From Colwellia sp. (GTDB lineage: Bacteria > Pseudomonadota > Gammaproteobacteria > Enterobacterales > Alteromonadaceae), in contig JAESPR010000055.1 of the NCBI GenBank assembly GCA_016765685.1, forward strand, positions 1-38,500: DNA of 38,500 nt. Direction: 5' to 3'. Positions 1 to 38,500 of this stretch are shown in pieces. Position 1 is the first letter of the stretch. Every line of letters begins with the position of its first letter. The position numbers were made by a program, and so were the translations under genes. The notes under the pieces are model-generated. The model was not told the DNA's origin. It saw nothing but the letters and a program-made list of their open reading frames with translations, and made no database searches.

Positions 1-57
1 ATTGCGTCAACAAACTGGCGGCTAGCGGTCGCTTTAACAACGTACTAGAGGTACATC

Positions 58-741
58 ATGGATTTAACTACAATCGAAGGCATTACATTTACACCAGAAC
101 AAACAGCGGCAATCATGAAGCAACATCAAACAGGTATTGATGCGGCTACTACTGGCCTAGTAAACAAGAATAACGAATTGCTTGGCGAAAAGAAGACAGC
201 TATGCAAAGTGTAAGTGATGCAGATTTAGCATTAACACAGGCGCGTGAAGTAGCAACAAAGGCTGAGGAGGATAGATTAAAATTAGCCGGTGACGTTGAG
301 GGTTTAAAATCTCACTATGAAAACCAATTAGCTGAAGCTACAGCGAACGCAAATACATTAGCTAAAACCGCGCAAGATGCTTTATTGTCACGCGACAAAG
401 GCTCTGTAATGAGTCAAGTATTGGGTTTAATTCATGATGACTATAAAGGGCTTGCAGAGGCGCAGTTGTCAAACATGCTAGAAATTGGTTATAATGACCA
501 ACAACAACCAACAACCGTATTTAAAGATAAAGGTGTAGTGGTTGCGAATAACGTTGATGAGTTCAAAAGCTGGGCTGCTGAACAACCTCAATTTAAACGA
601 ATACTAAACGGTGTTGATTCCAGTGGAGCAGACACAACGCAGTCAAGAGCTAGTGGCTCAACGACTAATAAAGAGTACAAAAACATGAGTATCGCGGAAC
701 AAACTGCATACTTAAAAACAGTTAACCCACAGAGGAATTAA
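58..741 (+). CDS. Capsid scaffolding protein
   Basis: 227 residues, hydrophilic and largely helical. Residues about 20-110 are rich in Ala, Glu, Lys and Gln with few breaks, as expected of a coiled-coil scaffold; a short positively charged segment lies near the C-terminus. It sits directly between the Mu F-like minor head protein and the major capsid protein, which is the classic scaffold position. An AGAGG ribosome site lies just before the ATG. Scaffold proteins guide procapsid assembly and leave or are degraded before maturation. The call rests on position, size and composition; no catalytic protease motif is visible, so a combined protease-scaffold is unlikely. Confidence 0.75.
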   Translation: MDLTTIEGITFTPEQTAAIMKQHQTGIDAATTGLVNKNNELLGEKKTAMQSVSDADLALTQAREVATKAEEDRLKLAGDVEGLKSHYENQLAEATANANTLAKTAQDALLSRDKGSVMSQVLGLIHDDYKGLAEAQLSNMLEIGYNDQQQPTTVFKDKGVVVANNVDEFKSWAAEQPQFKRILNGVDSSGADTTQSRASGSTTNKEYKNMSIAEQTAYLKTVNPQRN

Positions 742-743
742 TC

Positions 744-1697
744 ATGGCTTTAGGTGATTTTCAAGTATTTAACGATTTTGCGTATAAGGCTTTTGCCGTA
801 ACGCTACAACAGCAAGTAATGTTGTTTAACGCTGCTTCACGTGGTGCAATTACAATGTCCACAGAAGCTTTCGCTGGTGATCATAACCAAAAGGCTGCAT
901 TTGAAAACCTTGCATCTTTAATTGGTAACCGTGACCCAAGCTCAACCGCTGCCGCTGCAACACATGCGCTAGCAGAGCTTTTACAAATCGATGTTAAAGT
1001 TGGTTACGGCTCGCCTAATATCGAGTTTACCAATACTTCATTTGATTGGACTAGCCGCGACCCATCAGAAGCAGGCACATTATTTGGTAATGCAGTCGCT
1101 GAAGGTTCAATGGCTTATATGCTTAACAGTGTATTGCTATCTGCCGTTGCTGCTATAGATGATGCAGACTTGGTATTTGATGGTACTGCAACGGTTGCTT
1201 CTTTACCTAACCTTAACTCAGGTGCTGCTTTATTTGGTGATCGACAATCATCTATCGTTGCATGGGTAATGCACAGTAAATCAATGAATGACATTTGGGG
1301 TACTGCGCTAGCTAACGGTAATGACCTATTTGAATTCGGCACTGTTGCTATTGTATCTGACCCGTTTGGTCGTCCGTTGATTATGACTGACTCAGCCGCT
1401 TTGCATTTTGACAATACTGGTACTGAAAACTATCATCAGTTAGGTTTAGTTGCTGGCGGTTTAGCAGCACAAGACCAAGGTGATATGAGAATCTATGAAG
1501 ATTTAGATTTAAGCGAAACTAACGCTAAGCGCATTATGAAAGTCGAAGGCTCTTTCGGTGTAGGTATTAAAGGTTATACTTTCAACGCTGCTGTTGTTCA
1601 GCCTGACGATGCTGCACTTGCATTAATTACTAACTGGTCGCGCATCACTGACTTAGGTCATAAAGATTGTGCTGGTGTAGTAGTTACTACTTTATAG
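744..1697 (+). CDS. Major capsid protein
   Basis: 317 residues, two bases downstream of the scaffold gene with an AGAGGAAT ribosome site. The N-terminal part is helical (AFAVTLQQQVMLFNAASRGA), and the centre carries the WVMHSKSMNDIWG region typical of phage coat proteins in which a subunit recognises a conserved metal- or fold-stabilising loop. The C-terminal third is beta-rich (KVEGSFGVGIKGYTF). Position after portal, minor head protein and scaffold, and length near the HK97-fold range, support the call. It forms the icosahedral shell. No decoration or cleavage site is obvious. I could not link it to a specific coat family by eye. Confidence 0.87.
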   Translation: MALGDFQVFNDFAYKAFAVTLQQQVMLFNAASRGAITMSTEAFAGDHNQKAAFENLASLIGNRDPSSTAAAATHALAELLQIDVKVGYGSPNIEFTNTSFDWTSRDPSEAGTLFGNAVAEGSMAYMLNSVLLSAVAAIDDADLVFDGTATVASLPNLNSGAALFGDRQSSIVAWVMHSKSMNDIWGTALANGNDLFEFGTVAIVSDPFGRPLIMTDSAALHFDNTGTENYHQLGLVAGGLAAQDQGDMRIYEDLDLSETNAKRIMKVEGSFGVGIKGYTFNAAVVQPDDAALALITNWSRITDLGHKDCAGVVVTTL

Positions 1698-1704
1698 GTG
1701 ATAC

Positions 1705-1896
1705 ATGAAAGCTATTATTAAAGATTCTTTTAGTAAGGCTGAAGTATCAAGTGGTGATTTACTTGTTACTCCACGTAGTTTTAAATATGTGAACTACTGG
1801 AGTAAGTACGAGGTTAGCGGTTTAAAATACTATGTAGATAAAGCCGTTAATCTTGGAGCTAAAAAGCCAAAGCCTAAAAAGAAGAAAACAGACTAA
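1705..1896 (+). CDS. Small basic protein after the capsid gene
   Basis: 63 residues, with a good AGGTGA ribosome site 8 bases after the capsid stop. The last 12 residues are almost all Lys and Pro (KKPKPKKKK), giving a strongly basic tail. Genes in this place in other phages can encode head proteins or a small capsid-associated protein, so a virion role is possible, perhaps contacting DNA or the capsid interior. I do not recognise a family. A factor-independent terminator starts 5 bases after its stop codon and closes the capsid operon. Confidence 0.7.
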   Translation: MKAIIKDSFSKAEVSSGDLLVTPRSFKYVNYWSKYEVSGLKYYVDKAVNLGAKKPKPKKKKTD

Positions 1897-1900
1897 ATAA

Positions 1901-1927
1901 AAGCCTCGTTTAATACGGGGCTTTTTT
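1901..1927 (+). terminator. Rho-independent terminator of the capsid operon
   Basis: Stem AAGCCTCG / CGGGGCTT with a 7-nt loop followed by six T. The stem arms are identical to those of the terminator at 23522-23549, so the phage uses the same terminator stem twice with different loops. Confidence 0.9.
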
Positions 1928-1942
1928 ATGCGTGTCATATAA

Positions 1943-1951
1943 TGCTATAAT
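1943..1951 (+). promoter_or_regulatory. Extended -10 promoter TGCTATAAT
   Basis: A perfect TATAAT preceded by TGC, directly behind the capsid terminator. The same nonamer precedes the genes at 6444 and 35771. The -35 area is only T-rich, which fits an extended -10 promoter. Transcription should start near 1958, upstream of the structured leader. Confidence 0.65.
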
Positions 1952-1957
1952 ACTTAT

Positions 1958-2047
1958 GCTTTCGTTGAGGGACTTAAGCGCGGCTAGCTAGCCTTCTCCC
2001 TATTATCCCTCACTCCCTCAAAGCAAACGGATTTGCTTCTTTTTTAA
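1958..2047 (+). ncRNA. Structured leader or small RNA ending at an internal terminator
   Basis: About 90 nt between the promoter and a strong terminator hairpin, with no ORF. It holds TTGAGGGA at 1965-1972, the 12-bp perfect palindrome GGCTAGCTAGCC at 1982-1993, and two CCCTC segments (2006-2012 and 2014-2021); the second is an exact complement of 1965-1972. It could be a free small RNA or an attenuator for the downstream virion genes. Confidence 0.5.
2021..2045 (+). terminator. Terminator hairpin inside the leader
   Basis: AAGCAAA / TTTGCTT, 7 bp with a CGGA loop, then C and six T. Its 5' base overlaps the CCCTCAA arm that can pair with 1965-1972, so formation of the leader stem and the terminator are adjacent and may stack. 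It lies before, not after, the coding region, hence possible attenuation. Confidence 0.7.
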
Positions 2048-2048
2048 T

Positions 2049-2070
2049 TCCCTCATTAACAATCGAGGGG
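2049..2070 (+). promoter_or_regulatory. Hairpin covering the ribosome site of the next gene
   Basis: TCCCTC at 2049-2054 can pair with GAGGGG at 2065-2070, which is the ribosome binding site for the ATG at 2074. The same GAGGG could instead pair with the CCCTC elements at 2006-2021, so access of ribosomes may depend on which upstream pairing forms. Confidence 0.5.
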
Positions 2071-2073
2071 CTT

Positions 2074-2184
2074 ATGCGCTCAATGAATGAAATACTCGCC
2101 GATATAGTTTTAGCTGTAGGCGGCACTGTAACAAATCCAACAAACCGTAATCAACTTTTAGCCGATTGGCTACTTGCGCTTTAA
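2074..2184 (+). CDS. 36-residue protein with RN(E/Q)LL motif
   Basis: Short ORF with a GAGGGG ribosome site 3 bases before the ATG. The product begins MRSMNEILADIVLAVGG and continues TVTNPTNRNQLLADWLLAL, an unusually orderly amphipathic sequence for a chance ORF. The NRNQLL and MNEIL segments resemble the starts of the next two products (MSIRNELL, MTTRNELL). It may be a reduced relative that shares their docking peptide, or part of a virion accessory complex. Function unknown. Confidence 0.6.
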   Translation: MRSMNEILADIVLAVGGTVTNPTNRNQLLADWLLAL

Positions 2185-2211
2185 CACATCTACTCATTGG
2201 AGAAATGACAA

Positions 2212-3465
2212 ATGAGCATAAGAAACGAATTACTTGAAGAAATATTAAACGCTACACAAGCGGGGCCAGGCTCTCTAACTAATCGAGTCAGAGTTACACA
2301 GGCATCTGATTTAGCTGGTGCACTAGATAGCACAAAGGAATATTTTATTGATGGTATTATTGATATGGGCAACCAATCAATAGAAGCGCCACAAGGTGGA
2401 ATTAACTTTACCGGCTATAACTTTGACCTATCAAAATTAATATCATCAGCCGCAGGGTACACCATGTTTACATCGCCCGTCGGTGGTAGTGGTGATTTTC
2501 TTGGTAAGGATTACGCTATCGAGGTTACAGGCGTAGGCTCTCAAGTTTACGATATTGTAAGTGATACGGGGTTCGAGGCTTTCGAGTTCTCACGCATTAA
2601 TTACAATAATTGCTCATCACTAGGTACTATCGATAATTACCGCCAAGGCTTAGAAGTTGGTACTGGTCGTTTTGGTGGTAAGCCTGAGTTAACATTAAAA
2701 GGTACATGGGTCGGTGGTTACTTCATAGATACATCAATAGTTAGGGGTATGGTTGACGGCGCTTATACTTTATTTAAGGCTGGCGCTGGATTTACTATGG
2801 CATCACGCTTCAGGTCTAATCAGAACATCGACTTACCTGCGAATGCTTCTTTCTTTGACTTCTCCGTTGCTAACTTTCCCAACCCATCAACGATACAAAT
2901 TGACGGAGCTATTATTACAAGAAACGGCTCGATAGATACAGAAGATGCGAATATAAATCCAAACATAACTGAGGCTGAATTACCCAGCGCATTCATGGGC
3001 AACCAAGGCATGCATAATACTTTTGTTGGCGGCAAGTATGCGGTATCAGCAGAGGTAACGACAACTATCAATACTCAGGGTGTCTTTGAGGTTTTAGCGG
3101 GCACGTTCACAACTGAAGGATTGCAGCATTTCGATCAACCATCAAACGGACAGGCTAGGCATTTAGGTGTAAGCCCGAGAAACTTTATATTTGTTATGAA
3201 TATGACAATTACAGGGGCGCAGAATGAAGAGGTTGAAATAAGAATAAGACGTTTTGATTCGTCATCAACAACCACTAGCACCATTGAATCACAAGTAAGG
3301 CAGGTAAATGCCTTTGCTGGCGGTAGAGATGTAGCATTCTTCAACCTATTTACTGCTGTGGATATCGACCAAGATGATTATCTATTCTTAGAAGTAGCTA
3401 ATAATTCATCAACCACAAACTTAACTGTTGAAGTTGATGGTTTCTTTGTTATTACGGAGAGATAA
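2212..3465 (+). CDS. Putative virion protein, beta-rich, RNELL start
   Basis: 417 residues; GGAG ribosome site at the usual distance. The N-terminus MSIRNELLEEILNA is helical, followed by a long beta-rich, Gly- and Asn-rich body (residues about 30-260) and a C-terminal beta domain (about 270-417: LEVLAGTF-like, EVEIRIRRF, VDGFFVITER) of the kind found in phage fibre or decoration proteins. The body has the look of a right-handed beta helix or a stacked beta structure but I see no catalytic residues. It is encoded with 2074 and 3467 behind a separate promoter, after the capsid operon, so a head fibre or surface protein is the likeliest role. Inference only. Confidence 0.65.
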   Translation: MSIRNELLEEILNATQAGPGSLTNRVRVTQASDLAGALDSTKEYFIDGIIDMGNQSIEAPQGGINFTGYNFDLSKLISSAAGYTMFTSPVGGSGDFLGKDYAIEVTGVGSQVYDIVSDTGFEAFEFSRINYNNCSSLGTIDNYRQGLEVGTGRFGGKPELTLKGTWVGGYFIDTSIVRGMVDGAYTLFKAGAGFTMASRFRSNQNIDLPANASFFDFSVANFPNPSTIQIDGAIITRNGSIDTEDANINPNITEAELPSAFMGNQGMHNTFVGGKYAVSAEVTTTINTQGVFEVLAGTFTTEGLQHFDQPSNGQARHLGVSPRNFIFVMNMTITGAQNEEVEIRIRRFDSSSTTTSTIESQVRQVNAFAGGRDVAFFNLFTAVDIDQDDYLFLEVANNSSTTNLTVEVDGFFVITER

Positions 3466-3466
3466 T

Positions 3467-3982
3467 ATGACTACTAGAAACGAGCTATTATTAAAAGGCG
3501 GAGCGGCTACTGGTGGCATCGGTGCAACTTATACCGGCGGAACATTCCTTGTTGGCGTTAATAAGCTACTATCAAGCGGATCGAGTTTTGAATTAATCAT
3601 CTCAACTAATGGTGAGCAGTTGGTTATGGACTCGCCTATCGTAAATAGCAACAGCGGTGATTTAACGTTTAACTTATATGAGGACACTGTATTTACTGGC
3701 GGAACTCCTGTAACAGCTTACAACAATGACAGGAATTCTGATTTTGTTGCTGTGATAACTGGTCTTGTAGTTGATGCGACTATATCCGATATTGGCACTC
3801 AGATACAGCCAACGGTTAATACTGTGGGTGACAATAACAGTGGCGCGGCCAGGACTTTTGCTCTTGGCTATCCTACTATATTTAAACCTAATACTAATTA
3901 CACTTTACAAGTAATACACAATGACGGGCAGAACAGGCAGGTTAATTTATACGTGTCAGCATTTAGGCGTAGAGATTTATAA
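3467..3982 (+). CDS. Putative virion protein, RNELL start
   Basis: 171 residues. I chose the ATG at 3467, one base after the previous stop, because ACGGAGAG lies 5 bases upstream; an in-frame start at 3428 would overlap the preceding gene. The product starts MTTRNELLLKGGAATGG, matching the start of the preceding protein, then becomes beta-rich with a C-terminal YTLQVIHNDGQNRQVNLYVSAF-type strand pattern (broken here by a disordered Gly/Asn region at about 120-130). Likely a partner of the 417-residue protein in the virion. Followed by a terminator. Confidence 0.65.
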   Translation: MTTRNELLLKGGAATGGIGATYTGGTFLVGVNKLLSSGSSFELIISTNGEQLVMDSPIVNSNSGDLTFNLYEDTVFTGGTPVTAYNNDRNSDFVAVITGLVVDATISDIGTQIQPTVNTVGDNNSGAARTFALGYPTIFKPNTNYTLQVIHNDGQNRQVNLYVSAFRRRDL

Positions 3983-4002
3983 TAATAACTAGGTTAATGA
4001 TT

Positions 4003-4036
4003 AAGGGGCTATATTTATATATGCCCCTTCTTTTTT
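4003..4036 (+). terminator. Rho-independent terminator after the virion genes
   Basis: AAGGGGC / GCCCCTT, 7 bp, with a 13-nt AT loop and then CTTTTTT. It separates the rightward virion genes from the converging leftward operon that ends at 4044. Confidence 0.85.
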
Positions 4037-4043
4037 ATTTATG

Positions 4044-4220
4044 TTAATTATACTTTTCTGCAATAATAAACCCTGCCATTACAAATAAAGATATAGGTGA
4101 TGCAAAGAACGAAATAACAAACCCTATCTTAGCCGTATTCGAAAGGTCTCCATAACAATTAAACCCCATTCCTATATGTATTAAATACGCAACAACACAG
4201 TAAATGTAAATTGATTCCAT
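4044..4220 (-). CDS. Small two-segment membrane protein
   Basis: 58 residues. The ATG overlaps the stop of the upstream gene (TGATG), so it is probably translated by coupling. Two hydrophobic stretches, residues 4-20 (IYIYCVVAYLIHIGMGF) and 33-53 (FVISFFASPISLFVMAGFII), are separated by a short polar turn, giving a helical hairpin. Last gene of the leftward 5731-4044 operon. It might act on the host envelope early in infection; no family recognised. Confidence 0.65.
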   Translation of the reverse strand: MESIYIYCVVAYLIHIGMGFNCYGDLSNTAKIGFVISFFASPISLFVMAGFIIAEKYN

Positions 4221-4600
4221 CATAACCCATACCCCTCATCGAATTGGCTAAGGTCGATACATGCAACGCGATTTCTTGTGTGATGCTCGTCTGCTGCTTC
4301 TTTGGTGCCAAAAATAACATCGCATGCGCCTTGCTTATAAACATTAACAAACCCGCTAAGCTTTTTAGGTGCTATAGGCTTAACCCAGCATTCATTGAAT
4401 GAGCCGCAGCCAATGCCCATTGTAGGGTGGTTAAATGTGATTATGCTATCATTACGTACCGCACTCAAACCTATGACCTCAACCTCCTTACCTTTAAAAT
4501 CAATAATGCGCGAATCACTTTCAATATCACCAACTAAAAATGTAGAGCCAATCTTTGGAACCATGCCGTTATGAAACATTACCTGTGTGTATTTAATCAT
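4220..4600 (-). CDS. Conserved hypothetical phage protein
   Basis: 126 residues, with AGGAGAG 4-5 bases before the ATG. The middle (residues about 20-75) is beta-rich and reads like a small barrel that contains GSTFLVGDIES and GKEVEVIGLSAV. The tail resembles the short C-terminal module seen in phage small proteins (FVNVYKQGACDVIFGTKEAA). It contains three Cys but no paired zinc motif. Fifth of seven tightly linked genes in the leftward operon. Function unknown. Confidence 0.7.
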   Translation of the reverse strand: MIKYTQVMFHNGMVPKIGSTFLVGDIESDSRIIDFKGKEVEVIGLSAVRNDSIITFNHPTMGIGCGSFNECWVKPIAPKKLSGFVNVYKQGACDVIFGTKEAADEHHTRNRVACIDLSQFDEGYGL

Positions 4601-4609
4601 GTTACTCTC

Positions 4610-4789
4610 CTAAGTAAATATAAACCAACTAATCATTATCGAACCAATAACCATTGCACACACTATCATTGAATCATTCTTTTTCTGAAGCTTGTAAATC
4701 TTCATCCTTAAGTCAGCGGCTTCGTGTCTTAGCTTAATGTGAGCATCAAGTGCTCTACGTGCTTCATGTTCATTGTTAGGGTTTGTCAT
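4610..4789 (-). CDS. Small tail-anchored coiled-coil membrane protein
   Basis: 59 residues. I start at the ATG preceded by AAGGAGC (MTNPNNEHEAR...), not at the longer upstream start, which lies inside the preceding HTH gene. Residues 8-38 form a charged helix (EARRALDAHIKLRHEAADLR) and the C-terminus is one hydrophobic segment (MIVCAMVIGSIMISWFIF). This is the profile of a tail-anchored protein with a cytoplasmic coiled coil. It overlaps the HTH gene by 14 bases. Confidence 0.65.
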   Translation of the reverse strand: MTNPNNEHEARRALDAHIKLRHEAADLRMKIYKLQKKNDSMIVCAMVIGSIMISWFIFT

Positions 4790-4961
4790 TGGTCTGCTCC
4801 TTTTTAACCTGCTTTGATACTTCACAATATACCGCGCCATCTATCACCACACAGTTACGTTTAAGCCATCTTCTAGCTTGTGACTGGCTAACACCTTGCG
4901 AGCGTGCAAAGTCGCTCTGATTGTTGTTATGGTGTTCTTTTATGTAATCAGTTAGTTTCAT
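4776..4961 (-). CDS. Small Cro-like helix-turn-helix protein
   Basis: 61 residues. Residues 1-33 read MKLTDYIKEHH then SDFARSQGVSQSQARRWLKR, an HTH in which the turn falls around GVS; the tail CVVIDGAVYC is the short beta hairpin seen in small phage Cro-type proteins. It should bind DNA as a dimer and repress a promoter; the inverted repeat at 5784-5798 in front of this operon is a candidate site. No partner CI-type repressor is present, so it is unlikely to be part of a lysogeny switch. Confidence 0.75.
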   Translation of the reverse strand: MKLTDYIKEHHNNNQSDFARSQGVSQSQARRWLKRNCVVIDGAVYCEVSKQVKKEQTNDKP

Positions 4962-5121
4962 GTTCAGCCTTTAACCCCTTAATTTTGTCATTTAACTTAT
5001 AAAGCAATTCACCGTAAACAGAGCCGATATCATCACCCTCAAATAAAATCATCATAACCCTGCATGTTTCCATTTCTCTGCTGAGTATCGTTACCATATT
5101 CATCCAGTGTTCAATTTTCAT
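4948..5121 (-). CDS. Small helical hypothetical protein
   Basis: 57 residues, starting MKIEHWMNMV with its ATG overlapping the upstream stop (ATGA) and its own end overlapping the next start by 14 bases. Mostly helical and charged, with a Met-rich first half. The tight overlap on both sides supports it as a coupled gene in the operon. No family recognised. Confidence 0.6.
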   Translation of the reverse strand: MKIEHWMNMVTILSREMETCRVMMILFEGDDIGSVYGELLYKLNDKIKGLKAEHETN

Positions 5122-5489
5122 GATATTGATTTTCTCGCTTTTAGGTAATCTAAAATATGCTCAAGTGTGCTCGTTTTGTTTATTATCCTCGTGTTGTATA
5201 AATTATTTATTTGATGCAATAAGGTTTTAAGCATAGATTCAACACACGCACCGTCTTGCTCTCCTTGATCAAGGTCTATTCTTATATTGGCTTCTAACTC
5301 TAAAGACTCGCGCCTTTCCTGTTGCCATTTAGATAATTTACTCGCATAGCAAATGTAATCTAAACCCGCAATACCAGAGAGTAACTGACTAACACTAGCC
5401 CCGTTTTGCATGGAGTCTCTGAAGGTATTTAAAGATTCATCTATAACGCTTGAGCTGTAATCCCTGTATATAATATTTTCATTTTCCAT
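5118..5489 (-). CDS. Helical hypothetical protein
   Basis: 123 residues starting MENENIIYRD. I prefer this ATG because AAGGTG lies 5-6 bases upstream; the GTG three codons earlier is itself part of that ribosome site. The sequence is helical and acidic with a long amphipathic stretch at about 55-115 (LSKWQQERRESLELEANIR). No catalytic or metal motif is visible. Function unknown. Confidence 0.65.
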   Translation of the reverse strand: MENENIIYRDYSSSVIDESLNTFRDSMQNGASVSQLLSGIAGLDYICYASKLSKWQQERRESLELEANIRIDLDQGEQDGACVESMLKTLLHQINNLYNTRIINKTSTLEHILDYLKARKSIS

Positions 5490-5521
5490 TTTAATCACCT
5501 TAGCCCCGAAGGGCTTATTTT

Positions 5522-5731
5522 TTATTGGTATTTAGTAAATTGGTTAGTGCATTTTTCTTCATAATCTTTATTAGTAATTTCTGCTGCTTTGCTTGCTGTC
5601 ATTTCACCAAGCTTTACACCGATTATAAGGTATCGTTCGACGCTGCAATTACTCGACATTTTAAAACCTAACTGCTTGCTCATTTCATTTATGATTAACT
5701 GCTTTGCTTCTTTAGTTTTCATGTAAATCAT
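5522..5731 (-). CDS. Small hypothetical protein, first of a leftward operon
   Basis: 69 residues, starting MIYMKTKEAKQLI. The second Met at codon 4 is an alternative start. Residues 29-50 (VERYLIIGVKLGEMTASKAA) could contain a short helix pair. It is the first gene behind the leftward promoter at about 5768-5795. No family recognised. Confidence 0.6.
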   Translation of the reverse strand: MIYMKTKEAKQLIINEMSKQLGFKMSSNCSVERYLIIGVKLGEMTASKAAEITNKDYEEKCTNQFTKYQ

Positions 5732-5767
5732 TTGATTCTCGTTAGTTGCTGCGTTGTTGTTGAAGTA

Positions 5768-5798
5768 ATAATAACACCTTATAGTATTAATGCAATAC
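5768..5798 (-). promoter_or_regulatory. Leftward promoter with inverted repeat
   Basis: On the minus strand TTGCAT (5795-5790), a 16-bp spacer and TATTAT (5773-5768). The inverted repeat GTATT-AATGC-AATAC at 5784-5798 covers the -35 box and is a plausible operator for the small HTH protein of the same operon. Confidence 0.5.
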
Positions 5799-5843
5799 CT
5801 TTTTGTATTTAAATTAAGTTTATTTTTGTTTAGCAGTGAACGG

Positions 5844-5852
5844 TGATATAAT
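5844..5852 (+). promoter_or_regulatory. Extended -10 promoter of large RNA copy 1
   Basis: TG-A-TATAAT with a weak T-rich -35. Transcription would start near 5859, exactly at the first conserved hairpin of the structured RNA. Confidence 0.6.
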
Positions 5853-5858
5853 TACCTT

Positions 5859-6375
5859 GCGGTGTGAAGACCGTTTAAAAAGAAATTGGTAGAGGGTATT
5901 TAGAATTGTGATCTTTGGTGGGTTTTTCATCTACTGATTTCACCCCTCTTCAACAGAGGTTACAATTTTAAGTACCTTTTTTGTATCTGAATTAATATTA
6001 CATATGCGTAGTGTGACCCACAAGCCACTAATTCGATAAGAGTCACCAGATACAATCCTCTACACTTAACCGGTGTTTGAAACCTTTAGCGGGGCGAGTG
6101 GGTTTGAAGCCCACACACTTTCTAAACTCCTTCATACTGCCGAATTTTCTCGGTTATCGTAAAAAACCTTAATCAAGCTAACGATTATAATTAGCAAATA
6201 TCGAATACTTAGTATTAATCGACTTTTAGACACGAGAATAAACAGCATTTTCTGCATGGTATATGGATTGGGCATCCAACAAGGATTGTGAATAGCTAGC
6301 TGATACTGATTTAATACTACTTGATATAAACTAAGCGCACTTACTCATCCATGCAGTAACGTGTCTAATGATACT
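5859..6375 (+). ncRNA. Large structured RNA, copy 1 (family unassigned)
   Basis: About 517 nt with no credible ORF. Helices readable by eye: GCGGT/ACCGT (5859-5863 with 5870-5874); a 15-bp helix 5895-5909 with 5962-5976; TTGTATCTG/CAGATACAA (5981-5989 with 6047-6055); GCCGA/TCGGT (6139-6154); GCTAA/TTAGC (6177-6195); AATAC/GTATT (6204-6216); a 9-bp closing helix TTAGACACG/CGTGTCTAA (6226-6234 with 6360-6368); CTGCATGG/CCATGCAG (6252-6259 with 6349-6356); and TGGAT/ATCCA (6264-6278). Most recur in the same order with changed but still paired bases at 21272-21735. The segment about 6060-6130, with hairpin GTGGG/CCCAC, is specific to this copy. Expressed from its own extended -10 promoter. Role unknown; size and phage setting recall ROOL and GOLLD RNAs. 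Confidence 0.85.
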
Positions 6376-6406
6376 TATTGCCTTAATTTAACAAATCAAT
6401 CTATCG

Positions 6407-6415
6407 TGCTATAAT
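6407..6415 (+). promoter_or_regulatory. Extended -10 promoter of the head-tail/tail operon
   Basis: TGCTATAAT, identical to the sites at 1943 and 35734, 28 bases before the ATG at 6444. It lies just downstream of RNA copy 1 and should drive the connector and tail genes. Confidence 0.65.
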
Positions 6416-6443
6416 TAGTTATCAAACAATAGGATTAATCAAA

Positions 6444-7271
6444 ATGGCTCAGAATTTAGTTATACCTGGCGCAGACAATAAAGTCAGATTTGAATTTGGC
6501 GGTATCGATCTTAATCTCGCTACAGACTTATCAATAGTGTTTGGCTCTGAGGTTTACACGCTATTATTAAACCCGACCATCGTATTTATTGAGTCAGCCA
6601 CAACACTGGCTTTAGACTTAAATGCTACGGCAGAAGTTGGTAAAATATTCGCAACAGTAAAATACTTTGATGCGGGCACTACTTTAGGCGAGGACATCAC
6701 AAGCCGTGAACTTGGCAATAGTGATCAAATAGTTGTAGCTATCGGTACGCAGTTAATTATCGAAGATGGCTCAGTGGTTGCGGATGCTAACTCTTGGGTA
6801 ACTGATGCTGAATACAAAGCCTTTGCTAAACTAAAAGGTTATTCAGTGCCGGCAACACAGCCAGATAGAGAAGCTAACTTAGCTAACGCTTACGACTTTA
6901 TCAATATGACGTATGAACAGCGCTTACAAGGCGGCAGGGTTACACCACAAACACAGACAGGCGTATTACCTCGCAATGGTATGATTGCCTATAATGCTTT
7001 CGTTGGTAATGATGAAATACCTAATGATTTTAAAAACGCTCAAATGTTAGCGGCATTCTCTATTAACGATGGCGTTGATACTAACGCAGTTAAAACAGAT
7101 GCAGACTTAGCAAGCTTTACGGTAGTAGGTGTTTACGCTGAAACTTATCAGGCCAATTCAAATACACCGACACTCGCACAAATGCCAGCAGTTTCAAGAA
7201 CATTAACGCCGTATACTAACGCCGGTCTTGGTGGTGGTTTGAGTCGTGATAACATGGGGTTTTTAGGTTAA
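6444..7271 (+). CDS. Head-tail adaptor with DnaT-like domain and extra N-terminal beta domain
   Basis: 275 residues. Residues about 1-105 form a beta-rich domain (VRFEFGGIDLNLATDLSIVF, TTLALDLNA, IFATVKYFDAG) similar in style to BppU-type phage domains. Residues about 112-200 contain SWVTDAEYKAFAKLKGYSV and ANLANAYDFIN, the pattern of the helical phage adaptor family labelled DnaT-like in domain databases; despite the name, these occupy the head-tail adaptor position. The C-terminus carries RTLTPYTNAGLG. First gene of the connector block; its stop abuts the next ATG. The two-domain arrangement looks like a fusion. Moderately sure of the adaptor role. Confidence 0.7.
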   Translation: MAQNLVIPGADNKVRFEFGGIDLNLATDLSIVFGSEVYTLLLNPTIVFIESATTLALDLNATAEVGKIFATVKYFDAGTTLGEDITSRELGNSDQIVVAIGTQLIIEDGSVVADANSWVTDAEYKAFAKLKGYSVPATQPDREANLANAYDFINMTYEQRLQGGRVTPQTQTGVLPRNGMIAYNAFVGNDEIPNDFKNAQMLAAFSINDGVDTNAVKTDADLASFTVVGVYAETYQANSNTPTLAQMPAVSRTLTPYTNAGLGGGLSRDNMGFLG

Positions 7272-7429
7272 TGGCTAAGCTTACTCTTGATATTAGAGTT
7301 ACAGATACAAAGCCTATTGCTGATTTATTAACAATGCTTGATGATGATAGCGATTGTATTGAAGAGCCGTTAAGAACTAAGTTAATAGTATGGGCTGAAT
7401 TAAACAACAAGGTTGATGATAATGGGTAG
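7271..7429 (+). CDS. Small acidic protein in the connector block
   Basis: 52 residues, its ATG directly after the upstream TAA (TTAATG) and its end overlapping the next gene. Starts MAKLTLDIRVTDTKPIADLL and is acidic in the middle (LDDDSDCIEE). The initial beta strand followed by a helix resembles short phage proteins encoded next to connector genes. Function unknown; tight spacing supports expression. Confidence 0.6.
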   Translation: MAKLTLDIRVTDTKPIADLLTMLDDDSDCIEEPLRTKLIVWAELNNKVDDNG

Positions 7430-7796
7430 CGCTAATATACAGGCTAAAATTAAAAAGGGTTTAGCTAAGGCGATTAATAAAACTGGCTCCGCATCTAGTG
7501 AGAAAGTATTTTTAATTCAGATGATCAACACTGGTGGTAATACTCCACTTGATCCACCTATTACCACTGAAACACCTATAGAATTAGTTAACGCTATATT
7601 CAAAGAGTACAATCAAAGCTTGATAGGCGGTAATATTGTCGCGGGTGATAGGCAGTTGGTAACAGATAATACTGTTGTGATAGAAGTCGGTGATACTATC
7701 GAGCAAGGCTCTACCAGATACACTGTAATCGATTTAGGGCAATCAGCACCTACTAGTGATGTACTTGTTTACATGCCACAGGTAAGGGTTAAATAA
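7422..7796 (+). CDS. Putative head closure (stopper) protein
   Basis: 124 residues from the ATG at 7422, chosen because AAGG lies 9 bases upstream; in-frame starts at 7416 and 7413 are too close to it. The C-terminal half is beta-rich with DTIEQGSTRYTVIDLGQ and VLVYMPQVRVK, as in small head-closure proteins that plug or extend the connector. It lies between the adaptor and the gp10-like protein, the expected place in siphovirus maps. Inferred from order and size more than motif. Confidence 0.55.
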   Translation: MGSANIQAKIKKGLAKAINKTGSASSEKVFLIQMINTGGNTPLDPPITTETPIELVNAIFKEYNQSLIGGNIVAGDRQLVTDNTVVIEVGDTIEQGSTRYTVIDLGQSAPTSDVLVYMPQVRVK

Positions 7797-8254
7797 TGCC
7801 GCTTATAGGTCGTGTTAATTTAGATTTAGCTATAGACGATCTAGTCAATGTAACTAATGATAATCTGCGCGGTGTTTATTTGGCTGGACTAAGTGCTATC
7901 GTTCAAGGTACGCCAGCCGATTCAGGCCGAGCAAGAAACAACTGGTTTTTGTCAGTGGACGCGCCATCAAATAAAATCACAACGAGTACTAGTGTTGGCG
8001 GTGGTGGCTCATTAAGTCAAGCTGCTAAAATGCCTAAAGATGTATTAAATAATAAAATATTCTTTACTAATAATCTATCTTATATCGGCGTACTTGAATA
8101 CGGTGGTTTTCCTTCACCAGTTGAAAACGGTTCTTACATTAAGCGATCAAAAAGCTTTGAGATATTATCAATTAACGGGTTTAGTAAACAAGCTCCTGGT
8201 GGTTGGGTGAGAAAAACAGTCATCAAAATGCAAAATAAAATAAGGTCATTATGA
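7796..8254 (+). CDS. HK97 gp10-like tail completion protein
   Basis: 152 residues. TPADSGRARNNWFLSVDAP at about 40-58 and FTNNLSYIGVLEYGGF at about 90-105 are the two hallmarks of the HK97 gp10 / tail completion family: a Gly-Arg-rich turn after a helix and an NN-x-Y-x-x-x-LEYG strand. The protein joins head and tail or finishes the tail end. It overlaps the previous stop (TAATG) and the next start by 4 bases. Confidence 0.85.
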   Translation: MPLIGRVNLDLAIDDLVNVTNDNLRGVYLAGLSAIVQGTPADSGRARNNWFLSVDAPSNKITTSTSVGGGGSLSQAAKMPKDVLNNKIFFTNNLSYIGVLEYGGFPSPVENGSYIKRSKSFEILSINGFSKQAPGGWVRKTVIKMQNKIRSL

Positions 8255-8676
8255 GTTACTTTCAAACTAAAAGAGCTATGACTACTCACCTACTTAACAA
8301 CTTGCCAACCGGCTTAACTAGTGATGATGTGGCATTTGAAAACCATAAGTTTGTACCTGCCAATAAATCATTATGGCTTGCTGCTTACTTTATCCCTGTA
8401 TCAACTGAAGCTATGGGGCAAAGTGCATCTAGTGGTGATGAGAATCGCGGTATATTTCAGATTAGTGTATTTGTCGCGTTGAATAACAATGATTTCGACA
8501 AGGCACAATTAGATGCTATAGATGAATTAATCAGCGCATTTAAATATAACACGCAAATGGTGTATAATACCCAGACGGTTCAAGCATTAGAAAGCACTGT
8601 TAACACTGGCTCAGAAAGTGAGGCGTGGTATCAGCGAGATATATCAATTAATTATTTAACATTTAGTAACAGGTAA
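8251..8676 (+). CDS. Tail terminator protein
   Basis: 141 residues, ATGA overlap with the gp10-like gene. The layout helix, strand WLAAYFIPVS, loop, then RGIFQISVFVALNNND followed by helix AQLDAIDELISAF matches the lambda gpU-like / DUF4128 terminators that cap the tail tube and end polymerisation. Position between the completion protein and the tube protein agrees. Confidence 0.8.
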   Translation: MSYFQTKRAMTTHLLNNLPTGLTSDDVAFENHKFVPANKSLWLAAYFIPVSTEAMGQSASSGDENRGIFQISVFVALNNNDFDKAQLDAIDELISAFKYNTQMVYNTQTVQALESTVNTGSESEAWYQRDISINYLTFSNR

Positions 8677-8686
8677 GGGAAAAATT

Positions 8687-9109
8687 ATGGCTAGTTCAGG
8701 CGAGATTAACGGCACACCATGTATCGTTCAAAATGGCTCAGGTGAAGTTGTAGGTCAAGGCTCTTTAACTCACACTTACGGAGGCACATTGATTGAAACA
8801 AGTAACCAATCAAACGGTGATTTTATCACCTACATGGAAGGTGAAAACGCAGGTAAACAACACATTTTTGCGGGTGAATTTACTTACAATAACGACACTC
8901 AATTCCGTAAAGTTCGTGGTGATGTATTTAGTGCCACTAGTGATACTTACACGCTTACCTTTATTTCAGATGCTACCACTGACGAATCGTTTAGTGGTAC
9001 GTTCTTTCCTACTGGCTTGACTGATAATATCGGGCAAGGAGTAAAGGTAACGACAGCATTGTCATTTAACTCTAGCGGCGCGGTAGTTCATGTACCAGCA
9101 GTTACATAA
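8687..9109 (+). CDS. Major tail (tube) protein
   Basis: 140 residues, AAGGGA ribosome site. A compact beta-rich protein with Gly and Ser turns (NGDFITYMEGENAGKQHIF, DTYTLTFISDATTDES) of the size and position of tube proteins of the TP901-1/lambda V type. It polymerises around the tape measure to form the tail tube. It overlaps the chaperone gene start by one base, ensuring coupled production. No additional Ig-like C-terminal domain is present. Confidence 0.82.
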   Translation: MASSGEINGTPCIVQNGSGEVVGQGSLTHTYGGTLIETSNQSNGDFITYMEGENAGKQHIFAGEFTYNNDTQFRKVRGDVFSATSDTYTLTFISDATTDESFSGTFFPTGLTDNIGQGVKVTTALSFNSSGAVVHVPAVT

Positions 9110-9507
9110 TGGAAATTAAACTATGCTTTAAAACTTATAGCTGCAAGTTAAATCTTGCGGCTTGTAAGTCATTTCATGAGCAAACAGGTAAAGATTTAAA
9201 TTACCTGCTTATGTGCTACTTAGATTTATTTAGGCAAAACGCAGCACTTGGAACTACTGAAAGACTCAAAGAGGCTTTTGGCATGGAATCATTTGACGTT
9301 GTAGCTAAGTTATTTCATTGCTTGATAGTGCAAGAAGATAAAAGTATTCCGTTAGCTGAGATTGAAGACGGTATGTTCCGCGTTGGCTGGATGCCTACTG
9401 ATATGGACACTGATATGTGTGAGCCGTGGGCCATGGTTATAACTCAACTTGCAAATGATGTTAGTAGTTATTACGCAGAACTTGATAAAAAAAAAGTAAT
9501 TACTTAG
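9109..9507 (+). CDS. Tail assembly chaperone, short form (gpG-like)
   Basis: 132 residues in the zero frame. Starts MEIKLCFKTYSCKLNLAAC and contains the helical LMCYLDLFRQN and VVAKLFHCLIVQED segments typical of siphovirus chaperones. It ends shortly after a run of nine A (9487-9495). It should bind the tape measure protein before tube assembly. The adjacent slippery run lets a fraction of ribosomes continue into the -1 frame, described separately. Confidence 0.82.
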   Translation: MEIKLCFKTYSCKLNLAACKSFHEQTGKDLNYLLMCYLDLFRQNAALGTTERLKEAFGMESFDVVAKLFHCLIVQEDKSIPLAEIEDGMFRVGWMPTDMDTDMCEPWAMVITQLANDVSSYYAELDKKKVIT

Positions 9508-9731
9508 GGATATCGAGCGCAACTGTAGAAGAATTCAGCGTTAAATACTGGAGTTACTTCAAGTACTGCGTAAAAGAATTAAAGATAGCACCAAGCGAGG
9601 CTTGGCAATTAGATCTAGTTGAGATTAATTGTTTATCAGAACAAAGCAACCCCGAAATAGATTTAACTGTCATGCTTAACTTTGAGCGAAAAATTAACGG
9701 AGCTACCAGCGAATGGCTACAGAGAAATTAA
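9109..9731 (+). CDS. Tail assembly chaperone, frameshifted long form (gpGT-like)
   Basis: The zero frame reads GAT AAA AAA AAA GTA; the heptamer A-AAA-AAA (9489-9495) is a classic -1 slippery site followed by G. A -1 shift joins 129 residues to a 78-residue open frame that starts SNYLGISSATVEEFSVKYW and stops at 9729-9731, inside the tape measure gene. That extension has no start codon of its own, is rich in Trp, Glu and helices (SEAWQLDLVEINCLSEQ) and ends just past the tape measure ATG, as in lambda G/GT. The 207-residue product would deliver the tape measure to the growing tail. Confidence 0.85.
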
Positions 9732-11254
9732 TAGTCGTCCTTGACGCTAAAACTGCAAAGCTCGATAACGCACTAGAAAAGACAGATAAAAAGTTAGATA
9801 AGCTTGACGGCTCAGTCAAAAAAACAGACAAATCATTTGCCAACTTTACTAAGGGTGCCGCTGCTGCTGCCGCTGCAACTTTAGCTGTTGCCGCTGCCGT
9901 TGGTGCTGCTGTAAAACAAGCTGCCGATTTTGCCAGAGAATTAGAGGTCGCATCTAATCGAACAGGTGACTCAGTTGAACGACTACAAGAAATGGCATTT
10001 GCTACTAACACGGTAGGCATATCACTTGAAAAGCTTGGTGACATTGGCAAAGATACCAACGAGAAAATAGGCGAGTTCCTGACAACTGGCGGCGGCGGCT
10101 TTCAAGACTTCGTTGATATAATGAAGCTAACCTCTCAAGAGGCTGAGGTTATGGCTGAGAGATTCGCTACTATGTCTGGTACTGAAGTTTTACAAGCAAT
10201 GGTTACTCAGATGGAGGCTGCGGGAATTGGTGCTAATAAAATGTCATTTGCCCTTGAAGGTATGGCCTCAGATACTACAGATTTAATACCGCTGTTAAAA
10301 GATGGCGGCGCAGCAATGAAGGTGTTGACGGGTGAATTCTCTGATTTAGGTGTTACCCTTTCAAAACTTGACCTGCAAAAAATAAAAGAAGTAGGAAAAG
10401 AATTTGGTAAATTTACTGCTTCATTCGGTCAAGAGTCGAGACAGCTTGTTGCTGATTATTCAGATGAAATAATAAAAGCGTTAAATATAACCTCCTTTTT
10501 AGCAGAGAAGTCAGTAGATTCATTTAACGTTATAGCCGCTGGTTGGGGTGGCTTGATTAGTGTTGCACAGGCTGCCTTAACTGACTTTGTTAATGGTACT
10601 GATACGCTTGACGCTGCTCTTGCTGATGCTGCTGGTAATTCAGCTATGGCGCTCAATGAATTAGTCGGAGAGGACTTTTACGAGTTAGGCGTTAGTTATG
10701 GTAAGAATATTGCTGACGGCATGGCTGACGGTATGCAGCAAAACCAACAGAAAACCATGGAGATAGTTGTCAAGGGTGGTAAGCAATTAAGCTCTTGGGA
10801 GAAATTAGATTCTAAGCAGCGTATCGGTGTTTATCGTGATTTTATTGGTGCATCTAGCCAGTTATCTGCACAATTCATGGAAGACAATAAAGGCGTTCGC
10901 TCTGCTTTGGTTGTAATGGATACAGCAGCGGCAATTACTCGCGCTTATGCAGAAAGTAATTTCTGGGTAGCTACTGGCCAGGCTGTCGTATTAGCAGCAA
11001 ACGGAATAGTTCAATTAAATAACATACAAAGCGCTGGCAAGGGTGGCGGTAATATATCAGCTGGTGGGGGTAGTTCGGCGGCAACAGCACCACAGCAGCC
11101 AGACTTTCAACCCGACACTTCAAGCTTAGATGTAACCGCTTCTGAATTCGGCGGCTCACAAGAGATTAGAGTCGTTATGGTTGACGGCCAAGGTAACGAC
11201 CTTGTGACATTTATCTCTGAAGCTCAACAAGATAATTTAGAAAGGGGCGCTTAA
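9713..11254 (+). CDS. Tail tape measure protein
   Basis: 513 residues. N-terminus is a charged coiled coil (KTAKLDNALEKTDKKLDKLD, about 11-40), followed by an Ala-rich helix (KGAAAAAAATLAVAAAVGAA, about 46-66) and a domain with GDSVERLQEMAFATNTVG, the phage TMP N-terminal pattern. The last 60 residues are Gly- and Ser-rich, then helical. It sets tail length and passes through the tube; at about 1.5 angstrom per residue this predicts a tail near 75-80 nm, short for a siphovirus. Its start overlaps the frameshifted chaperone and its stop overlaps the next ATG. Confidence 0.9.
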   Translation: MATEKLIVVLDAKTAKLDNALEKTDKKLDKLDGSVKKTDKSFANFTKGAAAAAAATLAVAAAVGAAVKQAADFARELEVASNRTGDSVERLQEMAFATNTVGISLEKLGDIGKDTNEKIGEFLTTGGGGFQDFVDIMKLTSQEAEVMAERFATMSGTEVLQAMVTQMEAAGIGANKMSFALEGMASDTTDLIPLLKDGGAAMKVLTGEFSDLGVTLSKLDLQKIKEVGKEFGKFTASFGQESRQLVADYSDEIIKALNITSFLAEKSVDSFNVIAAGWGGLISVAQAALTDFVNGTDTLDAALADAAGNSAMALNELVGEDFYELGVSYGKNIADGMADGMQQNQQKTMEIVVKGGKQLSSWEKLDSKQRIGVYRDFIGASSQLSAQFMEDNKGVRSALVVMDTAAAITRAYAESNFWVATGQAVVLAANGIVQLNNIQSAGKGGGNISAGGGSSAATAPQQPDFQPDTSSLDVTASEFGGSQEIRVVMVDGQGNDLVTFISEAQQDNLERGA

Positions 11255-12036
11255 TGACAATTATAAGCAACGTTGCAAGCCAAGTATTAACTAACGGAAT
11301 ATCAATCTCAACAAGTAACGTATTAACAGATCAAACGCCGGTTATAACTGATGCTGGTATAGGTGAAACACCTAGTAATATTTCAGATTGGGATCATTCA
11401 CTTAATTACACATGTGGTAATACAGCGTTAGATTTTGAGGTTAGCTATGGCGCACAGTCAAACATAAGTTACGTTGCTATATCTGGGCACACAGCTGCAA
11501 CTCCTGCACAAGCAACTATAGAGCTATATAACGACAGTACACTTGTTCAAACCGCAGTTATAAAGCGTAATCATAATATTATGTTTACGTTTCCTTTACG
11601 GTCTTTTCAGGATTTAAAGATTAGATTTGTTACGCTGCCGAATAGCCATCAAACAACCGTTACTTTTATTGCTGCCGGTCAACACTTAACTATAAAAACA
11701 GGCGAGCAGACAGGGTATAAGCGAGCATGGTTAAACCGTCACACAACACAGCGAACAACTACTAATTTGGTTGTTGGTCCTGTTGCTGGTACAAGGAAAG
11801 CAAAATCTTTACCTATGACGCTATCTTTTCCTAATGAGCTGGCAACTTTTGCAGAGGATGAATGGCAAACGTTTATTGATTTTAGTTTTGATCAGCCTTT
11901 CTTTATTAAGGAGCAATCAGATAAGCCCGAATCAACTTATATTTGCTCTAACCCTAAACACGGAATCAATGCTCATGCTCAGACAAGGCAGTTAGACGCT
12001 ATCACGGTAAAATTCACAGCTTACAACGGGTTATAA
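11254..12036 (+). CDS. Distal tail or minor tail protein
   Basis: 260 residues, starting inside the TAATG of the tape measure stop with AGGGGC upstream. An N-terminal jelly-roll-like region (residues 40-150, DFEVSYGAQSNISYVAISGH) is followed by a C-terminal domain with FAEDEWQTFIDFSFDQPFFI and AITVKFTAYNGL. Located between the tape measure and the hub, the place of distal tail (Dit/gpM-L-like) proteins that connect tube and tip. Assigned by order and fold impression. Confidence 0.65.
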   Translation: MTIISNVASQVLTNGISISTSNVLTDQTPVITDAGIGETPSNISDWDHSLNYTCGNTALDFEVSYGAQSNISYVAISGHTAATPAQATIELYNDSTLVQTAVIKRNHNIMFTFPLRSFQDLKIRFVTLPNSHQTTVTFIAAGQHLTIKTGEQTGYKRAWLNRHTTQRTTTNLVVGPVAGTRKAKSLPMTLSFPNELATFAEDEWQTFIDFSFDQPFFIKEQSDKPESTYICSNPKHGINAHAQTRQLDAITVKFTAYNGL

Positions 12037-12037
12037 A

Positions 12038-14419
12038 ATGGCAACTTTTGAAGCTACAAGAAGCATGAACATGCAAACTCACTTTGAGGTGTTAGAAGTT
12101 GACCTACCAGTAATCACCGGTGCCTGTACTGTTGGTGGTTCTCCTGGGTTTGGTACGCCTTTGACATGTGACCAAGCGTGGACGGGTGAATATGAAACAT
12201 ACAAATTTACTAATGAAAACGCGCCTATATTAGCCGGCAGTCCTTGGCGATTAATACAGTCAATAAGTGAAACAACCACAGAGCTTAAACCTGGTGATGG
12301 GCTGTCTAGTCGAGGATCATTAAAAATAGTATTTAGTGATAACGACAGGCAAGACCCTAATGTCGACGCACCTGGTGTTACCTCAGCAATCAGAAGGCAA
12401 GGAACGTTTTTCGGTAAGTTAGCAGCAAGACAGATATTCGAAAACAAAGCGGTAAGATTAAAGCTATACCGTGTACAGCAAGATGGGACTATTGATTTAG
12501 TTAACGGCGCTGAAACTAGGTATTACATAGCTAATTCATTTGTGGCCGGTAGTAACGGCACATGGACACTAACATGTAAAGATGTTTTATCACTGGCAAA
12601 CCTTAACGAAAAGACATGGCCAATACCGACACAGAGCTTTTTGCGTCAAGACATTGACGATTCACAAACTATTATCCAAGTAGATAATGAAACTGATTAT
12701 TCAAACATATTCGCAGTAAGAATCGGCGATGAGTTTATGAGAATAACCGGGGTAGATACTTCAATACCTAGTGACCATAAAATACAAGTAGCAGCAAGAG
12801 GCTTCTCGTTAATAGCTCCAATTTCTGGGGAACTATTAACCACAACTACTTTTGATGACCATAGCGCTGGTGACGAAGTATTTTTATGTGAGCTATCAGA
12901 TGATGAATCAATTGATAGTTTATTGACGCGCGTGTTAGTTGATTCTGATTTCGATGTATCATTAATACCTACTGCTGAATGGGCTGCTGAGGTCGCGGAG
13001 TGGCATCCTAACGATAAAATAAATACATTACATAGCGAATCAGAAAGCGTAAACGACGTACTAAAAAAAATATTAACCGGTTTTTTAATGGATCTATGGT
13101 TTTCTACTACTGAGAATAAAGCAAAACTATCAGCTATCAGTGTGTGGAAACAGTCCTCATCAGCGATTACAGAAGGTAAGGAGATAAACGCTTATACTAT
13201 TACCAAAAAACCTCAAGACTCAATGAGGGCATCTAGGGCGCTTGTTGTTTATGATAAAAGAAATCTGGCAGATGATGATAGTGTGGCAAGTTATAAAAAG
13301 GCAAGTCAATTTTCTGATAACTCGATTATAGGCCCTGAATTGTTTGGAAAGCACAAAGATAAATTATTCGAGAGTAATCAGTTGATAGGCACTGACGCGG
13401 CAGATTTATTAGTACAGAGATATGTTAGCCGTTTTAAGTTTACGCCATTTATTAGAACGTTTATGACTGATGAGCACTATTTGAATTTTAAAACTGGTGA
13501 TGTTGTTGATATTATGACAACGGTAGACTTGGGAGTTAATGGGTTGCCCTCTGCAAATGTAAGAGCGCAAATATTAAAAATAAACCCTCAGTATACTAAA
13601 GAAGGTCGAATTTATAAAGTTAGCGCGATGACTTACGAGGCCGCTTTTGGCGATAATGCAGAGATAGTTTTGGATTCCCCTTTGAGCGAATCAAACCTTT
13701 ATATCCTTGCTGGTGCACCATCTCAAGCGGTAACTATTACTTTCGTGTTAACTGCTTATTCATTTGGTTCGACGGGCTTTCGTGCTGGCGCATTTCCTGC
13801 CGGCTCAAAAATCATATTGATATTAATTAATGGTTTTGACGGTCAGGCTTCAGGTGGCAACGGTGGTGATGGCGAAAGCATAACTCAGGAGCTTATACCA
13901 GCACTAACTTGGTTGAGCGCGAGAAGCAGCGGAAGTGGTGGGGACGGTGGAACAGTATATAACGCTCAAGGTGTTGATACTGACATTTATTTTTCAGGTG
14001 TTACTCCATCAGTTGCCAACCCTATTGCAGACGGATATATACGCGCCCCTGGTGCTGGTGGTAAAGGCACTGACTCTAACGAATCTGGCACAACAACAAC
14101 GCCGGGATTCGCGGGTAACAGTGGTGGTGGTGGCGCTGGTCGCCCTGCCGGTATTGCTGGTGATAGAGGTAAGGCAGATTACCTGTCAGATTTAGAGGCT
14201 GATACTTTCGGCGGACAAGCCTTAAACGGTGATATAATCGGCAACGGTGGTATTACAAATGACATACCGCAGGGTTTCGCTGCCGAGGCTGGCGGAGACT
14301 GGGGTGTTAGTACTGGTAGCGCGATTTCTGGTTCTGGTATAATAGACTCAGGTGCAACGGTTACGCTATTCGGCAGTAACGCAACAAGATACATAAACGG
14401 GGCGGGAGACCACCCATAA
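12038..14419 (+). CDS. Tail hub/tip protein with C-terminal Gly-rich adhesin-like region
   Basis: 793 residues. The first ~540 residues resemble the phage hub proteins that close the tube (N-terminal FEVLEVDLPVITG, then KIVFSDNDRQDPNV and a long region ending YKVSAMTYEAAFGDNAEIVLD). From about residue 600 the sequence changes to Gly/Ser/Asn loops: GGNGGDGES, SGSGGDGGTVY, GAGGKGTDS, GNSGGGGAGRPAGIAGDRGK. Repeated glycine-rich loops of this kind form the receptor-binding face of T2-type gp38 adhesins and of some siphovirus tip proteins. It may both seal the tube and touch the host surface. The hub role is fairly sure; the adhesin role is inferred from composition. Confidence 0.75.
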   Translation: MATFEATRSMNMQTHFEVLEVDLPVITGACTVGGSPGFGTPLTCDQAWTGEYETYKFTNENAPILAGSPWRLIQSISETTTELKPGDGLSSRGSLKIVFSDNDRQDPNVDAPGVTSAIRRQGTFFGKLAARQIFENKAVRLKLYRVQQDGTIDLVNGAETRYYIANSFVAGSNGTWTLTCKDVLSLANLNEKTWPIPTQSFLRQDIDDSQTIIQVDNETDYSNIFAVRIGDEFMRITGVDTSIPSDHKIQVAARGFSLIAPISGELLTTTTFDDHSAGDEVFLCELSDDESIDSLLTRVLVDSDFDVSLIPTAEWAAEVAEWHPNDKINTLHSESESVNDVLKKILTGFLMDLWFSTTENKAKLSAISVWKQSSSAITEGKEINAYTITKKPQDSMRASRALVVYDKRNLADDDSVASYKKASQFSDNSIIGPELFGKHKDKLFESNQLIGTDAADLLVQRYVSRFKFTPFIRTFMTDEHYLNFKTGDVVDIMTTVDLGVNGLPSANVRAQILKINPQYTKEGRIYKVSAMTYEAAFGDNAEIVLDSPLSESNLYILAGAPSQAVTITFVLTAYSFGSTGFRAGAFPAGSKIILILINGFDGQASGGNGGDGESITQELIPALTWLSARSSGSGGDGGTVYNAQGVDTDIYFSGVTPSVANPIADGYIRAPGAGGKGTDSNESGTTTTPGFAGNSGGGGAGRPAGIAGDRGKADYLSDLEADTFGGQALNGDIIGNGGITNDIPQGFAAEAGGDWGVSTGSAISGSGIIDSGATVTLFGSNATRYINGAGDHP

Positions 14420-14433
14420 CAAAAGGTTTTAAG

Positions 14434-16701
14434 ATGAAAGCATACCATAATACAGCTGTACTAAAGTTCGACGATGAAACCACAGGTAACGCTGCAAGCG
14501 GCGCGCTAGTAACTATAAGATTGAACAGCACGCAAGCACTTTCTGATATTTTTGACTTGGACGATAACGCGATAGCAAACCCATTAACCTGTAATTCAAA
14601 AGGCAATTACTCATTCAAAGCGGCTGATGATATATACGACATAATCATAAGTGAAAATACAGCCAACGAAGAAAAACTAGAAAAGGTTGAAATCATAGAG
14701 CTAGTATCTGCTCTGAATGTTGATATAAACGCAATTGCACTTGCTAACAATGTGTTTGTTAGTGAGGTTATATATTCAACAGATACATTGACGATTTTAG
14801 ATGATGTTTTATTTATACATGATGAGGTTAACCAGAAAACATGGATAAAACCTAGAGGGATAGGCGTAGGCGCTGTGATTATCTCTCTTGTTGGTGATCA
14901 GCTAACAGTTACAGGCCCGTTTATATTTACAGTTATACGCGCTGGTTTTGGTGAATACCTAGTTAGCGAAACGTTAAAGCAATCTAGTAAGCCTGTATTG
15001 AATGATGTTATCACCCTTACAGAAAAACCAAGAGCAAAAGATGTTGACGCTGCAATGTTTAGAATAGCAAGCGGCTCAAACATGCAAAACGAAACATCAG
15101 ACGATTTTAATTTCCATCAACTAAATAGCGGGTTAATTGCATCACCAATCGGCTCTGTTCGCGAAGGTGTCGAAGCTTCAGTAAATACGCATATTTTTGA
15201 TATGAGGGCTATATCACTCAAGCACACAGGATGGGTTAACACTGAACCAGGCGGAACAACACAAACAACCATAAACAGCATTGGCGAAAGAATACTAAAT
15301 TTAGTAGATGCTAGCGCTTTTGTTATAGGTCAACTTATTGCTTATGAACAAAATACAGGGCGGTTCGATTCTGCTGTAATAATTTCAATAGCTATAAATA
15401 CTTTGACGTTAAAACATAATACATCAGACGTTAAAATAGGTGGTATATGTTCAAACTTTTACAGCAACGATGCACACCCGAACCCAACTGGTTACACTGT
15501 AATTGCTGACGCTGCATTACAGTCGATTAAGTTCGGTGGCAATGTATTTCATTCATCATTAGAAGATTTACAATCAATATCAGGCGCTACACTTGCAGTA
15601 ATAACAACTAACGCACCATCAAAACCGCCCCAACCTTACTACACAGTAGAGAGTGAAGTAGTTGAAACCAGAACTTTCGAAAACACAGGCACAGTACAGA
15701 TTGAAGTTACAACAGGGGCTACCGTTGCAGGCAGAGTGTTCGTTTATGCGCGAGAGTTTGACGAAACAACATCAAGCTTAATCCTGCTTGGTAGCACAGT
15801 AAACGCGGGTGGCGTTAATAAGCTAGTGGTAAATTACACTAGCGCCTATGGAAAGAAGTGGGTTGTAAGAGTTGATTCTGACGTGCAATACAATGTTGGC
15901 AAGATAGACATAAGAAAAGCAGATAGTCAATTTAGAGCTAATAACGGTGTTCACGTATTTTTCGGTGATTCATGGTTTAATCAAATAGGCATTAAAGAGC
16001 GCGTCGGCGCAATGCTACCATCTGCAACAATAATTAACGAGGCAATATCAGGTAACAATTCTGCGAATTTACTTGCTAGATTCGATTCTGACGTACCACC
16101 GAACAAGCCTGATTATGTATGGTTAAACTGTAGTACAAATGATTTAGTCGGATCTGTAACGAGTGCCACATTTAACGCGAACATGAAGGGAATAATTAGA
16201 AAAATAAAAGCAATTGGAGCTACACCAATTGTTTTCACTGGATGGGTAGCATATGAACCGTTTTTTGATGCTAGCTGTGATTATTACCAACTTGATTACA
16301 TTCGAGATAGTATAGCGGCAGGTAGTGATGATGGCGATGTTGTGATTTCATACGATGAAACGATAGCGGCAGGGGAAGAAAAAATCATTTATGCTGGCGA
16401 TAAAACTGACAAAGACATGTGGGTCAAGAGTGCTTTACACCCCATCGATGGAAATAGCTTCTTTAAGCGGTTAGTATTTGGATTTAGTAATGACATTGAA
16501 TTACCTGTATTTAATACCGTTGAATTCGTTACTACGGCTTTAATAGAAGACCCCGCTGACAAGATAAAAATCAGGTCAACGGGTATAGGTAGTGATAGGT
16601 TCTTTATCGTGTCATACAAAAACACAAGTGGCGTATCACTTCAATTACAAGGATCGATTAGGATAGGGCAGCACCTGAGAACAAGAGAAATAACACTTTA
16701 G
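14434..16701 (+). CDS. Tail spike/fibre with SGNH-hydrolase domain
   Basis: 755 residues, AAAAGG ribosome site. Residues 1-75 resemble the phage fibre N-terminal domain that begins as a short beta unit (LKFDDETTGNAASGALVTIR) and attaches to the tail. A central beta region (about 200-480) contains a trimerising-type body. Residues about 505-680 are an SGNH/GDSL hydrolase: FFGDSW with Ser513, EAISGNNS, WLNCSTND and ALHP with His669. The usual Asp three residues before the His is Ser666 here. Such domains deacetylate O-acetylated surface polysaccharide, so this protein probably trims or recognises host glycan. The C-terminal 80 residues are beta-rich. Last gene of the tail operon. Confidence 0.85.
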   Translation: MKAYHNTAVLKFDDETTGNAASGALVTIRLNSTQALSDIFDLDDNAIANPLTCNSKGNYSFKAADDIYDIIISENTANEEKLEKVEIIELVSALNVDINAIALANNVFVSEVIYSTDTLTILDDVLFIHDEVNQKTWIKPRGIGVGAVIISLVGDQLTVTGPFIFTVIRAGFGEYLVSETLKQSSKPVLNDVITLTEKPRAKDVDAAMFRIASGSNMQNETSDDFNFHQLNSGLIASPIGSVREGVEASVNTHIFDMRAISLKHTGWVNTEPGGTTQTTINSIGERILNLVDASAFVIGQLIAYEQNTGRFDSAVIISIAINTLTLKHNTSDVKIGGICSNFYSNDAHPNPTGYTVIADAALQSIKFGGNVFHSSLEDLQSISGATLAVITTNAPSKPPQPYYTVESEVVETRTFENTGTVQIEVTTGATVAGRVFVYAREFDETTSSLILLGSTVNAGGVNKLVVNYTSAYGKKWVVRVDSDVQYNVGKIDIRKADSQFRANNGVHVFFGDSWFNQIGIKERVGAMLPSATIINEAISGNNSANLLARFDSDVPPNKPDYVWLNCSTNDLVGSVTSATFNANMKGIIRKIKAIGATPIVFTGWVAYEPFFDASCDYYQLDYIRDSIAAGSDDGDVVISYDETIAAGEEKIIYAGDKTDKDMWVKSALHPIDGNSFFKRLVFGFSNDIELPVFNTVEFVTTALIEDPADKIKIRSTGIGSDRFFIVSYKNTSGVSLQLQGSIRIGQHLRTREITL

Positions 16702-16706
16702 TTAAC

Positions 16707-16726
16707 GCGCTTACCTATGTAAGCGC
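16707..16726. terminator. Bidirectional hairpin between convergent operons
   Basis: Perfect 8-bp stem GCGCTTAC / GTAAGCGC with loop CTAT, between the spike gene and ninG. The leftward ninG stop codon lies in the loop. T-runs are weak on either side, so termination efficiency is uncertain. Confidence 0.6.
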
Positions 16727-17314
16727 TATTAATTCTTTAATCTGCTTATTAAACGAAAACCTAAGCGCCTCTATATCTTGCCAAGTGTATTTTATAGGGG
16801 TGTTGTTTTCTTCACAGTAAGCTATGATTTTACTTCCTTCATCATCACCAAATCGCGTAATTAATCCAGGCTCATACCGCTTAATGTCGCCGCTCAAGTG
16901 CATGTTACAATTTTTATTGTGTTGCAAGTAAGAGTTAAGAAAGTCATATCTTAAACGCCCGTTACTGCCTACCGATTTAAAATGCCCGTTGCACCATTGA
17001 TCATTACCCAAAGGCTTGCCGCAACTAATACAGACAGGCTCTAAGCCTCTATCGTTAAACCACTTAAATTCCTGCAAGCGCCTTAGTTTATTAAATATAG
17101 GCTGAGTTAATCTATGCTGATACTTTAATGATTTTTTATTCAAATCCACGACAGCTTTTCTATTGTTATTCTCCTTTATCTTTTTGCCTTTAGCTTTGTT
17201 AGCATATCCCCACTTTGTCGCGCTTTCATAACTACAGAACGCCATATTATTAACGACAATGTAATCACGTATTCTTTTACCATGAAAAGCACACTTACGT
17301 TTACTGTTTGCCAT
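16715..17314 (-). CDS. ninG: NinG/Rap-like recombination nuclease
   Basis: 199 residues from the ATG at 17314, chosen because AAGGTG lies 5 bases upstream. N-terminus KRKCAFHGKRIRDYI and a YANKAKGKK region, then PVCISCGKPLG followed by WCNGHFKSVGSNGRLRYDFLNSYLQHNKNCNMHLSGD: this is the NinG signature, with two Cys pairs and a GH-x-R/K-S-x-G motif forming a zinc-bound HNH-like nuclease fold. In lambda, NinG (Rap) resolves recombination intermediates and boosts RecBCD- or Red-linked exchange. It is last in a leftward operon with NinB- and NinH-like genes, as in the lambda nin region, but transcribed against the structural genes. Confidence 0.88.
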   Translation of the reverse strand: MANSKRKCAFHGKRIRDYIVVNNMAFCSYESATKWGYANKAKGKKIKENNNRKAVVDLNKKSLKYQHRLTQPIFNKLRRLQEFKWFNDRGLEPVCISCGKPLGNDQWCNGHFKSVGSNGRLRYDFLNSYLQHNKNCNMHLSGDIKRYEPGLITRFGDDEGSKIIAYCEENNTPIKYTWQDIEALRFSFNKQIKELIALT

Positions 17315-17400
17315 AACCACACCTTAATTTCATCAATCACCATACAAATAGGAATCGCTATACATAATATAGCGGTCCAATAAACCATTTGATCAATCAT
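17176..17400 (-). CDS. Possible small membrane protein overlapping ninG
   Basis: 74 residues beginning inside the stop of the upstream gene (TAATG). The first 30 residues contain a hydrophobic segment (MVYWTAILCIAIPICMVI) and precede the ninG start; the remainder reads through ninG in another frame for 139 bases. The start arrangement supports translation, the long overlap argues against. Could be a short membrane peptide with a non-conserved tail. Confidence 0.4.
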   Translation of the reverse strand: MIDQMVYWTAILCIAIPICMVIDEIKVWLWQTVNVSVLFMVKEYVITLSLIIWRSVVMKARQSGDMLTKLKAKR

Positions 17401-17609
17401 TATCCTAGCCTTAATATTGGCTTCATTGCTGAATGTCTAGTGTGTAATCTATACGGCTCATTTTCATGCAATACAATCAAACAGCCAGCCCAATATCTAA
17501 TAAAATAATAACTCTTAAATTTATGCTTTGTTATGGCGTGAGAGATATAAACCCTTTCACCTTGTTCTGGTCGCCACTTATCAGTGCACTCAATCGGCAA
17601 ATCACCCAT
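17400..17609 (-). CDS. Small hypothetical protein
   Basis: 69 residues, MGDLPIECTDKWRPEQGERV with basic and aromatic residues (HKFKSYYFIRYWAGCLIVL). Its start overlaps the end of the 39-residue membrane peptide by 8 bases and its stop overlaps the next ATG. Beta-rich small-barrel look with a WRP-x-x-GERV start seen in many phage hypothetical proteins. Function unknown. Confidence 0.6.
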   Translation of the reverse strand: MGDLPIECTDKWRPEQGERVYISHAITKHKFKSYYFIRYWAGCLIVLHENEPYRLHTRHSAMKPILRLG

Positions 17610-17721
17610 ACTGATACTTCCCCACTATATAAACAATCACCCCGACCAACACTAAGGCGGGAATTAAAAAACCAAGGAAGCACATTGCATAGTGCTTCAT
17701 GTTTGGCGTTATGCTAATCAT
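17602..17721 (-). CDS. 39-residue single-pass membrane peptide
   Basis: Starts MISITPNMKHYAMC with its ATG overlapping the upstream stop (ATGA). One hydrophobic helix, LGFLIPALVLVGVIVYIVG, then a short polar end. Overlap with genes on both sides supports it despite its size. Function unknown. Confidence 0.55.
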   Translation of the reverse strand: MISITPNMKHYAMCFLGFLIPALVLVGVIVYIVGKYQYG

Positions 17722-18008
17722 GCGAACCCCATCCATTCACCGAAAGTTTCACAGCAATCACACCTTAAATATTCCTGATAATTCTTTTGAGCCCTAGTAG
17801 TTTTTCTAGGCTTCCTATACTTACCAGTAAACACAAGCAAATCATCAGTAGGGTGAATATTAGATATATTGCCAGGCTTATCCTTATCAAAAGTTACACC
17901 AATATAATTACCGTTGTCTTTAGTGATAATACCTTTGTCACCATCAAATTCAATTGCCATATTTAACTCAACATTAACGCCGTAATACTCTTTGATATAT
18001 TCAAACAT
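17718..18008 (-). CDS. Conserved phage hypothetical protein with Cys-rich end
   Basis: 96 residues, MFEYIKEYYGVNVELNMAIE, then GDKGIITKDNGNYIGVTFDKD, a beta-barrel-like stretch, and a C-terminus with RCDCCETFGEW. The start and central GIIT-x-x-x-GNYIGV pattern is common in small proteins of phages of marine gammaproteobacteria. The CDCC cluster could bind metal. It is between NinB-like and NinG genes. Function unknown. Confidence 0.7.
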   Translation of the reverse strand: MFEYIKEYYGVNVELNMAIEFDGDKGIITKDNGNYIGVTFDKDKPGNISNIHPTDDLLVFTGKYRKPRKTTRAQKNYQEYLRCDCCETFGEWMGFA

Positions 18009-18011
18009 AAT

Positions 18012-18455
18012 TTATTTCCTATAATCCAAATTCAAACCCATTACCCCGAAATGATTCTGTAAATCATCACGAAGTCTCTTGTGCATCGGTGTGTCAAATA
18101 ACCTTGTTACCGGCATCTTAACCATGTGATTAATCCTCGCCTCATAGCTTAGCTCAAAAAAACCCTTGTCGCGTAGTGAATCACCTATTAGGTCGTTTAA
18201 ATACTCATCTGATAACAATATAGGTAATCCAAAGTTTAATTTAACGTAGCAAGTGCATTCTGGTATTGTCATTGCTAACTGGTCTGCCATTAAAGGATAC
18301 CAAGCTTGGTAAGCCTTGTTAGCTGGTATACTGCGCTTACTACCCCACTTTGTTAATGTAAGTCTAAATTTAGCTTTAGGGTCGCTTGTGAATAACGCAT
18401 ACATTCGCTTTACTACATCTTTAATTGTGGTAATGCTTAATTGAACGTCTTTCAC
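18012..18455 (-). CDS. NinB/Orf-like recombination mediator
   Basis: 147 residues. Pattern FRLTLTKWGSKRSIPANKAY (the R-S-x-x-x-N-K stretch), AWYPLMADQLAM, then MPVTRLFDTPMHKRLRDDLQ and HFGVMGLNLDY at the end. This matches the layout of NinB-type/Orf-related proteins, which bind single-stranded DNA and SSB and help load annealing proteins, though conservation is weak by eye. It lies in an operon with NinG- and NinH-like genes, which raises the likelihood. A different small recombination protein remains possible. Confidence 0.5.
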   Translation of the reverse strand: MKDVQLSITTIKDVVKRMYALFTSDPKAKFRLTLTKWGSKRSIPANKAYQAWYPLMADQLAMTIPECTCYVKLNFGLPILLSDEYLNDLIGDSLRDKGFFELSYEARINHMVKMPVTRLFDTPMHKRLRDDLQNHFGVMGLNLDYRK

Positions 18456-18650
18456 TTAATCAACCATTCTATAAACTGTCATTATATCGCTGATTGGATA
18501 CTCGTGATAAAAATCCATGCTAATACCTTCCGGTGTTACATGAGCGTCAAGAACAGTAAAGGTGGCAACCTCAAGGTCTACCGAGTCAACCACAATTAAT
18601 TCATCATCCATTTGCAATAAAACCACATCGCCCGATTTAACTTCTCTCAC
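18456..18650 (-). CDS. Small hypothetical protein, GTG start
   Basis: 64 residues starting GTG (MREVKSGDVVLLQMDDELIV), with AGGGG upstream inside the end of the preceding small gene. Beta-rich with alternating hydrophobic residues, probably a small barrel. It abuts the NinB-like start directly. Function unknown. Confidence 0.6.
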   Translation of the reverse strand: MREVKSGDVVLLQMDDELIVVDSVDLEVATFTVLDAHVTPEGISMDFYHEYPISDIMTVYRMVD

Positions 18651-18653
18651 ACC

Positions 18654-18752
18654 CTACCCCTTAACCCAATAAACCAAACCGATAAACACAATCAAACAAA
18701 CTCGCACCACGAACCGTTCAAACTTTCTTTCGTCTATATCATCACTTCGCAT
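18654..18752 (-). CDS. 32-residue basic single-pass membrane peptide
   Basis: MRSDDIDERKFERFVVRV followed by a hydrophobic segment CLIVFIGLVYWV and KG. It overlaps the end of the NinH-like gene by 11 bases and ends just before the next start. Charged N-terminus and single helix suggest a small inner-membrane peptide. Supported mainly by the tight gene packing. Confidence 0.5.
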   Translation of the reverse strand: MRSDDIDERKFERFVVRVCLIVFIGLVYWVKG

Positions 18753-18972
18753 TGTTACGCCCCTGATTAGTTGAGCTAGTCCTAAGTACCCATTTATCAC
18801 CTTCACGATAAACACAGTGTGATTTCATTTCAGTGTCTAAAGAGTATTTGAGCAGCTTGTTACGGCTCACTCCAAAATCTTCAGCTAACCTAGATTTATT
18901 CCCCATATAGAACGGGGTTAATAAAATTTCTTGTACGCTGTAAATATTAACTTGCCTCACTTCACTCTCCAT
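18742..18972 (-). CDS. ninH: NinH-like (Fis-type HTH) protein
   Basis: 76 residues from the ATG at 18972. Residues about 14-45 (SVQEILLTPFYMGNKSRLAE, then DFGVSRNKLLKYSLDTE) match NinH, where a Fis-like helix-turn-helix is followed by a short tail: MKSHCVYREGDKW corresponds to the NinH ARYHAIVNG-type end. NinH is thought to bind DNA. First gene behind the promoter at 18976-19018; no good ribosome site precedes the ATG, so translation may be near-leaderless or coupled. Confidence 0.7.
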   Translation of the reverse strand: MESEVRQVNIYSVQEILLTPFYMGNKSRLAEDFGVSRNKLLKYSLDTEMKSHCVYREGDKWVLRTSSTNQGRNNAK

Positions 18973-18975
18973 CAA

Positions 18976-19020
18976 TTGACTATATGAATCATATTAGAGC
19001 AATATGCTCAATAGTCAAGC
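18976..19020 (-). promoter_or_regulatory. Leftward promoter with two inverted repeats
   Basis: On the minus strand TTGACT, 16 bases, TAATAT, then the NinH start. Two inverted repeats are interleaved: TTGACTAT at 18976-18983 with ATAGTCAA at 19011-19018, and GAGCA-ATA-TGCTC at 18997-19009 lying between -35 and -10. The inner palindrome is a likely repressor site. Confidence 0.55.
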
Positions 19021-19023
19021 GCT

Positions 19024-19236
19024 TTAACCTTTTATAATCGAGTATTCGTAACCGTACATTTGCTCCTGCTCCTGAAAGCAAAGCGTCATAATTGTTAAAC
19101 CAAGCAGTTCATCTTTGTAATTATCGAGGAACTGATCAATAGCGGTTTCGTGTGATTCTGCCATAGCTTTTATCACCTTGCCTTTTTTGCGAAAAAAATC
19201 ATGTTCGTTAGCGATTATCAAAGCAAAGGTTTTCAT
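19024..19236 (-). CDS. Small hypothetical protein
   Basis: 70 residues, MKTFALIIANEHDFFRKKGK, then VIKAMAESHETAIDQFLDNY. Alternates strand and helix, with a Gln/Glu-rich end (CFQEQEQMYGYEYSIIKG). Preceded by a weak AGAAATAAATT leader. Lies between the NinH promoter and the Cys-rich gene. Function unknown. Confidence 0.6.
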   Translation of the reverse strand: MKTFALIIANEHDFFRKKGKVIKAMAESHETAIDQFLDNYKDELLGLTIMTLCFQEQEQMYGYEYSIIKG

Positions 19237-19266
19237 AATTTATTTCTCTATAGTTGCTATTGTTTG

Positions 19267-19695
19267 TTAAACTCTTGAATTGTAAATCTCTTTGCCTTTG
19301 CTAACGATTCCCTTATCAATATGGTTCTTTAACTTGATTAAATACATCGTTGGAAAATTCAGCTCTTCCTCGGTGCATGGTAAAACTGCCCAGCCTAATA
19401 TAGCTGCTCGACTTTCATTCCACTTTTTGATGTCCCAAAATAACATTTGGTTATATTTGTTTAGCAGGAAAGTATGTTCTTTAATCGCCTCAGTGATACA
19501 GTCAGCACTTAAACCATGCTCTCTATAGTGATAGCCACAAGTACAGGTTTCAGCCTTAATTGTGGTAGGTAGAGGACAACCAGCTATTGAGCATTTAGGC
19601 CACTCACTAGCATGCGCATATTCTTTCGACTTAGCGTTTCTGGTTTTGCCAACTGCCATGCCAGCAACTAGTGAATTTAATGAATTACCTTTCAT
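19267..19695 (-). CDS. Cys-rich protein next to replication-like gene
   Basis: 142 residues from the ATG at 19695 (MKGNSLNSLVAGMAVGKTRN), with GGGAAGA upstream; a TTG start five codons earlier is less likely. Residues about 35-65 contain CSIAGCPLPTTIK, CTCGYHYREHG: two CxxxxC/CxC clusters and His residues that could hold zinc. Such CPLPG-type Cys modules are often encoded beside phage replication proteins. Starts two bases after the replication-like gene. Likely a nucleic acid binding accessory protein; inferred. Confidence 0.65.
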   Translation of the reverse strand: MKGNSLNSLVAGMAVGKTRNAKSKEYAHASEWPKCSIAGCPLPTTIKAETCTCGYHYREHGLSADCITEAIKEHTFLLNKYNQMLFWDIKKWNESRAAILGWAVLPCTEEELNFPTMYLIKLKNHIDKGIVSKGKEIYNSRV

Positions 19696-19697
19696 AA

Positions 19698-20141
19698 TTA
19701 TTCTTCCCAAAACTTACCATTAAGGTAAGAAGTTAAGTGCCGTTCAGGATAACCGGCTTCATGTTTGTTTTTATGTAAATCGGTAATCATTAATAATGTT
19801 GCTTGCTCGCAAACCTCATCAGTAACATCAACACACATCTTTCTAAAAATATCATAAGCCTTTTGCTTCTGGCCTTTTTTGCCTTTGCTATCCCATAACA
19901 ATAAGAATTGATCATCTAAATTACTTGGGTAGCTAACAGTCTTGCGTTTTATTTTCGGTGCTTTCGGCTTTTCAACTACTGCAACCTGAGTAGCTGGCGC
20001 TGCTTCCTTTAGTCTCAAATGAGTAATAAGGTCATCCATCCAGTGACTTCTATTGCGGTGTCTAGCTGGGTGTTGCTCCTCTATATAGGCGATATTCTCT
20101 TGGCACATTGAAAAGCTAGTTGGTTTTTGTTTCTTCTTCAT
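19698..20141 (-). CDS. Replication-associated protein, RHH-like start
   Basis: 147 residues. The start (PTSFSMCQENIAYIEEQHP then NRSHWMDDLITHLR) resembles a ribbon-helix-helix DNA-binding unit. After a basic, Pro-rich linker (KPKAPKIKRK), residues about 77-147 (FLLLWDSKGKKGQKQKAYDI, ERHLTSYLNGKFWEE) match the C-terminal domain of phage replication/helicase-loading proteins, where W-x-x-x-x-K-x-x-K-x-x-A and HLxxYLNxxxW recur. It is the only candidate replication initiator or loader in the genome, and it is small. First gene behind the leftward promoter at 20177-20205. Confidence 0.6.
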   Translation of the reverse strand: MKKKQKPTSFSMCQENIAYIEEQHPARHRNRSHWMDDLITHLRLKEAAPATQVAVVEKPKAPKIKRKTVSYPSNLDDQFLLLWDSKGKKGQKQKAYDIFRKMCVDVTDEVCEQATLLMITDLHKNKHEAGYPERHLTSYLNGKFWEE

Positions 20142-20176
20142 ATTCGTGTAAGTCCTTGTTTTGGTATCTGTTGCAA

Positions 20177-20222
20177 ATATTATAATAATTATATTGACCT
20201 GTCAAGGGAGTTGTTATATATT
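20177..20222. promoter_or_regulatory. Overlapping divergent promoters sharing a palindrome
   Basis: Rightward: TTGACC (20194-20199), 17 bp, TATATT (20217-20222). Leftward: TTGACA (20205-20200), 17 bp, TAATAT (20182-20177). The two -35 boxes form the palindrome TTGAC-CT-GTCAA. A protein on this 12-bp site would block both; the RHH-like product of the leftward gene is a candidate. Confidence 0.75.
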
Positions 20223-20251
20223 TAATCACACACTAACTAGGAGATAGGAAA

Positions 20252-20482
20252 ATGAAGATTGAAAAAATAGTATTTGAGTTTAGAGAAACAAAAACATACA
20301 CGTTAACAGTTAGCGCTGAAAATGGATGGGATATGCCAGAAACAGGAAATCGTTTAGTTGAGTTGGTAAATGAAATAAAAGGTCAGCCGCATAAATTTAT
20401 TACTGATTCTGAATGTGACATGCACTACGAAACAGAATGCGTAGCTAGTGAGATTTTCGAACAACAACAACCGAGTAAATAA
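20252..20482 (+). CDS. Early hypothetical protein
   Basis: 76 residues, AGGAGAT ribosome site. MKIEKIVFEFRETKTYTLTV gives beta strands, followed by a helix (NRLVELVNEIK). Acidic C-terminus. First gene of the rightward early operon driven by the divergent promoter. No family recognised. Confidence 0.65.
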   Translation: MKIEKIVFEFRETKTYTLTVSAENGWDMPETGNRLVELVNEIKGQPHKFITDSECDMHYETECVASEIFEQQQPSK

Positions 20483-20484
20483 AG

Positions 20485-20796
20485 ATGAATGAATTAATAA
20501 CAGTTAGTGACCTACAAGAAGTACAAGCGGAGTTACTTCATATATTCCCCAAGTCAATTAGAGCAAGTGAGGCTGAAAGTATGTGGTTTGGTAAGGGTAT
20601 AAAAAAGCTAATATTAACGTGTAGCTTTCACACTGATACAGTTTACGCTTATATAGTTCACGCTAAAGGGGGGATGCTTTACTTTATTGATTACGATTCA
20701 AATAGCGGTTATGTTTACCAGTTTGCTGAGAATAGCGTAGATGCGTTTGTAAAAAGAATGATCGTTAAGTTTTACGGCGAATTATATAAAAACTAA
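20485..20796 (+). CDS. Early hypothetical protein
   Basis: 103 residues, two bases after the upstream stop with an AAAG-type site. Alpha/beta pattern: helix LQEVQAELLHIFP, strands LILTCSFHTDTVYAYIVHA and MLYFIDYDSNSGYVYQF, helix VDAFVKRMIVKFYGEL. Small-fold layout but no catalytic residues stand out. Function unknown. Confidence 0.65.
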   Translation: MNELITVSDLQEVQAELLHIFPKSIRASEAESMWFGKGIKKLILTCSFHTDTVYAYIVHAKGGMLYFIDYDSNSGYVYQFAENSVDAFVKRMIVKFYGELYKN

Positions 20797-20824
20797 AATC
20801 CATCAACGAGAGAGGATAAAGAAA

Positions 20825-21025
20825 ATGAGCCATACAGTTGCTATACCTGAATTACCTACGCACACAATTAAACACATTGACAACTGGGATGGTGAAGGTG
20901 ATTTATATATCACCCTTGCCTTTATGGTTGGCGATGATTATTACCATTATGAAAATGGCGAGCCTATCCTTGAGTATATGGGTGATGCAATATTAAATAT
21001 CTGGGAATTAAAGGAGAATAAATAA
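20825..21025 (+). CDS. Small acidic early protein
   Basis: 66 residues with a GAGAGG ribosome site. MSHTVAIPELPTHTIKHIDN and then aromatic, acidic residues (GDDYYHYENGEPILEYMGD). Strongly negative overall, which is a feature of some phage inhibitors that mimic DNA, but nothing specific supports that here. Confidence 0.6.
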   Translation: MSHTVAIPELPTHTIKHIDNWDGEGDLYITLAFMVGDDYYHYENGEPILEYMGDAILNIWELKENK

Positions 21026-21026
21026 C

Positions 21027-21254
21027 ATGAGTGAATTAAAGAAAGTAATACCTACCGAGTTCTACAACGAAGATGAAGCAATGATGCCGCCGCCAAGGGT
21101 AAATACTGTAGGCGAGCTAATAGAGCAGCTTAAAAGGCTTCCTAGTGATTTACCATTAAGCGGATGGGAGTATTTAACACATGAAATAATTGTTTATAAT
21201 ATAACCATGGATAATACGCATGTAAGCATAGAGGAGGTTGACGAAGAATTCTAA
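21027..21254 (+). CDS. Small early protein with VGELI-LxxLPxDLP motif
   Basis: 75 residues, AGGAG ribosome site, one base after the previous stop. VNTVGELIEQLKRLPSDLPL is a widespread small-protein motif in phages (helix then turn), followed by a short beta end. Its last codons contain the -35 box of the promoter for large RNA copy 2. Function unknown. Confidence 0.65.
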   Translation: MSELKKVIPTEFYNEDEAMMPPPRVNTVGELIEQLKRLPSDLPLSGWEYLTHEIIVYNITMDNTHVSIEEVDEEF

Positions 21255-21265
21255 TAGCGTATAAT
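21238..21265 (+). promoter_or_regulatory. Promoter of large RNA copy 2
   Basis: TTGACG (21238-21243), 16 bp, TATAAT (21260-21265): a near-consensus promoter overlapping the end of the preceding ORF. Start expected near 21272, eight bases before the first conserved hairpin. Confidence 0.75.
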
Positions 21266-21271
21266 AGAACA

Positions 21272-21735
21272 GGTAAACCGCAGTGTGGAAGCTGCTTGTA
21301 AATGGTAAAGATAAAAGGGTTATGTGTTTAAGGTCTTGGTATTCGTGGGATAACTTCCACAAGTATCTTTACCACCCCGTTTATCTAGGGCTTTAAACAT
21401 ATAGCCTTTTTTTGTGTCCGATGGATCCATTCTAACCTTAACGGGTGTGATTAATACTGTCGGGCACAACCCCTTTCAAAGCTTCTTATCTACTGCCAAG
21501 TTAATTGGTATCTTGTAAAAATCCCTAACGGTTTAGCTAAAACTGTAAATTAGCAAATATGTAATATCTTTATATGTAATGACTTTGACCGAGATAAACA
21601 AGCTTTCTGCAAGGTATATGGTGTGGACTACCAACACGGATTTGTGAACAGTTGCTTGATTACCGTTATATATAATTGAATATGAGAATACTGTTAAGGC
21701 TCTTCATCCTTGCAGTAACGGTCATTAAGATATCT
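21272..21735 (+). ncRNA. Large structured RNA, copy 2 (family unassigned)
   Basis: About 464 nt without a credible ORF, homologous to 5859-6375. Helices in the same order: GCAGT/GCTGC (21280-21295); a 14-bp helix 21318-21331 with 21393-21406; TGTGTCCGA/TCGGGCACA (21413-21421 with 21460-21468); CCAA/TTGG (21496-21508); GCTAA/TTAGC (21536-21554); TGACCG/CGGTCA (21586-21591 with 21719-21724); CTGCAAGG/CCTTGCAG (21607-21614 with 21708-21715); TGGT/ACCA (21619-21633). Bases differ from copy 1 but pairing is kept. Shared unpaired segments include TTAGCAAATAT, GAGATAAACA and CCTTTTTTTGTGTC. Has a near-consensus promoter. An HNH gene follows. Confidence 0.85.
21720..21732. repeat. Left arm of inverted repeat around the HNH gene
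   Basis: GGTCATTAAGATA here is matched in inverted orientation by TATCTAATGACC at 22228-22239 (12 bp with one bulged A). The repeat encloses the HNH ORF, and its left arm overlaps the 3' closing helix of RNA copy 2. The right arm also resembles the 3' end of RNA copy 1 (AACGTGTCTAATGATA against AACGTATCTAATGACC). Confidence 0.65.
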
Positions 21736-21759
21736 ATGTTTAAAATATAAGGGTTTATT

Positions 21760-22221
21760 ATGATTGACACAAAAGGTTTATATTACCAATCGTCTACAGG
21801 TAAGTTTTATCGGTACTTAAAAGAAATTGGTTCTATCTATAAAAACAGTTGTGGTGCTGAATACATAAACATCTACAACAAGGGGAAGACTCATAAAGCG
21901 CATAGACTCGCTTGGTTTATGTTTTACGGTAAAGAGCCCAAGTTTGATGTTGATCACAAAGATGGTGACGGAACAAACAACAGAATAAATAATCTTAGAT
22001 GCGTAACCAAATCAATAAACCAAAGAAACCAAAAGTTGAGCTCAAGAAATAAAAGCGGGGTTGCTGGTGTTTTATGGAGAAAAGCTATAAGCAAATATGA
22101 AATTACAGTAACGGTAAATAAAAAACTAATTAATTTAGGTTACACAGCTAGTTTGTTTGATGCTGCTTGCATAAGAAAATCATTCAATAACAACAATGGA
22201 TTTACAGAGCGTCACGGATGA
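21760..22221 (+). CDS. HNH homing endonuclease with AP2-like C-terminus
   Basis: 153 residues. HKAHRLAWFMFYGKEPKFDV, DHKDGDGTNNRINNLR and KSINQRN form an HNH_3-type nuclease (catalytic His in VDHKDG, Asn pairs NN-x-x-x-N-L). The C-terminal KSGVAGVLWRKAISKYEITV to FDAACIRKSFNNNNG is an AP2-like DNA-binding unit, a common pairing in phage free-standing homing endonucleases. AAGGG ribosome site. It sits immediately behind the structured RNA and inside an inverted repeat, so it may move together with, or have invaded, that locus. Confidence 0.88.
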   Translation: MIDTKGLYYQSSTGKFYRYLKEIGSIYKNSCGAEYINIYNKGKTHKAHRLAWFMFYGKEPKFDVDHKDGDGTNNRINNLRCVTKSINQRNQKLSSRNKSGVAGVLWRKAISKYEITVTVNKKLINLGYTASLFDAACIRKSFNNNNGFTERHG

Positions 22222-22227
22222 CAAACG

Positions 22228-22239
22228 TATCTAATGACC
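22228..22239. repeat. Right arm of inverted repeat around the HNH gene
   Basis: TATCTAATGACC, complementary to 21720-21732 with a single bulge. Begins seven bases after the HNH stop codon. Confidence 0.65.
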
Positions 22240-22265
22240 ACTATATTTAAAATAAAGGAATACTA

Positions 22266-22451
22266 ATGGGTATTAAATATTTACTTTGCCTTCATAGCTA
22301 CAAGCTAATATCAAAAAAATCTAACTTTTACGGAGAGGTAAAGCTGTACGAGTGTGAAAAATGCAAAAAAAGAAAGTGTAAATCACTTGGTTATCCTGAA
22401 ATGGGCCTGCCATCAAAGACCACTTACGAGCATTATAATTTAAACGATTAA
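22266..22451 (+). CDS. Small Cys-containing protein
   Basis: 61 residues with AAAGGAATACTA before the ATG. Contains CLHSYKLIS and later YECEKCKKRKC: four Cys and a His in zinc-ribbon-like spacing. The end (GYPEMGLPSKTTYEHYNL) is polar. Probably a small zinc-binding protein; a nucleic acid role is a guess. Confidence 0.6.
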   Translation: MGIKYLLCLHSYKLISKKSNFYGEVKLYECEKCKKRKCKSLGYPEMGLPSKTTYEHYNLND

Positions 22452-22465
22452 TCAAAGGAAAGGAC

Positions 22466-22558
22466 ATGGTAATAATTAAAACGATAGCGGCTACCGCTGT
22501 GATAGTTATTGTGGTTATAGCTTTCGAGTGGCTAGATAACAAGATGAATGAAAAATAA
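22466..22558 (+). CDS. 30-residue single-pass membrane peptide
   Basis: MVIIKTIAATAVIVIVVIAFEWLDNKMNEK: a clean hydrophobic helix followed by a charged tail, with AAGGAAAGGA before the ATG. The good ribosome site supports it despite the length. Function unknown. Confidence 0.55.
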   Translation: MVIIKTIAATAVIVIVVIAFEWLDNKMNEK

Positions 22559-22579
22559 ATGAATTAAAGGACAATACTA

Positions 22580-22801
22580 ATGAACTGTTTTGAAGAGTAC
22601 AAGGATAGTGATGGAGTTGCTACAAGGGAATTTAAAACCCTAAGGAACGAAATTAGACGGAAGAATACTATAATCATTGAGCTACAAGAAAAGCTCAGAC
22701 CTTTTGTTGATGCGGCTAATGAGATGGTTGAATTTAATACTGATAAACCGCCAATTATTCACGAAAAGCACTGGCTTGAGCTTATTAACAAACATATCTA
22801 A
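22580..22801 (+). CDS. Small helical protein
   Basis: 73 residues, AAAGGAC ribosome site. Residues 17-45 form a charged coiled coil (EFKTLRNEIRRKNTIIIELQ). The end (INKHI) lies inside the left 28-bp direct repeat that bounds the methyltransferase cassette, so its C-terminus may have been rewritten when the cassette arrived. Confidence 0.6.
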   Translation: MNCFEEYKDSDGVATREFKTLRNEIRRKNTIIIELQEKLRPFVDAANEMVEFNTDKPPIIHEKHWLELINKHI

Positions 22802-22812
22802 TAACTAAATAA
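22785..22812. repeat. Direct repeat, left copy, bounding the methyltransferase
   Basis: 28 bases identical to 23437-23464 (begins TTAACAAACATATC, ends AACTAAATAA). In each copy it spans the stop codon of the upstream gene. The two copies are 652 bases apart and bracket exactly one gene. Confidence 0.9.
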
Positions 22813-22822
22813 AGGAATACTA

Positions 22823-23440
22823 ATGAAATACACTAAAAGAAAAGTATTAAACTTATACGCCGGCTTAGGTGGTAATCGTCAGAAGTGGGAGAACTGCGAA
22901 GTGACAGCGGTTGAGATGGACCCTAAAATCGCGGCGGTATATGCTCGACTTCATCCGGAGGACACGTTAATCATTGGTGATGCTCATCAGTATTTATTAG
23001 ACCACCATGAAGAGTTTGATTTTGTATGGAGTTCACCGCCTTGCCAAACTCATTCACGAATGGCTAAAGCAACAAGGCATAAATTAAACCGTTATTCCGA
23101 CATGAGCCTTTACCAGGAGATAATATTTTTAGATCATTTTTTCAAGGGACAGTATGTAGTTGAGAATGTAAAACCGTTTTACAAGCCGTTAGTTGAGCCA
23201 ACACAAAAAGTAGGTCGTCATGTGTTTTGGTCTAACTTTGAGTTTAAAGCAGATGAAATCAAGCAGCCTAAAAACTTTATTAACCAAGCTACTGTTAGCG
23301 GTAAAAAGTTACTTCAAGATTGGTTAGGTATTCATTATGATGAAAACATTTACTACGGTAATAATCATTGCCCGGCTCAAATACTAAGGAACTGTGTTCA
23401 TCCTGACTTGGGGTTACAGATATTTAACCAGGCATTTTAA
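22823..23440 (+). CDS. Cytosine-C5 DNA methyltransferase, compact phage type
   Basis: 205 residues. Motif I is VLNLYAGLGGNR (residues 8-19), motif IV is WSSPPCQTHS with the catalytic Cys74, motif VI is VVENVKP with Glu114, and CVHPDLGLQIFN near the end matches the final helix of phage m5C methyltransferases. The target recognition region is short, about 130-180. The enzyme would transfer methyl from S-adenosylmethionine to cytosine and probably shields phage DNA from host restriction. There is no restriction nuclease partner, so it is an orphan. It is bracketed by 28-bp direct repeats and has its own AAAGGAATACTA ribosome site. Confidence 0.9.
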   Translation: MKYTKRKVLNLYAGLGGNRQKWENCEVTAVEMDPKIAAVYARLHPEDTLIIGDAHQYLLDHHEEFDFVWSSPPCQTHSRMAKATRHKLNRYSDMSLYQEIIFLDHFFKGQYVVENVKPFYKPLVEPTQKVGRHVFWSNFEFKADEIKQPKNFINQATVSGKKLLQDWLGIHYDENIYYGNNHCPAQILRNCVHPDLGLQIFNQAF

Positions 23441-23464
23441 CAAACATATCTAATAACTAAATAA
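23437..23464. repeat. Direct repeat, right copy, bounding the methyltransferase
   Basis: Identical 28 bases to 22785-22812. It begins at the methyltransferase TAA. Presence on both sides of one gene suggests insertion or deletion by recombination at this repeat. Confidence 0.9.
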
Positions 23465-23521
23465 CCATGCTACACTAACGTATAACATTACCCGACAGGT
23501 TTCGTTATTCTCCTTAGTTGT

Positions 23522-23549
23522 AAAGCCTCGCTCCCACGGGGCTTTTTTA
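23522..23549 (+). terminator. Rho-independent terminator of the early operon
   Basis: AAAGCCTCG / CGGGGCTTTTTT with loop CTCCCA. Same stem as the capsid terminator at 1901-1927. Confidence 0.9.
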
Positions 23550-23567
23550 TATCTGAGGTTTGAACTA

Positions 23568-23582
23568 TCCGGAATTTCCGGA
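23568..23582. promoter_or_regulatory. Perfect palindrome between convergent terminators
   Basis: TCCGGAA-T-TTCCGGA, 7-bp arms, lying between the rightward terminator at 23522 and the leftward terminator at 23597. It could be a protein site or a stabilising hairpin; no promoter is near. Confidence 0.45.
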
Positions 23583-23596
23583 CGGTTGGATTTTAG

Positions 23597-23624
23597 GCAA
23601 AAGAAAGCCTCAATTAAGAGGCTT
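23597..23624 (-). terminator. Leftward terminator
   Basis: On the minus strand AAGCCTC-TTAATT-GAGGCTT followed by TCTTTT. Ends the leftward operon 25113-23649. Confidence 0.8.
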
Positions 23625-23648
23625 GGTTCTATGGGTTACATCGATTAA

Positions 23649-23858
23649 CTAGTGACCACCTTTTAATAATTCATCAAAGTAAGCAGCGCTATCAACTTCA
23701 GGCGGTAAGCTATCACACTTTAACCGGTCAACAGCTCGACTAGCAATGCCATGTGATGATTGTAAATACTTCTTTTGTGATTTAACTTGGTCAAAAATAG
23801 ATAAGCAACTGGCTAATATGCTGTCATTGTTTAAGTGATATTCTTTTGATTCGCTCAT
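23649..23858 (-). CDS. Small hypothetical protein
   Basis: 69 residues, ATGA overlap with the upstream gene. MSESKEYHLNNDSILASCLS, then SIFDQVKSQKKYLQSSHGIA. Helical and polar. Last gene before the leftward terminator. Function unknown. Confidence 0.6.
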   Translation of the reverse strand: MSESKEYHLNNDSILASCLSIFDQVKSQKKYLQSSHGIASRAVDRLKCDSLPPEVDSAAYFDELLKGGH

Positions 23859-24181
23859 GATTCGCCCCTTGCTTTTTTAAGTAGTAATTGTGCATCATGT
23901 AATGATTCCGAATCCCATAATTCCGGTGGGGTTTCGGTTTGAGGTGTAACCTTGTTCATTCTGTCGTAATTAATACTATCTATCGCACACTGTAGCTCAA
24001 AAGATAAGTCTTCAATCATTTGATACATATCAGGAGCAGCAGCTATTAAGTTCGCGTTAGCTTTTTCTTCCTCGTGGTCTTCATAATTACTTATTCCGCA
24101 ATCTGATATTAGTCTCCCTTTAGATTCAACATGAGGAAAGTTAGCCGCCCACTCGCCTTTAGTAAATTTAGTTTGTGACAT
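23855..24181 (-). CDS. Phage protein, KFTKGEW / LIAAAPDMY family, paralogue A
   Basis: 108 residues. Begins MSQTKFTKGEWAAN and contains ANLIAAAPDMYQMIEDL and LLLKKARGES. The KFTKGxW start plus ANxxLIAAAPxMY core is a widespread phage family of unknown function. A second member is encoded at 35349-35654 in another leftward operon. The helix after the core is likely; the N-terminal part is a small beta sheet. Overlaps both neighbours by coupled stops and starts. Confidence 0.75.
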   Translation of the reverse strand: MSQTKFTKGEWAANFPHVESKGRLISDCGISNYEDHEEEKANANLIAAAPDMYQMIEDLSFELQCAIDSINYDRMNKVTPQTETPPELWDSESLHDAQLLLKKARGES

Positions 24182-24903
24182 TATGATTTAACCTCTAGTA
24201 ATTGAATGTTAGTGCAGCGGTGAGTATCTACATTGCCTTTGTACGATATAAACAACCCTCTTTCTTTGAGGTAATAACCCTTTCTTATTGTTGTTGATGG
24301 TGATGTAAACTGATAGCATTCACCATCTATTAGCTCTATAGGTGGGGATATCGGTTTGCACTCGCTAGCAATGGCGCCGAAGTATTCAGAGTCGATTAAC
24401 GAACTTCCTCTTTTGTAGACTACGCGCTTAAGTGGTAAGTCGTGAGCTATTGATAGTACAGGCTCGTCGCTTAACTCTATATCGATAAACCATGAACCAA
24501 TCGGTGGAAGCTTTTTATCTTCGCTCATCTCTTGGGTAAAGGTAGGTATTACATCTACAGCGCCATTATCTAAAGCGACAGGGTATTCAAAATCACTAGG
24601 CGTCTTGATATTGTCAAAATCACATACTCCGCCAATATTATTAATCTTAATCATTTCTGCAACCATGTCAGCGGCAGGTGTTGCCCAGTGATTAGATGAA
24701 AACGTAATAGGTTTCTCCATCGAAGTTAACCAACCAGCAAAAGCATAAAGCGCTGTAACTGCATTTATTTCGGTAGGTACTGTAACTGGCTTAACTGGTG
24801 GCTTAGTTCCGCAACCAGGGCAAGCCATAGTTTCAACTACATCAAGTTCGCATTTCCATTCGTGGTTGCAATCAGGGCAACACGCCTCTGTAATCGTATT
24901 CAT
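24181..24903 (-). CDS. Zinc-ribbon phage protein
   Basis: 240 residues. CCPDCNHEW (residues 8-16) and CPGCG (28-32) form an N-terminal zinc ribbon. Residues about 45-90 (NAVTALYAFAGWLTSMEKPI, then FSSNHWATPAADMVAEMIK) match a helical module seen in many phage accessory proteins. Further parts carry PPIGSWFIDIELSD and a C-terminal beta domain (GKGYYLKERGLFISYKG-like). Probably a modular accessory protein. Function unknown. Confidence 0.65.
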   Translation of the reverse strand: MNTITEACCPDCNHEWKCELDVVETMACPGCGTKPPVKPVTVPTEINAVTALYAFAGWLTSMEKPITFSSNHWATPAADMVAEMIKINNIGGVCDFDNIKTPSDFEYPVALDNGAVDVIPTFTQEMSEDKKLPPIGSWFIDIELSDEPVLSIAHDLPLKRVVYKRGSSLIDSEYFGAIASECKPISPPIELIDGECYQFTSPSTTIRKGYYLKERGLFISYKGNVDTHRCTNIQLLEVKS

Positions 24904-24904
24904 G

Positions 24905-24967
24905 TTATTTATTCCCTTTATTAGTTGGCATATAAAACCGATCTGCTGCTTTTTTTGATAAGACCAT
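24905..24967 (-). CDS. Possible 20-residue peptide
   Basis: MVLSKKAADRFYMPTNKGNK, with AAGGTG and a TAATG overlap from the RHH gene. The ribosome site is in the right place; the size makes this uncertain. Basic. Confidence 0.3.
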   Translation of the reverse strand: MVLSKKAADRFYMPTNKGNK

Positions 24968-25113
24968 TATTTATTCACCTTTTTATATTTAGCCATAATC
25001 AGCTCGTTAACAATTGACTGTCTATTAGCGCTAAGGTTTCCCTTTTTTCTTTCAGCTAGAACAATCGCTGTTAGCATTGCGTGTACGTTATCTAATATTT
25101 TAACCTGTTTCAT
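24967..25113 (-). CDS. Small ribbon-helix-helix-like regulator
   Basis: 48 residues from the second of two adjacent ATGs, 6 bases after AAGGAAG. KQVKILDNVHAMLTAIVLA then KGNLSANRQSIVNELI matches an Arc/ParD-type RHH: a short strand, helix A, and helix B with an S-x-x-x-I-V-N-E-L-I core. It would bind DNA as a dimer and may repress the nearby divergent promoter, where a 13-bp sequence is repeated. First gene of the leftward operon. Confidence 0.65.
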   Translation of the reverse strand: MKQVKILDNVHAMLTAIVLAERKKGNLSANRQSIVNELIMAKYKKVNK

Positions 25114-25129
25114 CATTCTTCCTTATAGT

Positions 25130-25188
25130 AGTTGATGAATGAAGTTTACTTTAATTAAAATAAAAGTCAATTAAAAGTTGACGAATGA
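25130..25188. promoter_or_regulatory. Divergent control region with 13-bp direct repeat
   Basis: AGTTGATGAATGA at 25130-25142 and AGTTGACGAATGA at 25176-25188, one mismatch apart, flank an AT-rich core. On the minus strand TTGACT (25169-25164) is followed after 16 bases by TAAACT, a candidate promoter for the RHH gene. The repeats fit binding sites for the RHH product. Confidence 0.5.
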
Positions 25189-25247
25189 TTAAAGGTGACT
25201 TAGTATTACCACATAGAAAACACAGCAGCTTACAAGTGAGAGATATT

Positions 25248-25433
25248 ATGAGTAACAGTTTTGAGCAAGCAGCAATAAGAGCAGGCCAGATACATCTTAA
25301 TGCCAAGATTGACGCACTGGCTGAAATGCTAATTGAAATTGAAGAAGAAGATTATCGAATGGTTCACCAGGTGAAGGGCGCAATAGCAAATCGTATTGAT
25401 GCATTAACTAGCTTTAAGGATAACGCAGAATGA
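25248..25433 (+). CDS. Small helical acidic protein
   Basis: 61 residues from the ATG at 25248, preceded by GAGAGA; an earlier ATG at 25185 falls on the control repeat and lacks a ribosome site. MSNSFEQAAIRAGQIHLNAK, then ALAEMLIEIEEEDYRMVHQV. Fully helical. First of the recombination operon; overlaps the next gene by 4 bases. Function unknown. Confidence 0.6.
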   Translation: MSNSFEQAAIRAGQIHLNAKIDALAEMLIEIEEEDYRMVHQVKGAIANRIDALTSFKDNAE

Positions 25434-25594
25434 ATAACTACCACGACCAATCAACAAACGAGCCGGTAGAGCAGGTTGTTATAATCTCAATCAACGGTGT
25501 TGAGACTGAATTCTTCGGTGATGCGTTAACGTCACCATTAAGCGAAGCGGTTATTTTCTTAACGAAAGAAGTTAAAAAGGAGTTGGAATTCTAA
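25430..25594 (+). CDS. Small hypothetical protein before the annealing protein
   Basis: 54 residues, ATGA overlap upstream and TAATG overlap with the next gene. MNNYHDQSTNEPVEQVVIIS then INGVETEFFGDALTSPLSEA. Single beta hairpin followed by a helix ending KEVKKELEF. Function unknown; coupling implies co-regulation with the annealing protein. Confidence 0.6.
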   Translation: MNNYHDQSTNEPVEQVVIISINGVETEFFGDALTSPLSEAVIFLTKEVKKELEF

Positions 25595-26181
25595 TGTCAA
25601 ACTTAGATTTGTGGGACAAGGTCGAGAAAACAGACCCGAAGCACACCAAGAGCGCAAATGTTCGCGGCAATAAAATAACCGCCATAGCTCCACAGCGTCA
25701 AATTAAGAACGCGACTGAGCAGTTCGGAGTATATGGTATAGCATGGGGCTTTAAGTCTATTAAATTCGATTACGCGCTTGCTGAGTCTACCGGTATAGTT
25801 GTTTTTCATGGTGTATTCTACTTTCCTAAAGGTGAGTTTCCAATCACTTCATCAATAAGCGCCTACAAGGATGGTGCAAGATTAAAGCCTGATGCTGATT
25901 TTGCAAAGAAAGTTGAAACTGATGCTTTGACTAAGGGGCTTAGTAAGCTTGGGTTTAACGCTGATGTATTCATGGGTATGTATGACGATCATAAATACGT
26001 TCAAATGATGCAGGACGAATTCAAAGAGGTTGATCCTGATTTGGAATTAATCATAAATAACCAAGAAGATAGTAAGTGGGTAACTGAAAACTGGGGTGGT
26101 GTCATCGCTAAGAAGTGGGGCGATTTAACGCTAGAGCTAACAACGATTTTAAATAATTCATTTAACGGAGTAAGTCAGTAA
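25594..26181 (+). CDS. Single-strand annealing protein, Rad52-like
   Basis: 195 residues. N-terminus NLDLWDKVEKTDPKHTK, then IKNATEQFGVYGIAWGF (the A-T-E-x-F-G-x-x-G-x-x-W pattern), a strand-rich core, and KVETDALTKGLSKLGFNADV followed by YDDHKY. This is the layout of phage Rad52-superfamily annealing proteins (Sak-type), in which the basic helix KVETDA-x-x-K-G-x-x-x-L-G contacts ssDNA. It should pair complementary single strands in phage recombination or repair. Encoded with SSB and a coiled-coil protein, the usual partners. Confidence 0.78.
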   Translation: MSNLDLWDKVEKTDPKHTKSANVRGNKITAIAPQRQIKNATEQFGVYGIAWGFKSIKFDYALAESTGIVVFHGVFYFPKGEFPITSSISAYKDGARLKPDADFAKKVETDALTKGLSKLGFNADVFMGMYDDHKYVQMMQDEFKEVDPDLELIINNQEDSKWVTENWGGVIAKKWGDLTLELTTILNNSFNGVSQ

Positions 26182-26891
26182 TGAAAATTACAATCTTTAA
26201 AGAGGTAACTACTGAAGGCGTAATAACCTCAATAGAAGAAAACAGCAAAAAGTATCATGACGGCTTATATGCTGATATGAATAATTTACCTGAACGTACA
26301 ATGGTAAAGAAAGGCGCTGCTGAAATTGGCGATATAATCAAGCAGCTTAAAACGGCACGTATAGCGATTACCAAGGCAAACACGGCCGCGGTAAACAAAG
26401 AGCATGACGAAATAATCGAAAGGCTTTTGGTAGCTAATAAGCCGTTTACTGACTTGCTTGACGCTTACAATGTAGAGCGAAAAAAGATTTTAGATTCTGA
26501 AAAGGCACGTAAACAAGCGATAATTGATTTAGATATATTTAATCGTGATCATGAAATGGCTTTGCTTACAGATGAAAACGAAATGCTACGACTAGCTAAT
26601 AAAGCTAAAGAGGAGGAGGAAAGAGCCAAGCAGGTGATTATTGACCGTGATAATTACGCAGCTGAACAGGTAAATCTTGCTGAAGAGCGCCAAAAGCAAG
26701 CGGCTATCGATGCATCAACTAAAAAAACTAACGAAGAAAATTCACGGCTAGCAGATATAAATCATGTTCGCAGCATTAACCGAGCTATATTCATATCATT
26801 CACTAACGCGGGGCTTGATAAAGAAGCAGCAACACTAGCAACTCAAGCGCTAATTGACAGTAAAGTACCAAACACAATCATTCACTACTAA
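26181..26891 (+). CDS. Coiled-coil recombination-associated protein
   Basis: 236 residues, TAATG overlap with the annealing gene. A long coiled coil (about 100-190, rich in Lys, Glu and Arg: NEMLRLANKAKEEEERAKQV) and a C-terminal IFISFTNAGLDKEAATLATQ then ALIDSKVPNTIIHY. The end motif is common to phage proteins encoded between annealing proteins and SSB; their exact job is unclear, possibly organising DNA or nuclease. No nuclease motif seen. Confidence 0.65.
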   Translation: MKITIFKEVTTEGVITSIEENSKKYHDGLYADMNNLPERTMVKKGAAEIGDIIKQLKTARIAITKANTAAVNKEHDEIIERLLVANKPFTDLLDAYNVERKKILDSEKARKQAIIDLDIFNRDHEMALLTDENEMLRLANKAKEEEERAKQVIIDRDNYAAEQVNLAEERQKQAAIDASTKKTNEENSRLADINHVRSINRAIFISFTNAGLDKEAATLATQALIDSKVPNTIIHY

Positions 26892-26905
26892 AGGAAATAA
26901 AGAAA

Positions 26906-27343
26906 ATGGGTAAAATAGCATTAAGTTTAAAAATCAACGTTTCACAAATCGACAAGGCGCGTTTATTCGCAGGGCAAAAGGGTAAGTATTTAGATTGCAC
27001 TATCTTTGTAGATTTAGATCAGCTTGACCAATACGGCAATAGCGGCATGATTACACAGGACGTTAGCAAGGACGAAAAGCAACAAGGCGTCAAAGGTAAT
27101 ATCCTAGGTAATGGTAAAGTGTTCTGGGTTGAGAATGGGCAAGCACCACAGGCACAAGGGCAAGCAGCTCCACAACAGCAGCAAGCGCCTCAACAACAGG
27201 CTCCGCAACAGCAAGCGCCTCAAGGTCAGTTTGCACAACAACAAGCCCAACAAGCCGTAGCTGGTGGTTATCCGCAACAACAGCAACCTAAAGTAAACCC
27301 ACAAGAACCATCAATTGATTTTGATGATGATATACCGTTTTGA
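26906..27343 (+). CDS. ssb: Single-stranded DNA-binding protein
   Basis: 145 residues, AAAGGA ribosome site. N-terminal half is a short OB-like beta domain (KIALSLKINVSQ, KGKYLDCTIFVDL, GNILGNGKVFWVE). Residues about 77-130 are a Gln/Pro/Ala-rich linker (repeated PQQQAPQQ). It ends DFDDDIPF, the acidic tail of SSB that recruits host and phage partners. Shorter than bacterial SSB and more like phage SSB. The tail suggests it can use or compete for the host SSB-interacting proteins. Confidence 0.88.
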   Translation: MGKIALSLKINVSQIDKARLFAGQKGKYLDCTIFVDLDQLDQYGNSGMITQDVSKDEKQQGVKGNILGNGKVFWVENGQAPQAQGQAAPQQQQAPQQQAPQQQAPQGQFAQQQAQQAVAGGYPQQQQPKVNPQEPSIDFDDDIPF

Positions 27344-27534
27344 AGAAGTTAAAAGCTAACCAGTTGGGCCCGTGGTGCGAGTTCTGCTTGCCAAAAACTG
27401 AAAGGGCGACACATGTAGGTAGGGGTTTTAATGGGTTTTCATGTGAGAAGCACAAGGAGGATTTAAAGCGAACAGAAGAAAAAGACGATGGATATATGAG
27501 TGAAGGTGATTATCAAGCTTGGGGTCATCTTTAA
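27340..27534 (+). CDS. Small Cys/His protein, TTG start
   Basis: 64 residues starting at a TTG that overlaps the SSB stop. MKKLKANQLGPWCEFCLPKT, then FSCEKHKEDLKR: a CxxC followed by CxxH, a zinc-finger layout. The TTG start and overlap imply translational coupling to SSB. Likely nucleic acid binding; inferred. Confidence 0.55.
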   Translation: MKKLKANQLGPWCEFCLPKTERATHVGRGFNGFSCEKHKEDLKRTEEKDDGYMSEGDYQAWGHL

Positions 27535-27572
27535 CAAATAACAACGCCTCTACGGAGGCAAGGAGAATATAA

Positions 27573-27743
27573 ATGGTACTTACAAAGCAGCAACGAGAAG
27601 ATTTTGAAAAAGCAGCTAGAGTAATGATGAAGTATTTAGGTGAAAACCATCACCCACATGTCACGGTGATAATTGACAATGGCAAAGCTGAAATTTTAGA
27701 AGCGTCATCCTCCATCGTTACTGAAGACTACATAGCAGATTAA
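27573..27743 (+). CDS. Small acidic hypothetical protein
   Basis: 56 residues with a strong AAGGAG ribosome site 7 bases before the ATG. MVLTKQQREDFEKAARVMMK, then NHHPHVTVIIDNGKAEIL. Helix then a beta strand pair. Preceded by a hairpin GCCTC/GAGGC at 27546-27559. Function unknown. Confidence 0.6.
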   Translation: MVLTKQQREDFEKAARVMMKYLGENHHPHVTVIIDNGKAEILEASSSIVTEDYIAD

Positions 27744-27751
27744 GGAATAAC

Positions 27752-27934
27752 ATGAAACTCATCACAGCACGAGATAGCAGAAAGAAATGTAACGCGCCTT
27801 GGGGTTGTGGTGAGGTTATATTCACAGGTTACAGGCATTCAAAGCACAGGCGCGGCAAGCACTTATGCGAACCGTGTACAGAACGCGCTGAAGATGAATT
27901 ATTTTGGCGCTTATTATTAAATAAGGTAGGGTAA
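27752..27934 (+). CDS. Small zinc-finger-like protein
   Basis: 60 residues. KKCNAPWGCGEVIFTGYRHS and HLCEPCTERAEDELF: CxxxxxC and CxxC pairs plus several His and Arg. Looks like a compact metal-binding protein, similar in style to other small phage Cys proteins. AAGGAATA ribosome site. Function unknown. Confidence 0.6.
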   Translation: MKLITARDSRKKCNAPWGCGEVIFTGYRHSKHRRGKHLCEPCTERAEDELFWRLLLNKVG

Positions 27935-27935
27935 T

Positions 27936-28136
27936 ATGAATTTAAAACTAACGATTAAAAATTGGCGGTGGTGGGTTGTTGTCCCATTTGCATTACCTAT
28001 ACTTTTGGTTATTAGTATTCCAGCGGGTATAATATTCATTCTTGAATTGTTAATTGCAGCAGTTGAATTGGTGAATTTTGGGAATAGGCATTCAATGGTA
28101 GGAAGGCGTATTTTAGCATGGGTGCATGGTAACTAA
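27936..28136 (+). CDS. Small membrane protein
   Basis: 66 residues. An aromatic start (NWRWWVVVPFALPILLVISI) leads into two hydrophobic segments, the second about residues 29-48 (AGIIFILELLIAAVELV). Basic end (GRRILAWVHGN). Located just upstream of the lysis block but separated by one gene; could be part of lysis or host interference. Confidence 0.6.
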   Translation: MNLKLTIKNWRWWVVVPFALPILLVISIPAGIIFILELLIAAVELVNFGNRHSMVGRRILAWVHGN

Positions 28137-28216
28137 TGCCACTAACCACTATTAACGGGCAATTACCGTTGCTCGTCATTAATAACCTAGACCACTTAAT
28201 AATAAGGAAGAGTAAG

Positions 28217-28489
28217 ATGTATAGAATATGCCTAGCTGAGCCACATGAAGTATGTGAAACATGGGACACTTTAAAGGGTGAGATTAATGAGGTATTTGTT
28301 AACTCTCAATATACTCATGTTAAATTTACCGGCTGTGATGAGATAATGGAAGCAAAAGCCATTTATGGTGATGATGGAGTGCCACTTGTTTTTATAGGGC
28401 TAGATGTTACCGAGGAATATAATAAATACTCAAGAGAGTTAAATAAAAAATTACAGGGTTTAGTCGGTGGTACTAAATTAAACAAGTAG
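28217..28489 (+). CDS. Hypothetical protein before the endolysin
   Basis: 90 residues from the ATG at 28217 (MYRICLAEPHEVCETWDTLK), with AAGGAAGAG upstream; an in-frame ATG at 28136 that overlaps the previous stop would add 27 residues of poor character. Small alpha/beta protein with three Cys. Function unknown. Confidence 0.6.
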   Translation: MYRICLAEPHEVCETWDTLKGEINEVFVNSQYTHVKFTGCDEIMEAKAIYGDDGVPLVFIGLDVTEEYNKYSRELNKKLQGLVGGTKLNK

Positions 28490-28499
28490 AGGGTATAAC

Positions 28500-28877
28500 A
28501 TGGCAGTAAGAACTAAAAACTTCAATATAGAAAGCGACATCAAGCTGGCTTGCACTTGTGGGCATACTAAATGCGATGAGCGCACAGTAAGTCAATCTCT
28601 ATTGAATCGCGTTCAGCTTGTTAGAGACGATGCTATGCGAAGTTTAACAGTGACTTCAGGCGGTCGGTGTCAGTATCATTACAACGAAAGAAAAAGAACA
28701 ACACCAGCAGACCATCAAAAAGGGATAGGTATTGATATTGCTGTAGCCGGTGGACTTGAACGGGGGCAGATAGTAAAATTAGGACTGAAACATGGGTTTA
28801 ATGCGATAGGTGTCGCTAAAACATTTATTCACTTGGGTTATCGTAAAGGTGAGCCATTAGTTATTTGGACGTATTAA
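28500..28877 (+). CDS. Endolysin, M15 family peptidase
   Basis: 125 residues, AGAGGG ribosome site. LACTCGHTKCDE then LTVTSGGRCQYHYN, then DHQKGIGIDI and KTFIHLGYR. The zinc ligands expected for M15 L-Ala-D-Glu or D,D-peptidases are visible: His72, Asp79 and His111; the family's usual final Asp after FIH is Gly113 here, which is tolerated in some members. It would cut cell-wall peptide cross-links. No signal peptide, so it needs the holin that follows. Confidence 0.82.
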   Translation: MAVRTKNFNIESDIKLACTCGHTKCDERTVSQSLLNRVQLVRDDAMRSLTVTSGGRCQYHYNERKRTTPADHQKGIGIDIAVAGGLERGQIVKLGLKHGFNAIGVAKTFIHLGYRKGEPLVIWTY

Positions 28878-28879
28878 TT

Positions 28880-29269
28880 ATGAATCCATTAGCAATATTA
28901 GATTTTGGCTCGACTCTGTTAGATAAGTTTTTCCCTGACAAAGACGAAGCAGCAAAAGCAAAGATAAAACTCATTGAAATGCAAATGAATGGTGAGCTAT
29001 CTAAATTACAAGTTAGCGCTGGCATTATTACAGCAGAGGCAAAGAGTGAGCACTTTTTAGTTGCAGCTTGGCGACCAATTACGATGCTAGTATTTGTTTT
29101 TATCATTGCTAACAACTATATTATTTATCCTTACCTATCGTTATTTTGGGATAATGCGCCATCATTAAAAATACCGCCGGATATGTGGGATTTATTAAAG
29201 ATTGGTATAGGTGGCTATACTGTAGGGCGAACAGTTGAGAAAGCAGTTAAAAGTTACAAAGGCAACTAA
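28880..29269 (+). CDS. Holin, 3TM type
   Basis: 129 residues from the ATG at 28880, right behind the endolysin stop. N-terminal amphipathic helix (ILDFGSTLLDKFFPDKDEAA), then a coiled stretch, and hydrophobic segments WRPITMLVFVFIIANNYIIY, YLSLFW and IGIGGYTVG near the end. The sequence WRP then a TM and a Gly-rich GIGGYTVGR end matches the GTA-type 3TM holin family. It opens the inner membrane for the endolysin. Confidence 0.82.
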   Translation: MNPLAILDFGSTLLDKFFPDKDEAAKAKIKLIEMQMNGELSKLQVSAGIITAEAKSEHFLVAAWRPITMLVFVFIIANNYIIYPYLSLFWDNAPSLKIPPDMWDLLKIGIGGYTVGRTVEKAVKSYKGN

Positions 29270-29361
29270 TGGACCGCCCTATCTACACCAACAAAAGGAA
29301 GCCCGCTAAATCAAAGCGGGTTATTCCTAAACCTAAACGTGATACAATTGAGTACCTTTAA
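29269..29361 (+). CDS. 30-residue basic peptide in the lysis cassette
   Basis: MDRPIYTNKRKPAKSKRVIP then KPKRDTIEYL, with its ATG inside the holin stop (TAATG). Highly basic. A hairpin CCCGCT/AGCGGG lies within its coding sequence. The coupling supports it, but function is unknown. Confidence 0.5.
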   Translation: MDRPIYTNKRKPAKSKRVIPKPKRDTIEYL

Positions 29362-29363
29362 TT

Positions 29364-29876
29364 ATGAGTATCTTAGAATGGTTTCCACTGCTAAACGTAA
29401 GCGAACTGGTTCAAAATCCAAGAAATAGCAATACCGTGTTATTCCTTGTTTACTTTTTGTTATCTTTATTAATTAAAAGGCCGTCATTATTGGCGGCTTT
29501 CTTATTATCCAGTATGTTATTTGAATGCTCATTATTCGAGTCGCTATCAGAAGCTAGCTTATACCTGTTAACCTTTGCAACTTACTCTTACGTAATCACT
29601 TGTAAGAGCTTGACATGTATTCAGCGTATGGGCTGTGGTACAATATTAATCCTTTCTCTTACATTAGCTTACGACGCTTACTTTTACGGACTTGGTGGGG
29701 TATATGGTGAAGCTGAAACAGTTATTTATAACAATATCGAATATCTTGCTTTGTGTTCTCATATTATCTTTATCAGTACGCTTACTCCTTACAGGCGAAT
29801 TGGTAACAGTATCAGACGTTTCGTTGATTCTATTTTGTTGCTCTCGCGCAATAGTGCTTATTTCATGCCTATTTGA
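29364..29876 (+). CDS. Polytopic membrane protein in the lysis cassette
   Basis: 170 residues. Several hydrophobic stretches: TVLFLVYFLLSLLIKRP, LLAAFLLSSMLFEC, LYLLTFATYSYVITC, TILILSLTLAYDAYFYG and EYLALCSHIIFISTL, about 4-5 transmembrane helices. No Rz-like periplasmic coiled coil or lipobox, so not a classical spanin. Located between holin and a tail-anchored coiled-coil protein; possible second holin or antiholin. Inference. Confidence 0.55.
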   Translation: MSILEWFPLLNVSELVQNPRNSNTVLFLVYFLLSLLIKRPSLLAAFLLSSMLFECSLFESLSEASLYLLTFATYSYVITCKSLTCIQRMGCGTILILSLTLAYDAYFYGLGGVYGEAETVIYNNIEYLALCSHIIFISTLTPYRRIGNSIRRFVDSILLLSRNSAYFMPI

Positions 29877-29937
29877 TATAATACTGTTATGGACAGCTAA
29901 CCGAACTAAAAAAGATGGCAAAAGAGATAACAACTAG
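29704..29937 (+). CDS. Overlapping two-TM membrane protein
   Basis: 77 residues from the ATG at 29704 (MVKLKQLFITISNI), with GGTGGGG just upstream, in a different frame from 29364-29876 over 173 bases. Two hydrophobic segments (ISNILLCVLILSLSVRLLL and LILFCCSRAIVLISCLFDII) and a basic tail KKDGKRDNN. It resembles nested lysis genes in arrangement but not a known spanin pair. Could also be a shadow of the hydrophobic frame. Confidence 0.45.
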   Translation: MVKLKQLFITISNILLCVLILSLSVRLLLTGELVTVSDVSLILFCCSRAIVLISCLFDIILLWTANRTKKDGKRDNN

Positions 29938-30238
29938 CGAGCTTTTACTAATTATCGACGGTCGCGATAAACACACACAGGATAAGTTTTCAGAGATAGC
30001 CGAAACACAAAAAGAAGTAGCTGTTGCATTAAAAGAAATATGCAGTCATATAATTGTTAGCGGCGAAGATAGAAAACATGATGCAGACTTTAAGCGTGAG
30101 ATTAAATCTCATATTAAATTTGCAGAACCAATACTTTTTAAAGCTAAAGACCATCAAGCAGTCAGGGCCAAAGTATTAATCGGGGTAATATCCTTTTTAA
30201 TCGTTGGCGTATTAGGCGCATTCTTTAAGTTCAGTTAG
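29915..30238 (+). CDS. Tail-anchored coiled-coil protein, XhlA-like
   Basis: 107 residues. Polar helical body (residues about 10-70, KHTQDKFSEIAETQKEVAVA) and one C-terminal hydrophobic segment VLIGVISFLIVGVLGAFFKF. This is the layout of haemolysin XhlA-type proteins that help holins. Overlaps the preceding membrane ORF by 23 bases. Likely part of the lysis cassette. Confidence 0.65.
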   Translation: MAKEITTSELLLIIDGRDKHTQDKFSEIAETQKEVAVALKEICSHIIVSGEDRKHDADFKREIKSHIKFAEPILFKAKDHQAVRAKVLIGVISFLIVGVLGAFFKFS

Positions 30239-30277
30239 TTAACAATCAATCACAGTGTAATAACATAAGGTTAAATA

Positions 30278-30610
30278 ATGGATAGCTTACAACAAATTAA
30301 ATTAACTCAGTACATGAAGAACCAAAAAGAAACCAGTTCAAGTATTGCCCGCTCAATCTCGTCATTAAATAACGATTTATCAGCAGCTTTAGAGCATCAA
30401 GCATACGCCCGTAAAAACCCCGACTTAGTTATTGATGATGGTTTGTTGGCGGTTATCGGTTTAGGTGTTGATCAATTACTAGCTCAATACGATGAAGCAG
30501 ATTTAAAACGAATTGATTTATTAGCGGTTAAGTCTGGCACTATGGCTGTTGATGAGTTAATTGCGAAATACAATATTGATTTAATCGCATATTCTAACGC
30601 GCTTATCTAA
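30278..30610 (+). CDS. Helical hypothetical protein before fibre-like gene
   Basis: 110 residues, AAGG ribosome site. Helical throughout: QQIKLTQYMKNQKETSSSIA, LSAALEHQAYARKNPDL, LIAKYNIDLIAYSNAL. Its stop overlaps the next start (TAATG), so it probably works with the 563-residue protein, as assembly partner or base. No family recognised. Confidence 0.6.
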   Translation: MDSLQQIKLTQYMKNQKETSSSIARSISSLNNDLSAALEHQAYARKNPDLVIDDGLLAVIGLGVDQLLAQYDEADLKRIDLLAVKSGTMAVDELIAKYNIDLIAYSNALI

Positions 30611-32301
30611 TGGCTTTCGGCTACACTCGCACACTACCAACTATATCAGGCACACACTCCGATGCGTCTATACTTCTTATTGCCGGGTCATTTCCTACTG
30701 CCGCAATAGATGGTGGTGCAAGCTCAGTTGATAACGGTGGCGGTAATCTTCGCGCATATACTGACGATACAAAGGCAACACAAATATCTTTGCAGATAGT
30801 TGATTTTGTAACTGGCGGATCTCCTGTTATTCAGGTGTGGGTTAAAATACCTAGTGCTTTTACAGGTGCAACAATATACCTAGAGGCCGATAGTGTAGCG
30901 TCAACTCAACCGGCGTTTGGTGCAGCATTCGGTCGAAATAGTGTATGGTCAGGCTATGAGGCTGTATTACATTTATCTGAAAACGTTACTAATGGTGTTT
31001 TTGTTGATTCAACTGGTAACGGTTACGACACAACCCTAACAAGCGACACTAGCTTATCGGTAACAACTGCTGGGCACCCTTACGGCGGAACATGGCCTGA
31101 CTTTACAGGCTCGGAAGTGCTAACGTTAACTAACTCGGCGGGATTGGTGAATAATACTGCATTTTGTGGGGGTTATTGGATTAGTGTTGACGTAGCATCA
31201 AACATTGACGGGCTTTTCGGTAATAGGTGGAACTCCCCTGATAATAACTGGGTACAGGTTCAAACGTCACTCAGGGTCATTACTAAGGCGTCAACAACGG
31301 AAAACACAGCAACCCCAGCAGCACCAAGTAGCACAACTCAACAAGGTGAATTCTGCCAAGACACTAGCGCGCTAACAGTATATAAAGACGGCTCGCAGTC
31401 TGCACAAGACACCTCTATAACTGACGGGGAAAGCATTGTTGGAGCTAACGATTTCCGTATTGGTACGTATTTCGATAATAATGTGTCGCGAAGATATCAA
31501 GGACGAATCGGTGGTATAAAAGTAAAAAGAAATATCGGTACTCTTGGATTAAGAACGGTTGAATACGATAATCAGGTTGATGCAGGTAACTGGGGCACAT
31601 CTAGTACATGGGCTGATTCAGGTGGTGGAGGTATAACTCTATCAGTAACGTTAGGCGCGATAGATTACGCATCACAAAATACTGCTGTGCAGTTGTCAGG
31701 TGTTGTTGATGTTAGCGCTACGGTAGGGTTAATATCCTACGCACCTCAAAATACAACGGTTCAGCTTTCGGGTAACGTTGATATTATTGCTACGCTTGGC
31801 ACTATAAGTTACACAAGCCAAGATACTAACGTGCAATTGTCGGGTGCTATAAATGTAAGTTCGACGTTAGGCACAATTGATTACAGTAGCTTAAACACAC
31901 TAGTTGAGTTATCCGGTGAAACAAGTGTAAATGCAACTTTAGGGTCTATCGACTACTCATCTCAAAACCCTGTAGTACAATTGTCAGGCGAGATAATAGT
32001 AAATGCTACACTTGGTTTAATTGATTATTCATCGAGCAATACAGTAGTAGGTATAACGGGCGGCATAAGTTTAACCGCTACGCTAGGGCAAATTGACTAC
32101 AGCTCACAAAATACATCAGTAACACTTCAAGGCCAGATAAACATACCTGTAACGCTTGGGCAGATATCATACAATAGTAATAATGTAATTATCGGTACAG
32201 GACAGCAACAAATAATAGGCGTTGTTACAGCAGGATTTGCAGCAGACCTTTACACTTCAGGCTTTAAACCTGACTCAATAACCGTTACTTTCAAAACATG
32301 A
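30610..32301 (+). CDS. LamG-like fibre protein with 24-residue tandem repeats
   Basis: 563 residues. Residues about 1-110 match the DUF2341-like entry (SGTHSDASILLIAG, VWVKIPSAFTG); about 110-330 is a LamG/concanavalin-type domain (AVLHLSENVTNGVFVDSTGN, FTGSEVLTLTNSAG, YDNQVDAGNWGTSS). From residue 349 come seven full 24-residue repeats and one partial, of the form G-x-I-(D/S)-Y-x-S-x-N-T-x-V-x-L-S-G-x-(I/V)-x-V-x-A-T-L. Such repeats should stack as a beta structure. A carbohydrate-binding surface fibre or head decoration is likely. Not recognised as a named family. Confidence 0.7.
   Translation: MAFGYTRTLPTISGTHSDASILLIAGSFPTAAIDGGASSVDNGGGNLRAYTDDTKATQISLQIVDFVTGGSPVIQVWVKIPSAFTGATIYLEADSVASTQPAFGAAFGRNSVWSGYEAVLHLSENVTNGVFVDSTGNGYDTTLTSDTSLSVTTAGHPYGGTWPDFTGSEVLTLTNSAGLVNNTAFCGGYWISVDVASNIDGLFGNRWNSPDNNWVQVQTSLRVITKASTTENTATPAAPSSTTQQGEFCQDTSALTVYKDGSQSAQDTSITDGESIVGANDFRIGTYFDNNVSRRYQGRIGGIKVKRNIGTLGLRTVEYDNQVDAGNWGTSSTWADSGGGGITLSVTLGAIDYASQNTAVQLSGVVDVSATVGLISYAPQNTTVQLSGNVDIIATLGTISYTSQDTNVQLSGAINVSSTLGTIDYSSLNTLVELSGETSVNATLGSIDYSSQNPVVQLSGEIIVNATLGLIDYSSSNTVVGITGGISLTATLGQIDYSSQNTSVTLQGQINIPVTLGQISYNSNNVIIGTGQQQIIGVVTAGFAADLYTSGFKPDSITVTFKT
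31654..32199 (+). repeat. Eight in-frame 72-bp repeats
   Basis: Unit starts at 31654, 31726, 31798, 31870, 31942, 32014, 32086 and 32158 (last partial). DNA copies have diverged well at third positions while the protein pattern persists, so they are old and under selection rather than recent slippage. Confidence 0.85.
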
Positions 32302-32308
32302 TACAATA
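32300..32308 (+). promoter_or_regulatory. Possible extended -10 promoter
   Basis: TG-A-TACAAT at the end of the fibre gene, 24 bases before the ATG at 32333, with no clear -35. Weak support. Confidence 0.35.
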
Positions 32309-32332
32309 TATTTATTTAAGAGGATAAACCCC

Positions 32333-32785
32333 ATGGCACAAGGCGATTTAAAAACATTTGATTATTACCCGTTTAACGCTGGTAAAGGCACTTATAACAA
32401 TGTAACTGATACGTTTAAATACGCATTTGTAACGGATGCATACTCAACGGTAAGTAAAGCAACTGTCGAACCAGATTTATCCTCGTTTACTGAAGTTGCA
32501 GCAGGCGGTAACTATACGGTAGGCGGTAATGCTTTAGCCGGTAACGCCTGGACTATCGCGGCAGGTGTAACAAAGTTAGACTTTACTGATATCAGCTTGA
32601 CTAAACAGGCATCAAGCCCGACCACTGCTAAAACGTTATTAATTATTAACTCTACTGCTGGCAATGATTGTTATCATGCTATTCAGTTAGGTGTATTAGA
32701 TGGTGATACCGTTGATTTAGTGAATAATGACTTAACAGTTACATTTAACACTGCTGGTACGGTTAATATTACAGTAACGGCTTAG
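32333..32785 (+). CDS. Putative virion or decoration protein
   Basis: 150 residues, AGAGGA ribosome site. Contains FKYAFVTDAYSTVSKATVEP, GNALAGNAWTIAAGVTKLDF and YHAIQLGVLDGDTVDLVNND, the pattern of beta-rich phage proteins often placed with tail fibres or head spikes. Highly ordered alternating residues with a short C-terminal strand VTFNTAGTVNITVTA. Function inferred from neighbours. Confidence 0.65.
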   Translation: MAQGDLKTFDYYPFNAGKGTYNNVTDTFKYAFVTDAYSTVSKATVEPDLSSFTEVAAGGNYTVGGNALAGNAWTIAAGVTKLDFTDISLTKQASSPTTAKTLLIINSTAGNDCYHAIQLGVLDGDTVDLVNNDLTVTFNTAGTVNITVTA

Positions 32786-32791
32786 AAATAA

Positions 32792-32817
32792 AACCCAGTT
32801 AAATCAAAGGCTGGGTT
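32792..32817 (+). terminator. Hairpin after the fibre/decoration operon
   Basis: AACCCAG / CTGGGTT with a 12-nt loop containing TAAATCAAAG, followed by AACTT. The T-run is weak. A second hairpin AACCC/GGGTT lies at 32843-32857, and ATCAAAGGC-GGG-TAA occurs on both sides of it (32803 and 32861), with two mismatches. Confidence 0.5.
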
Positions 32818-32876
32818 AACTTCCCTCAGTACATATATAAACAACCCTTGCGGGGTTAACATCAAAGGCAGGGCTA

Positions 32877-33278
32877 ATGATGGGACTAGAAAACGTAAAG
32901 CATGAACAATTCTGTCAGGTATGGCATGAGACAGGAAACAAATCAGAAGCCTTTAGGGTTTCACATCCTCATAGTCTTAAATGGAAAGATGAGACTGTTC
33001 ATAACAAGGCAAGCGCATTATCCAAAAAGGGTGAGGTAGCGGCTAGGTTTGAGCAACTGCAAGAACAGGCGCTAAAAGACCACGGTGTAACGATTGCGAG
33101 CCTACTCAAAGAGCTTGATGAAGCACGTAAATTAGCAATGACTACGGAAACTCCCCAAACCTCATCAGCTATATCAGCCACCATGAACAAAGCTAAATTG
33201 GTTGGCCTTGATAAATACCAAGTAGAAGTTAGTGGTGAGGTAATAGTTAGAAAAACCCTAGATGATTTCTATGCCTAA
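32877..33278 (+). CDS. Terminase small subunit
   Basis: 133 residues; two adjacent ATGs, first used here, GGCAGGG upstream. LENVKHEQFCQVWHETGNKSEAFRVSHP then KASALSKKGEVAARFEQLQE: the N-terminal HTH-plus-coiled-coil plan of phage small terminases (E-x-F-(x)n-G-N-x-x-x-A). The rest is helical (IASLLKELDEARKLA). It should recognise phage DNA and present it to TerL. Its end overlaps the TerL start by 17 bases. Confidence 0.85.
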   Translation: MMGLENVKHEQFCQVWHETGNKSEAFRVSHPHSLKWKDETVHNKASALSKKGEVAARFEQLQEQALKDHGVTIASLLKELDEARKLAMTTETPQTSSAISATMNKAKLVGLDKYQVEVSGEVIVRKTLDDFYA

Positions 33279-34644
33279 CCCGTCACTCAATCCAAACCTC
33301 AAAGACTTCTGGATGACTCGCGTACTACCTGACGGCACACCGGTAACTATGCGAACACTTCATGGTGGACGTATGTCATCTAAATCACATGATGCTGCTG
33401 GCATGGCAATAGCTCGCGCTAATCATCATAAAGAAATATTCTTATGTACCCGTATGTATCAGAATAAGATTGAAGATTCTGTTTACACATTACTAAAAGA
33501 TAAGATTGCTTACTTCGGGCTACAGGATAACTTTCGAATACTCGCTAATTCAATCGAGCATAAAACTAACGGTTCAATGTTTAAGTTTTACGGTATCGCC
33601 AGGAACATCGATGAGATTAAATCATTCGAGGGTGCAACGGTGTGGTGGAATGAAGAAAGCCAGAATCTTACTAAGAAAATGTTTACCACTATTCGGCCTA
33701 CCATAATGCGTAATGAAGGTGCTGAAATGTGGTTTACGCTGAACGGTCAGCTTATTAGTGATTACTCATGGCAGCGTTTGGTAGAGTCACCGCCTAAAGG
33801 CGCATTAGTTCGTAAAATTAATTATGATGAAAATCCATTTTTAGGAGAATCAGCATTAAGAGATATAGACGAAGAATTCAACGAGGACGAAGAATTAGCC
33901 AATCACGTATACAATGGCGTGCCATATGCAGATGATGATCAATCAATTATCAAACGCTCATGGGTTAACGCATGCATTGATGCACACATTAATTTAGAGT
34001 TAGATTTATTCGGTGCTACTACTGCCGGTTATGATGTTGCTGATAGCGGTGCTGATAGAAACTGTGTAACTGTATTTAATGGCGCTGTTGCTATTACAAT
34101 GGACGCATGGAAAGCCGGTGAGGATGAATTAGAGCGCTCATCATTAAGAGCTTATAAGTTAGCTGATGGCGGCTTATTATCATATGACTCTATCGGCGTA
34201 GGTGCTGGTGTTGGCTCAATACTCAAGGGTAAAGGCTATAATAATTACTCTAAGTTCAATGCCGCTGCTGAAGTATTTAACCCTAAGAAAGAATACTCAC
34301 CTAAGATAACCAATAAGGCTAAGTTTGAGAACCTAAAGGCTCAAGCATGGCGTGATGTTGCTGATAGAATGCGTAATACGTTTAACGCTGTAACTAAGGG
34401 TATGACATACGACCCTAGTGAGTTGATTAGTATCAGTGGTGACATTAAAGGATTAGAAGAGTTAAAGAGTGAGTTATGCGCCCCTAGAGCGGATTATTCT
34501 AAACGTGGTCTTGATATTGTCGAGGCTAAAAAAGAAGTTAAGAAGAGGCTGGAAAAGTCCCATGATTTAGCAGATAGCTTCATCATGGGTGCATGCCCTC
34601 ACCTAGTTAAAGGTAAGCGAGGCGCGTTAAATATTTATGGCTAG
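33262..34644 (+). CDS. terL: Terminase large subunit
   Basis: 460 residues. ATPase: GGRMSSKS (residues 35-42), a Walker A variant with Ser in place of the usual Gly; Walker B GATVWWNEES with Glu131/132; RPT at about 146. Nuclease: GYDVADSGAD with Asp258, Asp261 and Asp265, then LSYDSIGVGAG with Asp309, and HDLADSF with Asp435/Asp438, the RNase-H-like metal site. This is the Terminase_3/PBSX-like group. It packages DNA into proheads. A second in-frame ATG at 33271 is possible. Stop codon shares CTAG with the convergent gene. Confidence 0.93.
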   Translation: MISMPNPSLNPNLKDFWMTRVLPDGTPVTMRTLHGGRMSSKSHDAAGMAIARANHHKEIFLCTRMYQNKIEDSVYTLLKDKIAYFGLQDNFRILANSIEHKTNGSMFKFYGIARNIDEIKSFEGATVWWNEESQNLTKKMFTTIRPTIMRNEGAEMWFTLNGQLISDYSWQRLVESPPKGALVRKINYDENPFLGESALRDIDEEFNEDEELANHVYNGVPYADDDQSIIKRSWVNACIDAHINLELDLFGATTAGYDVADSGADRNCVTVFNGAVAITMDAWKAGEDELERSSLRAYKLADGGLLSYDSIGVGAGVGSILKGKGYNNYSKFNAAAEVFNPKKEYSPKITNKAKFENLKAQAWRDVADRMRNTFNAVTKGMTYDPSELISISGDIKGLEELKSELCAPRADYSKRGLDIVEAKKEVKKRLEKSHDLADSFIMGACPHLVKGKRGALNIYG

Positions 34645-34814
34645 AACTCTTGATTTGATAGGGTGATTAATTTTATATCATCCATCTCATCCTCTAGCTC
34701 AGCAGAGTAAGGATATAGTTCTCTCCATAATTGCTCTATACCTTTATGTTGCGCATCGTTTAAGTCGTACCACCCAGCAGATTGAACCTTTTCTATAAAC
34801 TCGTTTAATCTCAT
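34641..34814 (-). CDS. Small acidic hypothetical protein
   Basis: 57 residues, GAGGAGATC ribosome site and ATGA overlap with the upstream membrane gene. MRLNEFIEKVQSAGWYDLND, then ELEDEMDDIKL. Helical and acidic. Its stop codon overlaps the TerL stop tail to tail (CTAG). Last gene of the leftward operon. Confidence 0.65.
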   Translation of the reverse strand: MRLNEFIEKVQSAGWYDLNDAQHKGIEQLWRELYPYSAELEDEMDDIKLITLSNQEF

Positions 34815-35008
34815 AATTGATCTCCTCTCATGCTTCTTAGTGTGTTAATGATTATAGCTTGATTAACAAGTGACTCTTTCTGCAACTTCACACGCTCATT
34901 AATCTTAAAGTACCAGCAGATAACCTCACGTATTAATATAAACACGAATAGGGTTATAGCTATAAAGCCTATAATGTTAGGTAGGTTGTTCATTATTAGT
35001 GGGTTCAT
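34811..35008 (-). CDS. Small membrane protein
   Basis: 65 residues, ATGA overlap upstream and downstream. NIIGFIAITLFVFILIREVI is one transmembrane helix; the rest (YFKINERVKLQKESLVNQA) is a charged cytoplasmic helix. Part of the coupled antitoxin operon. Function unknown. Confidence 0.65.
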   Translation of the reverse strand: MNPLIMNNLPNIIGFIAITLFVFILIREVICWYFKINERVKLQKESLVNQAIIINTLRSMRGDQL

Positions 35009-35169
35009 GATTTATCTCTCTTAGTTAATTTTTCTGTAATAGACTTACCAAGCAAATCTAAGTCGCGAATAAGGCCATTCATATCAGACCATCTTTTAAT
35101 GTGGAAGTACTGTTGGCTAGATAACCATTCGTGATAGTTATCACTGTATGCGTATATCCTAACCTTCAT
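35005..35169 (-). CDS. Small protein behind the antitoxin, weakly YoeB-like
   Basis: 54 residues, starting directly after the antitoxin stop (TAG-ATG). MKVRIYAYSDNYHEWLSSQQ, then MNGLIRDLDLLGKSITEKL. The order short strand, W-containing helix, helix with N-x-L-I-x-D recalls the first half of YoeB/RelE toxins (about 84 residues), but the second half with the catalytic Glu, Arg and His is missing. It may be a decayed or non-toxic relative. The resemblance is weak; position next to the antitoxin is the main reason to consider it. Confidence 0.5.
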   Translation of the reverse strand: MKVRIYAYSDNYHEWLSSQQYFHIKRWSDMNGLIRDLDLLGKSITEKLTKRDKS

Positions 35170-35349
35170 CTACTTATCCCCATTGATTTTATTAATCATA
35201 ATATCGTATTGAGCTTTACTGATGATAACCATCTGCTGAGGCTCACCCTTGCGTACAGTTGTAATGCACAAAGGCTCGTTGGTAGCTTCAATCAAATCTA
35301 ATTCCGTTTTCATAAAGCTGCGGAATCTTGAGCTATTCATTACTTTCAT
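35170..35349 (-). CDS. YefM/Phd-like antitoxin
   Basis: 59 residues, ATG overlapping the upstream stop (TAATG); an in-frame ATG at 35340 is an alternative. NSSRFRSFMKTELDLIEATN, then EPLCITTVRKGEPQQMVIIS and KAQYDIMINK: the S-x-F-R-x-x-L-x-x-x-L start, x-P-L-x-I-T-x-x-x-G-x-P core and S-x-x-x-Y end match YefM-type antitoxins. The family binds operator DNA through its N-terminus. Three GTAC cores at 12-nt spacing in the operon promoter fit the known YefM sites (TGTACA cores 12 bp apart in E. coli). A complete toxin is not visible. Confidence 0.78.
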   Translation of the reverse strand: MKVMNSSRFRSFMKTELDLIEATNEPLCITTVRKGEPQQMVIISKAQYDIMINKINGDK

Positions 35350-35654
35350 TATTCGCCCCTTGCTTTTTTAAGTAGTATTCCAACTTCTTTATGGAATGAG
35401 ATACTTTCTTTTATAGTCCAAGATGTATCAGCTTCATGCATAACCTCTAAAAACGTAAGTAGCTCCCCAAGCTTGTTATACATATCAGGAGCAGCAGCTA
35501 TTAAGTTGGCATCACCTTCCAAGTCACCAATAACATAAGCGCTAGATAAAATACTTGTGCTGGCTGATAGTTTACACACCGTTCTGGCGTTCATGTTTTC
35601 AGAGCCAATATAAATTGACCATTCGCCTTTAGTAAACTTAGTATTCATATTCAT
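35349..35654 (-). CDS. Phage protein, KFTKGEW / LIAAAPDMY family, paralogue B
   Basis: 101 residues. MNMNTKFTKGEWSIYIGSEN, then GDANLIAAAPDMYNKLGEL and GILLKKARGE. Same start, core and end as the product of 23855-24181; the middle differs. First gene of the leftward antitoxin operon; its stop overlaps the antitoxin start. The GTAC operator lies just upstream. Function unknown. Confidence 0.75.
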   Translation of the reverse strand: MNMNTKFTKGEWSIYIGSENMNARTVCKLSASTSILSSAYVIGDLEGDANLIAAAPDMYNKLGELLTFLEVMHEADTSWTIKESISFHKEVGILLKKARGE

Positions 35655-35668
35655 TCCTTATTTAATTA

Positions 35669-35707
35669 ACTTGTACGAAGAATAGTACGAACACTTGTAC
35701 AGGTCAA
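35669..35707 (-). promoter_or_regulatory. YefM-type operator and leftward promoter
   Basis: On the minus strand TTGACC (35707-35702), 17 bp, TATTCT (35684-35679). GTAC occurs at 35673, 35685 and 35697, exactly 12 nt apart, within TGTACG, AGTACG and TGTACA. The two flanking copies are also an 8-nt direct repeat, ACTTGTAC. The sites cover the spacer and -10, so binding should repress. Confidence 0.75.
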
Positions 35708-35733
35708 GGTTTATTTAAAATGAATCACTACAA

Positions 35734-35742
35734 TGCTATAAT
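35734..35742 (+). promoter_or_regulatory. Extended -10 promoter of the portal operon
   Basis: TGCTATAAT, same nonamer as 1943 and 6407, 28 bases before the portal ATG. Confidence 0.65.
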
Positions 35743-35770
35743 AAGTCATTAACTATATAAGGCTTTCATA

Positions 35771-37282
35771 ATGGCGCACAACACACAGACCACGGATAAC
35801 TTTCTTAGTGGTGATACTAATTATCAAGAACAGTTAAATTTGTGGCAGGAAGTTAGAGCCGCGATTGCTGGTAAGTATAAAGTATTGCAAATAATCACCT
35901 GCTTACCTGGGCCACAATATAAACAATACCCAATATTCGGTAATGACGCACAACGTCAACAGGCTAACGCTTGTAATGCTGCTAATGCTTTACGTGTCAC
36001 CTCTTATTGGTCGCGTGGTCGATTCTTTAACGCTACAGGTCGCACACATGAATCATTGGGTGGCATGGTATGGAGTAAAGAGCCAGAAGTTGAATTGGCT
36101 CCTAAGCTTGATTACTTAGAAAGGAATGCTGATGGTGCTGGTAGTGGTTTGCGTGAAGTTGCACAAGCTGTTGTTGATGAGGTCGATTCTATCGGTCGCT
36201 ATGGTATCTTGGTTGATATGCCATCTAATGAGCAGCGATTAACACAGGCTCAAGAGCAGATGCCATCTAACGCACCACGTTTTATTCAATACAATGCCGA
36301 GCAGATTATTTATTTTCGTGTTGCTGGTAACTCAAATTCAGTTGATGAAATACGCCTTACTGAAATTCGCAGCGAGAAAGTAAAAGGTAATGATTTTGAT
36401 TATGAAAACAAGACCTATATTCGCCGCTTAATAATGATTGATAATATATATCACAACCAGTTATGGAATGATAAAAAGGAAATGATCAGTGATGTCGAGC
36501 CAATAGCTAACGGTAAAAAGCTTACTGAGATACCTTTCCAGTTCTTCGGTGCCGATAATAACTCCCCCGAGTACTCGAAAGTACCTCTATATGATTTAGC
36601 TAACGCCAACTTGGGTCACTTTGTATTGGATTGTGATAACCGCGATAACTTACATTTTCACGGTCAAGGCATGACTAACGTGTTTACCAAGATGGAGCCT
36701 GATGATTTCAACCTAAGAAACCCTAACGGTTTAGATGTTGGTGCAAAGGGCCGTAATACGTTTGAGGAAACCGATAGAGTCGAACTATTACAATTAGAGG
36801 CTACCGGCGCAATCCCTGCTGAAATGGTACGTGACCAAGAGCGAATGGTTATGCTAGGCGCTCAATTAGTAACTAACGCATCAAGTACACAGACGTTAGG
36901 CGCTAAAGAAATAGAAGTCACCACATCAACAAGTACACTGAAGCGTATTGCATTTAATGTTACTGAAGGCATCGAGCAATGCTTAGCATGGGCTGCTTTA
37001 TTCCTTGGCGAGTCGAAAGAGTCAACGTACAAGATTAACACTGATTTTGTTACTGATGATATGTCACCAGAAATGATTACCAAGCAAATGGAAATGGTTC
37101 AGGGTGGCGTATTACCTAAAGCTACATTATGGGAAACTGCTCGCAAGGTTGGCTTTACTAAATTAGATGATGCCACGTTAAAGGCTGAGTCTGAAAAGGA
37201 TAGCGCTGAGATTAAAGGTATGGAAGAAGACGCTGCAAAGGCACAAGCTAAGCTGGATGCCGATGAGTTAAATAATGCCTAA
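35771..37282 (+). CDS. Portal protein (DUF4055-like)
   Basis: 503 residues. Begins QTTDNFLSGDTNYQEQLNLW, with NALRVTSYWSRGRFFNATGR, GYGILVDMPS-like IGRYGILVDMPS at about 140, RFIQYNAEQIIYFRV and LGHFVLDCDNRDNLHFHGQG. These are the ordered patterns of the DUF4055 portals. The C-terminal third is helical with a Lys/Asp/Glu-rich end. It forms the dodecameric ring through which TerL packages DNA. Located downstream of the terminase and before the Mu F-like protein; overlaps the next gene by 8 bases. Confidence 0.85.
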   Translation: MAHNTQTTDNFLSGDTNYQEQLNLWQEVRAAIAGKYKVLQIITCLPGPQYKQYPIFGNDAQRQQANACNAANALRVTSYWSRGRFFNATGRTHESLGGMVWSKEPEVELAPKLDYLERNADGAGSGLREVAQAVVDEVDSIGRYGILVDMPSNEQRLTQAQEQMPSNAPRFIQYNAEQIIYFRVAGNSNSVDEIRLTEIRSEKVKGNDFDYENKTYIRRLIMIDNIYHNQLWNDKKEMISDVEPIANGKKLTEIPFQFFGADNNSPEYSKVPLYDLANANLGHFVLDCDNRDNLHFHGQGMTNVFTKMEPDDFNLRNPNGLDVGAKGRNTFEETDRVELLQLEATGAIPAEMVRDQERMVMLGAQLVTNASSTQTLGAKEIEVTTSTSTLKRIAFNVTEGIEQCLAWAALFLGESKESTYKINTDFVTDDMSPEMITKQMEMVQGGVLPKATLWETARKVGFTKLDDATLKAESEKDSAEIKGMEEDAAKAQAKLDADELNNA

Positions 37283-38396
37283 CGAGATACTAACAACCGT
37301 CTACAGTCAGCATACAGTATTCTTGCAGCGTGTCGGTGCTACTCAAGGCAACGATGTCATACCTTTTCTTCGTTTAATCGAGGAAGATATTCAGCGTATA
37401 TTTAACACGTATCGTGATAGACCTAAAACAGCAGCCAATCAAGCGGCTATTACAAAGGCTATTGATATTGCCTCGCGCGGTCATTTACAGGATTACATAA
37501 CCGAGCTTAAAAAGTCTAACCGTGAGATAGGAACCAACGAGGCAGAATTTGCGGCCAGTACACTTAATAAGATAGTAATACGTGATGACTTTGAATCTAT
37601 CGTACCTAGTGCAGCACAGGTTAACGCTATCGCCATCGCTACACCTATTCAATTGAGTGAGTCAGCCTACACAACTTATAACTCTATGATGTCAAACTAT
37701 TGGCGTAAATGGACTGATGAAATAGATGCTTTAGTGCAGAATGGCTTTGTTACCGGTCAAAATATTGACGAGATAGCGGCCAATGTATTTAAGCAGATGC
37801 GATTAGAGAAAAGCACAGTAAGCAAAAACTTATTAAATCGCGCTCACAGGTCAGCTAAGTCAGTTGCTATTACCGGCACTAATCATTATGCCAATACTGC
37901 CAGGATAGAATTTGTTGATCAAAACGATAACGTGTTAAAAGGCTATCGATTAATATCCGTGGTTGATTCGCGTACTTCGCGCAAGTGTCGAGCATTAGAC
38001 CAGAAGTTTATACCGAAAGATTCACCTAAGCTGTCAAGCTTCACGCCTCCTTTGCATATTAATTGCCGTACTGCTTTAGTATATGAAGTGGATGAAAGGT
38101 TCAGTTTAGATGATGCAGATACTAAGCGGGCGAGTAGCTTTGAGGTTGACGGTAAGCGCGACCCTAAGCCCGTATCGTCAGAGGGTATTTATTATGATAA
38201 AATGAAGTCTCTCAAAGCAAGTGACCAAGATAATATACTTGGTCCAACTATGGGAAAGGCTTTTAGAAAGATGAATAACCCGAGTGAATTCGCAAATGCG
38301 ACAATTGATTCTTTGGGTAATCCATTAACTATAAAAGAAATGCAAAAGAAAGATAACGAATTAGGCGCTATATTGCGTCAACAAACTGGCGGCTAG
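37275..38396 (+). CDS. Mu F-like minor head protein
   Basis: 373 residues. The hallmark is near residues 235-275: SVVDSRTSRKCRALDQKFIP and FTPPLHINCRTALVYEV, the conserved Cys-x-x-Leu-Asp ... PPLH-x-x-C-R of phage Mu protein F and SPP1 gp7. The N-terminal 200 residues are helical. Such proteins are injected or join the procapsid interior next to the portal. Ends 32 bases before the scaffold start; the map closes here. Confidence 0.88.
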   Translation: MPNEILTTVYSQHTVFLQRVGATQGNDVIPFLRLIEEDIQRIFNTYRDRPKTAANQAAITKAIDIASRGHLQDYITELKKSNREIGTNEAEFAASTLNKIVIRDDFESIVPSAAQVNAIAIATPIQLSESAYTTYNSMMSNYWRKWTDEIDALVQNGFVTGQNIDEIAANVFKQMRLEKSTVSKNLLNRAHRSAKSVAITGTNHYANTARIEFVDQNDNVLKGYRLISVVDSRTSRKCRALDQKFIPKDSPKLSSFTPPLHINCRTALVYEVDERFSLDDADTKRASSFEVDGKRDPKPVSSEGIYYDKMKSLKASDQDNILGPTMGKAFRKMNNPSEFANATIDSLGNPLTIKEMQKKDNELGAILRQQTGG

Positions 38397-38500
38397 CGGT
38401 CGCTTTAACAACGTACTAGAGGTACATCATGGATTTAACTACAATCGAAGGCATTACATTTACACCAGAACAAACAGCGGCAATCATGAAGCAACATCAA
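38372..38500. repeat. Exact copy of window bases 1-129 (map closure)
   Basis: The last 129 bases are identical to the first 129, including the end of the Mu F-like gene, the intergenic spacer and the start of the scaffold gene. The genome unit is therefore 38,371 bp and either circular, circularly permuted or terminally redundant. The length looks like an assembler overlap rather than a biological direct terminal repeat, but sequence alone cannot decide. Confidence 0.95.
38429..38500 (+). CDS. Start of the scaffold gene (repeated, cut by window end)
   Basis: The first 24 codons of the scaffold gene at 58-741, seen again because the window wraps round the circular map. Not a second gene. Confidence 0.95.
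   Translation, partial: MDLTTIEGITFTPEQTAAIMKQHQ

Follow-up and report, generated by a model that had tools for sequence, protein, structure and literature searches.

Two gene-free loci in a tailed-phage contig

The window analysed here is a whole contig of 38,500 bases, contig 100 in a 3.0-Mb genome bin. It carries tailed-phage genes for scaffold, major head protein, head-tail adaptor, terminase, portal and head morphogenesis, and its terminase shares 71.5% identity with the terminases of Vibrio phages 1.144.O and V039C. Two gene-free stretches, here c1 and c2 (Table 1), had been singled out in a preliminary description as diverged copies of one structured RNA that together occupy about 2.5% of the 38.5 kb. 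Both lie where that description placed them, its c2 start (21272) being 8 nt before P1, and its arithmetic is correct. An open reading frame search with a limit of 50 amino acids returned none within c1 and a single TTG-started antisense frame that clips c2, with none credible.

The two copies present the same helix series in the same order on the same strand. BLAST aligns them at 73% identity over 179 nt (E 1.6e-12) in their middle and 3′ parts, and their 5′ parts have little sequence in common. Every helix pair named in the preliminary description is found in both copies: P1 (GCGGT/ACCGT in c1 against GCAGT/GCTGC in c2), P3 (at the same place with unrelated sequences), P4 (TGTATCTG/CAGATACA against TGTGTCCGA/TCGGGCACA), P5 (CCGA/TCGG against CCAA/TTGG, confirmed by sequence alone), Ha (GACACG/CGTGTC against TGACCG/CGGTCA) and Hb. 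Four crossing interactions (P2, L1, He and Hd) are absent from that description and constitute the most telling feature of the RNA.

The 3′ domain of c1 is 98% identical to that of its nearest relative and that of c2 91% identical to its own nearest, against 76% between c1 and c2, which rules out a recent duplication of c1 as the origin of c2. Two copies per genome occur in three cases: the window, Vibrio phage NF and a viral contig (G408). Another contig of the same bin has a weak match to the 5′-domain model (L102, G000:C105:21502-21630; 41.2 bits, E 3.7e-4), located where genes are sparse and, by eye, ahead of a helicase-like gene; it is perhaps a further distant 5′ domain.

Table 1 Features of the two RNA loci in the window. 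R1 and R2 are covariance models of the 3′ domain and of the type-A 5′ domain, respectively
Feature	Position	Strand	Evidence or remark
c1 -10 box TATAAT	5847-5852	+	Sequence; 6 nt ahead of P1
c1 RNA, whole	5859-6375	+	R2 140.4 bits at 5859-5996, R1 194.1 bits at 6193-6386; copy among training sequences of both models
c1 P1 hairpin GCGGT/ACCGT	5859-5874	+	Swap test 0/10,000
c1 L1	loop 5865-5869 with 5948-5952	+	Swap test 0/10,000
c1 P2	5882-5893 with 5930-5941	+	Crosses P3; swap test 0/10,000; -14.1 kcal/mol
c1 P3, 23 pairs	5895-5917 with 5954-5976	+	Swap test 0/10,000; pair counts
c1 T6 run	5977-5982	+	Directly after P3
c1 P4	5982-5989 with 6047-6054	+	tRNA slot reduced to a stem
c1 variable linker	6055-6139	+	Sequence
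c1 P5 hairpin	6140-6143 with 6150-6153	+	Sequence
c1 GCTAA/TTAGC	6177-6181 with 6191-6195	+	Sequence alone
c1 He	6211-6220 with 6308-6318	+	One bulge; 0/10,000 swaps
c1 Ha	6226-6234 with 6360-6368	+	Crossed by He/Hd; 0/10,000 swaps
c1 Hd	6243-6246 with 6299-6302	+	0/10,000 swaps
c1 Hb	6252-6259 with 6349-6356	+	Crossed by He/Hd; 1/10,000 swaps
Separate promoter TTAACA-16-TATAAT, between c1 and next gene	6388-6415	+	11/12 matches; TG before second hexamer
Head-tail adaptor Ad1 gene (phrog_477), downstream of c1	6444-7271	+	E 1.5e-27
c2 -10 box TATAAT	21260-21265	+	With TTGACG at 21238-21243; 11/12 matches
c2 RNA, whole	21280-21735	+	R2 65.8 bits at 21280-21427, R1 153.2 bits at 21553-21745; copy among training sequences of both models
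c2 5′ domain	21280-21413	+	
c2 P1	21280-21284 with 21291-21295	+	
c2 L1	21284-21291 with 21354-21361	+	
c2 P2	21304-21313 with 21364-21373	+	
c2 P3	about 21317-21339 with 21382-21406	+	T7 at 21407-21413
c2 P4	21413-21421 with 21460-21468	+	-13.4 kcal/mol
c2 3′ domain	21570-21724	+	
c2 He	21570-21579 with 21666-21675	+	
c2 Ha	21586-21591 with 21719-21724	+	
c2 Hd	21599-21603 with 21654-21658	+	
c2 Hb	21607-21614 with 21708-21715	+	
HNH endonuclease gene (phrog_99, Pfam HNH_3), directly downstream of c2	21760-22221	+	E 3.6e-46; 1.5e-18

Relatives are chiefly found in phages

The preliminary description made its reading depend on homologous regions with covariation in related phages. Covariance models were built and phage genomes searched, and such relatives were found. 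BLAST of c1 against named phages at E ≤ 1 returned 276 records, of which 20 were looked at, leaving aside the Erwinia, Serratia and most Vibrio records. Among the matches listed, the 5′ part is shared with Vibrio phages 1.054.O (5e-14), NF (6e-13) and BT-1011 (0.05), and the 3′ part weakly with Vibrio K phages (E 0.6). A relative from a viral contig (L007) used as query adds Pseudoalteromonas phages HS2 and BS5 and Vibrio phages 1.132.O and 1.189, and pattern scans of viral contigs supplied further relatives. The two weak matches of c2 to named phages (E 0.5) were taken as chance, as were four Lactococcus matches of the 5′ region that fall within structural genes (E 3e-3 to 3e-2). In all, the searches covered seven pattern scans of viral contigs, a single scan of genome contigs and some 1,240 genomes or records. 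In the 17 members with both domains recognised, the RNA measures about 425-676 nt.

R1 was run over 47 sources and, at E ≤ 0.1, gave 34 matches, training sequences counted in, and R2 matches 23 of 31 genomes or records at the same threshold. Among bacterial genomes, R1 matches 2 of 395 in the host family (own genome included) and 1 of 369 in the class, the own genome; R2 matches 3 of 394 in the order, again with the own genome included and with one match weak (G486, 34.9 bits). Six matches came from the genome-contig pattern scan, only one of them (L068) a member. Because it is rare in the bacterial genomes searched, the RNA family is chiefly phage-borne.

L068 lies on a contig of a Robiginitomaculum bin, and the stretch upstream of its P1 is almost identical to positions 5815-5858 of the window, which may reflect misbinning of the contig or a recent move of the cassette. 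Pattern matches without RNA homology were set aside (L010, L011, L012, L013, L016, L017, L019, L020, L022, L023, L079, L088, L092, L093 and 18 loci of one further scan).

A pseudoknotted 5′ domain

In the type-A form of the 5′ domain, the P1 hairpin is followed by a giant predicted H-type pseudoknot, in which P2 crosses P3, and by a U-run. P2 (about 7-13 pairs) opens ahead of P3 (about 23 pairs) and closes within it, and the loop of P1 pairs with a distant third segment to form L1. In c2, L052, L091 and L095 this partner segment precedes the 3′ strand of P2, and in most members it comes after that strand; in 4 of 24 members (L021, L072, L073 and L089) the best partner picked by script is at an unexpected place. 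The loop of c1 pairs more strongly with the partner segment of c2 (-7.9 kcal/mol) than with its own (-6.4 kcal/mol).

We assessed these helices by a mate-swap test, exchanging one strand of a helix among 24 non-redundant members in 10,000 permutations. The sample began as 34 entries, 31 of them unique, and lost L017 and L019 (the only rows dropped for a missing T-run, both non-members) to leave 29, a misregistered duplicate of L052 to leave 28, and redundant sequences to leave 24. The mean cost of swapping is 1.3 kcal/mol for P1, 2.9 for L1, 5.3 for P2 and 13.6 for P3, and for each helix no permutation reaches the real value. In the P1 and P3 columns 87.0% of cells are paired, against 81.2% in shuffled and 40-49% in slid versions, the structures for the column counts of both domains having been drawn from one member each (c1 and L068), which favours them over the slid versions. 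Both sides change in 13 pairs of these columns, against 7.5 in shuffles.

Ten relatives have a recognised 3′ domain and a 5′ domain that the type-A profile missed, among them L045, a weak R2 match of 29 bits. P3 is well supported in these ten (0/10,000), and P2 can be picked out by eye as GTCGGAC/GTCCGAC in L048 and as CTTGACGGGA/TCCCGTCAAG in L006. The first automated swap test failed for P2 (721 of 10,000 permutations as good) because the script assigned P3 wrongly in some members; with windows set by position the figure is 56 of 10,000. When P2 is compared with 1000 shuffled partners, the number as good is 0 in L006, 23 in L048, 57 in L082, 75 in L051, 93 in L085 and 340-796 in the remaining five. 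A putative pseudoknot common to these ten relatives is thus moderately supported. Conversely, 11 of the 28 type-A 5′ domains are without a recognised 3′ domain.

A double pseudoknot in the 3′ domain

The 3′ domain is predicted to form a double pseudoknot, in which He and Hd cross Ha and Hb around the conserved segments AUAAACA and GGUAUAUGG. The 34 R1 matches comprise 31 unique sequences, of which 29 could be parsed (L050 is incomplete and L015 is without the anchor) and 20 fall below 90% identity to one another. Swapping strands among these 20 weakens He from -10.6 to -4.5, Hd from -4.7 to -2.6 and Ha from -11.2 to -5.8 (0/10,000 permutations each), and Hb from -11.5 to -8.9 (1/10,000). In a sequence-only alignment of 21 members (the 20 and c1), 85.5% of cells pair, compared with 73.2% in shuffled and, subject to the same one-member bias, 30-39% in slid versions. 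Both sides have changed in 23 of the 35 pairs of the domain, including 10 of the 11 pairs of He, and the covariation score is 0.331 against 0.124 in shuffles. The number of further pair types is a less striking measure, reached by 26 of 500 shuffles, and Hb is lost in L055.

These data bear on whether there is an RNA at all. Fortuitous folding of neutral intergenic sequence, or small genes that escaped recognition, would fit the modest signal that nearest-neighbour folding gives on its own (z -2.8 for c1 and -3.9 for c2) and the record of Vibrio phage K30, which annotates a 37-aa 'hypothetical protein' over the RNA (L006 1890-2003, VPHK30_0020), an annotation that is probably spurious. The compensatory changes among 20 and 24 non-redundant sequences refute the chance-fold reading, and we consider an explanation of either kind to be extremely improbable.

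The end of the RNA is also seen by itself. A stretch of about 60 nt at L050:2264-2326 corresponds to the final part of the RNA standing alone directly behind an ORF, and at L055:1110-1140 (- strand) just the final TCTAATGACCCTTATT motif is found, likewise directly behind an ORF, as if a gene had replaced or entered the body of the RNA.

tRNAs occupy either of two slots in some members

In the members looked at, P4 follows the U-run and is itself followed by AAYCC or a similar segment. The place of P4 is taken by a complete tRNA-His (GTG) in L077 (ARAGORN; Rfam 53.7 bits) and by a complete tRNA-Gly (TCC) in L105, which is a genome contig from the same order (ARAGORN; 68.0 bits). At the same place L055 has an Rfam tRNA match of 29.5 bits, marginally above the cut-off of 29, and L078 and L103 (the second copy of phage NF) contain what by eye is tRNA wreckage with P4 as the acceptor stem, neither being listed by cmscan at E ≤ 1. 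A second slot lies in the linker, where L015/L024 carry a tRNA-Arg (TCT; 69.2 bits) and L021 a degenerate tRNA (33.6 bits). In the linkers of L014, L055, L072 and L077, this second slot is closed by a putative long helix, formed by AGTCTGTATAAGTGAAGTGAG / CTCATTTCACTATACAGACT or variants of it.

ARAGORN finds a complete tRNA in 3 of 29 type-A RNAs (2 of the 28 plus L105), compared with 0 in ten shuffle sets for the 28, and there is no tRNA in c1 or c2. The hairpin at 6098-6114 in the c1 linker (GTGGG TTTGAAG CCCAC) looks like a T-arm by eye and fails strict T-arm criteria. Hairpins that satisfy those criteria number 6 in the 28 RNAs, against 0.48 expected from the remainder of the loci; 4 of the 6 are in the already tRNA-bearing L015, L021, L055 and L077, and only those in L075 and L086 are new. 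Relaxed ARAGORN thresholds were useless, shuffles giving about half as many matches at -ps75 and roughly the same number at -ps60.

Such insertions could mean that the RNA delivers, protects or mimics tRNAs during infection, for example against host nucleases that cut tRNAs, with the pseudoknots shielding its ends. Three kinds of intact tRNA, spread over two slots, and degenerate ones elsewhere would suit a carrier, guard or decoy of this sort, but the small number of RNAs with a complete tRNA and the empty slots of c1 and c2 speak against it, and we judge it improbable.

Promoters and gene neighbourhood

The preliminary description assigned each copy its own promoter. Comparison supports this: a -10 box with at least 5 of 6 letters lies no more than 32 nt from P1 in 27 of 28 type-A members, against 1168 of 5000 random windows, and P1 starts a median of 7 nt past the box. 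A consensus scan taken alone shows no clear excess (3 promoters against 3.4 in shuffles near c1, and 5 against 3.0 near c2). A second promoter behind the RNA, as at c1, can be seen by eye in L009 and L049. The 3′ ends of c1 and c2 yielded no terminator when scanned.

To tally downstream genes, the next start codon was picked by script for the 29 parsed 3′ domains. The next gene encodes a head-tail adaptor in 8, a scaffold protein in 2 (L044 by scanning and L091 by the same protein start), a portal protein in 1, a methyltransferase in 1 and an HNH nuclease in 2; a further 9 were scanned without a named PHROG match, and 6 were outside the scan. Among members with only a 5′ domain, L072, L073 and L018 precede T5orf172 (GIY-YIG-like) proteins, and NF and 1.054.O precede phosphoesterases. 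The RNA therefore has no fixed partner gene, and a gene-specific riboswitch was rejected because the neighbouring genes differ.

Put-type antitermination RNAs and attenuators are structured RNAs at the extreme 5′ end of a phage transcript. The RNA described here likewise places structure at a 5′ end, but is far larger and has a conserved 3′ domain and tRNA slots. A leader or attenuator is nonetheless the main rival to the interpretation given below: P3 and the U-run would form a conserved terminator at which polymerase stops after about 135 nt unless a phage or host factor permits passage, and the rest of the RNA would control or protect transcripts of the downstream gene. All 28 type-A members have CC at the end of P3 followed directly by 5-8 T, a T-run having been a parsing requirement; the script-picked start codon is 14-37 nt past the 3′ domain in 12 of 29 members; and the 5′ domain of BT-1011, which is without a recognised 3′ domain, stands immediately before a gene. 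All of this would be expected of an attenuator. The variety of downstream genes would not, nor would the second promoter behind c1, L009 and L049, the absence of a U-run from L006 (a member with another 5′ type) or the roughly 390 nt of structure past the U-run, which is far beyond what an attenuator needs. On balance we think a leader function unlikely.

The neighbourhoods also show that the RNA is modular. The 3′ domains of c1 and L008 are 98% identical, yet L008 has another 5′ type (its record is without an R2 match) and a portal gene downstream, whereas c1 precedes a head-tail adaptor gene; the 5′ and 3′ domains therefore move independently. Near-identical 3′ domains beside different genes could instead reflect a mobile RNA cassette, that is, a homing-endonuclease-linked element (a worn-out intron or similar) spreading among phages. 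Genes of homing-endonuclease type (HNH or T5orf172) are indeed first downstream in c2, L006, L072, L073 and L018, and the RNA locus may be a homing target. The other scanned neighbours are non-nucleases, however, no interrupted host gene was seen, and neither introns nor HEARO are among the Rfam matches. A mobile cassette is accordingly quite improbable in our estimation.

Comparison with known RNAs

ROOL forms a homo-octameric RNA cage and GOLLD a homo-14-meric one, and the preliminary description proposed that the two copies belong to these RNAs or to a new class beside them. Membership did not hold up: at E ≤ 1 the GOLLD (RF02032) and ROOL (RF03087) models each match 0 of 20 genomes or records, although the 14 control genomes of the tool were silent too, and neither model is found on c1 or c2 at E ≤ 10. 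Searches of both copies against Rfam 15, at gathering and at loose E-values, gave only chance matches to microRNA, snoRNA and rli48 models, which leaves their novelty standing, and the loci of 12 relatives gave nothing except tRNA. Group I and group II introns and HEARO are not among the Rfam matches, with RF01998 over its cut-off in 0 of 20 genomes or records. We recognised no description of this RNA among the papers listed by searches of the open-access PMC library.

Homologues that covary strongly and a plan like that of GOLLD support the second alternative. Being gene-free and having covarying structure conserved across phages, the loci belong to the broad kind of large structured phage RNAs, and the family has the GOLLD-type plan of separable domains and a linker able to hold a tRNA, c1 and c2 themselves being without one. 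From the portions of the GOLLD report drawn on here (PMC12286853), GOLLD is likewise a large RNA borne by phages and prophages, of unknown function, in which the 5′ and 3′ domains evolve separately, the variable linker can hold a tRNA and long-range loop contacts covary. The RNA described here is shorter, at about 425-676 nt where many GOLLD RNAs exceed 800, and neither P2 × P3 with L1 nor the 3′ double pseudoknot is among the GOLLD features described in those portions (PMC12286853). It differs further in that its tRNA can also occupy the place of P4, directly after the U-run, and in the paired copies of the window, phage NF and G408. With ROOL it shares a similar length, going by a 574-position model and a 659-nt example in the same portions (PMC12286853), as well as carriage by phages, pseudoknots and a variable linker; the ROOL model, as noted, matches none of the 20 genomes or records, the control genomes also being silent.

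A noncoding RNA of about 800 nt between gp139 and gp140 of ICP1 is also a large RNA of a Vibrio phage, and is abundant according to the part of the source used (PMC7567579). The ICP1 record is without an R2 match and reaches only E 0.88 with R1, and homology is not supported by these models.

We conclude that c1 and c2 almost certainly belong, as diverged members, to a class of large phage RNA that is as yet undescribed. By the evidence above, this class is separate from ROOL and GOLLD and of the same broad kind, with the plan of GOLLD and a different predicted fold.

A possible architectural RNA

In the portions of the GOLLD report considered, the 5′ and 3′ regions are separate three-dimensional domains, 14 chains build a cage whose interior contains the linker (tRNA-bearing in some members), and a loop contact that covaries turned out to be intermolecular (PMC12286853). 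By analogy, we tentatively favour an architectural RNA that would work like GOLLD, possibly as a self-assembling scaffold, and consider this plausible although short of likely. Its two rigid domains would fold separately, and the exchangeable L1 loop contact, together with other loops, would hold copies in a homo-oligomer. L1 is the candidate intermolecular contact, and its partner segment shifts place between subtypes. The linker, with or without a tRNA, would be the displayed or enclosed part of the particle, and copies from different lineages in one phage would yield two particles or a single mixed one.

Covariation in all eight mate-swapped helices (0-1 of 10,000 permutations), domain shuffling, tRNA slots (His, Gly and Arg plus two weaker Rfam matches) and the absence of a fixed partner gene all argue for such an architectural RNA. 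Several observations argue against it. The loop specificity of c1 is not clean, the partner of c2 being the better one, which may allow mixed assemblies or be meaningless, and 4 of 24 L1 partners are displaced. The 3′ domain goes unrecognised in 11 of 28 type-A members, and P2 has moderate support in ten relatives. P3 with U5-8 resembles an intrinsic terminator, for which an architectural RNA has no need, and none was found at the 3′ end of either copy.

A more specific version of the architectural reading, again drawn by analogy and in our view doubtful, is that these RNAs could represent a third natural class of RNA-only particle, with pseudoknot-locked, separately evolving domains and exchangeable loop contacts, forming a cage or ring in or on which a phage tRNA is enclosed or displayed, and that one phage would encode two of them of separate lineage.

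An RNA with the plan of GOLLD and a different fold adds to the few large structured phage RNAs that have been described. It is carried by named, isolated phages (Pseudoalteromonas HS2 and BS5; Vibrio NF, 1.x and K), which makes experiments practical. The capture of tRNAs by an unrelated scaffold hints at a functional link between tRNA and scaffold in both classes.
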